Notes under the pieces: model-generated
Told to the model about the DNA's origin: nothing
Database searches by the model: none
The model's input: the letters and a program-made list of their open reading frames with translations, nothing else
Part shown: in pieces, positions 1 through 64,000 of the stretch
Layout of the letters: each line of letters begins with the position of its first letter
Position numbering within the stretch: position 1 is the stretch's first letter
Assembly: GCF_009812035.1 (NCBI RefSeq)
Contig: NZ_VZIZ01000006.1
Span: forward strand, 1-64,000
Length of the DNA: 64,000 bases
Direction: 5' to 3'
Source: Psychrobacter nivimaris
GTDB lineage: Bacteria > Pseudomonadota > Gammaproteobacteria > Pseudomonadales > Moraxellaceae
Made by a program: the position numbers and the translations under genes

Positions 1-80
1 GATCGCATTAGTAAGCATTTAATCTAAATGGCAGTTACACAGAATCTGGGATGGGCTCGTCTACAATTAGTGAGCCTTTC

Positions 81-215
81 CTAATAAGTAGTCCCTTTCT
101 TAGCCTCAGCAATCAATTCATGAATCTTAGCACTTTCCTTTAGCACGCAAGAGTCACAAGCAGAAAGCCCCTCAGACTCTTGTTCTTTTTCCTGATCTTG
201 CTAGGCTCTCTCATC
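81..215 (-). pseudogene. Broken copy of the small charged-protein gene at 2979-3170
   Basis: The minus strand encodes a stretch ending in LKESAKIHELIAEA, nearly identical to the C-terminal half of the 63-aa protein at 2979-3170. The reading frame carries an in-frame TAG near 207-209, where the intact copy has a Lys codon. It has no start codon, because homology stops near base 215, and it ends AKKGTTY-stop instead of AQKRPKDE. It lies just beyond the tdh terminator, so tdh-kbl sits between this relic and the intact copy, both in the same orientation. The likeness is seen directly; decay of a duplicate is the inference. Confidence 0.7.
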
Positions 216-228
216 ACTCTTTAAAGTC

Positions 229-260
229 CAAAAAAAACGGCACTGAAATCAGTGCCGTTT
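229..260 (-). terminator. Intrinsic terminator of tdh
   Basis: A perfect 10-bp stem (AACGGCACTG / CAGTGCCGTT) with a 3-nt loop is followed on the minus strand by a run of eight T. It lies about 60 bp past the tdh stop codon. Confidence 0.85.
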
Positions 261-318
261 TACAAGTCGTGACAATGTACACCCTAACCATGGCTGATCA
301 AATGCTGAATCGCCAAAA

Positions 319-1344
319 TCAATCCCAGCTTAAAATCACCTTACCGCATTGTCCACTTTCCATGATATCAAAGCCTTCTTGGAAGTCATCAATGTGCATG
401 CGATGGGTAATGATTGGCGACAGATCAATACCGCTAATCAGCATTTGCTCCATCTGATACCACGTCTCCCACATCTCACGCCCATAGATACCTTTTAGGG
501 TTAACGCTTTAAAGATAATCTTGCTCCAATCCACCGTGGTGGTGTTAGGCAAAATGCCCAAGAGCGCAATTTTAGAGCCGTTATACATGTTAGTAATCAT
601 CGAATCAAAGGCCTGAGGCGAGCCTGACATTTCAAGTCCGATATCGAAGCCGTGCATTTTTAACGTATCGATAGCGCCTTCGATGGTTTCACCTTTGGCT
701 GGGTTGATGGTCATCGTCGCGCCCATTTTTTTGGCAAGCTCTAGGCGATAATCGCTGATATCACTGACCACAATATTACGCGCTCCTGCAAATCGGCAAA
801 TCGCCGTTGCCATTGACCCAATCAGCCCCGCACCCGTGATTAGAACATCTTCACCCAGTACAGGGAATGAAAGGGCAGTATGCGTGGCATTGCCAAAAGG
901 GTCCATAATAGCGGCCATCTCATCGCTGATACGTTCATCGAGTTTGATGACATTATCGGCAGGTATCACCAAATATTCGGCAAACGCGCCATCGCGGTCA
1001 ACGCCCACGCCGATGGTGTTTTCGCACACATGTAGCTTACCGCGGCGGCAGTTACGGCAATGCCCACAAGCAATATGCCCTTCGCCTGTGACTCGATCAC
1101 CTACTTCAAGATGCTTGACGCCATCGCCCATTTCACTAATGACACCGACATATTCATGTCCGATGATCATTGGCGTGTTTATGGTTTTTTGTGACCATTC
1201 ATCCCACTTATAAATGTGCAAATCTGTGCCACAGATGGCGGTTTTTTTAATTTTTATTTTAACGTCATTGATGCCGACCGTTGGTTCTGGCATGTCTTGC
1301 ATCCAGATGCCTTTTTCGGCATGAGCTTTAACCAGTGCTTTCAT
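319..1344 (-). CDS. tdh: L-threonine 3-dehydrogenase
   Basis: Oxidises L-threonine to 2-amino-3-ketobutyrate with NAD+, the first step of threonine breakdown to glycine and acetyl-CoA; cytosolic. The 341-aa length is normal for this zinc alcohol-dehydrogenase family. Visible motifs are the catalytic zinc cysteine in CGTD (C38), GHE at 62-64, four structural-zinc cysteines at 93, 96, 99 and 107, and the nucleotide-binding loop TGAGLIGS. kbl, encoding the next enzyme, lies immediately upstream on the same strand with a 63-bp gap, so the two probably form a kbl-tdh operon closed by the terminator at 229-260. Confidence 0.95.
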
Positions 1345-1407
1345 ACTTTTCTCTTATTTAACGGTGTTGTACTTAAGGGTTGAATCTAGATAAATATCGA
1401 GCGACGC

Positions 1408-2598
1408 TTAATCAATCACCTTCATTTGCTTGGCGACTTTGATAAAGGCGGCGATACACTGGTCGAGCTGCTCGCGAGTATGGGCGGCAGAGAGCTGCAC
1501 ACGAATGCGAGCCTCATTTTTGGGTACGACAGGATAGAAGAAACCAATCACATAAATGCCTTCTTCAAGCAGTGCGTCTGCCATCTGTTGCGAGACGTTG
1601 GCGTCATAGAGCATCACCGCACAGATGGCCGATTCGGTAGGCTTGATATCGAAGCCCGCATCTTGCATTTGCTTGACAAAATAAGCGGTATTTTCATGCA
1701 GTTTGTCTTGTAGGGTATTGTCCTCTGCTAGCATCTCAAATGCTTTTAACCCAGCGGCCGCGATCATAGGCGGAATGGAGTTTGAAAACAGATACGGGCG
1801 TGAGCGTTGACGCAGCATCTCAACCATTTCTTTTTTACCCGTCGTAAAGCCGCCAATCGCACCGCCAAATGCCTTGCCCAAGGTACCCGTGATCAGCTCA
1901 ATATCACCACGTAGATCAAACAATTCAGTCACGCCGCCACCCGTGCGACCGACCACACCTGCTGAATGACACTCGTCAATCATGACCATGGCATCGTATT
2001 TTTGTGCCAACGCATAAATCTCATCCATCGGTGCCACATTACCATCCATTGAAAACACGGCATCGGTGACAATTAAACGAAAACGCTGTGCTTGCGCCGC
2101 TTGCAATTGCGTTTCTAAATCTTGCATATCCGCATTGGCATAGCGATAACGCGCAGCTTTACACAGGCGTACACCATCGATGATTGAGGCATGGTTTAAC
2201 GAATCAGAAATAATGGCATCTTCGCTGGTCAGTAGTGGCTCAAAGACACCGCCATTGGCATCGAAACAGGCCGCATAAAGAATCGTGTCTTCGGTATTAA
2301 AAAATTGAGAAATCGCTGCCTCTAATCGTTTATGCAAATCTTGCGTACCACAAATAAAACGTACCGATGACATGCCATAACCTGAGTCTTCAATGGCTTG
2401 GGTAGCCGCCTTTTTAATCTCAGGATGGTCAGACAATCCAAGGTAATTATTGGCACAGAAATTCAGCATTTCACGGCCATCGGCGATCTTGATGAGCGCA
2501 TCTTGCGGAGAGGTGATAACGCGCTCGTTTTTATACAGCCCTGCCTCGCGTATATCACTGATTTCTTGTTGTAGGTGTTTTTGAAAGGCTTGATACAT
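1408..2598 (-). CDS. kbl: Glycine C-acetyltransferase (2-amino-3-ketobutyrate CoA ligase)
   Basis: A PLP enzyme that cleaves 2-amino-3-ketobutyrate with CoA to glycine and acetyl-CoA, coupled to Tdh. The alpha-oxoamine synthase signature TLGKAFGG carries the PLP lysine, and DECHSAG and SDSLNHASIIDG are also present. I start at MYQAF because AAAGGAATATTT precedes that ATG, giving 396 aa, the usual family length. The in-frame ATG 33 bp upstream (2631) has no comparable ribosome site. It is the first gene of a probable kbl-tdh operon. Confidence 0.94.
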   Translation of the reverse strand: MYQAFQKHLQQEISDIREAGLYKNERVITSPQDALIKIADGREMLNFCANNYLGLSDHPEIKKAATQAIEDSGYGMSSVRFICGTQDLHKRLEAAISQFFNTEDTILYAACFDANGGVFEPLLTSEDAIISDSLNHASIIDGVRLCKAARYRYANADMQDLETQLQAAQAQRFRLIVTDAVFSMDGNVAPMDEIYALAQKYDAMVMIDECHSAGVVGRTGGGVTELFDLRGDIELITGTLGKAFGGAIGGFTTGKKEMVEMLRQRSRPYLFSNSIPPMIAAAGLKAFEMLAEDNTLQDKLHENTAYFVKQMQDAGFDIKPTESAICAVMLYDANVSQQMADALLEEGIYVIGFFYPVVPKNEARIRVQLSAAHTREQLDQCIAAFIKVAKQMKVID

Positions 2599-2978
2599 AA
2601 ATATTCCTTTTTTAGTATTATTGGTGTTCATTTGATAATAGAGATATTGGGACTGGTAATAGAACTAAGCTATCAAAAGCCGCGCATCATCCTAGTCATC
2701 ATTAAAATCAACGATAAAACCAAAGATGCGGGAAGCCAATGAGATGGTGCGAGCAGTGATACTATCTATAACCCTGTGAGCGGTGATTTTATCATTAGCC
2801 TATCGCAATAAATAGCCTAAATAGTTGGTAGATAGGCCTTCTTTTATAAAGTGATATAGTGCTGTTTAGTTGTGGTATTGGTTTCATAGCGGCTTAGCTA
2901 TGTCTCAAAACATAAGACATCAACTTGCGCATCTTTATCATCTTGAGTGGTAAGCATTGATAAGTACTGTCTATCCAG
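2599..2978. other. Intergenic, nothing coding seen
   Basis: This 380-bp stretch separates kbl from the small charged-protein gene. It must hold the kbl promoter. No convincing ORF, hairpin or repeat was recognised. Confidence 0.5.
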
Positions 2979-3170
2979 TTATTCATCTTTGGGACGCTTC
3001 TGAGCCTCAGCGATCAACTCATGAATCTTGGCGCTTTCCTTTAGCACACAAGCATCATAAGCAGAAAGCGGCTCAGGTTCTTGCTCCTCTTTCTTTTCCT
3101 GCTCTTGCTTGGCTTTTTCTTCTAGATACTTTTGTAGATTGTCTTGCTCATCTTTTTGAGAATTATTCAT
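2979..3170 (-). CDS. Small highly charged hypothetical protein
   Basis: A 63-aa protein of unknown function. The first half is Lys/Glu/Gln-rich and probably helical or coiled-coil; the second half carries CVLKESAKIHELIAEAQKR. It has no signal peptide or membrane segment. GGAG lies 10 nt before the ATG. The reality of the gene is supported by a second, decayed copy at 81-215 that preserves the C-terminal half. It sits between kbl and the amidase gene on the same strand, with only 29 bp to the amidase stop. Confidence 0.65.
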   Translation of the reverse strand: MNNSQKDEQDNLQKYLEEKAKQEQEKKEEQEPEPLSAYDACVLKESAKIHELIAEAQKRPKDE

Positions 3171-3199
3171 GGCTTATGTCTCCTGATAGTCTGTATTCT

Positions 3200-4075
3200 T
3201 TAATAAAAATCATCCCGACCAGCATACTTCTTATTTAGCGCTTGCAATATCGCATAGGTCTCGCTATCCATATGACCCGTTGGCTGCTGCGCTCTAAAGT
3301 GCAGCTGAAACGCATAGACGACATCACGACTGGCTTTGTCCCACGTATCGGTATCGTTGATTTGATAGCCGTATTTGCGAAACGCTTGCTTAATTTCAGG
3401 TATCGTGGCCGACGCAAATCCATCTTGATTCATAAAGAACTGCTTATCAAATTCATCATACCAAGCGCCGATACCGTAATCGAAATACAGTCTCTCCCAC
3501 GGAAATTTGGCACCGGGGTCTATCTTGCGCGAGGGTGCCATATCGGAGTGACCGATGATATTCTTTGGTGAGATGTCATAGCGTGTGGCGATATCTTGCA
3601 CCAGTTGTGCGACTTTTTTAATCTGCAATTCATCAAATGCCACATAGTGCGCATAAGGATGATAATCGAGCGTGCCATTTTTTAGCGCGTCTCGATATTC
3701 AGGCTTGATACCGCTATTGACAATCTCGATACCGATAGAGGTATCGTTTAATATCGTCCGTCCTGCAAAGCCGCCATCACCTGCATGCCATGCGCGCTCG
3801 CTCTCTGGTACTAGGTTATAGATTTTATCGTCATCATTGTCTAATACCAGATAGTGCGCGCTCACATTGCCCGTGGTCAATGTCTTTATCGAGCGTTCAT
3901 TATCTGAGACTGTATAGTGCAAGACGATGGTTTTGACGCGCTCGCTTTTGCCAGTAGCTTGGTAGGTTTTACTATCCACAATGTAGCTGTCAGTAGTGGC
4001 TACTGGAGAGGTAGTCGTGACGCAGCCAACCAACGGCAGTGTTAGGCCAAACGCTAAGAAACTATTTTTTACCAT
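3200..4075 (-). CDS. amiD: N-acetylmuramoyl-L-alanine amidase, AmiD-like lipoprotein
   Basis: A zinc amidase predicted to cut the amide bond between MurNAc and L-Ala in murein or anhydro-muropeptides. The N-terminal signal ends in the lipobox LVGC (C18), so it is probably an outer-membrane-anchored periplasmic lipoprotein. The Amidase_2 core shows zinc ligands in VLHYTVSD (H53), IIGHSD and KIDPG, matching the H/H/D set of E. coli AmiD. A C-terminal peptidoglycan-binding-like region (about 215-285) follows, as in AmiD. The length of 291 aa is slightly above the E. coli homologue. Confidence 0.85.
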   Translation of the reverse strand: MVKNSFLAFGLTLPLVGCVTTTSPVATTDSYIVDSKTYQATGKSERVKTIVLHYTVSDNERSIKTLTTGNVSAHYLVLDNDDDKIYNLVPESERAWHAGDGGFAGRTILNDTSIGIEIVNSGIKPEYRDALKNGTLDYHPYAHYVAFDELQIKKVAQLVQDIATRYDISPKNIIGHSDMAPSRKIDPGAKFPWERLYFDYGIGAWYDEFDKQFFMNQDGFASATIPEIKQAFRKYGYQINDTDTWDKASRDVVYAFQLHFRAQQPTGHMDSETYAILQALNKKYAGRDDFY

Positions 4076-4169
4076 GAAGTGCTCTGTACGGGAAAGTTAC
4101 GGTTATAGCATCGTTTGCATTTGATGCTGCTGGTGTTTATTTCGCTCGACAGCTAAATGCTGCTGGTCG

Positions 4170-5528
4170 TTAATTAGGATTGAGGTTAGGGTTAACCGCG
4201 ATTTTTTTATAACCAATCGCCCCGAACAGAATAAAAAGCCCTAGCAAGACATAAGCGTTGAACGACAGCGCTGCTGGTGAAAATGGTAGCAGCAATAGCG
4301 ATATAAAGACCACACTGATTAATACAGAGAGATAATTTAGCAAACCCGCTTGTTTCTTTTTTCGCTCATTGATGAGGTCGGCGGTCGTGACATAAGCAAA
4401 GCCAACGGTTATACCCAAGGACGCCATTGTCACGATATCGAGTAGATAATTTCTACCTAGCCAAGGAGAGAGTAGGCACACCAAGCATATCAATATAACG
4501 GTCTTTTGCTTACTAAATTGGTTGTGTTTATCTGTAAATATACTAGGCAATAATGACGTGTCGCCCATAGATTCTAAGAGCTTGACCGATGACAATATAA
4601 AGCCATTGATACCGCTCATTATCGAGCCAATCATAGCGATCGATAGCAGCCAAATGCCGATGCTACCAATCCGATTGTCTATGCCTTCACCCGTTGCCCA
4701 GTGGCTGTCTTTGATCGCTTGATAGTCAAAGCTCATGTTTAGCGCGGTAAAGTAGTTGATCAAAAAGTAAAATAACACACCAGCGATGAGTGAAATTAGG
4801 ATAATACTTTTGGTCTTGGTTTTTGAATCGCTAATGGCTTTTGAAATCTGCGGTGTGGTCTCAAAACCAACATACGCCCACGGCATAACGGCCAAGATAG
4901 GTAACCATGCCAGACTGGTAATAGAGCTGCTAGACATGTCAGTTGGCAAAAATGCTTGGCTCGTTGGTGTCATCCAAAGCGAGGCAAAGAACAGCGCGGT
5001 GACTGATAGAATCATAAAGAGGGCGATATAGAGTTGGATTTTTGCGCCGACTCGTACGCCTTTTAGATTGATATAACTGAACAGAATAATAGCCGCGCTG
5101 CATAAGAACACTTCACTAGCGTAGACTTCCCAACCAGCAATCGTATACAGATAGCCTAATTGTAAGCCGCTAGGTAACAGATAGCGCAGTAGCAAGGCGA
5201 CAGCTGATATATTGAGCGCGATAATAGAAATATAGCCTATCGTGACGCCCCAACCATAAATATAAGCATGCTTGCGATTGATGTATTTTTCAATCCAATA
5301 GATACCGCCTGACTCGTTCTCTGGCGTTTGGGTCAGCAAATTAATATAGGCACGTGCAACCATATAGATGGCTAAAGTACCGATAATAATAGCAACAGAA
5401 GAGCCTAATAGCTGTGACTGCGGCAAAAACAAATCGCCTGGCATGACATAGGCACCCCAGCCGATAATCGCACCAACGCTAATCGCTATCGCTTGTAGGT
5501 AGCTGATACTTTCCGTCTTTTCACTCAT
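4170..5528 (-). CDS. APC-family amino acid permease
   Basis: An integral membrane transporter of the amino acid-polyamine-organocation superfamily with about 12 hydrophobic segments. The first helix carries SVGAIIGWGAYVMPGDLF, the unwound G-rich substrate-binding motif of TM1, and a later segment holds PWAYVGFE, typical of TM6. The substrate cannot be read from sequence. I start at MSEKTES (5528) because AAGGAG lies 6 nt upstream; an earlier in-frame start at 5549 would add MIVKEHS. The protein is 452 aa. It is probably transcribed alone. Confidence 0.83.
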   Translation of the reverse strand: MSEKTESISYLQAIAISVGAIIGWGAYVMPGDLFLPQSQLLGSSVAIIIGTLAIYMVARAYINLLTQTPENESGGIYWIEKYINRKHAYIYGWGVTIGYISIIALNISAVALLLRYLLPSGLQLGYLYTIAGWEVYASEVFLCSAAIILFSYINLKGVRVGAKIQLYIALFMILSVTALFFASLWMTPTSQAFLPTDMSSSSITSLAWLPILAVMPWAYVGFETTPQISKAISDSKTKTKSIILISLIAGVLFYFLINYFTALNMSFDYQAIKDSHWATGEGIDNRIGSIGIWLLSIAMIGSIMSGINGFILSSVKLLESMGDTSLLPSIFTDKHNQFSKQKTVILICLVCLLSPWLGRNYLLDIVTMASLGITVGFAYVTTADLINERKKKQAGLLNYLSVLISVVFISLLLLPFSPAALSFNAYVLLGLFILFGAIGYKKIAVNPNLNPN

Positions 5529-5685
5529 GGAATGCTCCTTCACGATCAAAGATGGAGGAGGAGAGAGTGTTTATTATGGAGCTGACATAGAACATGAGAA
5601 ACCTTGTGATGCCATTACGCAGGGTAGTGGCTATCTTTTATAAATAGAAAAGTCATATTAAAGGTTTTTGTTGAGTGTTACCTTT

Positions 5686-6465
5686 TCAATCCTGTTGGAT
5701 TTTCTTAGCCAGAACCTTTTTCCAACTGTCCTCTAAACAGTCAATCGCGAGCCACGGTTCAATCACATTGGCATCATATTTCTCTTTAGAGTTTGCCAGT
5801 TGCCACAGTGTCTCAAGTGTTGCAAACGAATAAGGGCGCTCAACCAAATACACCGGTAAATCAGCGTCTATAACGCCATCACGGACGACTTGGAAGTACC
5901 AACCAGAGATGCCTTGCTTGCTGACCCATGCCGCGATATTTGGTACTTTGGTAAATTGGCCAATTTGGTCGTTGATTTTGTAGCAGGGGCGTCGCGGTTG
6001 GACGATACGTAACTGAACGCTAGCATCATCATTACTAATGTCTTGATCGCTTTCAAAATGCCCACCATATTGAAAAACATCGCCAATACAAACCATAGAT
6101 TCGGTCATTTCAGGCAGACCATTGATAGCTTCAGTCGTAAGGTTTTCTCCTAGCGTACCGACGCGAACCTTTAAACTGAATTCTGCATTGATTCTTTCAT
6201 ATGTTGCAGGCGCTAGCTGATGCACGGCTTTGAGTGGGCCACCATGATGCTTGCGGTCAGCCTGTTCATCAGTGGTTAAGCCCATAAAGTTGACGGCGAC
6301 AGGAGATTTGATAGGTGCTTTATCAATGGCGCTCATTTCTTCACGAGCAAATGGCATAGACTTACCAGCGCGAACACAAGTGAGGGTAGCGATATGTAGG
6401 GGCAAGTCTTGGTTAAAGTCTGTTGAAGTTTGCTCAGGTGATGACGTGATCGATTCTGCGCTCAT
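5686..6465 (-). CDS. MOSC domain protein, YiiM-like
   Basis: A 259-aa protein with a MOSC (molybdenum cofactor sulfurase C-terminal) domain: DRKHHGGPLKAVHQ, GTLGENLTTE, IGDVFQ and the conserved cysteine in RRPCYKI. The C-terminal helical part (about 185-250) resembles the tail of YiiM, a molybdenum-cofactor enzyme that reduces N-hydroxylated compounds. Exact activity here is inferred from family only. The start is supported by AGGAA 5 nt before the ATG. About 20 residues precede the family core and have no recognisable motif. Confidence 0.8.
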   Translation of the reverse strand: MSAESITSSPEQTSTDFNQDLPLHIATLTCVRAGKSMPFAREEMSAIDKAPIKSPVAVNFMGLTTDEQADRKHHGGPLKAVHQLAPATYERINAEFSLKVRVGTLGENLTTEAINGLPEMTESMVCIGDVFQYGGHFESDQDISNDDASVQLRIVQPRRPCYKINDQIGQFTKVPNIAAWVSKQGISGWYFQVVRDGVIDADLPVYLVERPYSFATLETLWQLANSKEKYDANVIEPWLAIDCLEDSWKKVLAKKIQQD

Positions 6466-6600
6466 AAGGTTTCCTAATAGGTAAAATGAATAGGCTAAGG
6501 CGGCTTAATTTTAGCGGCTAATAAATACTAATATGAAATGAGCTTATCTGTACTCAATGATGTATCTGATTATACTGGTTCATCACCATAAAATTTACAT

Positions 6601-6635
6601 AAAAAAAGACCAGAATAAGTATTCTGGTCTTTTTG
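6601..6635. terminator. Hairpin terminator below rsfS
   Basis: AAAAGACCAGAATA pairs with TATTCTGGTCTTTT around a short loop. The minus strand ends in a run of T, 45 bp after the rsfS stop. The plus strand also has a T run, so it may work both ways. Confidence 0.85.
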
Positions 6636-6679
6636 GTGTAGCGTTTCTTAATTTTGAACAAATATCGTCACTGACAAGC

Positions 6680-7093
6680 TTATTTGTTTTTGTTACGACG
6701 ACCCGCAGTTTTCTTTTCGCGCGGCGTAGCAACCAGCTCAGCCAATTGCTCAGGTGATGACCATAGGCCTTCTAGGTCATAAAACTCACGTGCTTGTGGC
6801 GTCATCATGTGGACGACAACCGCGCCCAAATCGATCAACGTCCAATCAGAGTCGATGCCACCTTCACGGCCAAGTGGCATAAAACCAGCTTGCTTAGCTT
6901 CAGCGCCGACGCTATCAGCCATCGCACGTACATGACGCTTTGAGGTACCATCAGCGATGATGATGCGCTCTGTTACGTCAGTCAACTCTTCTACATTCAT
7001 TACAGTGATGTTCTTTGCTTTCATATCATCTAGAGCGCTTTGTACTAGGGTCAAGCATTCTGTTAGGCGTTCTGCAGTCATGGTGTTGGTCAT
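6680..7093 (-). CDS. rsfS: Ribosomal silencing factor RsfS
   Basis: RsfS binds ribosomal protein uL14 and blocks subunit joining when nutrients run low. Conserved family parts are visible: ALDDMKAKNITVMNVEELTD, ADGTSKRHVRAMAD, GREGGIDSDWTLIDLGAVVVHMM and FYDLEGLW. I start at MTNTM (137 aa); an ORF start 75 bp further upstream has no support. The C-terminus extends past the family core with a basic tail rich in Lys and Arg. nadD lies directly upstream on the same strand, the classical nadD-rsfS pairing. Confidence 0.92.
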   Translation of the reverse strand: MTNTMTAERLTECLTLVQSALDDMKAKNITVMNVEELTDVTERIIIADGTSKRHVRAMADSVGAEAKQAGFMPLGREGGIDSDWTLIDLGAVVVHMMTPQAREFYDLEGLWSSPEQLAELVATPREKKTAGRRNKNK

Positions 7094-7224
7094 AAATTTT
7101 AATCTCTTGAATCGTAAATATGTAAAATAAAGGGGTAAAACGTCAATTTGTCTTATCCGACTGATCATATGTCGTCAGTCACGCATAGAGACAGGATAGG
7201 CAAAATGACATAGATAAGGCGATT

Positions 7225-8157
7225 TTAACGGAATTGAACAGCAGAATATAGCTGATGGGCGATAATATAGTGATAAACAGCAGGATTTAGCCATTTAGCT
7301 AATGGATTAGATTCAGTATTGCTAATGATATCATTTATTGATGCTATAGATGCGATTTGCCGTTGAGCGACTGGCATTTTATTTGTTTGATTGTCTAGTT
7401 TCAGTAGCTGCTCGCGTATTTGTGTGCTTGATACCGCAGTAATAGGTCGCGAATCTATATAAATGCGTCCTTGAATGGCGTTTTTCAAGTCAGTGTTATT
7501 TGAATTTAAGCTATTTGTCGAGTGTTGAATAGTTGGTGTTAGCAGCTCGATAGGTGAGTCTATTATATGGGGCTGCAATGACGATGGTAATTGCGTTTTT
7601 AAGAAAGCAATATCTTGTACGGTCGCTGTATTATTTTTAGAAGAGATAATACTGTCAGAAAATTTTTCGCTAACACCATCACTCACATCGGTACTGCTCT
7701 GACGATTAAACACCCATAGATTGACATGGTCAGTGAGACGTAAGCCATCTTTCCATTTATCCAAACTATGGGCGCTGTCCATACCCATGATAAATATCAA
7801 ACTGTCATTAGGATATTGTTGTCTTAATGTGCGTACGCTGTTGATCGTATAGACTGGCGGCGCTTGCCACAGTTCCAGCTCATTTATCTGTATCGGCGTA
7901 TTCTCTGTCGCTAGTTTTAGCATGTTTAAGCGATGGCTAGGGTCTGTACTTTGTGTCTTAAATGGCGAGCGTGCATTGGGTAATAAGGACACATGCAGTG
8001 TGCGCTGTAGCTGCGTTGCAATTGGTAGTAGGTGCTGATAGACAGACATCGCTACTTCTAAATGACCGTTATGTACTGGATCGAACGAGCCGCCAAGATA
8101 AGCACGAATGGCAGGTTCAGGTGTTTTCTCTTGAGGGCTGTTGCTCGTCTTTGGCAT
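7225..8157 (-). CDS. nadD: Nicotinate-nucleotide adenylyltransferase with a large insertion
   Basis: Adenylates nicotinic acid mononucleotide in NAD synthesis. Motifs present are GGSFDPVHNGH (22-32), NARSPFK, FIMGMDSAHSLDKWKDG and the C-terminal SSTQIR (about 243-248), so both halves of the active site are intact. At 310 aa it is about 100 residues longer than typical NadD. The extra material lies mainly between residues 155 and 235 and is Ser/Asn/Thr-rich, with a further insertion after SSTQIR. It is followed by rsfS (131 bp gap). Confidence 0.88.
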   Translation of the reverse strand: MPKTSNSPQEKTPEPAIRAYLGGSFDPVHNGHLEVAMSVYQHLLPIATQLQRTLHVSLLPNARSPFKTQSTDPSHRLNMLKLATENTPIQINELELWQAPPVYTINSVRTLRQQYPNDSLIFIMGMDSAHSLDKWKDGLRLTDHVNLWVFNRQSSTDVSDGVSEKFSDSIISSKNNTATVQDIAFLKTQLPSSLQPHIIDSPIELLTPTIQHSTNSLNSNNTDLKNAIQGRIYIDSRPITAVSSTQIREQLLKLDNQTNKMPVAQRQIASIASINDIISNTESNPLAKWLNPAVYHYIIAHQLYSAVQFR

Positions 8158-8310
8158 AAATAAATGTATAAAAGCAGGTATGGCGCACGTGGTCGTTGAT
8201 GCACCTTGCTCTTTTACTGGCTGACCTTTTTAGGTTAAATAATTTGATGATAGCGCTATTGTAGAGGGCACGCGAGCATCTGTCACCATTGTCTGTCACC
8301 AAAGCACCAA

Positions 8311-8344
8311 TAAAAAACCGACCATCATAATGATAGTCGGCTTT
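8311..8344 (-). terminator. Terminator of pta
   Basis: CCGACCATCA pairs with TGATAGTCGG (one G-T wobble) and is followed by six T on the minus strand, 35 bp after the pta stop. Confidence 0.8.
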
Positions 8345-8377
8345 GTATAGAACTTTAATTAGCGAGTCTTATAGCGA

Positions 8378-10525
8378 TTAAATCAAATCGCTATACGCTT
8401 GGATAGCGGTTAACGCGATGGTATAGACGATATCATCGACCAAGGCACCACGTGACAAATCATTCACGGGTTTATTCAATCCCTGTAGCATAGGTCCGAC
8501 ACTGACGACGTTGGCACTACGCTGTACCGCTTTATAGGTCGTGTTACCAGTGTTGAGGTCAGGGAAGATAAAGACATTGGCCTGTCCAGCGACAGGTGAG
8601 TCAGGCGCTTTTTGCTTACCGACGCTCATGACAGACGCCGCATCATACTGTAGCGGGCCGTCGACTTTGAGGTCTGGTGCGCGCTCGCGCACGATTTGGG
8701 TCGCACGGGCGACTTTTTCGACATCCGCGCCTGCGCCTGATGAGCCAGTAGAGTAGCTGATCATCGCAACTTTTGGATCGATACCAAAGGCATCAGCAGA
8801 CTGTGCTGATTGAATAGCAATCTCAGCCAGCTCTTCAGCGTTAGGATCTGGGTTGATCGCACAGTCACCATAGACGACCACTTGCTCAGGTAGCAGCATA
8901 AAGAATACTGACGACACGAGTGAGTACTGCGGCGCGGTCTTGATCAACTGGAATGCTGGGCGTACCGTATTGGCAGTGGTATGAATCGCACCTGAGACCA
9001 GACCATCTACTTCGTCTAGTTGGAGCATGATAGTACCTAAATAGACCGTATCTTTTAGGTATTCAGCAGCGACTTCTGCAGTGGTTTTGCCTTTACGGCG
9101 CTCTACGACAGCAGCGATATATTTGCTCATATCTAGGTTGTCAGGATCGATAATTTCCAACCCTTCAGGTAGCGTTAGATCACGGTTTTTGGCCACTTGC
9201 TCAACGTCACTACGCTTAGCAAGTAACACGCAGTTGGCGATACCGCGACTCTGACAGATACAGGCCGCTTCGACCGTACGTGGTTCCGCGCCTTCTGGCA
9301 GCACAATACGTTTTTTGGCGTGTTGTGATTTTTTGACCAATTGATGGCGAAACGCTGATGGTGACAGACGCGGCTCATGATTACGGCTGAAGTATTCTTT
9401 AATCCAGCTTAGATCCAAATGAGCAGCCACATAACGAGCCACTTCATCAGCACGTTCTGTATCATCACTTGGAATCTCAGAACTCATATGCATCAGGCTC
9501 TGTACTGTCTCGTAGCTATCGCTTTCGACACTCATGACAGGGATGCCAGTTTTGAGCGCTGACTGCCAAAGCTCAGCAACTGTATCGCTTGGGGTAATGC
9601 CACCTGTCAATACTAGACCTGCCAATGGAATCCCATTGATACAGGCCAATCCAGCGGCTAATAGCAAGTCATCACGGTCGCCGGGCACGACCATTAACGT
9701 ACCACGCTTAAAGACTTCATTGACGCGCGCTACTGAACGAGCGGTTAGGCTGATACGATTGATACGTCGTGTCTTCGCTTCGCCAACATTTAGCCAAGTC
9801 GCATCGAGCTCTGTTGCGATATCCCATGTGCGTGGCACAGACAACGAGTCACTAAAAGGCACCACCCCGATAAGGCGGAATACTTCGGTATTGAACGAAG
9901 GCGATAGACGCTGTACCTCTTGCAGGAAGTTCGGATCTAAGCTGACAACGGCCTCACCCGGCGCGACAGGTTGATTGTCAAACGTGTTCGGCACGTCTTG
10001 TACCCGCATCAATATCACGCCTAGCGTCCGTGAATCTATGACACCGCCAAACTCACGAGCATGGACATCCAGTTTATCTGCTAAATAAGCAGGTTTACTG
10101 ATATCAGCAGTACTGACAAATATAATCTTGGCATCGAGCGCGTGGGCAAGTGCACGGTTGATTTGTGAAGCATAAGAGGTCTCAGTGGTTGGCACCAGAC
10201 CTTCACAGATAATCACGTCATGACCATCATCGATCGTATGAAAATTGGCAATCACTTCTTCCATCAAGTCATCAAGATTGTCATCGCCTAGCATACGCTC
10301 GACGTGTTGACGGCTGATAGAGTCAGGCGGATTTAGGCCAAATGCGTGCATGGTCAATGCGCTTGAGCTGTCTAAGCTGTGCTGTTTGTCTAGCGTATCA
10401 TCTTGCAAAAACGGCTTCATAAAGCCCGCTTTGATACCGTTATAATCAAAGGCACGGATTAGCCCTAGCGCGGCTGATGTCACACCGATACCGCGACTAA
10501 TGGGAACAAGTAAAATGGTTTGCAT
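8378..10525 (-). CDS. pta: Phosphate acetyltransferase
   Basis: Interconverts acetyl-CoA and acetyl phosphate. The 715-aa length is the long gammaproteobacterial form: an N-terminal dethiobiotin-synthase-like P-loop region (residues 1-220), a DRTGG regulatory domain in the middle, and a C-terminal catalytic PTA_PTB domain with KKRIVLPEGAEPRTVEAA, VSGAIHTTANTVRPAFQLIK and SYSTGSSGAGADVEKV. ackA is upstream on the same strand with a 153-bp gap, giving the usual ackA-pta acetate overflow/assimilation unit ended by the terminator at 8311. Confidence 0.96.
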   Translation of the reverse strand: MQTILLVPISRGIGVTSAALGLIRAFDYNGIKAGFMKPFLQDDTLDKQHSLDSSSALTMHAFGLNPPDSISRQHVERMLGDDNLDDLMEEVIANFHTIDDGHDVIICEGLVPTTETSYASQINRALAHALDAKIIFVSTADISKPAYLADKLDVHAREFGGVIDSRTLGVILMRVQDVPNTFDNQPVAPGEAVVSLDPNFLQEVQRLSPSFNTEVFRLIGVVPFSDSLSVPRTWDIATELDATWLNVGEAKTRRINRISLTARSVARVNEVFKRGTLMVVPGDRDDLLLAAGLACINGIPLAGLVLTGGITPSDTVAELWQSALKTGIPVMSVESDSYETVQSLMHMSSEIPSDDTERADEVARYVAAHLDLSWIKEYFSRNHEPRLSPSAFRHQLVKKSQHAKKRIVLPEGAEPRTVEAACICQSRGIANCVLLAKRSDVEQVAKNRDLTLPEGLEIIDPDNLDMSKYIAAVVERRKGKTTAEVAAEYLKDTVYLGTIMLQLDEVDGLVSGAIHTTANTVRPAFQLIKTAPQYSLVSSVFFMLLPEQVVVYGDCAINPDPNAEELAEIAIQSAQSADAFGIDPKVAMISYSTGSSGAGADVEKVARATQIVRERAPDLKVDGPLQYDAASVMSVGKQKAPDSPVAGQANVFIFPDLNTGNTTYKAVQRSANVVSVGPMLQGLNKPVNDLSRGALVDDIVYTIALTAIQAYSDLI

Positions 10526-10678
10526 AATGTGTCCTACAATTTATTTTATTTTAGACGTCGAGTCATTTTGAGCAGCATGAGAAATGCAGTATAAACACAC
10601 CAAGCGCTTTATCTTATTCGTTATCAGCTTTTTATAAGCGTCTAGAACGATAAGCGCTAGGCATTATAATCAATCGTC

Positions 10679-11911
10679 TTATACTAAGTTCAATGCTTGA
10701 CGAGTCTCTTGAGCGATGCGGTATTCTTCATCTGTAGGAATAACCCACAGCTCGACACTGCTACCTTCTGCTTGGAAGCTGCCTTCTTGGCCACCATACA
10801 ATCTAGCGTTCTTTTCAGCGTCCATTTTGATACCGAAATGACGCATGACGGCTAAAATACTTGCGCGCGTGGTGACAGAGTTTTCGCCGATACCACCTGT
10901 GAATACAATACCGGTAAATTCAGGCAGTGCACAACTTAAGCTGGCGAGGTATTTACCAGCGCGGTAGCAGAACATCTCGATGGCGAGCTGCGCATCTTTA
11001 TGGCCTTCGCTCGCAGCTTGTTCAATAGTACGCAAATCATTTGATAGGCCAGAAATACCAAGCAGACCGCTTTCGCTATTTAGCATCTTATCTGTTTCTT
11101 CTAGGCTAATACCGAGCTGACGCTTTAGATGCATATGTAAGCTTGGGTCGACATCGCCGCTACGTGTGCCCATCATCAGTCCCTCAAGCGGGGTCAGACC
11201 CATGCTGGTATCGAGACTTTTGCCATCATATACGGCAGTTGCTGAGCAACCATTGCCTAGATGCGCAGTAATCCAGCCATGAGGACCTTTTGCTTCGGTG
11301 ATTTGGCTAGCACGTTCTGAGACATAGGCATGAGACGTACCATGGAAGCCATAACGACGGATTTTGTGCTCTTCGTATAGATATTTTGGTAACGCATAGC
11401 GAAAGGCGACAGGTGGCATAGTTTGGTGAAAGGCGGTATCAAATACCACAACTTGTGGAATGTCAGGGTAAATAGCTTGAACCGCTTCAATACCCAAAGC
11501 ATTTGCAGGGTTATGTAGTGGAGCCAATATCTTTAGACGTTTCACTTCCTCTAACGCATGCTGATCAACGCGAACGGCTTGAGAGTATTCACGGCCGCCA
11601 TGTACCACACGGTGCCCGACTGCGATGAAATGATATTGCTCTAATAGCTCTAGGATTTTTTGCAGGGCAAGTTTGTGACTACCACCAGGGATAGAAATCT
11701 CTAACTTATCGCCATTTAGCGTGGTGTGTTTGATACGGGCTGTATCGAGACCTAAGTTTTCGGCAAGACCGGTGATACGAGTAGAATTGTCATCGCTAAT
11801 CAACGCGTATTTGATAGAAGACGAACCGCAGTTGAGGACTAAAGTGGGGCTAGTTAGGGTTGATGTTTCGCTGTTCTTATCATCAAAAGTGGTACTTAGG
11901 TTGGCGCTCAT
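10679..11911 (-). CDS. ackA: Acetate kinase
   Basis: Converts acetate and ATP to acetyl phosphate and ADP, working with Pta. Signatures seen are VLNCGSSSIKYALI near the N-terminus, GHRVVHGG, FDTAFHQTMPPVAFRYALP, YGFHGTSHAYVSERA, HLGNGCSATAV and FTGGIGENS. The 410-aa length is normal, with about 20 extra N-terminal residues before the core. It is the first gene of the ackA-pta unit; its promoter should lie in the long upstream gap. Confidence 0.96.
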   Translation of the reverse strand: MSANLSTTFDDKNSETSTLTSPTLVLNCGSSSIKYALISDDNSTRITGLAENLGLDTARIKHTTLNGDKLEISIPGGSHKLALQKILELLEQYHFIAVGHRVVHGGREYSQAVRVDQHALEEVKRLKILAPLHNPANALGIEAVQAIYPDIPQVVVFDTAFHQTMPPVAFRYALPKYLYEEHKIRRYGFHGTSHAYVSERASQITEAKGPHGWITAHLGNGCSATAVYDGKSLDTSMGLTPLEGLMMGTRSGDVDPSLHMHLKRQLGISLEETDKMLNSESGLLGISGLSNDLRTIEQAASEGHKDAQLAIEMFCYRAGKYLASLSCALPEFTGIVFTGGIGENSVTTRASILAVMRHFGIKMDAEKNARLYGGQEGSFQAEGSSVELWVIPTDEEYRIAQETRQALNLV

Positions 11912-12707
11912 ACTCTATCCTTAGATTGGTTTTTATAAAGGGCAAATCAATTATATCGTTCGTTCGATACAAAAAAGACGTCTATTGCCACGTCCTGTTT
12001 TATTATCATCAAATGCTACATCGCTGATATCTCAAGTGCTGTAGTAAAGGTCACTGAGACATGATGTCATTATTATATGGAGTTGATAACCGCCGAATAA
12101 ATAAACATCAGCCATATCTATGCTGATCATATCAAGCAAGTATATTGGCGATTTTGTTTATACTTGGGCTACTATTTCTGACAGTGCTATGCATCCATGC
12201 TTATGAGATAATGCGTCTGCATCTCAGGCTAGCGTCCTATTGCCGCCGCAAACTGGGCATATAATGTAACACATTTTTGTTTCTACACCACGACAGGGGC
12301 AAGGTTTAAAATGTGTGATTAATAAATGGCTAAATACAGAATAAATCAATTATATTCAGTGAGTTATAGAACTATAAATGGATAACCTGTATGGGCGGCA
12401 TAACAGTGCTATTGCTCACAAAATTGTAAGAAATATTGTCGAGACACCCATATGTCATACATTCATATCTAAGCTCGCAGACGATATTACTATAAAAATC
12501 CGACTAATGTTTTAGAAAATATCCAACATCACGCAAATTTATTCACCAATCATATTCAGTATCCATACAGCTTTATGTAATAATGCTATGATGAAAATGG
12601 TCATAACGATAGTGCTTTCGCTGTCGGTTTGGCTGTCCACTTATTTTTTATTTATCACGATTTACTATCGCCATTATGCCGTCGTAAGCTCACAGGTTAT
12701 CTATTAT
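11912..12707. other. Long divergent intergenic region between ackA and lptM
   Basis: About 800 bp that must carry the ackA promoter (leftward) and the lptM-lysA promoter (rightward). An ORF extension from 12588 would place a hydrophobic 40-aa stretch in front of LptM; I regard it as non-coding. No RNA gene, strong hairpin or repeat was recognised. Confidence 0.45.
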
Positions 12708-13022
12708 ATGTCTACTATACACAGCCCTTCAGCAGCCAAGCATGCTAGCTCGTTCGCTCGTACCAGTCGTCAGGCTGTCGCCACTTTATTTATTGGCAGT
12801 GTGGTTATGGTAGGATTGTCAGGCTGCGGGCAAAAAGGCGATCTATATTTGGCAGACTCTAGTAGTCAAACGATAGAGGGCAGTGCGTCTGTACTTAATA
12901 GTACTAGCCATCCACAAGATGCAGCCTTTGCGGGTATCGATGATGATAACTATCAAAAAAACCGCTACTTCGAAGAGCAAATTGTACTGCCTGAGCCTAG
13001 TACTGACCCCAACGACTATTAA
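12708..13022 (+). CDS. lptM: LptM/YifL-type small lipoprotein
   Basis: A short lipoprotein of the LptM (YifL) family, which in E. coli supports maturation of the LPS translocon LptD-LptE. The hydrophobic signal ends in the lipobox LSGC, followed by the family hallmark CGQKGDLYL. I start at the ATG at 12708 (104 aa), preceded by CAGG about 10 nt upstream. An earlier in-frame ATG at 12588 adds a second hydrophobic segment that is not expected in this family. It lies directly upstream of lysA, the conserved position of this gene. Confidence 0.78.
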   Translation: MSTIHSPSAAKHASSFARTSRQAVATLFIGSVVMVGLSGCGQKGDLYLADSSSQTIEGSASVLNSTSHPQDAAFAGIDDDNYQKNRYFEEQIVLPEPSTDPNDY

Positions 13023-13211
13023 TTGCTAAGCTATTAATTACTAGGCTAATAGTTGCTAAGCTGAGCCAATGGATAGCGGTTAGGTGCTTTTTAATTAACA
13101 GTTTAACTAACTGTCGATTCTTTACTGCCTGATTAACTACATAGCTTTAGAGTTTTGCTACCTAAATTTAATTTTCACCCTTGTTAATCTGATTATATTA
13201 GAGATGTTTAT

Positions 13212-14588
13212 ATGAGTCATTCTGAACTACCTGCTGACTTAACCGATTCTACTACTGGCGAATCCGTTACTATCCAAACTGAGCGAGGGTTGTATGTTGA
13301 CCCGAAAGCGTTGAGTGCTCACTTGCCAGCGCTAAGCTATCGCGGCGATGCATTGTATATGGAGCAGGTCAGTATCGATGAGCTAGCAAAACAATATGGC
13401 ACACCATGCTACGTGTATTCAAAGCAAGCAATATTGGACGTTTATCAAGCTTATACCGATAGCTTTGCCAGTCTGAATCATCAAGTGTGCTATGCCGTAA
13501 AAGCAAACTCTAACCTTGCCGTGCTTGGTGTCTTGGCACAGGCGGGCGCTGGGTTTGACATTGTCTCTCGCGGTGAGCTTATGCGCGTGTTGGCGGCAGG
13601 TGGCGCAGCATCACGTGTGGTATTTTCAGGCGTTGGCAAAACGTACAGTGATATCGAATACGCGCTGACTCAAGGTATTGGCTGTTTTAATGTTGAGTCT
13701 ATCAGCGAGCTGACTTTAATCAATGATGTGGCAAAGTCACTTGATAAGCCTGCGCCAATCTCGTTACGCGTCAACCCTAACGTCGATGCCAAAACCCATC
13801 CATATATCTCAACAGGTCTCAAAGACAACAAGTTCGGTATCACTCACGAAGACGCACTAGCGGTCTATCAGCAAGCGGCCGATTTATCACATATCGACAT
13901 CGTTGGTATTGATTGTCATATTGGCTCACAGTTGACTGAAGTAGAGCCGTTTGTTGCAGCATTAGATAAAGTTATTGAGCTGATACATAGCCTGCGTAAT
14001 GCTGGTATTGAGTTACAGCATATTGATTTGGGCGGTGGTTTGGGTGTGCGCTATATTGATGAGACACCTGTGTCTATCGATGAGTTTGCCCAAGCCTTAT
14101 TGCCAAAACTTAGCGAACTTGGTTTGACTGTGTTCTTTGAGCCAGGTCGTAGTATCGTTGCCAATGCTGGCGTGCTACTGACTCAAGTTGATGTACTCAA
14201 GCCGACTGAGCATAAGAACTTTGCGATCGTTGATGCCGCCATGAATGACTTGATTCGTCCTGCTTTATATCAAGCTGAAATGGCCGTGATTCCAAGCGTA
14301 TTGCCTAGCGATGGTATCGATACGGATGGCACGCAGCCATGGGACATCGTTGGCGCAATTTGTGAGACGGGTGATTTCTTGGCAAAAGACCGCCTACTAT
14401 CATTGGCCACAGGCGATGTACTGGCCATCACAGGTGCAGGTGCTTACGGCTTTACCATGAGTAGTAATTACAACTCACGCCCACGTGCTAGCGAAGTGAT
14501 GGTGTCTGGTGATAGTCATCAGCTAATCCGCAAGCGCGAAACGATTGAAGCGTTATATGCAGATGAAGCACTGTGGCAGGCGCAGTAA
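13212..14588 (+). CDS. lysA: Diaminopimelate decarboxylase
   Basis: A PLP enzyme that converts meso-diaminopimelate to L-lysine, the last step of lysine synthesis. Family features seen are CYAVKANSNLAVL (PLP lysine), HIGSQL, DLGGGLGVRY, FFEPGRSIVANAG, GAICETGDFLA and a C-terminal YNSRPRASEV. A 35-residue N-terminal extension precedes the core, giving 458 aa. It is followed by a clear terminator and then dapF, which makes the substrate. Confidence 0.95.
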   Translation: MSHSELPADLTDSTTGESVTIQTERGLYVDPKALSAHLPALSYRGDALYMEQVSIDELAKQYGTPCYVYSKQAILDVYQAYTDSFASLNHQVCYAVKANSNLAVLGVLAQAGAGFDIVSRGELMRVLAAGGAASRVVFSGVGKTYSDIEYALTQGIGCFNVESISELTLINDVAKSLDKPAPISLRVNPNVDAKTHPYISTGLKDNKFGITHEDALAVYQQAADLSHIDIVGIDCHIGSQLTEVEPFVAALDKVIELIHSLRNAGIELQHIDLGGGLGVRYIDETPVSIDEFAQALLPKLSELGLTVFFEPGRSIVANAGVLLTQVDVLKPTEHKNFAIVDAAMNDLIRPALYQAEMAVIPSVLPSDGIDTDGTQPWDIVGAICETGDFLAKDRLLSLATGDVLAITGAGAYGFTMSSNYNSRPRASEVMVSGDSHQLIRKRETIEALYADEALWQAQ

Positions 14589-14637
14589 GGCGATTAAAGA
14601 CGAGCCAAAACTATCGCCGTATTTGATGGTTGAAGAG

Positions 14638-14669
14638 AACCCATTGTGATAATGACAATGGGTTTTTTT
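14638..14669 (+). terminator. Terminator of lysA
   Basis: AACCCATTGT pairs with ACAATGGGTT around a short loop and is followed by seven T. Confidence 0.88.
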
Positions 14670-14769
14670 ATGACTGGATTTTGAGGGAAGTGTTTTTAAT
14701 TAAAGCTGATTTTTAATTGAAGGCATGCCTTTAGTTGAAGGCAACATCATTCACAAAAATTAGAGTAGC

Positions 14770-14823
14770 AAGGAAAACGAGTGCAAGTACTACTCACTGT
14801 AGACTAAACAAGTTTGACACCGC
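14770..14823. repeat. Dispersed intergenic repeat, copy 1
   Basis: Aligns without gaps to 49866-49919 at 43 of 54 positions. Shared blocks are CGAGTG, AAGTACTAC, TAGACTAA and TGACACCGC. Both copies are intergenic and in the same orientation in this window. Confidence 0.6.
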
Positions 14824-14916
14824 TAATCGTATTTTTTGGGATTGGTATTATTATGATTGTATCTGACAGCGTGCTAATATAAGGCATACATAAAAATAGG
14901 ATAGGACATCAAAGAT

Positions 14917-15804
14917 ATGCTAATAGAGTTTACTAAAATGCATGGGTTGGGTAATGATTTCATGGTCATTGATTTAGTGACCCAGCGCTTAGATTTGACC
15001 AAGGATTTGGTGCAGTTATTGGGCGATCGTCATCTAGGCATTGGTTTTGATCAGCTGCTCGTAGTCGAGCCACCCATGCGCCCTGATGTCGATTTCAGTT
15101 ATCGTATCTTTAACACTGATGGCACCGAAGTCGAACAGTGTGGCAACGGCGCGCGTTGTTTCGCGCGTTTTGTGCAAGCACGTAAACTGTCATTTAAGCA
15201 GCGTCTACGCGTTGAGACGGCTAGCGGTATTATTTCTCTGACTACTGATCGTTACGGTTGGGTAGATGTCGATATGGGCAAGCCTAAATTTGAGCCAGAT
15301 GAGATTCCTTTTAGTCCAAGAGCGACAACCAAAATTCAAAACACCTATCATCTTGATGTAAATGGTACGCCTGTACAGCTGTACGTTGCCAATATGGGCA
15401 ACCCGCACGCTGTGATAAAAGTCGATGACGTACTCGATGCTGAGGTCGAGACTTTGGGTAAGGCAATTGAGTCGCATCCTGCATTTCCAGATCGCGTCAA
15501 TGTGGGCTTTATGCAAGTGATGAATCAGCGCCATATTCGTCTACGTGTGTACGAGCGCGGTGTGGGTGAGACGCAAGCTTGTGGTACGGGCGCGTGTGCA
15601 GCAGTGGCCGTTGGTATACGTGAAGGCTGGCTTGATGAGGGTGAGGAAGTTCGCGCACAGCTATATGGTGGCAGTATGATTATCAAATGGCAGCCAGGTT
15701 ATTCAGTTACGATGACGGGTCCGACCGCTTTCGTCTATGAAGGCGTATTTAGTCCAGATGGCCTGATGGCACAAGCGGGCCTTAAACCCAATGCTGAAGG
15801 CTGA
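14917..15804 (+). CDS. dapF: Diaminopimelate epimerase
   Basis: Converts LL- to meso-diaminopimelate for lysine and peptidoglycan. A cofactor-independent two-cysteine epimerase: the catalytic cysteines are in EQCGNGARCFARF and QACGTGACAAVAV. The N-terminal KMHGLGNDFMVID and the central VANMGNPHAV are also diagnostic. The 295-aa length is slightly above E. coli. It lies between lysA and xerC as in many gammaproteobacteria; the xerC start follows 46 bp after its stop. Confidence 0.96.
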   Translation: MLIEFTKMHGLGNDFMVIDLVTQRLDLTKDLVQLLGDRHLGIGFDQLLVVEPPMRPDVDFSYRIFNTDGTEVEQCGNGARCFARFVQARKLSFKQRLRVETASGIISLTTDRYGWVDVDMGKPKFEPDEIPFSPRATTKIQNTYHLDVNGTPVQLYVANMGNPHAVIKVDDVLDAEVETLGKAIESHPAFPDRVNVGFMQVMNQRHIRLRVYERGVGETQACGTGACAAVAVGIREGWLDEGEEVRAQLYGGSMIIKWQPGYSVTMTGPTAFVYEGVFSPDGLMAQAGLKPNAEG

Positions 15805-15850
15805 TAACTGTTGTTAGGCCAATCGTATAAATACCAAGGATGGTTCTAGT

Positions 15851-16873
15851 ATGGTTATGTCTACCAATAAAGACACTCAGGCGGCGAGCTCGGCACCTTG
15901 GCTATCTACTGAGCTGGCCGCCACTATAGAATCCGACGCTGTCTTACGAGAGCTACTCGCACCTGTGCATCGTTGGCTCAATACATTGTCTGTGCGCAAC
16001 CATTCGCCGCATACTCTGACCGCTTATTTTGCTGGTTTAAATCAACTGGCGTTGTTTTTACGTGGGAAGCGTCTAACGTGGACACGCTGTGATAAACGGC
16101 AACTTGCCCAGCATATTAGTCAACGTCTTGATGAAGACAAGTTGGCGCTTGCCAGTGTCCAGCAAGAGCTGTCTGCGATTCGGCATTTTTATGGTTGGCT
16201 GATTGAAGAAGCGCTAGCACGTATCAACCCAACCACTGGCTATCAGCTTAAGCGTAGTCCTAGACCGCTGCCTTCTATCGCTGATGTCGATTTACTAACT
16301 CAGCTACTCGATCAAGAGATGCCTGATACACCAGAGCAAGCGCGCTTATGGTTACGTGATAAAGCTATGTTCGAATTGCTCTATAGTAGTGGCTTGCGTG
16401 TTGGCGAGTTGGTTGCACTCGATATGGCAGATGTAGACTTGTCTGATTTACGGGTACGAGTCACGGGTAAGGGTAATAAAACACGGCTAGTGCCATTAGG
16501 GATAAAGGCAGCAGAAGCAATTAATTGTTACCTGCCGCATCGTAACCTATGGGTAGAGCAGATGGATAGCGCATTATTCATCAGTGAAAAGCTCGGTACC
16601 AGATTATCAACACGGGCAGTGCAGCAGCGTTTAAAAATTGCTGCTACCCGCGCAGGTATCGCCCAAAACATGTATCCTCATCTACTGCGTCATTGTTTTG
16701 CATCACATATGCTGTCAGGCAGTGGTGACTTGCGCGCCGTACAAGAGATGCTCGGGCATAGTGATATTAGCACCACGCAAATTTATACCCACGTTGATTT
16801 TGCAAAATTAACGCAGGTTTATGATCGTGCCCATCCACGAGCAACTCATGCTCAAAATGAAGACTTGTCCTAG
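15851..16873 (+). CDS. xerC: Tyrosine recombinase XerC
   Basis: Site-specific recombinase that, with XerD, resolves chromosome dimers at dif. The N-terminal SAM-like domain includes LSVRNHSPHTLTAY; the catalytic domain has Arg in SSGLRVGELVAL, HLLRHCFASHML, GHSDISTTQIYTHV with the nucleophile Tyr, and the C-terminal hook region. At 340 aa it has an N-terminal extension of about 35 residues. AAGGA lies about 10 nt before the chosen start; an ATG two codons later is equally possible. The dapF-xerC order supports XerC rather than XerD or a phage integrase. Confidence 0.92.
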   Translation: MVMSTNKDTQAASSAPWLSTELAATIESDAVLRELLAPVHRWLNTLSVRNHSPHTLTAYFAGLNQLALFLRGKRLTWTRCDKRQLAQHISQRLDEDKLALASVQQELSAIRHFYGWLIEEALARINPTTGYQLKRSPRPLPSIADVDLLTQLLDQEMPDTPEQARLWLRDKAMFELLYSSGLRVGELVALDMADVDLSDLRVRVTGKGNKTRLVPLGIKAAEAINCYLPHRNLWVEQMDSALFISEKLGTRLSTRAVQQRLKIAATRAGIAQNMYPHLLRHCFASHMLSGSGDLRAVQEMLGHSDISTTQIYTHVDFAKLTQVYDRAHPRATHAQNEDLS

Positions 16874-16906
16874 CAATTAGACACGAAATCCACTGAATTT
16901 CACAAT

Positions 16907-17776
16907 CTACGCCAAACGATGGCAATCAAAGATAGGTAGTTTTTGGCGGCCTTGCTCTTGCGCTTGCTTGTCTAATGACGCCATGACGATGGCATATTGT
17001 TTATCCAGTTCGCTATCGTCATAGCTTGTGATAACACTACTATCAAACGCTGTAATAGCTGCATGTCCCCATGTCTGACGGGTACTACCATCTTTGTAGA
17101 GATGCTCACCACCTTGCGCTGCGCCAATGACCATACATTGACTATCTAGAGCACGCGCACGTAACAACAACGACCAGTGCGATTGTCCAGTCAAGTAAGT
17201 AAAGGCAGAAGGGGCACTCAATAGTTCAGCACCAGCTTGTCGCAGACGCTGCGCCAATGCCGGAAAACGTAAATCAAAACATACCATCATGCCGAGTTGA
17301 TAGACTGTATTGCCTACTGCTAATGGCGCAATCACGGTCTGGGTACCTGGCTCAAAGGTCGCCGCTTCGTTATAGCTGCCATGCTTATCGGCCACAGTTG
17401 CGGTAAATAGATGAATCTTATCGTAGCGTGCGACGCGGGTGCCATCTGGTGCAAACAGCTGGCTCACTTGGCGCAATCTACCATCAGGAACGACAGTGCC
17501 ATCAGGGCGATAATGGCAGGGTAACGAGCCTGCTAGTACATGGATACCAGCGGTGCGGGCGTAATCTGCTATCGTCGCTGATAAGTCATCAAAACGCTCA
17601 GCAGTAGCAGATTGCTGTCCCATACTACAGCAGTTCTCAGGCAATACAACAAGCTCAGCCCCTTGAGCTTGTGCGTCTGTGATAGCGGCTTTGATATCTG
17701 CTAGATTATCCTCAATATTCTGCTGACTGTTCATTTGAATAGCAGCGACGTTAAGTTGATGGTTACTTGAATTCAT
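16907..17776 (-). CDS. Nitrilase-superfamily carbon-nitrogen hydrolase
   Basis: A 289-aa amidohydrolase with the Glu-Lys-Cys triad: VVLPENCC (E47), RYDKIHLF and MVCFDLRFP. The arrangement matches the Nit1/YbeM-like branch, whose members hydrolyse deaminated glutathione or omega-amides; that substrate is inferred from the branch, not proven. It is convergent with xerC, whose stop is only 33 bp away, and divergent from rpoN. Confidence 0.85.
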   Translation of the reverse strand: MNSSNHQLNVAAIQMNSQQNIEDNLADIKAAITDAQAQGAELVVLPENCCSMGQQSATAERFDDLSATIADYARTAGIHVLAGSLPCHYRPDGTVVPDGRLRQVSQLFAPDGTRVARYDKIHLFTATVADKHGSYNEAATFEPGTQTVIAPLAVGNTVYQLGMMVCFDLRFPALAQRLRQAGAELLSAPSAFTYLTGQSHWSLLLRARALDSQCMVIGAAQGGEHLYKDGSTRQTWGHAAITAFDSSVITSYDDSELDKQYAIVMASLDKQAQEQGRQKLPIFDCHRLA

Positions 17777-18063
17777 GACAATATTCCTATTGGGTGTGAG
17801 CTGTATTGGCCATTTACCGTAATTTATTTATTATAATATTTTCGCGGTAATGAGCAGACTGCTCGTATTTATGGGTTGCTCATCCTTGCCAAGATGATAG
17901 TTTACTAGCGATAGCAAACCAAACGTATCCGGACAAAACATAAATTATCATAGCAAAATTGTGGCAAAAAATGCTATCGTCATGTCCTGATAAGATTTAT
18001 GTCGTTACTTTTACTGACAGAATAAACACAATATCACTAAGATCGGAGTGCAATAAGCCGCCC

Positions 18064-19722
18064 ATGAGTATGTCGTTCGGATTGGCGACCACGCTGAGCA
18101 ACTCACAAAAGCTAACCCCGCAAATGCAGCAAGCCATAAAATTGCTGCAGCTCTCTAGTCTTGAGCTCGCACAAGAGGTTCAGGCAAAACTAGATAGTAA
18201 TCCATTACTTGAACGTATCGAAAACGATGACAAATACGACAGTGGTGACGATGAAATAGAGGAGTGGAGCGAGCCGTTGACGCTTGATAGCTGGAATCAA
18301 AGTAGCAGTGACTCATTTGACTCAGTACCTACTACCAGTACAGAGTACAGCGGCGATAGTAGCGATAGCTTCAGTGATAGTTTGGATAAGCTTCAACAGC
18401 CTAATATCGATGATAGTGCAATAGATGTAGATAGCTACGGCAGTTCAGATGCCGATAGCTTTGATATAGGTAGCTTTGACACGGGTAACTATGCCTCCAC
18501 CGCCACGGGCTCTGGCAATAGTAGGGGTGATGAAGATTTTGATAGTTACCAAGGCGGTACTTCGTCCACCATTCAAGATCATGTGCGCTGGCAGCTGAAC
18601 TTTAAGCGTCTATCAGAGGCCGATACGCTGATTGCAGAGTATTTAATAGACTCCATGGATGACATGGGCTTTATTCGAATTGATATAGATGAGCTGCTAC
18701 AGAGCTTTGATACGATGGCAAGTTTCTATCAATGGGATGAGCGCGTTGAAAAAGAAGAAGTCTTGACGGTATTACGTATTATCCAGTCCTGTGATCCAGT
18801 TGGCGTAGGGGCGCGTCATTTAAGCGAGTGCTTATCGATTCAGCTATCTAAGCTAGATGCCCGCACCGAATACCTACAAGAAGCCCAAGCGCTGCTATCA
18901 GCGAGCGAGCATTTAGTCAGTAATAATATTAAAGCACTGACTGAACGCACAGGGCTTGTACCAGAATACATCACACCTGCACTTACGCTACTACGTACCT
19001 TAAACGCTTCGCCAGGGCTGCTGTTTCAGTCTAGCCAGCCTGACTATGCCCAGCCGCCTGAGAGCTATGATATTCCAGATGTGTTGGTCACACCTATTAG
19101 AAACAATAAGGCGACAAGTAACTCTGAAGCAGAAGAAGATGGCTGGTATGTACGCCTTAATCCAGATACCTTACCAAAACTACGCGTAAACCAAGAATAT
19201 GCCAACTTGGTCAAGCGTGGCGATGACAGTCCTGACAATCAATATCTGCGCGAAAACCTCACCGATGCTCGATTGTTTATTCGTAGTATCGAAGAGCGCA
19301 ATCAAAATCTACTAAAAGTAGCGACTAGCATTGTACGCTATCAACAAGAGTTCCTGCAGCATGGGGCAACCGCCATGCAACCTCTGATATTAAAAGCAAT
19401 TGCTGAAGAAGTTGACTTGCACGAGTCTACGGTCTCACGCCTTACCACCAGTAAAACCATCTTAACGCCGCAAGGGTTGTTTTCTTTGAAACACTTTTTC
19501 TCATCTCACGTGAGTAGTGCTGATGGAGATATCTCATCGACCGCTATCAGTGCCATGATTAAAAAGCTCATCGCTGACGAAGATCCCAAAAAGCCCTTAT
19601 CAGACAGTCGTATTAAAGATGAGCTGTTAGCAGATGGTATTGATATAGCCAGAAGAACCGTCGCCAAATATCGTGAAGCAATGAACATTGGCTCGTCTAC
19701 TCAGCGCAAACAGAAATATTAA
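18064..19722 (+). CDS. rpoN: RNA polymerase sigma-54 factor
   Basis: Directs RNA polymerase to -24/-12 promoters that need enhancer-binding activators. Region I is Gln/Leu-rich (LTPQMQQAIKLLQLSSLELAQEVQAKLDSNPLLE). The C-terminal RpoN box ARRTVAKYR is intact. The acidic region II is greatly expanded, about 110 residues of mainly Asp, Ser and Gly, so the protein reaches 552 aa against 477 in E. coli. I start at MSMSFGL, where family homology begins; the ORF opens 105 bp earlier. lptA/lptB, the usual upstream neighbours, are absent, but hpf follows as expected. Confidence 0.94.
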   Translation: MSMSFGLATTLSNSQKLTPQMQQAIKLLQLSSLELAQEVQAKLDSNPLLERIENDDKYDSGDDEIEEWSEPLTLDSWNQSSSDSFDSVPTTSTEYSGDSSDSFSDSLDKLQQPNIDDSAIDVDSYGSSDADSFDIGSFDTGNYASTATGSGNSRGDEDFDSYQGGTSSTIQDHVRWQLNFKRLSEADTLIAEYLIDSMDDMGFIRIDIDELLQSFDTMASFYQWDERVEKEEVLTVLRIIQSCDPVGVGARHLSECLSIQLSKLDARTEYLQEAQALLSASEHLVSNNIKALTERTGLVPEYITPALTLLRTLNASPGLLFQSSQPDYAQPPESYDIPDVLVTPIRNNKATSNSEAEEDGWYVRLNPDTLPKLRVNQEYANLVKRGDDSPDNQYLRENLTDARLFIRSIEERNQNLLKVATSIVRYQQEFLQHGATAMQPLILKAIAEEVDLHESTVSRLTTSKTILTPQGLFSLKHFFSSHVSSADGDISSTAISAMIKKLIADEDPKKPLSDSRIKDELLADGIDIARRTVAKYREAMNIGSSTQRKQKY

Positions 19723-20081
19723 TTATCTAAGTTCATCTTTCTACAAGGTTAATGGCTACCTGTCTGTATAGTGTAATCGAGATATAAAAAATAAAATTTT
19801 TTGATTATATAGAAACCAAGTAGAAATAATAGGTATTGTTACACTTAATTACAATTTAATGGCTTGCTACTGGGCGATTTTCATGACAAATTAGAGTCAT
19901 ACCAACAACGAAAACCAAGTGCCGATTTATAGTATTTATTTACAATTAATAAAGGAGACGATAAAAGGATACGTCGACACATTACTAGAGGCATTGGAGT
20001 AGTTATTGGTAAGGCAGGATGACAAAAGCAAGAATGCTACCTCATCTGTTGATTGTAAGTTACAAATAAAAGGACAACAAT
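19723..20081. other. rpoN-hpf gap with a possible 16-codon upstream ORF
   Basis: A 359-bp AT-rich stretch. A 16-codon ORF at 20019-20069 (ATG preceded by AAGGCAGG) ends 12 bp before the hpf start. Upstream of it lies a start-less AAGGAG. No terminator for rpoN was seen, so read-through to hpf is possible. Confidence 0.4.
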
Positions 20082-20462
20082 ATGAATGTTTCTATCAGTG
20101 GTCATCATATCAGCGTTACAGAAGCTATGGACACAGCAGTACGCGAGAAGCTTGAAAAAGTAGAGCGTCACTTCGATCAGATACAAAGTATTCAAGTGAT
20201 TTTATCGTTAGACAATAGCGGTACTAGTGACGGCGGTAAAAAGAGCCATAAAGCTGAAGCAATTATGCGTGTCTCGGGTCAAGAAATGTTTGTCCAAGCG
20301 TATGAAGATGATATGTATAAAGCCATTAATGAAATGGCAGACAAGCTAGATAGACAAGTACGTAAGTACAAAACCCGTCAAGAGCGCAAAAAGACTCAGG
20401 GTGCAGGACGCGATAGTCGCTATCAGGATCTAACCCCTGCAGAAGCAGTACCAGCAGCATAG
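20082..20462 (+). CDS. hpf: Ribosome hibernation promoting factor
   Basis: Binds the 30S subunit near the decoding centre and promotes inactive 100S ribosome dimers in stationary phase. The protein begins MNVSISGHHISVTEAMDTAV and has the beta-alpha fold with KAEAIMRVSG, DDMYKAINEMADKLDRQV and a basic KYKTRQERKK tail. At 126 aa it is the short/intermediate form. AAAGGA lies 9 nt before the ATG. It lies downstream of rpoN, as in many proteobacteria. Confidence 0.92.
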   Translation: MNVSISGHHISVTEAMDTAVREKLEKVERHFDQIQSIQVILSLDNSGTSDGGKKSHKAEAIMRVSGQEMFVQAYEDDMYKAINEMADKLDRQVRKYKTRQERKKTQGAGRDSRYQDLTPAEAVPAA

Positions 20463-20564
20463 TTCGAGTTTAAAAATTTGAACATTATCGTTACAAGCTA
20501 GTGAAAGTAGACTAAGAGAATAAAAAATTTATAAGTAGCTACTGCATTAGTTTGTAATTGACAT

Positions 20565-20606
20565 AAAAAAAGACCTCTAACGTGTAATACGTTGAGGTCT
20601 TTTTTA
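20565..20606. terminator. Bidirectional terminator between hpf and thiS
   Basis: A long stem AAAAAGACCTC-AACG / CGTTGAGGTCTTTTT, with T runs on both strands, separates the convergent genes hpf and thiS. Confidence 0.88.
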
Positions 20607-20670
20607 GTGCTAGTAAACTTAGAACCAAAATGAACTAGCTGTCAGCTCAAGCTTATCTGTCTTAACATTA

Positions 20671-20871
20671 TTAACCGCCGCCGACGGCTTGTACTACTTC
20701 GATATTCATACCTTCTACGATACGCAGTTGAGCAAGCTCGCTCTTTGGCGTCAGCTCGCCGTCTACTTCTACAGCGTAACGACCTTGGCTAAGACCAAGC
20801 TCATTGATAACCAGTTGTACAGTCTGATGAGTGGTTTGCAAGCTTTTACCATTGACACTAATGGTGCTCAT
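20671..20871 (-). CDS. thiS: Sulfur carrier protein ThiS
   Basis: A 66-aa ubiquitin-like carrier that donates sulfur as a C-terminal thiocarboxylate for the thiazole ring of thiamine. The C-terminus ends VGGG, retaining the required terminal Gly-Gly, and the middle has the beta-grasp pattern RYAVEVDGELTPKSELAQLRIVEG. thiG is not adjacent but lies alone at 45475. thiS is the last gene of the minus-strand run tusA-like, rpoH, DUF423, thiS. Confidence 0.9.
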   Translation of the reverse strand: MSTISVNGKSLQTTHQTVQLVINELGLSQGRYAVEVDGELTPKSELAQLRIVEGMNIEVVQAVGGG

Positions 20872-20998
20872 ATTAAATACTCCCTAATATTTTAAAATTC
20901 CTGTTTATCTGCTATTCACTGCGTATCTTTTGCTTTATTACTGATAGTTCGTTGCAGCTGATGCAAAGAGCTAAAAATAACAATAACTATTGAACAGC

Positions 20999-21373
20999 TC
21001 AGTTAACTGAGTCTTTCAATCGAAAAGCGGAAACGGCCAACCATAGCCAACCTGCAATCATGAGAACGCCACCAATAGGCGTAATCGCACCGAACCAGCG
21101 CGGTGCACCAAGCGTCATTGCATATAAGCTACCAGCAAAAATGACAATGCCAATTTGTAGTAACCAAGCGGTCGTCTGAGTAATATATTTTAAACGAATC
21201 AGTAAGCCAACAAGCAATAATCCTAGCGCATGTACGAACAAATACAGCGTTGCCGTATGCCACCACTCGAGCTGCTGTATGCTGACATGACCTTCTAGAC
21301 CATGCGCACCAAATGCGCCCAGAGCAACAGCAATAGCCATATTAATTGCGGCAATACCGATCCAATTTATCAT
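20999..21373 (-). CDS. DUF423 family membrane protein
   Basis: A 124-aa inner-membrane protein with about four hydrophobic helices. It has the family signature AVALGAFGAHGLE near the N-terminus, followed by WWHTATLYLFVHALGLLLVGL and later APRWFGAITPIGGVLMIAGWL. This is the YgdD-like family; its biochemical function is unknown. It starts 24 bp downstream of the rpoH stop on the same strand, so it may be read from the rpoH promoter. Confidence 0.85.
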   Translation of the reverse strand: MINWIGIAAINMAIAVALGAFGAHGLEGHVSIQQLEWWHTATLYLFVHALGLLLVGLLIRLKYITQTTAWLLQIGIVIFAGSLYAMTLGAPRWFGAITPIGGVLMIAGWLWLAVSAFRLKDSVN

Positions 21374-21397
21374 TGAACAGCTCGTATCATCTTAAGG

Positions 21398-22423
21398 CTA
21401 CTGAATATCATCTGGCAAAATCACACTATCAATGGTCATCGCATCACGGATTTTGTCCATAGCATTTTTCTCGATCTGACGCACTCGCTCAGCTGAGATA
21501 GAGTAAACTGCTGCTAACTCATGCAAGGTGGATTTTTGCTCAGATAACCAACGCTGTTCGACGATATCACGCGAACGATCATCTAAAGTGCCCATCGCAG
21601 CGATGAGTGCTGATGAGTTGTTCTCTTCCCAATCCGCTTCCTCTAGCTGCTCAGCTGGATCAATTCCATCTTCCAAAAATAGCTGAGGGGCATAGCGACC
21701 ATCATCATCGTCGCTTGACTGCGCCTCGAACGAAGCGTCATAAGAAGTTAGACGTGATTCCATCTCTAACACTTGCTTGCGCGTGACATTCAAGTCATTA
21801 GCGATAGCGTCCGCTTCTTCTAGTGTCAGCTGATTGTTGGTTTTCTTAAGGCTGCGCAAGTTAAAGAACAGTTTACGATGAGCCTTGGTGGTCGCAACCT
21901 TGACGATACGCCAGTTGCGAATCACGAACTCATGAATTTCAGCTTTAATCCAATGTACGGCAAACGACACCAGACGTACGCCTTTATTCGGGTCAAAACG
22001 TTTGACTGCTTTCATCAATCCTAAGTTACCTTCTTGGATTAAATCTGCTTGCGGCAATCCGTAACCCGAGTAGCTACGTGCGATATGAATTACAAAGCGT
22101 AGATGTGACATCACCAGTAGACGAGCGGCTTCGACATCACCTTCATCATAATAGCGATGCGCCAACTCTTGCTCTTGTACTGGCGTCAAAATCGGGATTT
22201 GATGGACAGTATTGATATATGCACCCAAGTTGACCCCTGGCGCTGACAGGTGAGTTGGCATAGCTGGTACTAAGTCACGCGTACTGGTATTGCCCAATGC
22301 ACTCGCGTCATAAGGTGGTCGCTGAGCAGCGGCCTTTAGTGCAGCATCGCGCGCATCGTTTTTTATAGGAGCTGAGCCATCTTTTTTATTTGTATTTACA
22401 GCATCAGTAGAAGTATTAGCCAT
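21398..22423 (-). CDS. rpoH: RNA polymerase sigma-32 (heat shock) factor
   Basis: Directs transcription of heat-shock genes. Sigma-70-family regions are visible: DLIQEGNLGLMKAVKRFDP (2.2), VRLVSFAVHWIKAEIHEFVIRNWRIVKVATTKAHRKLFFNLR (2.3-2.4 plus the RpoH box) and STLHELAAVYSISAERVRQIEKNAM (4.2 helix-turn-helix). The start at MANTSTD is preceded by AAGG 8 nt upstream, giving 341 aa. An N-terminal extension of about 50 residues precedes the usual core. It lies downstream of a TusA-like gene rather than ftsX. Confidence 0.95.
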   Translation of the reverse strand: MANTSTDAVNTNKKDGSAPIKNDARDAALKAAAQRPPYDASALGNTSTRDLVPAMPTHLSAPGVNLGAYINTVHQIPILTPVQEQELAHRYYDEGDVEAARLLVMSHLRFVIHIARSYSGYGLPQADLIQEGNLGLMKAVKRFDPNKGVRLVSFAVHWIKAEIHEFVIRNWRIVKVATTKAHRKLFFNLRSLKKTNNQLTLEEADAIANDLNVTRKQVLEMESRLTSYDASFEAQSSDDDDGRYAPQLFLEDGIDPAEQLEEADWEENNSSALIAAMGTLDDRSRDIVEQRWLSEQKSTLHELAAVYSISAERVRQIEKNAMDKIRDAMTIDSVILPDDIQ

Positions 22424-22501
22424 ATTCTTGACCTTGGTTAAATAGTTAAGCAAATAGTCAGATAAAAATCTTTATGATTTAATTGTAAAGGATAGCAGCG
22501 C

Positions 22502-22957
22502 TTAGTTGCTATCAGTTTTGGTAATGATGAAGTGATATATTGTAGCGAAACGCTGTAATGATGTGCCATCAGCTGACGAGTGGTCAGTAACTTCATTGAC
22601 CACTAGTTCCAAATAATCTGCCGACTGTGATTGCTGGCTTTGTCGACAGAATGCTGTGATATCAGCTTGTGAGTTAGGGTCGGTTGCAACCACGTACAGC
22701 GACTCACCAACTGTTATATCACGTAATGCGACCTTAGTTTTTAACAATGGCATCGGACATGCAAGACCGCGTCCATCAACGAAACCTTTTATATTTAGTT
22801 CAGATTGCGATGTAGCTATATTATCTGAGTTATGACTTTCAGTCGGTAGCAGCTCTAATAAACTTGCAATGTCGTTCTGCTGTGCATCAGTTAAATTCGC
22901 TGATAACTGTATAGAATGCGATACACGTTCGATGACTAATTCACTAGCAGCGGGCAT
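22502..22957 (-). CDS. TusA/SirA-like sulfurtransferase domain protein
   Basis: A 151-aa protein whose central part (about 55-130) has the TusA-type CPxP motif in GRGLACPMPLLKTKVAL, followed by VVATDPNSQADITAFCRQS. In TusA the cysteine carries persulfide sulfur for tRNA thiolation or molybdenum cofactor. Here a 55-residue N-terminal segment without a known motif precedes the domain, so it may be a dedicated paralogue. It is 78 bp upstream of rpoH on the same strand; thiS lies further down the run. Confidence 0.78.
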   Translation of the reverse strand: MPAASELVIERVSHSIQLSANLTDAQQNDIASLLELLPTESHNSDNIATSQSELNIKGFVDGRGLACPMPLLKTKVALRDITVGESLYVVATDPNSQADITAFCRQSQQSQSADYLELVVNEVTDHSSADGTSLQRFATIYHFIITKTDSN

Positions 22958-23378
22958 AACTTAAACCTTGTAGATATCTATATTATAATTTGCTTTATTA
23001 ATAATAGGCTTTGATATTGAGTACGAACATAATCCAGAAATCATAAATTATGAGGTCGCCATCACAGTCATCTAAACCTACTATCATTGTTGCTTATTAT
23101 ACCAAATAGACAATGTATAGTTGCAGTTGAATATAATCAACGCTGTGTTCGGTTCACTAGAATCATATAACCAAGAGTTGCGCGATTAGCAATTGCCCGA
23201 TGAATAGTTATACGCTTGAGACTTGCTGCATAAATAATAGCCCAATGAATAATTACACAGCCATGTTGCGCAATCGTGACGGGTGGCTAAGTTATTGGTA
23301 GTTAAGTTCATTGTAGAATTGACCTTGGATAAACAAGCTCGTATAGTCGAAAAGACGTCGTCAATTATCTTATAGGAT
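22958..23378. other. Divergent region between the TusA-like gene and bepA
   Basis: Contains an imperfect 19-bp direct repeat (GCCCGATGAATAGTTATAC at 23195 and GCCCAATGAATAATTACAC at 23240; 16 of 19 identical, 45 bp apart). No coding potential was seen. Promoters for both flanking genes are expected here. Confidence 0.4.
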
Positions 23379-25067
23379 ATGCACTTGTACCATGCTCATA
23401 GAACGAAGCGACCCGACAGCAACAACTCTTTAGTAGCCACCAACTCTGTAGGCTTGCCGATTATGCTGTCTAAGCAAAAAGATAAACGTCATTTCATGAG
23501 TGTAGCTTTGCCAAATAGTATCAAGGTAGGGCTGTCAATGATGCTACTAGCCATGGCCAGCGGTGCACATAGTCGTGAGAGTCAAATGTTGCCATTTGCT
23601 GATAGCTCGTGGCAAGTCACAGATCCGCAAACGCTAGATCTACCAAACCTGCGCGGACAAGGCTTAAGCTTTGCTGAGCAATATCAAAATAAAATGCTTG
23701 GCGAGTGGTCATTACAGAATATCAATGGCCGCGTCAGAATGGAGCATGATCCTTGGGTACAAGAAACGATAAAAGACATGACGTGGCGTCTCAATGCCCA
23801 AGCTCGTCAGCAAGCACCACTTGGCGTCGTTATCATTGATAACCCCAGTATCAATGCCTTTGCAGCGCCTGGCGGCGTAATAGGTATCAATACTGGAACG
23901 ATACTGTCAGCTAGTAGCATGGATGAGCTGGCGAGCGTCGTCGCGCATGAAGTTGCGCATATCAGTCAACGACACTACGAAAGCGGCGCTGACGAACGTA
24001 AAAAAGCCTTGCTGATGCAGCTAGGCGGTATGCTAGCCGCGATTGCTGCCTCAGCTGTCGATGGTGATGCCGCTGCGGCTGTGATGATGGGCAGTCAGAC
24101 GGCTTCGATGAATAGCAGCATGGCGTTTAGCCGTAGTAACGAACGTGAGGCTGACCGAGTAGGAATGCAGATTATGACCCAAGCGGGTTATGATCCTCGG
24201 GCGATGCCACGGTTCTTTGCCACGATGAATCAGCAGAGTCAGTTAAATCAAGTTGAGAATCAATTTTTACCGAGCTTTGTACGCTCACATCCTCTGAGTA
24301 ATGAGCGGTTGAGCGAGTCACAAAGTCGCGCTCAGCAGTATCCAGCGCTCTCATTGAGCCAGCAGCAGCGCCATCAAGCATTGTTTGATTTGTTGTATTG
24401 GCGTGTGCAAGTGACTGGTAAACATGCGTCTGAAGTGACGTTGACAACGGCCGCCAAAAACAGTCTCGGGGCCAAACTTGCGCTAATGCATTGGTATGGA
24501 GAGCAGCAGCGTTTTACAGATGCTAATAAGGTATTGGCGGAGATAAATGCGTTATCAAGCACGCAGCGTCAAAATTTAGAGCCTCTATTGTCGATTACCC
24601 ACAGTCAGTTATTAAGTGAACAAGGCAAATGGCAACAAACCGTAGATGTCTTAGAGAGCCAACAGCGCCTATATCCTGAGCGCCGTGATTTACGTCTTTA
24701 TCTGGCCGAAGCGCTGACTAACAGTAATCAACCGATAAAAGCTCAAGCGCTGTTGAAGCCACTAACAGAACAGCAGCCAAGCGACCGTTATGCATGGCAA
24801 AGCTTGCAACTTGCCAATGAAAAACTTGCTAAGACAACCACCTCACCACAGTTAGCCAATATCGCGACGATTAATGCATTGCGCTATCGTAGTTATGATC
24901 AGCTATGGAACGGGCGTTATGAGAGTGCGCTGACCTCTTTGACACAGGCCAAACAGTTGACGGAAAATCTGCAAACCACAGATCAGGCCAATAGTGCGCG
25001 TCCGTTATTGGCTAATATTAATGCAGAACTCAAAGCAATAAAAACCGCCAAAGACTTTAAGCCTTAG
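23379..25067 (+). CDS. bepA: M48-family metalloprotease, BepA-like
   Basis: A periplasmic zinc protease of the BepA (YfgC) type, which assists or degrades LptD and other outer-membrane assembly intermediates. The HEVAH zinc motif is at 190-194 and the third ligand in NEREADRVG. The C-terminal half is helical and TPR-like (about 380-560). The first 40 residues are not typical of a signal peptide; internal starts at MLSKQ (23463) or MSVALPN (23496) would bring the hydrophobic segment nearer the N-terminus. No ribosome site decides between them. At 562 aa it is longer than E. coli BepA (487). Confidence 0.85.
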   Translation: MHLYHAHRTKRPDSNNSLVATNSVGLPIMLSKQKDKRHFMSVALPNSIKVGLSMMLLAMASGAHSRESQMLPFADSSWQVTDPQTLDLPNLRGQGLSFAEQYQNKMLGEWSLQNINGRVRMEHDPWVQETIKDMTWRLNAQARQQAPLGVVIIDNPSINAFAAPGGVIGINTGTILSASSMDELASVVAHEVAHISQRHYESGADERKKALLMQLGGMLAAIAASAVDGDAAAAVMMGSQTASMNSSMAFSRSNEREADRVGMQIMTQAGYDPRAMPRFFATMNQQSQLNQVENQFLPSFVRSHPLSNERLSESQSRAQQYPALSLSQQQRHQALFDLLYWRVQVTGKHASEVTLTTAAKNSLGAKLALMHWYGEQQRFTDANKVLAEINALSSTQRQNLEPLLSITHSQLLSEQGKWQQTVDVLESQQRLYPERRDLRLYLAEALTNSNQPIKAQALLKPLTEQQPSDRYAWQSLQLANEKLAKTTTSPQLANIATINALRYRSYDQLWNGRYESALTSLTQAKQLTENLQTTDQANSARPLLANINAELKAIKTAKDFKP

Positions 25068-25077
25068 GCGGTTATTT
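25041..25077 (-). terminator. Probable terminator of the yqeY-like gene
   Basis: AACCGCC pairs with GGCGGTT and the minus strand continues with five T. The hairpin lies inside the last codons of bepA, 33 bp past the yqeY-like stop. Confidence 0.5.
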
Positions 25078-25109
25078 GTACAGAGTAGCCTGCCAATCAA
25101 TAGCAAGTG

Positions 25110-25559
25110 CTAGCCTTGTAGCGCGTCTTTGACCATTTTAGAAATCAAAGCAGGATCAGCACGGCCAGCTGTTTTATTCTTCAAAACACCCATGACGCTA
25201 CCCATATCGCGCATAGACGTCGCACCTTGCTCAGTGATTTCAGCATTTACTAATGCCATGATCTCGTCTTGATTCATTTGCTGCGGCATAAACTCGTTGA
25301 TAATATCAATCTCAAACTGCTCTTTTGTGGCTAAGTCATCACGGCCGTTTTCTGTAAAGATAGTTAGTGATTCTTGGCGCTGCTTTAGCTGCTTTTGCAA
25401 CACTTCTAATACTTGCGCATCATCAAGCTCTGTCTGACGGTCAATCTCGATTTGTTTCACTACTGACTGTACATTGCGCAGTACTTTGACGCGCTCAAGC
25501 TCACGAGCTTTCATTGAAACTTTGATATTGTCTGATAACGTCTGTTTAAGTTGGCTCAC
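25110..25559 (-). CDS. yqeY: GatB/YqeY domain protein
   Basis: A 149-aa protein with the YqeY domain found at the C-terminus of GatB, the tRNA amidotransferase subunit. Characteristic parts are EFMPQQMNQDEI, the glycine-rich end MRDMGSVMGVLKNKTAGRADPALISKMVK, and an N-terminal helix with RVKVLRNVQSVVK. It is thought to bind tRNA, but a free-standing role is not defined. It lies 202 bp downstream of rpsU; dnaG, often the next gene, is absent. Confidence 0.9.
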   Translation of the reverse strand: MSQLKQTLSDNIKVSMKARELERVKVLRNVQSVVKQIEIDRQTELDDAQVLEVLQKQLKQRQESLTIFTENGRDDLATKEQFEIDIINEFMPQQMNQDEIMALVNAEITEQGATSMRDMGSVMGVLKNKTAGRADPALISKMVKDALQG

Positions 25560-25687
25560 TGCTATTATCCTTATCGATCTGTTAAATGCTATTCGTTAGA
25601 GGTCGTTTGTTAAATTTTAGAACAAAACCTGCTGATAGTGGTTTTAATAAAAAATTATGTCAGCAGTAATAACAAAAATTGTAGCAT

Positions 25688-25727
25688 AAAAAACGCCACT
25701 GATATCGATTGATAACAGTGGCGTTAG
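25688..25727 (-). terminator. Terminator of rpsU
   Basis: AACGCCACTG pairs with CAGTGGCGTT around a 14-nt loop. The minus strand continues with six T. It is 34 bp after the rpsU stop, so transcription into yqeY is probably reduced. Confidence 0.82.
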
Positions 25728-25761
25728 TGTAGCGCTTGTACTTAGCTAATCAGATTACTGA

Positions 25762-25977
25762 TTAGTACATACGAGTGGTACGAATAGTTTCGCGTTGTAA
25801 CTTCTTCTTATAACGCTTTACGGCAGCAGCTTTTTTACGCTTACGTACTTGCGTTGGTTTTTCATAAAACTCACGCTTACGTACGTCTGATAATACACCA
25901 GCTTTTTCACAAGCACGTTTGAAACGACGAATAGCGATATCAACTGGTTCGTTTTCTTTAACCTTAACTGCAGGCAT
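25762..25977 (-). CDS. rpsU: Small ribosomal subunit protein bS21
   Basis: A 71-aa basic protein of the 30S subunit needed for efficient initiation. It is recognised by the opening [21 protein letters not shown], the central [20 protein letters not shown] and the Arg/Lys-rich end. GAGGAG lies 6 nt before the ATG. tsaD lies divergently about 1.9 kb to the right, an ancestral rpsU-tsaD arrangement now separated by two lipoprotein genes and a mobile miniature element. Confidence 0.97.
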
Positions 25978-26302
25978 GAAGACTCCTCGATTAGGATGAG
26001 ATATAAGGGCATTAGTTTGGCTGTGTATTAGTATTTAGCCGTAATATCTCAAGATTACAGGCATCAGCTCAAACTAGGACAATTCTCACGCATTAGCGTA
26101 AGGGCAGGTATTTTAATAAAAAATACCAACAAAGTCAATGATTTTAAGCATTTATTGCCGATAAGGTGTTCAATTAGATAGCTATTTGAATTTGGCTCTC
26201 AAACTATGAATTCGACATATATACAACGCTTTATCAATAAAAAATCCCTACCGTCTATAACGGTTTGATTGGAGTTTATGCTATGATAATTCCCATATTA
26301 TA

Positions 26303-26567
26303 GGGTCTATTGAACATTCAAATATTAGGGCTGCTGATGGCTAAAGTTACACCAAACTAGGCGAAAACCGACGATAATGTCGAGACCTTAGCTAGGTTTT
26401 CAACAAGGGTTGGGGTAATTTTAGCATCAGCCTTTCAGGGCAGTACTCTTTTTTGTCAATATATGGCGAAATAGTTTAACCTAGAATGACTAGGCTTCAA
26501 CAATTTTACTGCATATTGTCTAAGAAATAGTGACTGCCAGCACCACATTTGAAAGTTCAATAGACCC
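26303..26567. mobile_element. MITE-like element with about 21-bp inverted ends and TA target site
   Basis: The left end begins GGGTCTATTGAAC and the right end is its inverted copy; 20 of the outer 21 positions match, the mismatch being an A/T change at position 14. A TA dinucleotide flanks each end (26301-26302 and 26568-26569). The 265-bp interior has no ORF of note, so it cannot encode its own transposase. TA duplication and G-rich ends suggest mobilisation by an IS5- or IS630-type transposase (inference). It lies 48 bp upstream of a lipoprotein gene. Confidence 0.8.
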
Positions 26568-26615
26568 TAGTAAGCCTATGAACCGTTTTGTGTGTATTTT
26601 ATTGAGGATGTTGGA

Positions 26616-26987
26616 ATGAAAAAAACAGTATTTAACACGGCATTAAGCACCGCACTTATTGTAGCTTTAGGTGTGAGCGTGAGCGCTTGTAGTGGCGGTG
26701 AAGAGCATGAAGAAGTAATGGCAATCGATCGCGTTGACGAAGCTGCTGAGCTTGCCATCAAAAATGCGCCACCAGCTGAAGAAATGGAGTTCCCAGAGAC
26801 AGCACCAATGCCAGCAGCTGATGCAGCGGGTACAGAAGCTGACGCTACGGCTACTGCCGAAGCAGGAACGGCTGACGCTGATACTGCAGAAGCCGCAGCT
26901 ACCGATAGTACGGATACAGCCGCTGCTCCTACTGACAGCGCTGATATGGCGGCTACTGACGATACAGCTGCAGCCACTGCTGAGTAA
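26616..26987 (+). CDS. Ala/Glu/Asp-rich putative lipoprotein
   Basis: A 123-aa protein with a basic N-terminus, hydrophobic segment and lipobox VSAC, predicted to be lipidated and periplasmic. The mature part is low-complexity, rich in Ala, Asp, Glu and Thr, with no recognised domain. I start at MKKTVFN, which has GAGG upstream; the frame also opens at a GTG 24 bp earlier. It shares the lipobox region and Ala/Glu-rich character with the cytochrome lipoprotein that follows. The MITE-like element upstream may carry or disturb its promoter. Confidence 0.65.
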   Translation: MKKTVFNTALSTALIVALGVSVSACSGGEEHEEVMAIDRVDEAAELAIKNAPPAEEMEFPETAPMPAADAAGTEADATATAEAGTADADTAEAAATDSTDTAAAPTDSADMAATDDTAAATAE

Positions 26988-27112
26988 TTTAGTGGTCAAT
27001 GGACTATTAGCTCAATTGAATATTAAGCAGTCGTTGGTCGTATACGTAAGTACTTTAAGCTGATATAACGTATCACTAATTGATTGCAGACTGATTAAGT
27101 AAGGATAAAACC

Positions 27113-27649
27113 ATGATTGATATACAACCGTATATGAACAAGCTGAAATTGTCTGTAATCAGCATGAGTGTGGTATTTGCTGTGAGTGCTTGTAGCGGTG
27201 ATAACACAGCTACGGAAGAGCCTGCAGCAGCCGATGAGCCTGCTACCGCTGTAGAAGAAACAGCTGTAGCCGAAGGCGCGACGCTTGAGACTGTGGATGA
27301 GTCAGGAACAGAATCAGCAACAGAGTCAAAAACAGCAATAGAGTCTGCCGACATAGTAGATGAGGCAGTGGCAACACCTGCAACTGATTCTGAGCCTGAA
27401 GTGTTGGCCGCAGATGCAGGTGCTAAACTGTATGAATCAAATTGTCAGGTTTGTCATGCTGCAGGTTTGCTCGATGCGCCAAAGTATGGTGATACAGCGG
27501 CTTGGACAGCTCGTCTAACCAAAGATAAAGAGACGCTGTACATGCACTCGGCTAAAGGCTTTAATAAAATGCCAGCGCAAGCGGTAAACGGTGTCAGCGA
27601 AGCACAAGTCAAAGCGGCTGTTGATTATATGCTAGCGTCGGTAAGCTGA
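27113..27649 (+). CDS. Cytochrome c5-like lipoprotein
   Basis: A monohaem c-type cytochrome. The signal has the lipobox VSAC; a 75-residue Ala/Glu/Thr-rich linker follows; then a class I cytochrome domain with haem motif CQVCH (C111, C114, H115), GLLDAPKYGD and the probable axial Met in FNKMPA. This resembles cytochrome c5-type electron carriers on the periplasmic side. AAGGA lies before the ATG at 27113. The acidic linker suggests a tethered carrier reaching from the membrane. A strong terminator follows. Confidence 0.85.
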   Translation: MIDIQPYMNKLKLSVISMSVVFAVSACSGDNTATEEPAAADEPATAVEETAVAEGATLETVDESGTESATESKTAIESADIVDEAVATPATDSEPEVLAADAGAKLYESNCQVCHAAGLLDAPKYGDTAAWTARLTKDKETLYMHSAKGFNKMPAQAVNGVSEAQVKAAVDYMLASVS

Positions 27650-27695
27650 TACGGTATATATAGAGTATGTCAGCTATTGAAATTTGCTAAACTGG

Positions 27696-27727
27696 CCGTC
27701 ATTGTGACTGACAATGACGGTTTTTTT
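27696..27727 (+). terminator. Terminator of the cytochrome c5-like gene
   Basis: CCGTCATTGT pairs with ACAATGACGG and is followed by seven T. Confidence 0.88.
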
Positions 27728-27886
27728 ATGCACGTTTTTTGTCATGCCAGTCTGAGAATATACAGCTGTATTAAGCGAATTTGAAATAGTATGTGACTGG
27801 CTGTATTCGTTATCCAATTTCCCAGAATGATGTAAGATAAAAGTGCGATAAAAATAGCACGAAAACGAAAGTATAAAGGCAAAAGT

Positions 27887-28924
27887 ATGAAAGTATTGGG
27901 CTTAGAGACCTCTTGTGATGAGACGGGGCTAGCGATTTTTGATAGTGAGCAAATAAATAGCGACAACCAAGGTTTGGTCGGGCAAGTACTGTACTCTCAG
28001 ATTGAGCTGCACGCACTTTATGGCGGCGTTGTGCCTGAGCTTGCCAGTCGCGATCATATTCGCAAGCTAGTGCCATTACTCAACGAGCTGCTCGAACAGT
28101 GCGATATGAAAAAAAGCGAGATTGATGCGATTGCTTATACCAAAGGGCCTGGTCTAATTGGTGCATTGATGACAGGCGCACTATTTGGTCGTAGCTTGGC
28201 ATATGGTTTGGATATTCCAGCGATTGGTATTCATCATATGGAAGGGCATCTTTTGGCACCGCTTATGGGTGCAAACCCTCCGGCGTTTCCTTTTGTCTCG
28301 CTACTAGTATCTGGTGGGCACACGCTACTGATTGCTGCTCACGGTGTTGGACAATATGAGATATTAGGTGAGTCGATAGATGACGCAGCGGGTGAGTGCT
28401 TTGATAAAGCCGCTAAGATGCTAGGCCTGCCTTATCCTGGCGGCCCTAATATTGCCAAACTGGCAGAAACTGGTAATCCTGATGCTTACGCACTGCCAAG
28501 ACCGATGCTTCATCGAGGATTAGATTTTTCATTTAGTGGTATGAAAACAGCGGTACATAATCTGATCAAAGACACTGAGGGTTCTGATAGCGATCCGCAA
28601 GTTCGCGCAGATATCGCCGCGAGCTTCCAACATGCGGTGGTCGATACCTTAGTGAAAAAATGTGTCAAAGCACTCAAGCAAGCAGGTATGAGCCGCTTAG
28701 TAATTGCGGGCGGGGTCAGTGCAAATACTCATCTGCGCGAGACGTTAGAAGCGGAACTGGATAAGATCAATGCAACGGTTCATTATGCACCGCCTGCGCT
28801 ATGTACGGACAATGGCGCGATGATTGCTTATGCAGGTTTTGAGCGCTTGCAAGCAGGACAATCTGATGATTTGGCCGTTAGCTGTATTCCGCGTTGGCCG
28901 ATGACAGAATTGCCAGCCGTATAA
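27887..28924 (+). CDS. tsaD: tRNA N6-adenosine threonylcarbamoyltransferase
   Basis: Transfers threonylcarbamoyl to A37 of ANN-decoding tRNAs, together with TsaB and TsaE. The ASKHA-fold protein starts [17 protein letters not shown], has the metal-binding histidines in GIHHMEGHL, and shows [18 protein letters not shown] and ADNGAMIAY-like [12 protein letters not shown]. The 345-aa length is standard. crcB follows on the same strand after 44 bp. Confidence 0.96.
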
Positions 28925-28968
28925 ATGAGCATTTGGTCCAACACGTTTATATGAATTAAGGACAGTCT

Positions 28969-29340
28969 ATGCAGTGGCTTGCTATTGGTTTGGGCGCAGC
29001 ATTTGGTGCTTGCCTGCGAGCTTGGCTATCGCGTTTTAATGCCTTGCACGGTTGGGTGCCACTCGGTACCCTGAGCGCCAATATTTTAGGCGGACTGCTG
29101 ATAGGGCTGGCGCTTGTGTGGTTTGAACGTATGGGAAGTAATCTATCTGATCATGTACGCGTGTTTGTGATAACAGGATTTTTGGGTGGATTGACGACTT
29201 TTAGTACGTTTAGTGCAGAGGTATTTGGCTTTATCCATGACGGGCGGCTGCTGGCAGGCTTAGCGCTCATCGGTTTGCATGTTGGGCTGACTTTACTGGC
29301 AACCGCGCTTGGCTTTTATTTCTTTAAGCTAATTTTGTAG
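28969..29340 (+). CDS. crcB: Fluoride-specific channel Fluc/CrcB
   Basis: A small dual-topology membrane channel that exports fluoride. The 123-aa protein has four hydrophobic helices with [29 protein letters not shown] and the signature [20 protein letters not shown] lies 9 nt before the ATG. The 44-bp gap to tsaD is too short for a fluoride riboswitch, so co-transcription with tsaD is likely. The stop codon is only 14 bp from the target duplication of a MITE-like insertion. Confidence 0.93.
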
Positions 29341-29354
29341 CCGTTGATAAATAT

Positions 29355-29502
29355 TAATCGTTGGTGGTGTATCAAAAAGTATGCTAGCGATAAAAGTCAA
29401 TAAGAAATCTATGCTAAGTTCCCTGATTCTATAGGGCTTTAAAGGCTTCAAAAATTGTTCGAATTTTAATCAGCATACTTTTTGATACACCACCTAATCG
29501 TT
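29355..29502. mobile_element. MITE-like element with perfect inverted ends and 8-bp target duplication
   Basis: The outer 23 bases of each end, beginning GGTGGTGTATC and reading inward to AGTATGCT, are perfect inverted copies (29363-29385 and 29472-29494). The element is 132 bp and flanked by an exact 8-bp direct repeat TAATCGTT (29355-29362 and 29495-29502). No ORF fits inside. Perfect ends and duplication point to recent insertion. Eight-bp duplications are known for IS1595- and IS256-type transposition; which family mobilised it is inference. Confidence 0.88.
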
Positions 29503-29503
29503 T

Positions 29504-29576
29504 AATGGTCTGTTATAAGTGGTTCCATGATAGCAGTCTGTTTTAAGTGGTCTATTAATACGTTTGGAGAGTGAAT
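29504..29576. repeat. Pair of imperfect direct repeats after the MITE-like element
   Basis: TGGTCTGTTATAAGTGGTTCC is echoed about 33 bp on by CAGTCTGTTTTAAGTGGTCTA, sharing GTCTGTT-TAAGTGGT. Origin unknown; it may be debris of another insertion. Confidence 0.35.
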
Positions 29577-29710
29577 TAGCTGGTTCCGTTGGGGTATACC
29601 CTGGTTTATGATCCTTACTTTAAATCAATGAGTACAAAAAAGATTTACTGGTAATTTTTATATGATTCATATTATCTACACTGGATTAATAGGACATTTA
29701 GGGCAAAGCT

Positions 29711-30214
29711 ATGATTTACACCAATCTACTGATGAAAGAGTTTTTAGATATTAATGAAAGTGAAATACGAGAAGGCAAATTAGATAAGGAGTTAGACCTT
29801 ATCTTAAAAGAAGGGTTTTTACCGATAGGTGACTGCGTTTTTCTAGAAAAAATATTCCCTTCAAGCTATGCTCGCTGTTCAATTGAAAAACATAAGATTG
29901 AAAGACAATTTACTGATTTTTCGGGTTATGAAGTTTCTACTAATAGGTTTCATATAGAAGATTTTACAGACCAAGACCCGTTCATCCAGTCCATCATATT
30001 TTCTAACAAATTCAAGAAAAAATGGCTTATAGACTTTCCTTTAGAGAGCGTTAATATAACAATAGGTTTTCAAGATGATGAGGTTGGGAGGTTTGCAACT
30101 TTTACTTTTCACAAGAGTAGGAACGGTGAAGTAGTGCATGATATCAATAGCCTTGAATTATATGCTCAGCCTATATACGTTGAAGTTATATCTGGCAGAT
30201 CGATGCCTGTATAG
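29711..30214 (+). CDS. Orphan hypothetical protein, AT-rich
   Basis: A 167-aa cytosolic-looking protein with no domain I recognise, no signal peptide and no membrane segment. It is rich in Phe, Ile, Glu and Lys, and its codons are more A/T-rich than those of tsaD or metR. The middle contains FPSSYARCSIEKHKIERQF, and the C-terminal half reads like beta strands (VNITIGFQDDEVGRFATFTFHKS). AGGG lies about 8 nt before the ATG. It stands between a recent miniature insertion and metR and looks like an acquired cargo gene. An immunity-type or interaction role is possible but unsupported. Confidence 0.55.
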   Translation: MIYTNLLMKEFLDINESEIREGKLDKELDLILKEGFLPIGDCVFLEKIFPSSYARCSIEKHKIERQFTDFSGYEVSTNRFHIEDFTDQDPFIQSIIFSNKFKKKWLIDFPLESVNITIGFQDDEVGRFATFTFHKSRNGEVVHDINSLELYAQPIYVEVISGRSMPV

Positions 30215-30418
30215 CGCACCGATTACGATAGAATATGTATGGTAAGTACACCATGAAGTACACTGTGACTATTTCAGCGAGTTAAAACGTTGATGCCATT
30301 AGCTCACAGCTTAGCGTTCAAGTCCTCACTAGGGAACCATTATTTTCCCCAATGCCTATCATAACGTAAGAAAGCGAACGATATTTTATAACCAAAAAAT
30401 GTAATAAACAGTGTAATA

Positions 30419-31309
30419 TTAAACTGGCTTTACAATACCCTCTAACAAACTCGCAAACCCTTGCATATACGCGGTATCTTGGCTTGACGTGCGCGTCGCT
30501 GCATACAGCTGACAATGTACACCTTCTCCTAGTGGTCGCGAGACGACCCAACCTTTTTTCTCATATTCGGCCACTACCCAATCAGGCAATGCTGCTACGC
30601 CGCGCTCACTAGCAACCAGCTGAATCAGCATCGCGGTGAGCTCGGTCGTACGAACACTCTCAAAACTTACTTGCGCTGGCGTCATAAAATTAGCAATGAT
30701 ATCGAGGCGTTTTGCCTCTACCGGATAAGCAATTAATGTCTCGTTAATCAAATCATTGGGGTCAATAAATTTTTGAGCAGCTAAATCATGCGTTGGTGAA
30801 AGCACCAAACGACTCTCATATTCAAACAATGGCTGATAGCTGATACCGTCGAGCGGTAAATCACTGGTAGTAATAAGCAGATCAATATCACCTTCCATGA
30901 GTAGATGATGCGGCTCAGGCTCAAACCCTGTGGCAAAGTCTAGCTCAACATCCGACCATTCACGGCGATAGTGGTTAAGTATTGGCATAAGCCAATCAAA
31001 GCAGCTGTGGCACTCTGATGCTAGGCGCAACCTGCCTGCTTGACCATGCGCTAAGCGTTTAAGGTTAGATTTGGTACGAGTAACTTGCGGTAGGATATTG
31101 TCTGCCAATGCCAATACTGCTTTACCTGCTGGCGTAAAACTAAGCGGGCGCGTCCGACGATTGACTAAGCTAATGTCGTAATAGTTCTCAAGCTCTTTCA
31201 GTTGATGTGAAACGGCAGAGGCGGTAACGTGTAGTTCATCCGCCGCTGCTGCAAGTGAACCATGCGCTCGTAGCGCGGTTAATGTATTAAGATGACGTAG
31301 CTCAAGCAT
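30419..31309 (-). CDS. metR: LysR-type regulator of methionine synthesis MetR
   Basis: A 296-aa transcription factor with an N-terminal winged helix-turn-helix (RHLNTLTALRAHGSLAAAADELHVTASAVSHQLKELE) and an effector domain with the MetR-like RLRLASECHSCFDWLMPIL and RGVAALPDWVV. Long stretches resemble what I recall of E. coli MetR, which uses homocysteine to activate metE/metH. No met gene lies nearby, so its targets are elsewhere. It lies downstream of the polyamine transporter genes on the same strand, 115 bp after potC. Confidence 0.85.
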   Translation of the reverse strand: MLELRHLNTLTALRAHGSLAAAADELHVTASAVSHQLKELENYYDISLVNRRTRPLSFTPAGKAVLALADNILPQVTRTKSNLKRLAHGQAGRLRLASECHSCFDWLMPILNHYRREWSDVELDFATGFEPEPHHLLMEGDIDLLITTSDLPLDGISYQPLFEYESRLVLSPTHDLAAQKFIDPNDLINETLIAYPVEAKRLDIIANFMTPAQVSFESVRTTELTAMLIQLVASERGVAALPDWVVAEYEKKGWVVSRPLGEGVHCQLYAATRTSSQDTAYMQGFASLLEGIVKPV

Positions 31310-31424
31310 AATATAACCTAACCGCTAAGGTGAGAAAAATTCATTATAGTCAATATAGCGCTGACTTTCACTCATAGTCCGTTATTAATAAGTAGCTAAT
31401 AAGCAATTAGTTAGCAATCAACAT

Positions 31425-32231
31425 CTAGCGCTTGCGTAATAATAACTGTGAGATAACCACCAATACTAGTGAAGCAACTAGCAATAACGTACCAATGGCG
31501 TTGACTTCTGGCTTGAGTCCTACGCGCACCATAGAATAAATGCGCAGCGGTAAAATCTCATAGCTAGGTCCTGTGACGAAGGTCGAAACCACCACATCAT
31601 CTAGCGATAGGGTAAAAGCCAGCAACCAACCTGCCATGACGGCTGGCAAGATAACTGGAATCAATACGGTGCGCACCATGGTTGATTCGTTAGCACCCAA
31701 GTCGCGTGCCGCTTCCATTAAACGCTCATCTAAACTACTCAACCGCGCAAAGACGGTAATGACAACGAATGGCAAGCAAAAAGTAATGTGCGCCAATAGC
31801 AATGAGACAAAGCCCAATTGTAAACCAATCAATAAAAACAGTGCTAGCAATGAAATAGCCAATACAATCTCAGGCGACATCATAAGTACAAACAGCAGCC
31901 CATTTAGTAAGCCTTTACCGCGAAAATTATAACGATGTAAAGCTAGGGCAGTGAGTGTGCCTATCAAAGTCGAGACAGTGGCCGCCACCAACCCTAATAC
32001 AATCGAGTGCCAAAATGCATCGAGCATCGCTTGGTTATTAAACAGTGACTCGTACCACTTTAAGCTAAATCCGCCCCAGTTGTAGCCAATTTTTGATTTG
32101 TTAAAGGACATTACCACCAAGACAATAATAGGTAGGTACAACAGGGTATAAATCAGTCCAAGATATCCTTTGGCGGCGATATTACCAATCTTGAGCGTAC
32201 GAGTTTTTTTATTCGGTGAGCTATAAGACAT
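31425..32231 (-). CDS. potC: Spermidine/putrescine ABC transporter permease PotC/PotI-like
   Basis: A 268-aa inner-membrane permease with six hydrophobic segments. The EAA loop, which contacts the ATPase, is MEAARDLGANESTMVRTVLIPVILPAVMAG, and SLDDVVVSTFVTGP is typical of PotC/PotI. The start codon overlaps the stop of the upstream permease by one base (TAATG), indicating translational coupling. No periplasmic binding protein gene accompanies the cluster. PotC versus PotI cannot be decided from sequence. Confidence 0.83.
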   Translation of the reverse strand: MSYSSPNKKTRTLKIGNIAAKGYLGLIYTLLYLPIIVLVVMSFNKSKIGYNWGGFSLKWYESLFNNQAMLDAFWHSIVLGLVAATVSTLIGTLTALALHRYNFRGKGLLNGLLFVLMMSPEIVLAISLLALFLLIGLQLGFVSLLLAHITFCLPFVVITVFARLSSLDERLMEAARDLGANESTMVRTVLIPVILPAVMAGWLLAFTLSLDDVVVSTFVTGPSYEILPLRIYSMVRVGLKPEVNAIGTLLLVASLVLVVISQLLLRKR

Positions 32232-33109
32232 TAGGCCACCTCGTTAAAATCGGTTTTGCCAATGCGGCGGCTACTGGCACGGTAGGCAAGTAATAATACT
32301 GCCATTGCCAGTGTCAATAAAACGCTAGCTGCCGCACCAAAGGGCCAATCACGCGCATCCAAAAATTGGTTTTTGATGATATTACCAACCAGTAAATTAC
32401 GAGAACCACCCAAGATATCAGCCACATAAAACATGCCCATTGCAGGCAACAGCACGAGCAGTACACCAGAGATAATACCAGGGGTCGTTAATGGCAGTAC
32501 TACATGCCAAAAGGTCTGTGCTCTAGTTGCGCCCAAATCCTGCGAAGCCAGTAGCATGTCATTACGCAAGTCGGTAAATACTGCATATAGCGGTAGCACC
32601 ATAAACGGGAATAACAAGTAAGTTAGTCCTGCGATCACTGCGCCTTGGGTATATAAAATATCGATTGGCGTATCGATTACACCGATGGCTAATAGCAATT
32701 TGTTAATCAAACCGTTATTGGCAAATAGTAATTTGAGCGCATACGTCCGTACCAAAGAGTTGGTCCAAAATGGCAGTATCAGTAGTAGCATCAGCAGCGG
32801 TTGCCAACGCACTTTCGCCTTAGAAACCAGCCATGCAAAAGGGTAGCCAAGCAGCAAGCAAATAACCGTTGTGATACCTGCCATCCATAATGAGTGGACA
32901 AATACCTCAAAATACAATGGATCAATCATCCGCACATAGCTGTCGATGCTAACAGGTAAGCTGATAAACGCACTGCTATCACGGGTCAAAAAACTGACAG
33001 CGATGACTAGGATATTTGGTAATAGTGCAAATATCAGTAGCCAACCCCAAATTAGCCAAAGCGTAGCGGTACGAAATGGACTTTTACTGCCTAAGTGGTT
33101 GCGGGCCAT
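32231..33109 (-). CDS. potB: Spermidine/putrescine ABC transporter permease PotB/PotH-like
   Basis: A 292-aa permease with six hydrophobic segments. The EAA loop is DMLLASQDLGATRAQTFWHVVLPLTTPGIISG. PFWTNSLVRTYALKLLF and the C-terminal GNIIKNQFLDARDWPFGAAAS are characteristic of PotB/PotH. It overlaps both neighbours by one base (TGATG at 33109, TAATG at 32231), so the three pot genes are translated as one coupled unit. Confidence 0.83.
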   Translation of the reverse strand: MARNHLGSKSPFRTATLWLIWGWLLIFALLPNILVIAVSFLTRDSSAFISLPVSIDSYVRMIDPLYFEVFVHSLWMAGITTVICLLLGYPFAWLVSKAKVRWQPLLMLLLILPFWTNSLVRTYALKLLFANNGLINKLLLAIGVIDTPIDILYTQGAVIAGLTYLLFPFMVLPLYAVFTDLRNDMLLASQDLGATRAQTFWHVVLPLTTPGIISGVLLVLLPAMGMFYVADILGGSRNLLVGNIIKNQFLDARDWPFGAAASVLLTLAMAVLLLAYRASSRRIGKTDFNEVA

Positions 33110-34350
33110 CAGCTACCATCCTTTTGTACAGTTATGTCTGGCACAGTTTCAGAGTCTTCTGGCAATACCCATTCCCAGCCATCTACCCATGAGACTTTGA
33201 CGCCCTCGTTTAGTTTGTAATCAAAGCTCGGGTCATCCTCATCAAAAAACTCAGAGGCCTTAATGATATGACCATTTGCCAGTTCGATAATTGAGTCTAA
33301 AGTGCTACCTTTATAGTTACTCTCGATGACACGGCCTAACAGTCCGCTATGCTCGTTGTCTTTTGGATCATATATTCGTAAGTCTTCGGGGCGAAGTAGT
33401 AAATTGACGATATCGCCCACTTGCACGTCATTGGCAAAATTGGGACGACGTAAGTTGCGTAAGGTGGTCGGCCCTTCTTGCGCCTGTGCTTCACAGACTT
33501 CGACCTCGATACGTCCGTTGGTCACTTTGCCATCGCGATCTGGCTGGTCTGGATGGACACCTTTGACCTCAGCTTTGAACAAATTCGTCTCACCGATGAA
33601 TTTGGCAGTAAACAGGTTGGCAGGGGTTTCATAAATCTCGATAGGCGTACCGATTTGCTGGAACGTACCGTCTTTCATCACGGCAATACGGTCTGACATC
33701 GACAGCGCTTCTTCTTGGTCATGGGTCACGAAAACAAAGGTAATGCCAAGTTCACGTTGCAGACGCTTGAGTTCAGATTGCATTTGCAGGCGCAGTTTAT
33801 GATCGAGCGCGGATAATGGCTCATCAAGTAATAGCAGTTTAGGGCGGTTAATCACTGCGCGTGCAATCGCAACTCGCTGCTGCTGACCACCAGACAAATC
33901 TTGCGGCTTGCGGTTGGCCAAATGCTCTAGCTGTACCATCGCTAGCATCTCGCTAACACGTCTTTGGATTTCATCTTTTGGTACTTTTTTTAGCTTTAGG
34001 CCATAAGCCACGTTTTGGGCGACGCTCATATGAGGGAACAATGCATATTGCTGAAATACGGTATTGACCGGACGTTTATCAGCGGATAAGCCTGCCATCT
34101 GTACACCATCCAAATATATCGCTCCAGCATTAGGCTGCTCAAAGCCTGCAATCAAGCGTAGTAATGTCGTCTTACCACAGCCTGATGGGCCAAGCAGCGT
34201 CAAAAACTCACCATGTTTGATATCAAGGTTGATGTCTTTTAGGACTTCGGTTTGATCATAAGTTTTTTTTAGACCAGTCAGTTGCAGCAGCACCTGATCA
34301 TCATGAGGTGACGCAGAGGTGTTATGCGTATTTTGAGATAAATCGGTCAT
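33109..34350 (-). CDS. potA: Spermidine/putrescine ABC transporter ATPase PotA/PotG-like
   Basis: The ATP-hydrolysing subunit on the cytosolic face. Walker A is [16 protein letters not shown], the signature is [14 protein letters not shown], Walker B is [12 protein letters not shown], and the switch His is in [12 protein letters not shown]-terminal TOBE-like regulatory region follows from about residue 260, longer than usual, taking the protein to 413 aa. First gene of the potA-potB-potC unit. The substrate class is inferred from all three subunits together. Confidence 0.88.
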
Positions 34351-34740
34351 AATATCTGTTCCTAAGCGTCCAATTTCTGTATACAGCTGACTGTCATTAT
34401 AGGGATTGGCATGAGCGTAAGCGCGGTCTGAATGCTGCCTGAGTGCTGCGTATTATAACAAACCCTTGGTATAAGTCAGTGCAAGTTCATTATAAGTTAC
34501 GCGAGTAATACTGTCGTAGCAGCGATATATACAGCTATATTTTTAAATGTGACTACATTCACCTAGCGATATTTAGACAAATTTTTTTACCGTTTTTGGG
34601 TTTTTATTCCTATACAATCACGTTATGGCTGACAAATATTATTAGCCTGATAGTTTGACGATAATTAGTCAGTCTGTGCTGGAATACATGTATGCAAAAC
34701 AGCTTATAACTCTAATATTATTGATGATAAAGGATCTCTC
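34351..34740. other. Divergent region between potA and the carbonic anhydrase gene
   Basis: About 390 bp, AT-rich towards the right, containing several T tracts. It should hold leftward pot and rightward can promoters. No hairpin or repeat of note was seen. Confidence 0.4.
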
Positions 34741-35379
34741 ATGCCTACCGATATACGTCCAACCACAGGTCAAGAAGCGCTTGAGCTTTTAAAAGCAGGT
34801 AATGCACGCTACGTTGATAGCCTCACCAGTACCGATGAGTATATGCAGCGCCGTCCAGAGTTGGTCAAGGATCAAAATCCATTGGCCATTATTTTGGGTT
34901 GCTCGGATGCACGAGTACCCGTTGAGATTGTTTTTGATCAAGGTTTGGGAGATTTGTTTGTTATACGAGTCGCGGGTAACGTCGTTGCACCATCACAGAT
35001 TGGTTCAATCGAGTTTGCAGCTGAAGCCTTTGGCACACAATTGGTAGTGGTACTTGGACATTCAAAATGTGGCGCTGTCACGGCTTGCGTTGAGACGTTG
35101 ATTAACCCTGAGCAGAACTATTCACCTAACTTGCAATCTATCGTTGATCGTATTCGCCCAAGCGTTTATAACTTACACGAATTGGCAACTGCCAATGGTC
35201 AAGACGTCGATGCAGACGAGCTGGTCGACCGCTCTATCCGCGCTAACGTACGTATGTCAGTCAGTCAGCTAAAGCATGGCTCACGTGCATTAGAGGACTT
35301 AACCAATAGTGGTCAGCTATTGGTAGTCGGCGCTGAATATGATCTAGAGACCGGAAAGGTACGATTCTTAGACAGCTAA
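34741..35379 (+). CDS. can: Beta-class carbonic anhydrase
   Basis: Interconverts CO2 and bicarbonate. The zinc ligands are visible in LGCSDARVP (Cys, with the Asp-Arg dyad) and VLGHSKCGAV (His and Cys). VIRVAGNVV and the C-terminal VVGAEYDLETGKVRFL fit the beta class. It is a 212-aa single-domain protein without a signal peptide, so cytosolic. AAAGGA lies 7 nt before the ATG. Not clearly in an operon. Confidence 0.93.
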   Translation: MPTDIRPTTGQEALELLKAGNARYVDSLTSTDEYMQRRPELVKDQNPLAIILGCSDARVPVEIVFDQGLGDLFVIRVAGNVVAPSQIGSIEFAAEAFGTQLVVVLGHSKCGAVTACVETLINPEQNYSPNLQSIVDRIRPSVYNLHELATANGQDVDADELVDRSIRANVRMSVSQLKHGSRALEDLTNSGQLLVVGAEYDLETGKVRFLDS

Positions 35380-35531
35380 TATATCTAAATATGAACATAC
35401 TTTGTTCATATCCTTACAAAACCCTATCAATTATTTTGCCAATTCTTATTATGATGAGAGACAGCAGTGAATCATGACAGTCGTGATTCGCTTATTTATA
35501 ACACTCTTTTTTGAATAACCTTAGGATAACT

Positions 35532-36089
35532 ATGTCTACTAACGATAATAATTCGACCATCGCACAGCCTGCTAGCAGTGTTAGCACGAATGGCGTTCAG
35601 CCAATCTCATCAAAGACGACCGGTTTTACTTTTAACCACACCATGCTGCGTGTCAAAGACCCTGTTAAATCGCTAGAGTTTTACACTGGCGTCTTAGGTA
35701 TGACCTTGCTTGCCGTTAAGAAGTTCCCTGACATGGGATTCGATTTATATTTCTTGGCTAAGTTGACCGAAAGCGAGCGCGAAAACTTGCCAACTGGCGA
35801 TGACTTAGAAATCTTTGCTTTCCGTCAACGTGGTATTTTAGAGTTGACGCACAACTACGGCACCGAGACAAAAGCTGACTTTAGCTATCATGACGGCAAT
35901 CAGGATCCACAGGGTTTTGGTCATATTTGTTTTAGCGTTCCAAGCTTGGATGAAGCGGTTGCTTGGTTTGATAAAAACGACGTCGAATTCAAAAAACGTC
36001 CAGAAGATGGCAGTATGAAAAACATTGCCTTTATCAAAGATGTAGACGGCTACTGGATCGAAATCGTACAGGCCGATTTGATGGGCTAA
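35532..36089 (+). CDS. gloA: Lactoylglutathione lyase (glyoxalase I)
   Basis: Isomerises the hemithioacetal of methylglyoxal and glutathione to S-lactoylglutathione. The VOC-fold protein has NHTMLRVKDPVKSLEFYTGVLGMTLL, FRQRGILELTHNYGTE, GFGHICFSVPSLDEA and VDGYWIEIVQ, with metal ligands His, Glu, His, Glu placed as in GloA. I start at MSTNDNN (185 aa), preceded by AGGA 5 nt upstream; the frame also opens at a TTG 21 bp earlier. About 40 Ser/Thr-rich residues precede the domain. Confidence 0.93.
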   Translation: MSTNDNNSTIAQPASSVSTNGVQPISSKTTGFTFNHTMLRVKDPVKSLEFYTGVLGMTLLAVKKFPDMGFDLYFLAKLTESERENLPTGDDLEIFAFRQRGILELTHNYGTETKADFSYHDGNQDPQGFGHICFSVPSLDEAVAWFDKNDVEFKKRPEDGSMKNIAFIKDVDGYWIEIVQADLMG

Positions 36090-36161
36090 CTGTCATAACG
36101 ACAGCACCTATTAAGATAAGTGCGTTAATAGAAATAAATAGAATAAAGGAGTATCACCCAG

Positions 36162-37139
36162 ATGCCTACCTCTGAGGCAGACACGACACTGAGTGCTGAG
36201 ACAGCTGCGCAGTCTACGACGACAGATGGGTTGACCTATCAAAGCATTCTTGGTTCGGCAAATGAGATATGGGTTGGCTTTGTTGAGCGCATCCCATATT
36301 TTGTCGCATCAATTATCGTTATCCTAATTTTTTGGTTTTTATCGATTGTCTTCAAGAAAATCGTTCACAAATTATTAGGTAGCCGTAGTCGGCATCAGAA
36401 CTTGGTAAAAGTGTTTCAGCGGGTAGGCGGGGCGCTTATTTTCTTTATTGGCTTTATGATCGCCATGGTTGTTGCTATTCCAGGATTTACACCAGCTAAG
36501 CTAATCGGCGCACTAGGTATTGGTTCTGTGGCTATCGGTTTTGCTTTTAAAGATATCTTTCAAAACTTGCTCTCTGGTATTTTGCTCCTGATTTCAGAGC
36601 CGTTTCGTATCGGTGATCAGATTGTCTCAGGCGACTATGAAGGAACGGTCGAAGATATTAAAATCCGCGCAACTACTATCAGGACTTATGATGGCAGGCA
36701 AGTAGTGATTCCAAATTCAGATCTCTATACTTCAGCATTGACCGTCAATACCGCTTATAAGCAGCGCCGTCTACAAGTCGCAGTTGGTATTGGTTATGAA
36801 GATGACATCGAAGCGGCCAAAGCTGAGATTATAAAAGCATTAGACAAGATAGAGAGTGTCTCAAAGAAAGCAACACCAAGCGTGATTGCTACTGGTTTTG
36901 GCGGTTCGTCCATTGATCTAATGGTACGTTGGTTTATCGAAGATGGTACGCAAGCTAATAAGGTTGCCTCGATTCATCAAGTAATTGTAGGTATCAAAAA
37001 TTCATTGGATGCAGCGGGCGTAAACATTCCATTCCCAATACGTACGATTGATTTGAGTGATCCTTCAGTGAGTGCAATCGTTAATAAAATGAACGAGCAG
37101 CAAGACGTTGTGGATGTGAATAAAACAGTGGCAGAGTAG
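36162..37139 (+). CDS. mscS: Small-conductance mechanosensitive channel, MscS family
   Basis: A tension-gated safety valve of the inner membrane. The 325-aa protein has three hydrophobic segments, the third being the glycine/alanine-rich pore helix IGALGIGSVAIGFAFKDIFQNLLSGILLL. The beta domain follows with FRIGDQIVSGDYEGTVEDI and RTYDGRQVVIPNSDL. AAGGAG lies upstream of the ATG. The start is 72 bp after gloA on the same strand, so it may share transcripts. A bidirectional terminator closes the unit. Confidence 0.9.
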   Translation: MPTSEADTTLSAETAAQSTTTDGLTYQSILGSANEIWVGFVERIPYFVASIIVILIFWFLSIVFKKIVHKLLGSRSRHQNLVKVFQRVGGALIFFIGFMIAMVVAIPGFTPAKLIGALGIGSVAIGFAFKDIFQNLLSGILLLISEPFRIGDQIVSGDYEGTVEDIKIRATTIRTYDGRQVVIPNSDLYTSALTVNTAYKQRRLQVAVGIGYEDDIEAAKAEIIKALDKIESVSKKATPSVIATGFGGSSIDLMVRWFIEDGTQANKVASIHQVIVGIKNSLDAAGVNIPFPIRTIDLSDPSVSAIVNKMNEQQDVVDVNKTVAE

Positions 37140-37201
37140 GGCGCTCGGTGAAATATTTAATTAGTGTCAAAAATGTGATATCTAATAATACTTAGAAAAC
37201 T

Positions 37202-37239
37202 AAAAAACCGCCACATCAATTGATATGGCGGTTTTTTTA
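37202..37239. terminator. Bidirectional terminator between mscS and the cytochrome gene
   Basis: CCGCCACATCAA pairs with TTGATATGGCGG (one wobble), with six or more T on each strand. It serves convergent genes. Confidence 0.88.
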
Positions 37240-37269
37240 TACGTGTCGACTTGCGATAAATATAAAGGC

Positions 37270-37746
37270 TTATTCGTCTTTTGCTCTAAAGTCGGTATGG
37301 CATGATTTACAGCTTGCACCAACTTGTCCAAAGGCAGGTTTAACATCGTCCATGCTAGTAGCGTTTTGAGCAGCAGCATTTAGCTCAGCAGTGACTTTTT
37401 GAAAGTTTTCAGCTTCAGCACTGAAGCCATCAGCATTAGACCAAACCGCTTCGGTAGCATTGCCTACCGCTTCTGGGTCTTCAAAATGACTCCAAGGCTT
37501 GGCGGCATCTTCTGCCAAGAACGCCGCTTGCTCTTTAAATACATCCGTATCAAATGTGTCAGGTGCTTTTGCCATATCACCCATGACGCCCATTGCGTCG
37601 CCCCAGTTTTTCATGGTGTCTTGACGCGCTTGTACGTCAGGGTTAGATCCTGTTGAAGTGCTACAGGCCGTTAGACCTAGTGCAGCTGCCATCAAGGTAA
37701 CGCTAAACAGAGATTTGAAAGATTTGTTGGTATGAACCTGTGCCAT
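37270..37746 (-). CDS. Class II cytochrome c (c-prime/c556-like) lipoprotein
   Basis: A 158-aa secreted c-type cytochrome. The signal ends in a lipobox-like LTAC, and the haem motif CKSCH lies near the C-terminus (C146, C149, H150), the layout of class II four-helix cytochromes c' and c556. The mature part is helical and acidic (QARQDTMKNWGDAMGVM, VGASCKSCHTDFR). The axial ligand may be an N-terminal helix Met. Partner unknown; it may bind small gases such as NO or carry electrons. Confidence 0.82.
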   Translation of the reverse strand: MAQVHTNKSFKSLFSVTLMAAALGLTACSTSTGSNPDVQARQDTMKNWGDAMGVMGDMAKAPDTFDTDVFKEQAAFLAEDAAKPWSHFEDPEAVGNATEAVWSNADGFSAEAENFQKVTAELNAAAQNATSMDDVKPAFGQVGASCKSCHTDFRAKDE

Positions 37747-38133
37747 ATGACTTACTCCTTTAAACTTGGCTAATAGTAAGCGCGATTACAAACGCTCGCT
37801 TTGACTTAAAATATAGTTATACAAAATACTGCCTAAAATTCTTTTGAGCACAGTTGCTAATAAAGAACGTCTTCTATTGTAACGGTTATCTGGGCGATGG
37901 GAATTATATAGTTGTTATATCCTCGTAATATTTTAAATAAGCATACCTTAACTTGGTTGTTACTGCTTATAGTTGATTGCGATGATTGTATTGGTAAATA
38001 CACGACATGTTTTTTACAATAATAACGTGAGAGTTGCTCGTTTGAATGGTACCGACAATAAAAAAGGCCAGCAAATAGAGGCTGACCTTTTTAATATTTT
38101 CCAAAAATATAAATGCCGTGATATTCACGAAAC
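37747..38133. other. Region between the class II cytochrome and hemF
   Basis: Holds the hemF terminator near the right end. The AT-rich remainder has two short overlapping frames (around 37967-38167) on opposite strands that lack ribosome sites and are judged non-coding. Confidence 0.45.
38060..38093 (-). terminator. Terminator of hemF
   Basis: AAAAAGGCCAGC pairs with GCTGACCTTTTT (one G-T wobble), giving T runs on both strands. It is 40 bp after the hemF stop. Confidence 0.82.
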
Positions 38134-39880
<1,747 letters not shown>

Positions 39881-40512
39881 TGCTGTCCTACATAAGCCTA
39901 AAGTCGTGGCGGTGAAAAGTATGTTATTGCTGTTCGAGATGAGCGCTGTTAGAGCCGGTTACTGTTCGAGATAACTACTGTTTTCGAAATAACTATTAGT
40001 TGAGATGAGCATGTCATCTCAACTTTACTGCTAAGATTAAGATGATACCAGTATAACCTGTTCATAAAGACAGCGTGCTCATTGTATTTTTTATAAAAAC
40101 ACACAAAGTTCACAGACGACGCACGATGATTAAAGCGACAATTAAAAAAAAATGCTATTATGCCATACTATTTTGACGGATACAGTGACAAGTCTTTACC
40201 CTTACATTACTATGTCGTCACTAACATCCGCTATTGATGCAAAATAATAGGGCATAATGTCACCCTTCAGTTGTCAATAGTATGAAAGCATCAATATTTT
40301 GATATCAAAACGTTGGTATTGACGCGCAGTCTATTGTCTAGCGTGTCTACTGTCGTAAGTAGCGCAGCTATACAAATACGAAAGTTGCATGAATAATTAT
40401 ATGGTCGATTACATCAATAATGATGTAGGTATTATTGACGTCTTTTGATTATAGTCACCGCTATATTTTAAAGACACGTCTTGTCAGCAGATTGGTAGGT
40501 ATCGTACGGTTT
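39881..40512. other. Long divergent region between ribA and dxs
   Basis: About 630 bp. Near ribA it has degenerate repeats of CTGTTCGAGATRA (39935-39975) and a perfect hairpin at 39998-40024. Further right, ATTATGCCATACTATTTTG (near 40157) has a loose inverted counterpart near 40240. The ORF opening upstream of dxs at 40435 uses a TTG and is judged non-coding. No flavin riboswitch was recognised. Confidence 0.4.
39998..40024. promoter_or_regulatory. Perfect 11-bp palindrome upstream of ribA
   Basis: AGTTGAGATGA and TCATCTCAACT flank a 5-base loop GCATG. There is no T run, so it is not a normal terminator. It lies about 118 bp upstream of the ribA start and could be an operator or mRNA leader hairpin. 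Confidence 0.4.
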
Positions 40513-42585
40513 ATGCAGCAGTCACCTCATTCTCCAAAGTCTCAGTCCCTATCTACATCAGTGCTGGATTCTGCTGCTCAGCTATCGAGCTTACAGCAGA
40601 CCTATACTGTAATTCCACGTGTGCGTCCTCATACGCCATTGCTTGATGCAATTGATACACCCACTGACCTTAGTACGCTTTCGGCTGCCAAGCTTATTAC
40701 GTTGGCTGATGAATTGCGCCTTTTTCTATTGTATTCAGCTGGTCAGAGTGGTGGGCATTTTGGTGCCAATTTGGGCGTGGTCGAGCTAACTATAGTATTG
40801 CATTATTTGTTAGAGACACCGCAGGATCAAATCGTCTGGGACGTGGGTCATCAAGCCTATGCTCATAAAGTACTGACCGGTCGCCGTGAGCAGCTAGGTA
40901 CTATCAGATCTAAAGACGGTCTGACGGCGTTCCCTGAGCGCGCAGAGTCTGTCTACGATACATTTGGTGTTGGTCATTCATCGACTTCTATTTCAGCTGG
41001 TCTGGGTATGAGCCTCGCACTGCGTTATCAAGGCCGCGAGCAAACGGTTGCTTGCATCATCGGCGATGGTGCGATGACAGGCGGTATGGCATTTGAGGCC
41101 ATGAATGACGCAGTACAGCAAGATGCTGATTTGCTGGTCATTCTAAACGATAATGATATGTCGATATCTTGCTCTATCGGCGGATTTTCACGACATTTAG
41201 CCATGCTTTGGGAATCAGGTTATCAAGTTGATATCTCTGAGTCAGGTGAGCCAGTACTCTGCCACCGTCCTGATATGCAAGCGTTCGATCGCCGCAAGCG
41301 TCACAAAGAGATGCGTGATGTTCCGCAGCTAGAAGACAACTTATTCAAAGCGATTGGTTTTACCTATTTTGGTCCATTTGATGGGCATAATATTCCTGAG
41401 CTGCTGCGCGTATTGTCACTGGCAAAACAAATAAAAGGCCCAGTATTGGTACATATCTATACGACTAAGGGTAAAGGCTTTGCGCCAGCAGAGTTAGATC
41501 CAGTGGGCTATCACGCAATCAGTAAATTGCCAGTCGAAAATCATAAAGAGCATGAAGAGTCTAAAGCTGACTCCATAGAGCAGCCAACGAAACAACCAAG
41601 TACAAAGCCAGCGTTAAAATATTCGCAAGTGTTTGGCCAGTTCTTATGTGATAAAGCGGCCGAAGACGATAAACTACTAGCTGTCACCCCTGCTATGGAA
41701 GAAGGCTCAGGTATGACGGACTTTGCTCGTCACTTTCCAGAGCGTTTCTTTGATGTGGCCATTGCTGAGCAACATGCTGTCACGCTAGCGGCTGGGATGG
41801 CAACTCAAGGCGTCAAACCTATTGTCGCAATTTACTCGACGTTCTTGCAGCGTGGATATGATCAGCTGATTCATGACGTGGCTCTACAGAATCTCGATGT
41901 GATGTTTGCCATAGATCGAGCGGGTCTAGTCGGTGAAGACGGTGCGACGCATGCTGGCGTATTTGATTTTGGATTCTTACGTTGTGTGCCTAATATGGTG
42001 ATTGCAGCGCCAAAAGATGAGAACGAGTGTTACCATTTGCTCAATACTTGCTATGAGTATCAAGGGTGCACGGCTGTACGTTATCCGCGTGGTACAGGTA
42101 CGGGTGCTGATATTGAGCAGCCCGCCCAAACTTATAAAGTTGGCGAAGCAGTTGTCGAGTCAGTATTAGGTAAAGCTGACGCACCTTACAAATTGGCATT
42201 ATTGGCCTTTGGCACGATGGTAGCAACTGCTCAGCAAGCAGCAGAAACCCTAATAAATAACGATGCAGCATTAGATTACCAGATACATGTGATCAATATG
42301 CGCTGGGTAAAACCGCTAGATACAGCAATGCTTGAAACGTTATTAGCGCAAGGGGTCACTCATATAGCAACCCTAGAAGAGCACATGATTATGGGCGGCG
42401 CAGGTAGTGCAGTGAATGAATATTTACTAAACGAGTCGGCAGTATTTAAGCAAAGTCGTCCAGCTATTGCTAATATCGGTATTCCTGATCGCTTTATTGC
42501 TCATGGCTCCCAAGCAGAACAATTGGCCGACTGTGGTCTAAATGTCGAAGGCGTGATCAAACAGCTCAAAACGTTCTTATCGTAA
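40513..42585 (+). CDS. dxs: 1-deoxy-D-xylulose-5-phosphate synthase
   Basis: A thiamine-diphosphate enzyme condensing pyruvate and glyceraldehyde 3-phosphate at the entry of the MEP isoprenoid pathway. Seen are [32 protein letters not shown], the TPP motif [18 protein letters not shown] ending in NDN, and the C-terminal [19 protein letters not shown] start at the ATG MQQSPHS (690 aa); the frame runs back to a TTG at 40435. A linker of about 30 residues rich in Lys, Pro and Ser lies near residue 360-385. Acts upstream of thiamine as well as isoprenoids. Confidence 0.94.
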
Positions 42586-42940
42586 GCAATGTTTTTAACG
42601 TTACAATATTTTTTAAAAAATTAATGCGTTAAAAAGGTCTTACTCAAAACTAATATAAGCTCCTTAAACAGAGCAAACGCCTACTAGCCGTAGGTGCTAA
42701 CTTTTTTACAACTTGCGCAGTTTAGATGATCGCCAAAGTACTGGCTTGGTCAGCGTGACGGTTTTTTCGTTTTTATCGAACAATTTTAGTATAATGCGGG
42801 TGTCTTTTATAAGTTTCCGTTTATAAGAGACACGTTTTTAATCGCATAGATGTGGTGTGATGCGGCGGCTGTTTGGCATGTTGTGGGCACAAAGTTAGTC
42901 TTATTTTTTTATATTCATTCATCAAGCAAATAGGTTATTT
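42586..42940. other. dxs-suhB gap
   Basis: About 355 bp. It contains a TATAAT box with a GC-rich discriminator (see 42790) and scattered T runs near 42762-42774 that may end dxs transcription after a GC-containing stretch. No ORF was recognised. Confidence 0.4.
42790..42795 (+). promoter_or_regulatory. Candidate -10 box of suhB
   Basis: A consensus TATAAT followed by GCGGG lies 146 bp upstream of the suhB ATG. The -35 region at suitable distance is only T-rich, so this is tentative. Confidence 0.35.
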
Positions 42941-43768
42941 ATGGAACCCATGGTCGTCATCGCAGCGCGTACTGCTGAAAAAGTTGGTAAAGAGATTTTA
43001 TATGCGCATCAAAACCGCCACAAAATCGAGTTAGATATTGAGTCTAAAGGACTTGATGGTCTGGTTACCCGCATTGATCGCTTTAGCGAAGAGCTCACGA
43101 TTGAGACGCTAAAAGCCAGCTATCCTAATCATTCATTTTTGGGTGAAGAGTTTGGTATGCAAGAAGGCCGCGGCGAAGATGCTGACTGGTGCTGGATTAT
43201 CGATCCACTAGACGGCACTAAGAACTTCGTTCATGGTGTACCGCAGTTCTGCGTATCTATCGCTGTACAGCATAAAGGTGTTACCCAACATGGTGTGGTC
43301 TATGATCCAGTACGTGATGAGATGTTCTCAGCGAGCCGCGGTAAAGGCGCGCGCTTGAACAATCGCCGTATGCAAGTGAGCGAGCGTAAAACCATTGATG
43401 GCGGTTTCTTTACGACAGGACATCCGCTTGAGCGTAAGCGCAATGGCGAAGTTATCTCTTATGCTAAACAGCACTTTGAGAGCTTACAGAAGATATCTGA
43501 GGCAGGTGGTCAGGTACGTCGTATGGGTTCAGCTGCGCTTGATTTGTGCTATGTTGCCGCTGGTCGTTTTGACGGTTATTTTGAGATGTCTATCAAGCCT
43601 TGGGACATCGCTGCGGGCGAGCTTATCGTGACTGAAGCACGCGGTGTGGTGGTTGATCATACTGGCGCGCACAACTCTATGACATCAGGCTCTATCTTCG
43701 CTTGTAATGTGAAATTGCTCAAGCCATTGATGCAAACAGTTGTACAAATTTGGGGTGACGCAATCTAA
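42941..43768 (+). CDS. suhB: Inositol-1-monophosphatase family protein SuhB
   Basis: A Mg-dependent phosphatase family member; in enterobacteria SuhB also joins the rRNA antitermination complex. Metal-site motifs are GEEFG, WIIDPLDGTKNFVHGVPQFCVSIA and the C-terminal SIKPWDIAAGELIVTEARG. The 275-aa length is normal. AGG lies 7-10 nt before the ATG. It is convergent with the wax synthase gene through a shared terminator. Confidence 0.93.
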   Translation: MEPMVVIAARTAEKVGKEILYAHQNRHKIELDIESKGLDGLVTRIDRFSEELTIETLKASYPNHSFLGEEFGMQEGRGEDADWCWIIDPLDGTKNFVHGVPQFCVSIAVQHKGVTQHGVVYDPVRDEMFSASRGKGARLNNRRMQVSERKTIDGGFFTTGHPLERKRNGEVISYAKQHFESLQKISEAGGQVRRMGSAALDLCYVAAGRFDGYFEMSIKPWDIAAGELIVTEARGVVVDHTGAHNSMTSGSIFACNVKLLKPLMQTVVQIWGDAI

Positions 43769-43844
43769 ACGTTAACCTCGTTGGTATTAACGTTTAGCGC
43801 TTTCAGGATTTAAATTCAAGTAATATCTATATTGAGTATGAATG

Positions 43845-43879
43845 AAAAAAGCTGGTTCCATTATGGAGCCAGCTTTTTT
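43845..43879. terminator. Bidirectional terminator overlapping the wax synthase stop codon
   Basis: AAAAAAGCTGG-TCC pairs with GGA-CCAGCTTTTTT, with T runs on both strands. The right arm also encodes the last codons and stop (43861-43863) of the minus-strand wax synthase. Confidence 0.85.
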
Positions 43880-45300
43880 GTTTTATCATTACCCTGATTG
43901 CCTGCTTTATCTTCGACGGTAATACCTTTGAATGCTAACTCTTTACTGGTAGTTTCTAGCAGCTGCAACTCTTCTTCTATCAGCATTAGCATATCTTGTA
44001 CGCGAGGCAGCGCCTTGCTACAAGCGGTGATACCAAATTCAATCTTATCTAAATAACTGGCTAAGGTGATATTCATCGCTTGACCATTAAAGACAATAGA
44101 AGCGGGGTACAACGATTGCAGACGTGCGCCATTCCAGTACAGCGGTTTTTCAGAACCAGGTACGTTAGAAATAATCAGGTTAAATGCCTGCTTTCTAGGA
44201 AACAGTCCTGTCGCCAAATTAATGCCTTGCCACGCGTATGAGACGATACTGTAGTTAATGACCTGCGCTTGGTTCATGCGGCGAAAGCGACGTTTGCCGT
44301 TATTCATACTACGATGGATAAGCTCTATCCTGCGCAGTGGATTGTCCAAATGCGTACCCAAGTTTGCCAATACAAATGACAGCTGGTTGCCCGAGATACT
44401 GTTATCCGTACGCAGTGACATCGGTACAAAAGCAATCAACGGTTTGCTCGGTAGCGCATCCATTGAGATTAGATAACGACGAATAGCGCCTGCACAGACC
44501 GCCAGTACCACATCGTTTCTACTAATTTTGAGCCTTTCAGCAATATCGTTAAACCGCTGTATATCATAAGACTGTGCGGCTATACGCCGTGAGGCTGATA
44601 TACGTTTATTCAGGATACTCATCGGTGCGTCAAAAGTACCGACGTACCCTTCATCACCGTAGTTTTTTACATTATCTAGCAGTTCTGTAAATACAGGTTT
44701 GATGGTAGATATCTGCTCTTTTATTATGCCCCTGATAGATCGTTCGGCAGGTAAGATAGCGTTTACTTGGTTACGATGGCGCGCCATCAACGACCAGACA
44801 GGAAGGGTCACTGGCTCGGTTGGCGATTGTGATAAGGATTTTTGAACCAAACGCATCGCTGCGATACCATCAACCAAAGAGTGATGAATCTTAAAATACC
44901 ATGCAAAACGTTCAGGTCCACCCTCGACTTCTGGTTGTATACCTTCAATAACATGACATTCCCACAAAGGCATGGCGCGATCTAATAAACGCCCATGTTC
45001 TCTTGAGACGTACATCAATAGTTCACGTACGCGTCCAGGACTTGGTAGCGCGACATGATGCAAATGATGCTCGACATCAAAGTCTTTGTCTTTTTTCCAA
45101 AAGGCTAAATGCTCAAGTACCTGATTAAAAGGAAAGCTGGGCGGCACATCAGACTCTTGCATTTGTTTTACCAATTGATAGACAAAATCGCTATCCGCAT
45201 TGTCTGGTAATTCAAATACAAACAGTCCACCAACGTGCATGGGCTGTTTACGCGACTCAAGAAGTAGAAACAACTGGTCGACTGCTGTGAGAAGTCGCAT
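43861..45300 (-). CDS. Wax ester synthase/diacylglycerol acyltransferase (WS/DGAT)
   Basis: Transfers acyl-CoA to fatty alcohols or diacylglycerol to make storage wax esters and triacylglycerols, a known trait of Acinetobacter and Psychrobacter. The active-site HHxxxDG is HHSLVDG at 139-145. Other family parts are the N-terminal TAVDQLFLLLESRKQPMHVGGL, PLWECHVIEG, NDVVLAVCAGAIRRYL, SLRTDNSISGNQLSFVLANLG and NLIISNVPG. The 479-aa length is typical. The final codons lie within the terminator hairpin shared with suhB. Confidence 0.92.
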   Translation of the reverse strand: MRLLTAVDQLFLLLESRKQPMHVGGLFVFELPDNADSDFVYQLVKQMQESDVPPSFPFNQVLEHLAFWKKDKDFDVEHHLHHVALPSPGRVRELLMYVSREHGRLLDRAMPLWECHVIEGIQPEVEGGPERFAWYFKIHHSLVDGIAAMRLVQKSLSQSPTEPVTLPVWSLMARHRNQVNAILPAERSIRGIIKEQISTIKPVFTELLDNVKNYGDEGYVGTFDAPMSILNKRISASRRIAAQSYDIQRFNDIAERLKISRNDVVLAVCAGAIRRYLISMDALPSKPLIAFVPMSLRTDNSISGNQLSFVLANLGTHLDNPLRRIELIHRSMNNGKRRFRRMNQAQVINYSIVSYAWQGINLATGLFPRKQAFNLIISNVPGSEKPLYWNGARLQSLYPASIVFNGQAMNITLASYLDKIEFGITACSKALPRVQDMLMLIEEELQLLETTSKELAFKGITVEDKAGNQGNDKTKKLAP

Positions 45301-45383
45301 AATAAATCCTTTTATGACGATAAGTGTTATGTGAAAATTATAATAAATAGAGATTCAATCAAATAACATTTTTTATTATTTTA

Positions 45384-45448
45384 TAGAGCGTGTTAAGCAA
45401 TCAACCATAGCACTGACAGCGCCATACGTAAATACTCAACACGCTCTA
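45384..45448. repeat. Short element with 14-bp inverted ends
   Basis: TAGAGCGTGTTAAG (45384-45397) and CTCAACACGCTCTA (45435-45448) are inverted copies with one mismatch, 37 bp apart, flanked by TTA on both sides. It lies between thiG and the wax synthase gene. It may be a very short MITE remnant or a terminator-like hairpin for thiG; no T run supports the latter. Confidence 0.45.
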
Positions 45449-45474
45449 TTATGATATGTCATCTATACTTCAAT

Positions 45475-46296
45475 TTATTGGAAGAAATACCCAGTCTGTG
45501 GTGAGCTAGCAGTAGCCATCTTACGCATAGGCATACGACCTGCCAAAAACGCAGCGCGCCCTGCCCACATAGCATGTTTCATTGCGTGCGCCATCATTAC
45601 TGGGTTTTGCGCATTGGCAATAGCTGAGTTCATCAGTACACCATCACAGCCAAGCTCCATCGCAAGTGCAGCATCAGACGCAGTACCGACACCAGCGTCA
45701 ACCAATACGGGTACTTTGGCGTTTTCGATGATGAGACTTAGCGTATGACGATTGAGTAGACCAAGTCCTGAACCAATCAAGCTGCCAAGCGGCATAATAG
45801 CGACACAGCCCATGCTTTCTAACTCTTGTGCGACGATAGGGTCATCTGAAGTATAAACCATCACTTCAAAGCCATCATCGATCAATACTTTGGCGGCTTT
45901 TAAAGTTTCCATAACATTTGGATATAAGGTTTTTTCGTCCCCCAATACCTCAAGCTTAACCAAATTATGCCCACCCAATAACTCGCGAGCAAGCTTACAA
46001 GTGCGAATGGCTGTTTCGGCGTCAAAGCAGCCAGCAGTATTCGGTAATATCGTATATTTATCAGGTGAAATCACATCTAATAAGTTAGGCTCATCACTGT
46101 TTTGTCCAATATTGACACGGCGAATAGCAACGGTCACGATTTCGGCTGCTGAAGCGGCAATGGCTTCTCCAGTCTCTGTCATGTCTTTATATTTACCGGT
46201 ACCGACTAACAGACGCGAAGAAAAGGTACGGCTACCGACAGTAAAGGTATCTTGTAAAAGTGGTGTTGGATGAGTAGTGCTAACGTTCTCTGACAT
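45475..46296 (-). CDS. thiG: Thiazole synthase ThiG
   Basis: Builds the thiazole phosphate of thiamine from deoxyxylulose 5-phosphate, dehydroglycine and ThiS-thiocarboxylate. Typical stretches are [49 protein letters not shown] and [38 protein letters not shown]. The 273-aa length is normal. thiS is 24 kb away, so the thi genes are dispersed, and dxs, which supplies a substrate, is 3 kb away. Confidence 0.95.
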
Positions 46297-46623
46297 AACG
46301 GAAAATCCTAATATCGAGCGGGAGAAGGGACAGACAAAATATGATGGGCAATCTAAGCAATCTAAAAGTTGTAATAGACAATGGCAAGCTGTCAGAAAAA
46401 AAATCGCATGATATGCTAACTCTGATAGTAATAATATGTGCTGGGCGATAGATATAAAGCGCCAGTCACATAAAATAATACCCGTCTAAAACAAAATGCT
46501 ATTATAACAAACTCATGCAACCTTACTGGCAGTCTTTTTTGATTCGAACTGTTAAGGACAAGGCATCCATCATGTCTTGACGTGCGTACTTCTTATCCTC
46601 TCCTCACTTATTGGGCCGTCTTT
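46297..46623. other. Divergent region between thiG and gspE
   Basis: About 330 bp. The frame of gspE runs back to a GTG at 46582, but family homology starts at 46624. Neither a TPP riboswitch nor any strong hairpin was recognised upstream of thiG. Confidence 0.4.
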
Positions 46624-48177
46624 ATGATGCAATTGCCATACAGCTTTGCGAAACGCCATCAGATTTTGGCCATACTTGCGATAGATCCAGAATTGCCGCC
46701 AACATTGGTACTCACCAAAGCGACTCCGTTGTCAGCGATTAATGAAGCGGTACGGTTTTTACAGCAGCAAGGCATTCGCGGTGTACCTACTTATGAAAGT
46801 ATCAGCGCGAACGATTTTGAAAAACGTATGAACGCAGCTTATGCTGGCAATACAGGAGAGTCGCAGCACATTGCTGCTGGACTTGAAGACCACCCTGATC
46901 TCGATAGCTTGGCAGATAGCGTCCCTGAAACTGAAGACTTGATGGATCAACAAGATGATGCACCTATCATTCGTCTGATCAACGCCTTGTTGTCCGAAGC
47001 CATTCGCTTAAGTGCCTCAGACATCCATATTGAAACCTTTGAAAAGCGTTTGGTCGTCCGTTTCCGAGTTGATGGTGAGCTCAAAGAAATCATCACACCG
47101 AAGCGCCAATTGGCTCCACTGCTAGTCTCGCGTATTAAAGTAATGGCTAAATTAGATATCGCCGAAAAGCGAGTGCCGCAAGATGGTCGTATTAGTTTAA
47201 GACTGGCAGGGCGAGAGGTCGATGTGCGTGTATCGACTTTGCCATCAAGCTTTGGTGAGCGTGTGGTGATGCGTCTATTAGATAAGCAAGCTGGCCGTCT
47301 TAACATGACGTATTTGGGGTTGTCTGATAATGACTATACTGAGCTAAAGCGCTTAATCCATCGTCCGCATGGCATTATTTTGGTGACAGGGCCGACTGGC
47401 TCGGGTAAAACCACGACGCTATATTCTGCATTGACCGATTTAAATGATCAAACTCGCAATATCTTGACCGCTGAAGATCCGATTGAGTTTCAGCTCGATG
47501 GTATTGGGCAGACGCAGGTCAATAATAAAGTAGACATGACATTTGCTAAAAGTTTGCGTGCAATGCTCCGTCAAGATCCCGATGTAGTGATGGTTGGTGA
47601 AATTCGTGATTTAGAGACAGCAGAGATTGCCGTAAAGGCTTCTTTGACAGGGCATTTGGTATTATCGACGCTGCATACCAACACTGCTATCGGTGCAGTC
47701 ACTCGCTTACAGGATATGGGGGTTGAGCCGTTTCTGTTGTCGTCGTCGCTTATTGGCGTAGTAGCGCAGCGTTTGGTGCGTACCTTATGTTCACATTGTC
47801 AAAGCTGGCAGGCTGCTGATACTGAGCAAGCCAAACTATTTACCGAAATTGGTATTGGGTCAGGGTTGAAAAGTGATGCCGAAGATATAGCAAGTGAGTC
47901 GATTCGTTTGCCCAAGCCAGTAGGCTGCGATAAATGTAATCAGTCAGGGTTTAAAGGCCGTACCGCAATCTATGAAGTCGTGCCAATCGATGATACATTG
48001 CGCCGTATGATTCATAGCAATACGGCTGAGTATGAGCTGGAAGAGTATGCGCGCCAGCAGACTCCATCGATTCGTGCAGATGGTTTGCGTAAGGTCATAG
48101 AAGGGCGCACGACATTGGAAGAAGTGCTGCGAGTGACGAAAGAGAGCGCCTTAACGGATGACACGATACTGGTATAA
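46624..48177 (+). CDS. gspE: Type II secretion system ATPase GspE
   Basis: The cytosolic hexameric ATPase that drives pseudopilus assembly. Walker A is GPTGSGKTT (about 256-264), followed by the Asp box EDPIEFQLDGIGQTQVN, Walker B DPDVVMVGEIRDLETAEIA and the His box HLVLSTLHTN. A four-cysteine zinc module is present (CSHC and CDKC). I start at MMQLPYSFAKRH (517 aa), where GspE homology begins. gspF and gspG lie 8.4-10 kb downstream and other gsp genes are absent, matching the scattered T2SS layout of Moraxellaceae. Confidence 0.93.
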   Translation: MMQLPYSFAKRHQILAILAIDPELPPTLVLTKATPLSAINEAVRFLQQQGIRGVPTYESISANDFEKRMNAAYAGNTGESQHIAAGLEDHPDLDSLADSVPETEDLMDQQDDAPIIRLINALLSEAIRLSASDIHIETFEKRLVVRFRVDGELKEIITPKRQLAPLLVSRIKVMAKLDIAEKRVPQDGRISLRLAGREVDVRVSTLPSSFGERVVMRLLDKQAGRLNMTYLGLSDNDYTELKRLIHRPHGIILVTGPTGSGKTTTLYSALTDLNDQTRNILTAEDPIEFQLDGIGQTQVNNKVDMTFAKSLRAMLRQDPDVVMVGEIRDLETAEIAVKASLTGHLVLSTLHTNTAIGAVTRLQDMGVEPFLLSSSLIGVVAQRLVRTLCSHCQSWQAADTEQAKLFTEIGIGSGLKSDAEDIASESIRLPKPVGCDKCNQSGFKGRTAIYEVVPIDDTLRRMIHSNTAEYELEEYARQQTPSIRADGLRKVIEGRTTLEEVLRVTKESALTDDTILV

Positions 48178-48206
48178 ATTTGCAGACTAGATATCGGTAT
48201 ATCAGA

Positions 48207-48248
48207 CAAAAAACAACTGGCGTGGATAGCCAGTTGTTTTAGTTTTAA
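48207..48248. terminator. Bidirectional terminator between gspE and the RidA-family gene
   Basis: AAACAACTGGC pairs with GCCAGTTGTTT around a 7-nt loop. T runs follow on both strands, longer on the minus strand. Confidence 0.8.
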
Positions 48249-48288
48249 CGTTTTTCTAATTGTGGAGCTTTAGAGTTTTTAGTCGCTA

Positions 48289-48762
48289 TTATTTTGCAGC
48301 CATACATTCAATCTCAACGCTTGCTCCAGCAGCCAGTTCTGATACGCCAAAAGCCGAGCGTACAGGATAAGGCTTTATCATCTCAGACTTGTAGACCTTA
48401 TTAAAATCATCAAAGTCATCCATATCAGTCAGCATGACCATACATTTAACGATATCAGACTTACGGTAGCCATATTTTAATAGCGTGATATGGATGTTAT
48501 CGAGCACTTGTTTGGTTTCAGCTTTGATACCGCCTTTGACCAGTTTGCCATCTTTAAAGCCAATTTGTCCCGACATATACAATGTATTGCCCACGCGTAC
48601 AGCTTCTGAAAAAGGATAAGTACCGCCATCTCCCAAGAAAGTAGGGCTAGATTTAGCAATGCTAACAGCTGTCGTCGTATTAGCACTAGCGCTATGAACA
48701 AAACCCAATGAGCACAGAGTGGCTAGCGCTAGCGTAGATAGGCAAGTGCTAAGTTTGGACAT
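48289..48762 (-). CDS. RidA-family protein with an export signal
   Basis: A 157-aa protein whose residues 1-27 form a clear Sec signal peptide ending ASA. It is followed by a RidA/YjgF domain: GNTLYMSGQIGFKDGKLVKGG, DIVKCMVMLTDMDDF, PVRSAFGVSELAAGASVEIEC. The Arg of PVRSAF and the C-terminal Glu needed for imine/enamine hydrolysis are kept. Classical RidA is cytosolic and detoxifies reactive enamines; this one should act in the periplasm. It is 38 bp downstream of the DUF4442 gene on the same strand. Confidence 0.85.
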   Translation of the reverse strand: MSKLSTCLSTLALATLCSLGFVHSASANTTTAVSIAKSSPTFLGDGGTYPFSEAVRVGNTLYMSGQIGFKDGKLVKGGIKAETKQVLDNIHITLLKYGYRKSDIVKCMVMLTDMDDFDDFNKVYKSEMIKPYPVRSAFGVSELAAGASVEIECMAAK

Positions 48763-48800
48763 ACTGTTTCCTCATTGGGTTTGTTATCAATTTTTATTAA

Positions 48801-49526
48801 CTACTTATCAGCACTATTATTTTGAGTAGATGAAGCATCGCTTTCTTCGATTGGTGCCTCGGTTTTAGTGTCATCTTCTGCGTCTTTTTCAGACGCTTTA
48901 CCTTGGCGGCGTGCCTCTAGCTCTGCTTTTGGTATCCATGCCCAGGTCATCTCAACAACAATGGGATCACGGTCACTATCAGACTCACGATCTTTGATGA
49001 CACAAGGAATAATCATCTCACCTTTGGGCGTGTTTAGGATATTCAAACGTTGTTCATCAGACAAGCTTGCCACAGCAGCAATTTGACCTTTTTTGATTGG
49101 ACGATGGAAATTTACTGAGTAAGATTTAATCAGCAGGATACGATCAGAAGGCAAGTTCAAACCCAAAATAAAACCCGTTGCCGTCTCAGCCAGTAATGTG
49201 ATGGCGACTGCATGGATAGAGCCGATATGGTTTTGGACGGCTTTATTGTTGTTTAAACTAACGACCACTTGGTTTGGTTCTACCGTCTCATAATAAATGC
49301 CAGTCGTGCCGACATATGGGACGACCTTGCCAAAGGCTTTAGATAAAATACTTGAGCGTGCTCCAGCAGGCAGATATTTGGTGACGGATAACAGTTTAGT
49401 AAATTGATTGCTAATTGGTTTTAGCGTACTACTGGGTTTTTCAACTGAAGATTTTGTGCTGTCAGATACTTTGGCTGGCAGTTTATTGGTCAACTTGGCG
49501 GGTAGTTTTTTTAATAATCCTGACAT
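48801..49526 (-). CDS. DUF4442 hotdog-fold thioesterase-like protein
   Basis: A 241-aa protein with a central hotdog-fold region of the DUF4442/PaaI type (about 90-195): VEPNQVVVSLNNNKAVQNHIGSIHAVAITLLAETATGF and YSVNFHRPIKKGQIAAVASL. The family probably binds acyl-CoA, but its substrate is unknown. The N-terminal 45 residues are Lys/Ser-rich and the C-terminal 40 residues are acidic and low-complexity. It may be co-transcribed with the following RidA-family gene. Confidence 0.78.
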   Translation of the reverse strand: MSGLLKKLPAKLTNKLPAKVSDSTKSSVEKPSSTLKPISNQFTKLLSVTKYLPAGARSSILSKAFGKVVPYVGTTGIYYETVEPNQVVVSLNNNKAVQNHIGSIHAVAITLLAETATGFILGLNLPSDRILLIKSYSVNFHRPIKKGQIAAVASLSDEQRLNILNTPKGEMIIPCVIKDRESDSDRDPIVVEMTWAWIPKAELEARRQGKASEKDAEDDTKTEAPIEESDASSTQNNSADK

Positions 49527-49692
49527 ACAAAATTCCTTAACGTAAATGAGTTGAATGACATTCTTAGCATGGCTTTTTATGATGGCGACATAAATATAGA
49601 TAATGAAAGTCGCTACAAATACTATGGTACATCAACCATTGCCTTCCTACTATTATTAGCATGAACTGCTGCGCTTACAAAACAATAGTAGC

Positions 49693-49796
49693 GTTGCTAT
49701 GTTGCTATGTTGCTATGTTGCTATGTTGCTATGTTGCTATGTTGCTATGTTGCTATGTTGCTATGTTGCTATGTTGCTATGTTGCTATGTTGCTAG
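49693..49796. repeat. Tandem octanucleotide repeat, 12 copies of GTTGCTAT plus one variant
   Basis: Twelve perfect copies of GTTGCTAT (49693-49788) followed by GTTGCTAG (49789-49796). Perfect short tandem repeats of this length change copy number by polymerase slippage. It is intergenic, 195 bp before mcrB and 166 bp before the divergent DUF4442 gene. Confidence 0.97.
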
Positions 49797-49865
49797 GTTA
49801 TGTCATTAATTTAGATCACCACTTAAAGTAGTCTAGGTATCTTATATGCCAGCGTCATTTGGACA

Positions 49866-49919
49866 AAGGAAGCCGAGTGAAAGTACTACGAATAGTAGAC
49901 TAAGCGAGACTGACACCGC
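49866..49919. repeat. Dispersed intergenic repeat, copy 2
   Basis: Matches 14770-14823 at 43 of 54 positions with no gaps. It lies between the octamer tract and mcrB. Confidence 0.6.
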
Positions 49920-49991
49920 ATCTAATTTATAGAGGGTTGACTATAGTTACCATGCCAATAGACAGTCACGTTATAATGACAAAATGTTAGC

Positions 49992-51509
49992 ATGTCTGTT
50001 TTAAACCTGTTTTCAATGCCGCTGGATAACGTTATGCCTGATATGTCTACTCATGAACCGACCAATATTATTTATACGGGCGTTGCTGGTACAGGTAAAA
50101 CCTATAGATTACTGCAAATCGCGAAGCAATATACCGACTATCTATCCAAGACTGAAAATGAAGATTTATTAGAGCAGCTGCTGCAAGGTCTAAGCTGGCG
50201 CGAAGTATTATGTTTGGTATTTTTAGATTTACGTGCTGAACAACAGGATTTGTTAAAGGTACGAGAAATTATTGATCATCCTTTTTTTATGACGAAGGCT
50301 GCTCAGAACTCACGTGATAAAAATCTAGATAGCACAGCTTGGTTAGAGTTACGTAGACATAGCCCTACGAATTCTCAAACAGTCAGTTTTGATAACCGTG
50401 CTAGCCAAGCTTATTTTGATAAAGACAATAGTGGATCATGGTATTTATTGCCAGAGAGTATGGTGCTACTAGAAGATTTATCGCAGCAATTAGCAGAGTT
50501 TCAGCAAGCACAGCGTGACAACCAAGCCCATCAAAATCAAAACATCGGTCAGCAACGTTTTAGTATGGTGAGCTTCCATCAAGCCTACGGTTATGAAGAG
50601 TTTGTAGAAGGTATACGTCCTGTCATGAGTGGCGCCACTCAAGCAAATAATAGCATATCTAATCAAAATCAAATGAGTTACGCGGTGCAAGATGGGGCGT
50701 TTTTAAAGCTATGCCAACGCGCCGCCCGTGACCCTCAGCAGCGTTATGCCATGCTGATTGATGAGATTAACCGTGCTAACGTGTCACGGGTGTTTGGTGA
50801 GCTTCTTAGTTTGATAGAGCCTGATAAACGAGCGGGCAAGCCGAATGCGATGACAGTGAATTTGGCGTATTCTGGGCATGCTTTTAGTGTTCCTGCCAAT
50901 GTCGATATTTATGCCACTATGAATACCCAAGACCATTCTTTAGCACCACTTGATATGGCATTACGCCGACGTTTTCGTTTCATTGACTGTCCACCGCAGC
51001 CTGATTTACTATCGACAATTTATGACAGCAATGACATTGATACTGGACTGTCTGACGGTTCAGAAGCAAGCGCGATAGATTTGAGTAAATTACTAACAGG
51101 CTTGAATAGACGTATCGTGCAGACACTGGGAATAGAAGCACAGTTGGGGCATGCGTTTTTGTTCACCGTCACTCAGTTAGAGCAATTACAAACAGCTCTC
51201 GTTGAACAAATTATTCCTCAATTGGCTCAAGCAGCTGGTGGCCAAATTACGGTGCTACAGTATATCTTTGGAGATGAGCAGCAACCGACGAGTAAGCAGT
51301 TCGTACAGGACAGTCAAGCATTGATGAATGACGAATTGTATAATCCGATGGGCAACCAAAACAATGCTTCCGCTGAACACCAAATATTTGCAGGGCAGGG
51401 TTCTTTTCTTGGTCAGTCTATGAATGTGAATAGTTATACTATCAATGCCGATTTGATTGCTAGGGATGGTGAGTTTAATAATGCTGCTATCTATCAGCGT
51501 TTGTACTAG
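49992..51509 (+). CDS. mcrB: McrB-like AAA+ NTPase of a modification-dependent restriction system
   Basis: The NTP-driven motor of an McrBC-type system, which translocates DNA and activates the McrC nuclease. Walker A is GVAGTGKT (30-37), the McrB family FHQAYGYEEFVEGIRP is at 195-210, Walker B MLIDEINRANVSRVFGELLSL is at 254-274, then ATMNTQDHS and RRRFRF. There is no N-terminal methyl-DNA-binding domain. Instead about 150 residues lie between Walker A and FHQ, including SWREVLCLVFLDL and STAWLELRRHSP. It has 505 aa and no obvious ribosome site. mcrC follows after 15 bp. Confidence 0.85.
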   Translation: MSVLNLFSMPLDNVMPDMSTHEPTNIIYTGVAGTGKTYRLLQIAKQYTDYLSKTENEDLLEQLLQGLSWREVLCLVFLDLRAEQQDLLKVREIIDHPFFMTKAAQNSRDKNLDSTAWLELRRHSPTNSQTVSFDNRASQAYFDKDNSGSWYLLPESMVLLEDLSQQLAEFQQAQRDNQAHQNQNIGQQRFSMVSFHQAYGYEEFVEGIRPVMSGATQANNSISNQNQMSYAVQDGAFLKLCQRAARDPQQRYAMLIDEINRANVSRVFGELLSLIEPDKRAGKPNAMTVNLAYSGHAFSVPANVDIYATMNTQDHSLAPLDMALRRRFRFIDCPPQPDLLSTIYDSNDIDTGLSDGSEASAIDLSKLLTGLNRRIVQTLGIEAQLGHAFLFTVTQLEQLQTALVEQIIPQLAQAAGGQITVLQYIFGDEQQPTSKQFVQDSQALMNDELYNPMGNQNNASAEHQIFAGQGSFLGQSMNVNSYTINADLIARDGEFNNAAIYQRLY

Positions 51510-51524
51510 CAGGATGACTGTTCA

Positions 51525-53045
51525 GTGATAACGAATAATCCATATTACGCCAAAGAGCACGCTATTAGGGCAAACAGTCGCCAGACTCGTATCCCTAACA
51601 GTAGTGTCGCTACCATGAATGTTATCACCGTGTTTGAGCATCAACGTTTGACCGTGCATGATTTTTTGCACGCGTCTGACTTCGATTGGCTAATGGCACA
51701 AGAGTTTGCAGTATTTACTATCAAGCGTAAGCAAGGGCAATGGCAGCTTAAGGTTGGGCACTATATTGGGATTATTCTCCTACCTAGTGGCATAACGCTT
51801 GAGATATTGCCAAAGCTAAATCAGTCTACTCAGAGCAATGATATCGTCCAGACCCGTCATTGGGTACAGGGTATGCTATCGGATTTAATTCATCTTGATG
51901 CGCATAACAATCGTAAGCTACCCAATACGAAAAATTTCGGTCAGTTTAGTTCCCAGTCCACTCCTTTACCGTTGAAAGTATTGCCTATATCAGATTGGCT
52001 GATTGAGCAGTTTTTGCAGCGTTTAATGGATTATCAACCAACCAAGCATTATCAGGCTCAGATTGAAAATCAGGCATCCTTGCAAGGTCGACTGCTCATC
52101 AAAGAGCAACTGCGTCACAATAGTATGCAACCGCATAAGTTCATCTGTGAAAGTAGCGTATTAAGTCACGACATGTTGGCCAATCGGCTGATTAAGAGAG
52201 CATTGGTTTACTTGATGCCTTTATTGCCCCAGTTTATTTCTTCAAAGCTGTTACAGCTATGGCAGCAGGTGTCTACGCTAAACAACCGCGAAATGCAGCA
52301 GATAGCGTTAATATATACTCAAGCAAAGCGTCAGCTAGACATTCAACCACTCCAAAAGCAAAAACTGCATGCCGCGCAGCAGTTAGTAGACTTGGCATAC
52401 TGGTTATTGAAACAGACGATAGCTGCGACAGGTAACGGTATTGATCCAAATAGACAAAATTGCTCTCAGCTAAGATTGTGTTTATTGATTGATATGAATC
52501 AAGCTTTTGAGCAATGGGCAAGTCAGCGTATCGCATCTGTATTTCAGCAGATTAGTAGCAATTATCGTCCTTTTTACCAAACCCAAAGTGTCTGGCTTAA
52601 CGATGCTGAGGGACTAGCATGCTTATCTATACGGCCTGATTTGCTGATATTTGAAATCGTCTCCGATGATTGTCAAAACCAGAACGATATAGTACCTAAT
52701 CAAACTAAAGCCAAAAACAAAACCAAAGGTTGCTACAGTCATGTCATCGATATTAAGTGGAAGTATTTACCGCATGCCGCTGCGATTAGTGCGAGCGACG
52801 CTTATCAATTGACCAGCTATGCACAAGCTTACTTGGCGGGGCAGGTCTGGTTGGTTTACCCAGTGCTAGGTAATGATAGGCAACCAGTAGCGCTCAAGCA
52901 GCAATCACATTATAGTAATAATGATAGCAGTAGCGATGATATTAAAAACAATGGATCAATTGATGCCCATTTATGGTTAATGCCGTTTGATGTTTTGACA
53001 GGCACACTTAACGGTGAAGTACTGCCACATTTGGACAAAGCTTAA
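51525..53045 (+). CDS. mcrC: McrC-like nuclease subunit of the restriction system
   Basis: The predicted endonuclease partner of the McrB-like motor. The N-terminal part is the McrC beta-barrel-like region (FAVFTIKRKQGQWQLKVGHYIGII, LPSGITLEILPKL). The C-terminal half carries the PD-(D/E)xK nuclease core: RPDLLIFE with D372, then VIDIKWKYL with D409 and K411. At 506 aa it is longer than E. coli McrC (348) because of helical spacers in the middle. The GTG start at 51525 gives a 15-bp gap to mcrB; an ATG at 51615 is an alternative. Confidence 0.83.
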   Translation: MITNNPYYAKEHAIRANSRQTRIPNSSVATMNVITVFEHQRLTVHDFLHASDFDWLMAQEFAVFTIKRKQGQWQLKVGHYIGIILLPSGITLEILPKLNQSTQSNDIVQTRHWVQGMLSDLIHLDAHNNRKLPNTKNFGQFSSQSTPLPLKVLPISDWLIEQFLQRLMDYQPTKHYQAQIENQASLQGRLLIKEQLRHNSMQPHKFICESSVLSHDMLANRLIKRALVYLMPLLPQFISSKLLQLWQQVSTLNNREMQQIALIYTQAKRQLDIQPLQKQKLHAAQQLVDLAYWLLKQTIAATGNGIDPNRQNCSQLRLCLLIDMNQAFEQWASQRIASVFQQISSNYRPFYQTQSVWLNDAEGLACLSIRPDLLIFEIVSDDCQNQNDIVPNQTKAKNKTKGCYSHVIDIKWKYLPHAAAISASDAYQLTSYAQAYLAGQVWLVYPVLGNDRQPVALKQQSHYSNNDSSSDDIKNNGSIDAHLWLMPFDVLTGTLNGEVLPHLDKA

Positions 53046-53177
53046 TATCGTTATCAATGACAACGCGAATGACTGACTAATTGATAGATAAAAAAGGGTC
53101 TTTCTGTCACTATTTTGGCGAAATTGACGTAATTTTAAAAAAATTAGCGATTATTTGAAATTAATCGAAAATAGGTG

Positions 53178-53206
53178 TTGACACAATCGCCTTTACCCCT
53201 TAATAT
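53178..53206 (+). promoter_or_regulatory. Near-consensus promoter of the tRNA cluster
   Basis: TTGACA (53178-53183), a 17-bp spacer, then TAATAT (53201-53206). It lies about 90 bp upstream of tRNA-Pro and reads towards it. Confidence 0.82.
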
Positions 53207-53294
53207 GTGCACCTCGATAGCGAGGAACATTAACAAGTTAGCGGCATTGCCAACAACGAGTTGATTAACAAACTATCGTGATAATAGAGAATTT

Positions 53295-53371
<77 letters not shown>

Positions 53372-53382
53372 TCTATTTTAAG

Positions 53383-53402
53383 AGCCTTACAGGCTTTTTT
53401 TT
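53383..53402 (+). terminator. Terminator after tRNA-Pro
   Basis: AGCCT-TAC-AGGCT followed by a run of T, 12 bp past the CCA end. It may reduce but not abolish read-through to the next tRNAs. Confidence 0.7.
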
Positions 53403-53476
53403 ATGTATAACGGTTTAGTTTCTGATATAGTAAAATATATCGTAAAGTAAACTTAGTATATAAAAGTCCTCTAAGA

Positions 53477-53553
53477 GCGCCTGTAGCTCAGCTGGATAGA
53501 GCATCTCCCTTCTAAGGAGGTGGCCGCAGGTTCGAATCCTGCCAGGCGCACCA
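53477..53553 (+). tRNA. tRNA-Arg (anticodon TCT)
   Basis: Acceptor stem GCGCCTG/CAGGCGC, anticodon loop CTTCTAA with TCT, T loop GGTTCGAATCC and encoded CCA. Reads AGA codons. Confidence 0.96.
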
Positions 53554-53593
53554 TTTAGCCTGCAAATCTTGCCTATTCTTTGGCAATAGTTAT

Positions 53594-53670
53594 GGCGGTT
53601 GTAGCTCAGTTGGTAGAGCCCCGGGTTGTGATCTCGGTTGTCGTGGGTTCGAGTCCCATCAGTCGCCCCA
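53594..53670 (+). tRNA. tRNA-His (anticodon GTG)
   Basis: Anticodon loop TTGTGAT with GTG. The extra 5' G (53594) opposite C73 is the hallmark of tRNA-His. The acceptor stem includes two G-T wobbles. CCA is encoded. Confidence 0.95.
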
Positions 53671-54114
53671 TATTTTATTCTGTATGTACCTACATACAAA
53701 TCATATCTTAATCTAAAAATATATAAGTAATAGCACTCGCCCTTGATGGCGATTTTTTTATGCCTATTCGATTTTATCTCTATATTATCTTTATAATATT
53801 AAACAGATAAAGTTTGATAGCACCTTCAATACTAGATAACCCTCCAAATTTTTATCAATACTTCCTGTAGGTTTTCCTTAAGGCCTAGCGTGACTGTGTC
53901 TCCTCTATTATTGTTTAGTAATTCTAATAAGTAAATAGACATGACGTTTTAAATGATGCATTATGCTTAAGTGTTATCACATCCATACTATTCAATAAAA
54001 ATTATTTATTGGAGCAAGCATTGGCATAGAGCAAACCGACAGAAATTGTTATTAAGAATACTATTATTTTTTAAGATGAATCGTTATTAATCTGCATTAT
54101 TGAGGAATTGATTG
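53671..54114. other. Region between tRNA-His and the AraC-family gene
   Basis: Contains the tRNA terminator and about 350 bp of AT-rich DNA without a recognisable gene. No partial tRNA copy or attachment-site repeat was found, so there is no sign of an integrated island on this side. Confidence 0.45.
53733..53760 (+). terminator. Terminator of the tRNA cluster
   Basis: TCGCC-CTTGAT-GGCGA followed by seven T, 67 bp after tRNA-His. Confidence 0.75.
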
Positions 54115-55056
54115 ATGGACGCACTGAGTGTATTGCTGCAAAACGTGCATTTATTTGAGACTAAGTATTATCGTCTAAATGGCACTGGCAATTGGTCTTA
54201 TTCTATTACTAGAAAAGACACCATTTTATTTTACTTAGTAATGTCTGGCGGTTTTTGCATTGATGTTGGTAATGGTCTACGAGAAGCTCGCGCTGGCGAC
54301 ATGATCATGATTCCGAATGCGCACAAGCATGTGAGTTACGCACTCAATCACCATGGCGATGTTGCTGAGTCGCTTGATGAACTATTGAGTAATTGCACCG
54401 AGCGTACACTTGATATCGATGGCGATGGCGATGGAGACCCCAATTCTTCTTTGATACTGATCGAATGTAAGTACGACAAAGAGATGATTAATCCTCTGTT
54501 GTCAGTACTGCCACCGATATTGCCTGAACTCAATGATGCTGCTGACGGTCGGTTTGAAGTGATTGATGTAGAGATAAAGCTGCTAACACTAGAAGCTGAG
54601 CGTGAGCGTATGGGCAAAACGGCCGTAATCAATCATTGGGCAAGCATCATGATGATTGAGTGTTTGCGCGTCTATATCGAAAGCTTGCCTGAAGCTACAG
54701 AAAATTGGCTCAAAGCCATGAAAGATCCATTTCTGACCAAGGCGCTAGCTGCAATGCATGGCGCACCGAGTGAAAGCTGGACCATTCATCAGCTTGCCGA
54801 AGTAGCAGGGATGTCACGTTCCAGCTTTGCACAGCGTTTCAAAGACACTGTTGGCATGCCACCACTGACTTATCTGATCGATTACCGCTTACGATTGGCG
54901 GCTCGCTATTTACGCTTACAGCAAAACAGTATTAGCCGTATCAGTGAGATGGTGGGCTACGCTTCAGATTCGACTTTTAGTCAGGCATTTAAACGTGTGT
55001 ATGGTGTCTCGCCAAAAGTATACCGCCAGCAGTATCGACAGAACAATCTTGAATAG
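54115..55056 (+). CDS. AraC-family transcriptional regulator with cupin sensor
   Basis: A 313-aa regulator. The N-terminal cupin_6-type sensor includes DTILFYLVMSGGFCIDVGNG and ARAGDMIMIPNAHKHVSY. The C-terminal double helix-turn-helix has WTIHQLAEVAGMSRSSFAQRFKDTVGMPPLTYLIDYRLRLAARYL and SRISEMVGYASDSTFSQAFKRVYGVSPKVYRQQ. The effector is unknown. I start at the ATG (54115), 7 nt after GAGGAA; a TTG one codon earlier is also in frame. No obvious target gene is adjacent, so it may act at a distance. Confidence 0.88.
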   Translation: MDALSVLLQNVHLFETKYYRLNGTGNWSYSITRKDTILFYLVMSGGFCIDVGNGLREARAGDMIMIPNAHKHVSYALNHHGDVAESLDELLSNCTERTLDIDGDGDGDPNSSLILIECKYDKEMINPLLSVLPPILPELNDAADGRFEVIDVEIKLLTLEAERERMGKTAVINHWASIMMIECLRVYIESLPEATENWLKAMKDPFLTKALAAMHGAPSESWTIHQLAEVAGMSRSSFAQRFKDTVGMPPLTYLIDYRLRLAARYLRLQQNSISRISEMVGYASDSTFSQAFKRVYGVSPKVYRQQYRQNNLE

Positions 55057-55386
55057 TTTTACAATTAAAATTCTAGTTCCAGTTTCTGTTTATTTAAGTA
55101 GAATCTCGAAGATAAGCGCTAAGGTCATTTATATGTCCTTGGCGCTTTTTTAATTTGTGAATACTTGTTATTTGTAGATGTTGAGTCACTCATATCTATA
55201 AGGCCTTTGGTAACTTGCTATGGCTATTTTAGTTAAGGGCAGCTGACATTGAGTCTGTGTTCAGGTACTATGGGTTGATGAGTCGTCGAGACAAAAGCGT
55301 TAGTGTTATAACGCGTTATATGTCCTTATATGCTAGGTGTATAAAAGGATCGAGACGATGTTTATCTTCGCTGCTGATGGTATGTT
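55057..55386. other. Gap between the AraC-family gene and the 353-aa hypothetical gene
   Basis: Holds the AraC-gene terminator. The rest shows no coding potential. Confidence 0.4.
55113..55152 (+). terminator. Terminator of the AraC-family gene
   Basis: AGCGCTAAGG pairs with CCTTGGCGCT (one wobble), followed by six T. Confidence 0.8.
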
Positions 55387-56448
55387 ATGACTGAACCGAC
55401 CGCAAAGCTAAATGCAGGAAACAATGGCCAACAAGAGGCTGCTGCACCTGCTAAAACAGAAAGTAATGTTGATAAAAACAATGCTGTAGAGAACCCGCAT
55501 GTCGGCAAAGAGGCGCCGAAAAATGAGCCGGTAGATACACCTGATAAGGCGGCATTATTGACGATGTTTACCTTGTCAGATATCGAGGCGGTAGCAACTG
55601 AAGCAGTAATATCTGAGTCATCCGATAGTCTTACAGTAGCTGCAAAACCTGTGGCGCAAGAAACCAATGTCGCTACGCAGCGTGTTGCGCTTTATCGTGT
55701 TCAGCATGAGCGTACTCGACTGTTATATATGGCATCTGCCAATACGCGTCCTACTTACTTAGTACAAACCCTGAAGCCACAATTCGCAGAATATCAGCAA
55801 TATTTACTTGCGCAGCAGCTCGATAAACGTGGGTTGATGGATACGGATACGCTCGAAAGACTCTGGCAGCAGCTGCATGTGGTCGATGACATTATTGCAG
55901 ATATCGTGCGTCATATGCCTGCACAGCAGCCCGCCGGTTGGCAGCTGACGACTCAAGATGGTCGCAATCCATTGTGCTTTGCTACGGTCGGTAAGTTAAA
56001 GCACGGCAAGCCAATTCGCGACCAAGGTAGCCTCAATAGTTATGTGCTTGGACATTTTGGCGTGAGTAGCTTTACCTACGATCGAGGCTATTATATTGGT
56101 CATGTGGTTGGTTATTTATTCAGCTGTTATTATTGTGCTCACTTGTCGATCACTTATGGCGTCACAGCCCTTGGACAGCAAGTCGTGGCTGACTATGATT
56201 ACGCCAGTCTTGAAACCCCGCATATGGTCAGATTATTACAAGGTCTTGACGGTTATTGCAAAAAACGCATTTATCAGTTGGCCGTTATTTGTGCGCGCTT
56301 GAGTGTTTTCGCGAGTGATAAACGTATTGAAAGAATGCTAATCGCTGAGGTCAATGACTTTGATAAAAAGCTACAGCAGCAGCATTTGGATGTCTTATTA
56401 TTACAAGGTTTAATGCCTGATAGTAATGACTCAACGCCACTGCTCTAA
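55387..56448 (+). CDS. Uncharacterised 353-aa protein
   Basis: I do not recognise a family. Residues 1-95 are low-complexity (Ala, Glu, Lys, Asn, Thr) and probably disordered. Residues 100-350 look folded and helical, with VALYRVQHERTRLLYMASANTRPTYLV, an aromatic/Cys stretch RGYYIGHVVGYLFSCYYCAHLS and a helical end. It has no signal peptide and no clear membrane helix, although the aromatic stretch is moderately hydrophobic. It is 83 bp upstream of gspF on the same strand, so a link to type II secretion is possible but only positional. Confidence 0.65.
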   Translation: MTEPTAKLNAGNNGQQEAAAPAKTESNVDKNNAVENPHVGKEAPKNEPVDTPDKAALLTMFTLSDIEAVATEAVISESSDSLTVAAKPVAQETNVATQRVALYRVQHERTRLLYMASANTRPTYLVQTLKPQFAEYQQYLLAQQLDKRGLMDTDTLERLWQQLHVVDDIIADIVRHMPAQQPAGWQLTTQDGRNPLCFATVGKLKHGKPIRDQGSLNSYVLGHFGVSSFTYDRGYYIGHVVGYLFSCYYCAHLSITYGVTALGQQVVADYDYASLETPHMVRLLQGLDGYCKKRIYQLAVICARLSVFASDKRIERMLIAEVNDFDKKLQQQHLDVLLLQGLMPDSNDSTPLL

Positions 56449-56531
56449 GCGTTGAATGTCAAATTAATAAATTTCTATTAAGTCATAAATTATAACTGTC
56501 TACCTGTAAGTCTCTTAGGATATCTGTTGCC

Positions 56532-57734
56532 ATGCCTGCCTATCATTTCAAAGCGCTTGACGACCATGGCGTTGTCCAAAAAGGCTTGCTAGAAGGGGAC
56601 TCTGCGCGGCAAATTCGCCAGCAGCTGCGTGATAAGCAATGGACACCCGTTGAAGTCAACCCGGTCAATGACAGACAGAGTCAGAGCAAAAACCGCTACA
56701 AAAAACCGTCTGCATACGAGTTGGCATTGCTGACACGTCAGTTGTCTGTGTTATTGGCAGCGGGTATCCCACTTGAGGAAACCTTGGCAGCGGTTGCTAA
56801 GCAATCTCCAAAGACTCATATAAAATCCCTGATGCTTGCGGTACGCTCACATGTCTTAGAAGGGCTCAGCTTAGCACGTGCTCTGCAACAAGCTGCTAGC
56901 TTTCCACCGTTATATATCGCTACGATTGCTGCAGGCGAAAAATCTGGCCATCTTGACCTTATCCTCAATCAGCTAGCAGACTACACCGAAAACCGTTTTG
57001 CCCTCCAAAAGAAAATCCAAGGGGCTATGGTCTATCCAATTGTCCTGATGGTAATGGCAATTGCGGTAATTATGGGGCTGATGAGCTTCGTCGTGCCCAA
57101 AATTGTCAAAGTTTTTGAACAGTCTGAGCAAGCACTGCCTTTAATTACTCAAATCGTTCTCACGCTATCGAATATCATTACTCAGTGGTGGTGGTTAATA
57201 TTACTGGTATTGGCAAGTACCGCATTTTTATTCTACCGTTTTGCCCAAACGCAAGCAGGTAAATTAACTATCGATAGCGTGGTGCTTAGATTGCCGATAC
57301 TAGCTAGATTGTCCAAAGGTCTGAATGCCGCGCGGTTTGCCAGTACCCTTGCGATACTAGTACGATCAGGGGTGCCACTGATTGAGGCATTACATATTGG
57401 GGCTGCGGTCACGACCAATTTACATATCCAAAAAACGATTATTACTGCGGCTGATAGGGTCACAGAAGGCTCCAGCTTGTCTAGTCAACTAGAGAAATCT
57501 ACTTACTTTCCACCGATGATGGTACAGATGATAAAAAGCGGAGAAAACTCAGGCGAGCTTGAAAATATGCTGAGCCGTGCCGCCAATATGCAGGAGGCAG
57601 AAGCAACCAATTTTATCAGCACCTTATTATCATTACTTGAGCCTTTAATGCTGGTGTTGATGGGCGTAGTAGTTATGATTATTGTAATGGCGGTTATGCT
57701 ACCTATCGTTAATATGAACGATTTAGCAGGCTAG
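56532..57734 (+). CDS. gspF: Type II secretion inner-membrane platform protein GspF
   Basis: A 400-aa polytopic membrane protein that couples the GspE ATPase to pseudopilus growth. It opens with MPAYHFKALDDHGVVQKGLLEGD. Two T2SSF repeats follow: LALLTRQLSVLLAAGIPLEETL with ARALQQAASFPPLYIATIAAGEKSG, then ARFASTLAILVRSGVPLIEAL with PPMMVQMIKSGENSGELENML. Three main hydrophobic segments lie near 170-190, 215-235 and the C-terminus. It is separated from gspE by about 8 kb and from gspG by 400 bp. Confidence 0.93.
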   Translation: MPAYHFKALDDHGVVQKGLLEGDSARQIRQQLRDKQWTPVEVNPVNDRQSQSKNRYKKPSAYELALLTRQLSVLLAAGIPLEETLAAVAKQSPKTHIKSLMLAVRSHVLEGLSLARALQQAASFPPLYIATIAAGEKSGHLDLILNQLADYTENRFALQKKIQGAMVYPIVLMVMAIAVIMGLMSFVVPKIVKVFEQSEQALPLITQIVLTLSNIITQWWWLILLVLASTAFLFYRFAQTQAGKLTIDSVVLRLPILARLSKGLNAARFASTLAILVRSGVPLIEALHIGAAVTTNLHIQKTIITAADRVTEGSSLSSQLEKSTYFPPMMVQMIKSGENSGELENMLSRAANMQEAEATNFISTLLSLLEPLMLVLMGVVVMIIVMAVMLPIVNMNDLAG

Positions 57735-58135
57735 GTTCAGTCGCTAGCCTATGATTCATTATGCTATTCACATACAGACAGCTTCCTATCTCCAAAACCT
57801 CTATTTAGTTCTCTTTTACTCTATTCATATCACCTAACTTGCTTGCTAAACCTTGGACTAGCTTTCTTAAGGTTTGCTTACTGTTGTATATTGTTGAACG
57901 AACGCTATTTTTGCTATGGCAAACACAAGCGCCGCGCTATAGTAAGCACGGTTTAATAGTCATACAGTTGGTGTCATTCAATATTTAGCTTCGGCTGAAA
58001 TAGCAAACCCAAACTAGGTACAGCGCTGGATAAAAATAAAACCATGGTTTATAGTGACAATAGTTTAAGAGCTCATTGATATATCATTAATGAGAGCTAT
58101 GATAGAACGCCACTTTTACTATTTACATAACTGTG
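57735..58135. other. gspF-gspG gap
   Basis: About 400 bp without a recognisable gene, terminator or repeat. Its size suggests that gspG has its own promoter, as expected for the highly expressed major pseudopilin. Confidence 0.4.
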
Positions 58136-58693
58136 ATGACCAAAGCGATGACTATGACTGACAAACTCCAAGTAAATATAACGCCAAAAAGTGCTATTCA
58201 GGATACGCAATCCCATTCAAATATTGTAAATGACCATAAGACCGCTTCTTCAGCTATGCAGCGCAGTGCGACAAAAAAGTCTGGTCAATCAGGATTCACT
58301 CTTATCGAAATTATGGTCGTTATTGTGATCCTAGCCATTCTTGCTGGATTAGTGGTACCAAAAGTAGTTGGTCAAAGTGATAAGGCCCGTGTGAAAACAA
58401 CTGAAACGGCGCTTGCCACTGTCTCAAATGCGTTAGATATGTATAAGGTTGATAACTCCCGCTATCCGACGACCGCTCAAGGGTTAGAGGCGCTTACGAC
58501 ACCGCCAGCTGATGCAAAAAACTATCCTGAAGGTGGGTATATTAAAGGTGGCTATCCGACCGATGGCTGGGAAAATGAGATGCAGTATGTTGCACCAGGT
58601 AGTGAAGGGCGACCTTACGATTTATTTTCGTTAGGTGCTGATGGTCAACAAGGTGGTGAAGGTCAAGATGCGGATCTTTATGCTCAGCTATAA
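58136..58693 (+). CDS. gspG: Type II secretion major pseudopilin GspG
   Basis: The main subunit of the T2SS pseudopilus. The prepilin peptidase site is G^FTLIEIMVVIVILAILAGLVVPKVVG, and the C-terminal part has YKVDNSRYPTTAQGLEAL, GGYPTDGWENEMQYVAPG and DLFSLGADGQQGGEG, the calcium-site region. The frame gives an unusually long 53-residue leader from 58136. The ATG at 58256 would give a normal 13-residue leader; neither has a ribosome site, so the start is uncertain. A terminator follows. Confidence 0.9.
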   Translation: MTKAMTMTDKLQVNITPKSAIQDTQSHSNIVNDHKTASSAMQRSATKKSGQSGFTLIEIMVVIVILAILAGLVVPKVVGQSDKARVKTTETALATVSNALDMYKVDNSRYPTTAQGLEALTTPPADAKNYPEGGYIKGGYPTDGWENEMQYVAPGSEGRPYDLFSLGADGQQGGEGQDADLYAQL

Positions 58694-58789
58694 GGCTTAA
58701 TAACAGACGTATAGTGAACAAATTCTGATACTGATATAGCTTTGTAGAATGAAACATTCGTTCATCCATGCACTTTCAACAATTTATAA

Positions 58790-58827
58790 ATATCAACCAA
58801 TATTCTCTTATTGGTTGATATTTTTTA
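58790..58827 (+). terminator. Terminator of gspG
   Basis: ATATCAACCAATA pairs with TATTGGTTGATAT around a 6-nt loop and is followed by a T run. Confidence 0.85.
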
Positions 58828-58938
58828 TCAGTAGATAAATCGCCTGCTGTTCATTACAAGTTTGATAGCCAGTGCTATAAATATATCTATGCGCTCAGCA
58901 AAATAGTCATCGCAAACTGCAATTAAAGGTAATCATCT

Positions 58939-59487
58939 ATGTCGATTCAACAGTCTAATAAATATTTTTCTAAAAACCTTTATAAATTGGTTCTAACTGT
59001 TGCAAGCACTTCATTAGTAACGGTTCTGTCAATGACATCGATCAGTGTACAAGCAGCAGGGTTAAATGACTTATTTAAAAATAGCTCCTCGGCAAAATCA
59101 AAGTTCTTACCAGTGGATGAAGCCTTTCAGGTGGTCAGTAATACCAAAGCGACTTCCAAAGGCACGCGGTTGTCGATTAGTTTTGAAATTACACCAGGGC
59201 ATTATGTCTACAAGGATAAGCTTACGTTGAGCTTCCCTAAAGGAATAAGCGCCACGCCGTTCGCTTTTAATCAATCACCAGTATCAATCAATGATCCGAC
59301 CTTTGGTCAGGTTCCTGTATTTACGCAAAGAAGCGTCATTGCAACCACAACACTGACGACGAGTAATGGTAAGGGCGCCAAAAACGCGCCTGTTATTATT
59401 GGTTGGCAAGGGTGTGCAACGGCTGGGCTATGCTACCCACCAGAAAAAGTTAAAACCAAAATAGACATTGCTGCGACACGCAGATAA
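58939..59487 (+). CDS. Free-standing DsbD alpha-domain protein
   Basis: A 182-aa exported protein with an N-terminal signal ending near VQAAG and one DsbD N-terminal (alpha) domain. It closely matches residues 35-185 of the DsbD encoded just downstream: SKSKFLPVDEAFQV, GTRLSISFEITPGHYVYKDK, NDPTFGQVPVF and the redox pair in GWQGCATAGLCYPPE (C159, C165). Both cysteines of the alpha-domain active site are kept, so it could carry reducing equivalents. It lacks the membrane and thioredoxin parts. 47 bp separate it from dsbD; a tandem duplication is likely. Confidence 0.85.
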   Translation: MSIQQSNKYFSKNLYKLVLTVASTSLVTVLSMTSISVQAAGLNDLFKNSSSAKSKFLPVDEAFQVVSNTKATSKGTRLSISFEITPGHYVYKDKLTLSFPKGISATPFAFNQSPVSINDPTFGQVPVFTQRSVIATTTLTTSNGKGAKNAPVIIGWQGCATAGLCYPPEKVKTKIDIAATRR

Positions 59488-59534
59488 ATAGCGAGCAGAT
59501 TGATTAAAATATCGGTAATAATAGGTAGCCATTC

Positions 59535-61664
59535 ATGTCCATCAAGACATCACCAAAGTCTTCATCATTTAGCGTATCTACCCATTCGAAAAAATCCCAT
59601 ATCTTAGCGCTTGCCATCGCTAGTGGCTCATTGCTGACAGGTTTATCAGCGACATCGACGGTACAAGCGGCAGGGTTAGGCGACCTTTTTGGTAGTAGTG
59701 AAAGCTCATCGAAGTCAAAGTTTTTGCCAGTAGATCAAGCGTTTCAGGTGAGTACAGATAGTACCCCTGTCAAAGCAGGTACGCGGTTATCTATTAATTT
59801 CGATATCACTCCTGAACATTACGTCTATAAAAAGCAAATTAAGCTTACGCTACCCGCTGGCGTGACGGCTGCACCTTTTACCTTTAGCCAGACACCATAT
59901 TCGATAGATGATCCGACTTTTGGCAAAGTACAGGTATTTGACCAAGCGAATATGGTCGCTACCACCACACTGACGAACAATAGTGGTAAGAATATAGATA
60001 GTGCCGCTATCGTCGTCGGCTGGCAGGGCTGTGCAAAAGCAGGACTATGCTATCCACCTGAAAAGATTAATACGACTGTCAATATTGTAGCCGCATCGAC
60101 ACAGGTATCAGCAGATAGTGAGAGTACTGCGAGCTCGACCGACTCAGAGAATAGTGCTACGGCGACACCAGAGGAAGTAAGCTCAACAGCTCTTGATAAT
60201 ACTTTGCCTCATGAGGCGCAAGCACTGACAGACGATGGTGCTATTGACTATGATCTCATTGATGACAGCGCTGTAGAGTATGATTCTTTAGATAGTAGTG
60301 CAGCGATGAATACGATTTCTGCAGCAAATAGCAGCGTAACAGGCGAGACGGCCAATAGCGAAAGTACCTTGAGCAACAGTTTCGTTGATAGCGATCCTTT
60401 TGGTTTGGCCTCTCACCCTTGGTTGGCATTAGTACTATTATTTTTAGCAGGCTTAGGCTTAGCTTTGACGCCATGTGTGTTACCGATGCTACCTATCGTG
60501 GCCAACATTGTAGCCCGCGAACAAAACCCAACGGTCAAACGCGGTGTCATCTTGACCACCAGTTACGCGATTGGGGTAGCGACTGCTTATGGTATTTTGG
60601 GCGCTGTTATCGCAGTATTCGGTGAGTCTTTAGGTATTATTGGTTGGCTGCAGAATCCAATTATTCTCATTAGCTTTGCTATTGTTTTTATACTTCTCGC
60701 ACTATACATGTTAGGTCTTTTCAGTGTGCGATTACCACAAGCGATCAGTCGAAAGATGCAAGGCTTAAGCCAAGCAGGTGACAGTAAGCTTGGTAGTACA
60801 GGCGGCAGTTTAATCGCTGGGTTTCTATCAGCACTAGTCGTGTCACCTTGTGTTTCTGCGCCATTATTTGGGGCATTATTAGCGGTCTCTACCATTGGTA
60901 GTCCGTTGCTCGGCTTTGCCGCTTTATTCATGCTGGGTTTTGGTTTATCAGCGCCGCTTATCCTAATCGGTGCTACTCAAGGCAAGATTATGCCAAAGGC
61001 AGGCGAGTGGATGAATTGGGTCAAGCAAGGCTTTGCTTTACTACTATTTGCTGTGGCACTGTTATTGATTGAGCGCGTCTTTATATCGCCAGTCATGCTT
61101 ATGGTATGGGCATTATGGTTTATGGTCGTGGCAACATGGGCATGGAGTTGGCTAGGTAAAGGTCGTATGCTGACCCAAGCACTAAGCCTTATCGCTGGTA
61201 TTTGGGCGGCTTGCCTAATAGTTGGCGCTGCATTGGGCAATGACGATAGCTTACATCCACTAGCGTCATTGGGTGCAGCACCGATGATGGTACAGTCAAC
61301 GTCTGGTCAACCAGTGAATAGTGATAGTACCACTGATAAGACGATCACGACGCTTGCAGAGCTAGATACCATTGTCGCAGCCAATCCGAATGTCATTGTC
61401 GATCTAACGGCAGAGTGGTGTATTGAGTGCCGGATTATGGACAAGAACCTGTTTCATAATCGTCCGGCGCAGATGCAAGATTGGCAATTAGTGAAGCTCG
61501 ATATCACTGAGACGACAGCAGACTCAAAAGCCGTGTTGTCTCGTTACCAACTCTTTGGTCCACCAGCGCTACTATATTATATTGATGGTCAGCTAGTAAA
61601 TCAGCAAGTTGGTGAGATCGGTCGCTCAGAATTTGAGCAAACATTATCGGCGTTGAACAACTAA
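59535..61664 (+). CDS. dsbD: Thiol:disulfide interchange protein DsbD
   Basis: Carries electrons from cytosolic thioredoxin across the inner membrane to periplasmic reductases. The 709-aa protein has all three parts: a signal and alpha domain with C166 and C172 in GCAKAGLCYPPE, an acidic/Ser-rich linker (about 190-285), eight predicted membrane helices with TPCVLPMLP (C314) and SPCVSAPLFG (C439), and a C-terminal thioredoxin-like domain with WCIEC (C629, C632). The linker is longer than in E. coli DsbD (565 aa). It follows its own alpha-domain paralogue on the same strand. Confidence 0.94.
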   Translation: MSIKTSPKSSSFSVSTHSKKSHILALAIASGSLLTGLSATSTVQAAGLGDLFGSSESSSKSKFLPVDQAFQVSTDSTPVKAGTRLSINFDITPEHYVYKKQIKLTLPAGVTAAPFTFSQTPYSIDDPTFGKVQVFDQANMVATTTLTNNSGKNIDSAAIVVGWQGCAKAGLCYPPEKINTTVNIVAASTQVSADSESTASSTDSENSATATPEEVSSTALDNTLPHEAQALTDDGAIDYDLIDDSAVEYDSLDSSAAMNTISAANSSVTGETANSESTLSNSFVDSDPFGLASHPWLALVLLFLAGLGLALTPCVLPMLPIVANIVAREQNPTVKRGVILTTSYAIGVATAYGILGAVIAVFGESLGIIGWLQNPIILISFAIVFILLALYMLGLFSVRLPQAISRKMQGLSQAGDSKLGSTGGSLIAGFLSALVVSPCVSAPLFGALLAVSTIGSPLLGFAALFMLGFGLSAPLILIGATQGKIMPKAGEWMNWVKQGFALLLFAVALLLIERVFISPVMLMVWALWFMVVATWAWSWLGKGRMLTQALSLIAGIWAACLIVGAALGNDDSLHPLASLGAAPMMVQSTSGQPVNSDSTTDKTITTLAELDTIVAANPNVIVDLTAEWCIECRIMDKNLFHNRPAQMQDWQLVKLDITETTADSKAVLSRYQLFGPPALLYYIDGQLVNQQVGEIGRSEFEQTLSALNN

Positions 61665-62049
61665 CATTTAATAATGAACACTTAAGAAACCAGTGTAATA
61701 TTTCGAAAACTCTTAAGAATGTTAAGAAGGCCAGTATACTAAGAAAAGTATGCTGGCTTTTTTGATGCCATTAAATTCATACTATAGAATATTTATTAAG
61801 TATTTGTTATATAAGCAATTATATTGATAGGTGGTTATTTTAACTATCGATAAAGCTAGTATCGTGCTTATATTTTCATTACAATAAAGAAACAATGCAG
61901 CAGGGGCACTAATTGTCATTTTTTCCGCTCCTAGTATCTGCGATTAGCTGATAGTATCAGTCAATTCTATTTTAGCGATAACGCTAATGGCTATATTAAT
62001 TACCTCATATACTCTGCTAGCGCTAATGCTAGTTAGATAAAGGACACTT
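61665..62049. other. dsbD-pldA gap
   Basis: Contains the dsbD terminator (61729-61763). The remainder is AT-rich, with a short GCTAGCGCTAATGCTAG palindrome-like motif near 62018 just upstream of pldA. No gene was recognised. Confidence 0.45.
61729..61763 (+). terminator. Terminator of dsbD
   Basis: GCCAGTATACT pairs with AGTATGCTGGC (one wobble) and is followed by six T. Confidence 0.82.
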
Positions 62050-63498
62050 ATGTTTGCCCATACCATTACTCAGCGTCACCAACAGCCGTCTTACCAGAAT
62101 GCGCATATGCCTCTTCGTATTGCAGTTGCTCTTGCGTTGAGTTGTACCGCGATACAAGTACAAGCTGCTGATGATTCTCAGACTTATAACGAACTGCCAG
62201 CGCCCGAAGCTGCGTTTGAATACGAGGATCTTGACCTATCACAGAGTCTTGATAACAGTGCGATATCTTCTGATATGAGTACACAAAGTGGCAAAATAAT
62301 TAGCAAAGAATTTATTGCTCAGCAAGCCAAGCTATTTTCTGAATGTACCCAAGTTCAGTCTAGTGCTGCTCGACTCGCTTGTTTTGATAAGGTAGCTGAA
62401 CAAGGTAAGACACCAAGCTATACCTCAACCAAACAACCAATTGATTTGGCAAAGACCTTTCAAAGTACGGTCTCAGGTAATCCAAAAGTGATATTGGCTG
62501 AGTCTCAAACGGCGATGAGCGGGACGACAGTTGAAGATGCAGATACCATCTTAATGACCAATCAGCAAACAGCAGCCAGCAAATTGAAGGCAAACGGTAA
62601 CGTAGAAGTAGATGCTGAAACGAATAGTGAGGCACAGATTTTAGAAAATGTAGGTGTCACTCAAACAGATATCGAAAAATTCTCGCCACTCAGTCTATCT
62701 TATGACCTAGACAAAAATAGTGAGCGTGGTACTTGGACGGTCAGACCATATCGACCGACGTATCTGTTGCCACTATTTTATACTTTCGATCCCAATTTAA
62801 ATCCAAGTACACCATCGCAAGAAACAGATCCTTTTGATTCTAATGATATACGTGAGACTGAGTTAAAGTTCCAATTATCCTTAAAAACAAAAGTCGCAGA
62901 AGATTTGTTTGATACCAGTGCTGACCTATGGTTTGGCTATACCCAAGAATCACATTGGCAAGTTTATAACGAAGACAACTCGCGTCCATTCCGTGCTACC
63001 GATTATCAACCTGAAATATTCTTAACCCAACCTGTGACAGCAGATCTGCCTTTTGGTGGACGTCTGCGTATGTTGGGCGCAGGTGCTGTGCATCACTCGA
63101 ATGGACAAGATGACCCATTATCACGTTCATGGAATCGTGCCTATCTCATGGCAGGTGCAGAGTGGGGCAGACTCTCGGTCATACCGCGCCTATGGGCTCG
63201 AGTAAATAGTGAAAATAGTAGCGATGATGATAATCCAGATATCGAAGACTACATGGGCTACGGTGATATCAAATTCTTATATGACTTGCCGGCTGATCAG
63301 AGCATTAGCGGTACCTTGCGCTACAATCCAGGTACCAATAAAGGTGCTGCGCAAATCGACTATATCTATCCTATCTCAGAAAACGTTAATGGTATGGTTC
63401 AGCTATTCCAGGGATATGGTGAGTCGATCATTGATTACAATCATGAAAATACCTCTATCGGCTTCGGTATCGTACTGAATGATTGGAAAGGGCTTTAA
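62050..63498 (+). CDS. pldA: Outer-membrane phospholipase A with long N-terminal extension
   Basis: A calcium-dependent phospholipase in a 12-strand outer-membrane barrel. The active site HHSNGQDDPLSRSWNRAYL has the catalytic His348 and Ser350, as in E. coli OMPLA. The signal peptide ends near VQAAD. At 482 aa it is about 190 residues longer than E. coli PldA. The extra part (about 40-210) holds SECTQVQSSAARLACFDKVAEQ, a two-cysteine motif seen in some periplasmic proteins, followed by an apparently flexible spacer. The barrel part starts near residue 215. Confidence 0.9.
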   Translation: MFAHTITQRHQQPSYQNAHMPLRIAVALALSCTAIQVQAADDSQTYNELPAPEAAFEYEDLDLSQSLDNSAISSDMSTQSGKIISKEFIAQQAKLFSECTQVQSSAARLACFDKVAEQGKTPSYTSTKQPIDLAKTFQSTVSGNPKVILAESQTAMSGTTVEDADTILMTNQQTAASKLKANGNVEVDAETNSEAQILENVGVTQTDIEKFSPLSLSYDLDKNSERGTWTVRPYRPTYLLPLFYTFDPNLNPSTPSQETDPFDSNDIRETELKFQLSLKTKVAEDLFDTSADLWFGYTQESHWQVYNEDNSRPFRATDYQPEIFLTQPVTADLPFGGRLRMLGAGAVHHSNGQDDPLSRSWNRAYLMAGAEWGRLSVIPRLWARVNSENSSDDDNPDIEDYMGYGDIKFLYDLPADQSISGTLRYNPGTNKGAAQIDYIYPISENVNGMVQLFQGYGESIIDYNHENTSIGFGIVLNDWKGL

Positions 63499-63573
63499 TT
63501 CGGAAAGGACACCAATTTGAGAAAGGCTCTAATATAGGTGGAATTTATGATAAGTTATGACAAGTTATAGTTT

Positions 63574-64000
63574 ATGCGCGGTTTAGCGCCTTATCAAACT
63601 GGACTGTGGTTGGCAGAGTATATGGATATGCGCTGCCAACTATGCCGTATTTATCGTAGTACACCACAATCTCAATTATTGCGCCATCAAGCACCATCTA
63701 GCCTACATAATATAGTGGATGCGCCGCCTACACGGACAGCCTTAAAGAAACACTCTTTTCTTACTAATATCGTTCATCAAGCAAACAGCCATTTAAGCAG
63801 TGGTTTACTTTGTGCTCACTGTCACAACGATATCACTTGGTTGCCAAGACCTTTTGAAGTGGATATCGCTCCTAGTATATCTCTATCTATCCAAGCCTCT
63901 ACTTACTACGAGTATCCAATACGTCAATCTATCCGAGCATTTAAGCATCAGGAGGATATGACGAAATTGCCGTTATTATTGCATGCTATACGTCAATTAC
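63574..64000 (+). CDS. comF: ComF-like phosphoribosyltransferase, 5' part only
   Basis: An open frame from ATG 63574 runs off the window. An in-frame TAG at 63568-63570 fixes the start. The N-terminal zinc-ribbon cysteines are CQLC and CAHC, followed by the family signature YYEYPIRQSIRAFKHQED and LLLHAIRQL. ComF-type proteins support DNA uptake or processing in competent bacteria. About 50 residues separate the two Cys pairs, longer than usual. The catalytic phosphoribosyltransferase half lies beyond the window. Confidence 0.82.
   Translation, partial: MRGLAPYQTGLWLAEYMDMRCQLCRIYRSTPQSQLLRHQAPSSLHNIVDAPPTRTALKKHSFLTNIVHQANSHLSSGLLCAHCHNDITWLPRPFEVDIAPSISLSIQASTYYEYPIRQSIRAFKHQEDMTKLPLLLHAIRQL

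Follow-up and report, generated by a model that had tools for sequence, protein, structure and literature searches.

A McrBC pair with no N-terminal reader and a predicted winged-helix-like insert in its GTPase motor is present in every sampled Psychrobacter species

The window analysed here, a 64,000-nucleotide stretch of a Psychrobacter nivimaris contig, contains two adjacent forward-strand genes that encode a McrB-type GTPase subunit (505 aa, positions 49992..51509) and a McrC nuclease subunit (506 aa when read from a GTG, positions 51525..53045; PF10117, E 3.2e-33). Along McrB, on the same strand, lie a Walker A motif at residues 30-37 (50079..50102), an FHQ-EEF motif at residues 195-205 (50574..50606), a Walker B motif at residues 255-261 that includes D257-E258 (50754..50774), and the NxxD signature N311-T-Q-D314 (50922..50933). 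The combination of Walker A, Walker B and NxxD, the last as defined for McrB GTPases in the available text of PMC11090510, makes the protein a McrB-type AAA GTPase, and the NxxD signature rules out a CoCoNuT system, in which McrB carries NxD together with coiled coils. A short partner of a full-length McrB, of the kind seen in E. coli McrB-S, was likewise ruled out, as the genome contains one match only. The sequence-only reading had held that this McrB lacks the N-terminal reader, and this was borne out: Walker A begins at residue 30, and Pfam recognised no base-modification reader domain in McrB or in the insert described below. The NCBIfam models of E. coli-type McrB and McrC matched far under their cut-offs, and the McrB equivalog cut-off was not reached. 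Pfam AAA_5 matched McrB from residue 187 onward only, and a domain search that sees just this second part of the motor misses the insert.

McrC retains its nuclease core, as had been proposed from the sequence. Residues D372 (52638..52640, forward strand), D409 and K411 (both within D409-I-K411, 52749..52757, forward strand) were invariant in 24/24 orthologues, as was K413, and the pair thus has an adjacent McrC with a PD-(D/E)xK core. In seven relatives the McrC frame starts near Met31 of this one, so translation probably begins at the ATG at 51615. McrC was considered as the reader and rejected, its only additions being loops and a doubtful N-terminal extension rather than an extra domain. 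Comparison of 24 Psychrobacter loci, each read at 20 kb, placed the pair between the same borders in every case: a DUF4442 gene upstream (48801..49526, reverse strand; PF14539), which adjoins McrB with a gap of 100-575 bp, and the trio tRNA-Pro, tRNA-Arg and tRNA-His downstream (53295..53670, forward strand), which begins 120-410 bp beyond McrC. The gaps across these 24 loci reach at most 575, 139 and 410 bp, and none could hold a third operon gene of normal size. An array of the 8-bp tandem repeat GTTGCTAT (13.4 copies, 49693-49799) lies about 190 bp upstream of mcrB; regulation through it was considered and rejected on finding the array absent from the two orthologous loci scanned (L136, L138).

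We examined 96 Psychrobacter genomes, one per species and all at least 95% complete, and found exactly one McrB match in each (whole protein, E<=1e-60) at identities of 46-100%. The insert profile also matched once in all 96, in one genome (G190) over model positions 5-71 only. Open McrB frames in these genomes measured 471-567 aa. One in-frame stop was present in six of the 96 whole-protein matches, and in those six the open frames were 475-503 aa. McrBC systems are usually described as patchy, modification-dependent phage defences that are often gained and lost. A single-copy pair in every sampled species looks instead like a permanent component of the cell, and this presence throughout the genus, invisible from one stretch of DNA, is the strongest feature of the system. 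E. coli K-12 mcrB was found in 591 of 5426 E. coli genomes, a count that comes from megablast, which detects high identity only and misses divergent alleles, and that differs in method from the protein search applied to the 96 Psychrobacter species. Beyond the genus, the insert was present in 5/6 genomes of neighbour genus g7 and 4/4 of neighbour genus g9 (one g9 copy, G009, is broken), and class-wide its profile matched 2/276 genomes, one of them the window's own, leaving 1/275 others. A plasmid origin was rejected (296 plasmid records matched, all below 60% identity and five of them covering 80% of the query), as was a phage origin (20 records, none over 80% coverage). That this is an ordinary patchy defence gene whose universality reflects sampling is very improbable; only one genome per species was taken and only from those at least 95% complete, but the 96/96 result spans identities of 46-100% with one locus in the 24 loci read, and methylase families are patchy in the same 96 genomes.

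The evolutionary record fits vertical descent followed by continued change. In an unrooted tree of 66 McrBs the 25 genus rows stay together (96/92), with g7 and then g9 beside them, and the 31 rows of genus, g7 and g9 split from the rest at 100/98. This grouping is what vertical descent would give, and on its basis an exchange of the locus for foreign alleles in the more divergent Psychrobacter was rejected. The six g7 and g9 McrBC loci sit at other sites. Two pairs had unsaturated dS (three further pairs were saturated); their dN/dS was 0.02 and 0.08 for the insert and 0.11 and 0.19 for McrB, values that show purifying selection. Of those window genes that occur at all the genus loci, McrB or McrC is the least conserved: the pair has not been lost in the sample, yet it diverges fast. 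We weighed whether the pair has given up defence and been domesticated for housekeeping, be it chromosome processing, repair or division. The single copy in 96/96 species and the fixed site in the 24 loci read would agree with this, and a McrB relative has been co-opted before: PcdA, which acts in S. aureus division, is likewise a McrB-family protein fixed in a lineage (PMC10602043, in the text available). Both Psychrobacter proteins, however, diverge fast compared with the neighbouring genes, and they keep their nuclease and GTPase motifs, whereas PcdA as described in that text retains EVE domains, has no McrC and carries degraded Walker and other catalytic motifs, the reverse of the Psychrobacter arrangement. 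We regard domestication as rather unlikely, although it is a main rival to the reading favoured below.

The Walker A and FHQ motifs are separated by 165 residues, compared to 31 in E. coli K-12 McrB (L055), which agrees with the earlier claim of a large insert inside the AAA core. The insert (residues ~66-153; 50187..50450, forward strand) comes after the helix that follows Walker A and before the next strand, and a long helix at residues 161-182 (50472..50537, forward strand) leads back into the core. When residues 54-184 were folded alone with AF2, the model reached a mean pLDDT of 95.4 and a pTM of 0.89 and consisted of helices followed by a two-strand wing. Compared with solved structures, the best VIA rows were mostly winged-helix proteins by title, a match that is consistent but weak. 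The list returned for the whole-McrB model was filled by AAA proteins and so carries no information on the insert. Residues ~66-153 are thus predicted to form a compact module with winged-helix topology inside the AAA core, in keeping with the winged-helix-like segment suggested from the sequence. No winged-helix or reader Pfam family was recognised in the 111-residue insert segment or 16 homologous segments (17 scanned, E up to 10), HARE-HTH included, and the matches listed at E up to 10 look like chance. The proposed comparison with Mrr_N (PF14338) yielded no link: hmmscan found no match in the 17 members, and hhalign of insert profile A5 against 14 Mrr_N proteins gave Prob 1.7 over 18 columns.

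Features of the insert itself bear on whether it is a structural part of the ring only, contacting McrC or other subunits, with no role at DNA and with targeting either relaxed or supplied by McrC. Its net charge is near zero, and its conserved aromatics, which include W69, F142 and W150, are probably buried; both would suit such a role, as would the coexistence of the insert with readers in relatives (below). Conserved polar residues (T115, S128, R136, K144) would then need another explanation, and winged helices are frequent DNA binders. On balance a purely structural insert seems rather doubtful.

To place the insert among McrB relatives we used two sets. A family search of 149 genomes gave any McrB match in 70, from which 50 of the 51 best matches were taken (the broken copy G009 was left out); McrC adjoins McrB in all 50 of these loci. 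The wider set comprised 80 McrB loci from named genomes, the best among the matches listed, and the counts that follow for this set are likewise among the matches listed. The insert profile matched the McrB frame in 36/80 loci, and matched no frame without a McrB core in the loci scanned with it. Spacing between Walker A and FHQ was bimodal, at 137-165 residues in 37/80 and 24-108 in 40/80 with three unscored, and the insert is thus a discrete insertion. The possibility that it is an AAA element common to all McrBs, which would have undone the sequence-only reading, is rejected by the 40 relatives with only 24-108 residues at this position. Carriers among the matches listed came from Pseudomonadota, Thermodesulfobacteriota, Bacteroidota, Bacillota, Cyanobacteriota, Bdellovibrionota, Spirochaetota, Chloroflexota, Planctomycetota and Ignavibacteriota and included one archaeon. 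On profile matches, then, the insert marks a wide McrB subfamily that extends over many phyla. Two of the 37 long-spacing loci, L101 and L121, gave no profile match, yet appear similar by eye.

We then asked how the insert relates to N-terminal readers. Walker A lies beyond residue 100 in 29 of the 36 insert-bearing named-genome loci (among the matches listed). Pfam was run on 32 N-terminal regions, 28 of those 29 together with three from plasmid records and one from the family, and returned EVE in six, MrcB_N in one (L053) and a weak pilin match in one. A known reader, EVE or MrcB_N, therefore accompanies the insert in 7/32 scanned regions, and the remaining regions may hold unknown readers. 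The MrcB_N case (L053:2808-6248) is a 1146-aa Enterococcus plasmid McrB that combines the reader with the winged-helix insert; several hundred further residues between MrcB_N and Walker A have no domain match, and EVE was not matched. In 49 family rows the insert starts at residue 36-83 in frames of 430-561 aa, which leaves no room for a reader; in the fiftieth, L050 (genus g6), Walker A lies at residue 380. An N-terminal region is also lacking in L072 (Saprospiraceae), L101 (Kurthia) and L121 (Clostridia bin), and reader-less forms thus exist outside the family too. In L101 and L121, both short McrBs from Bacillota, Walker A lies at residue 12 and the insert is diverged, with spacings of 142 and 137, respectively; the two are possibly independent reader-less cases. 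The presence of the insert in McrBs with long N-terminal regions or readers indicates that it is independent of reader loss and, as far as such comparisons go, that it did not arise to replace a reader. It is most likely that the Moraxellaceae branch of insert-bearing McrB lost its N-terminal reader. The idea that the insert represents a new architecture in place of the reader was not supported, in view of both this coexistence and the prior appearance in print of inserts in McrB GTPase domains (PMC11090510).

The insert could nonetheless be a modification reader in its own right, making the pair an ordinary modification-dependent restriction system whose reader has moved into the motor. McrB retains no other extra domain. 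In DpnI and HhiV4I it is a winged helix that reads 6mA, and uncharacterised proteins of NTD-wH-NTPase architecture with McrC as their partner have been listed (PMC11037411, in the text available). The P. nivimaris genome had no D12 or C5 methylase match (these two families were searched), which would also suit a modification reader. The coexistence of EVE or MrcB_N with the insert in 7/32 relatives scanned argues the other way, as does the lack of a sequence link to Mrr_N. Methylases elsewhere in the genus bear on the same point. A C5 methylase match was present in 41/96 of the Psychrobacter genomes carrying the pair, and a D12 methylase over the cut-off in 20/96 (21 at E<=0.001), some of the C5 and D12 matches being fragments and both families being patchy, unlike McrBC. 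A broad 5mC or G6mATC reader would risk self-damage in those Psychrobacter genomes that have both predicted methylases and the pair, and is less likely for this reason; a reader limited to certain contexts is still conceivable. We consider an insert that reads modification conceivable, if not favoured.

We lean towards a reading in which an old McrBC, its reader gone, has turned into a core nuclease that resides in the cell and targets DNA, most likely foreign DNA (phage or plasmid). It starts from the anatomy of the pair, the predicted fold, the partner, the fixed locus, the universality in the sample, the purifying selection and the invariant nuclease residues. A winged-helix-like domain would have been grafted into the AAA core of an old McrB subfamily, between the post-Walker A helix and the next strand, and the pair would have been fixed beside the tRNA cluster in an ancestor of Psychrobacter and then never lost in the sampled species. 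E. coli and Thermococcus gammatolerans McrBC form a GTP-driven McrB hexamer with McrC at its centre (PMC7680126, in the text available), and by analogy the Psychrobacter McrB would form the same hexamer. Each subunit would carry its winged helix on the ring. As McrB has no reader, nothing else in it is an evident candidate for contacting DNA, and these winged helices may bring it to DNA. GTP hydrolysis would then drive cutting by McrC, with the winged helix or the ring itself sensing a target feature, be it a modified base or the structure of the DNA. The locus has no space for a separate reader gene, so the likeliest job would be an always-present attack on foreign DNA. A narrower proposal, of a reader-less, genus-wide surveillance nuclease whose winged-helix ring senses DNA structure rather than base modification and cuts, is put forward only tentatively. 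If true, the role would be comparable to that of core anti-plasmid systems, or would serve chromosome maintenance.

The pair is a variant of McrBC, an assignment of which modification dependence is not a part. It shares with E. coli K-12 McrBC a same-family GTPase, an adjacent McrC with a PD-(D/E)xK core and the NxxD motif (the E. coli motif from the available text of PMC7680126), but the N-terminal DUF3578 reader of E. coli McrB has no counterpart in the Psychrobacter protein. T. gammatolerans McrBC (6ut3-6ut8) differs, according to the same partial text, in a YTH N-terminal domain and an FHQ motif only ~30 residues after Walker A. Bell et al. 2024, in their census of McrBC systems, describe inserts within McrB GTPase domains as 'likely encoding specificity domains' (PMC11090510). 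Inserts at such a site, inside the GTPase domain as here, are hence already in print as likely specificity domains, whereas the available text of that paper has no account of how this insert folds, of its occurrence together with readers, of the loss of a reader or of a system becoming fixed in a genus. The NTD-wH-NTPase proteins of PMC11037411 also combine a winged helix, a McrB-like NTPase and McrC but are listed with an N-terminal domain, and the portion available does not show whether the motor follows the winged helix or contains it. No account of a reader-less McrBC fixed across a genus was found in the available text of PMC11090510 or PMC11037411, and a search of the open-access literature by title or abstract start found nothing on the Psychrobacter pair. 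With this pair, nature provides a setting in which to ask what the McrBC motor can recognise alone, and by what route a restriction enzyme that has no neighbouring methylase gene comes to be permanent.

Other arrangements were seen among the wider McrB set. Four McrBs of 335-341 aa (L092, L098, L111, L113) have neither an N-terminal region nor the insert and amount to minimal motors. The 120-residue cut-off was exceeded at both insertion sites in 0/77 scored loci (among the matches listed), L124 being borderline (101 and 119). Eight of the 80 McrBs (among the matches listed; L087, L090, L091, L100, L106, L120, L129, L131) carry a different long insertion, located between FHQ and Walker B rather than after Walker A, with a spacing of 154-246 residues, and in the four that were scanned (L087, L090, L106, L120) the Pfam matches were to AAA or other P-loop families only.
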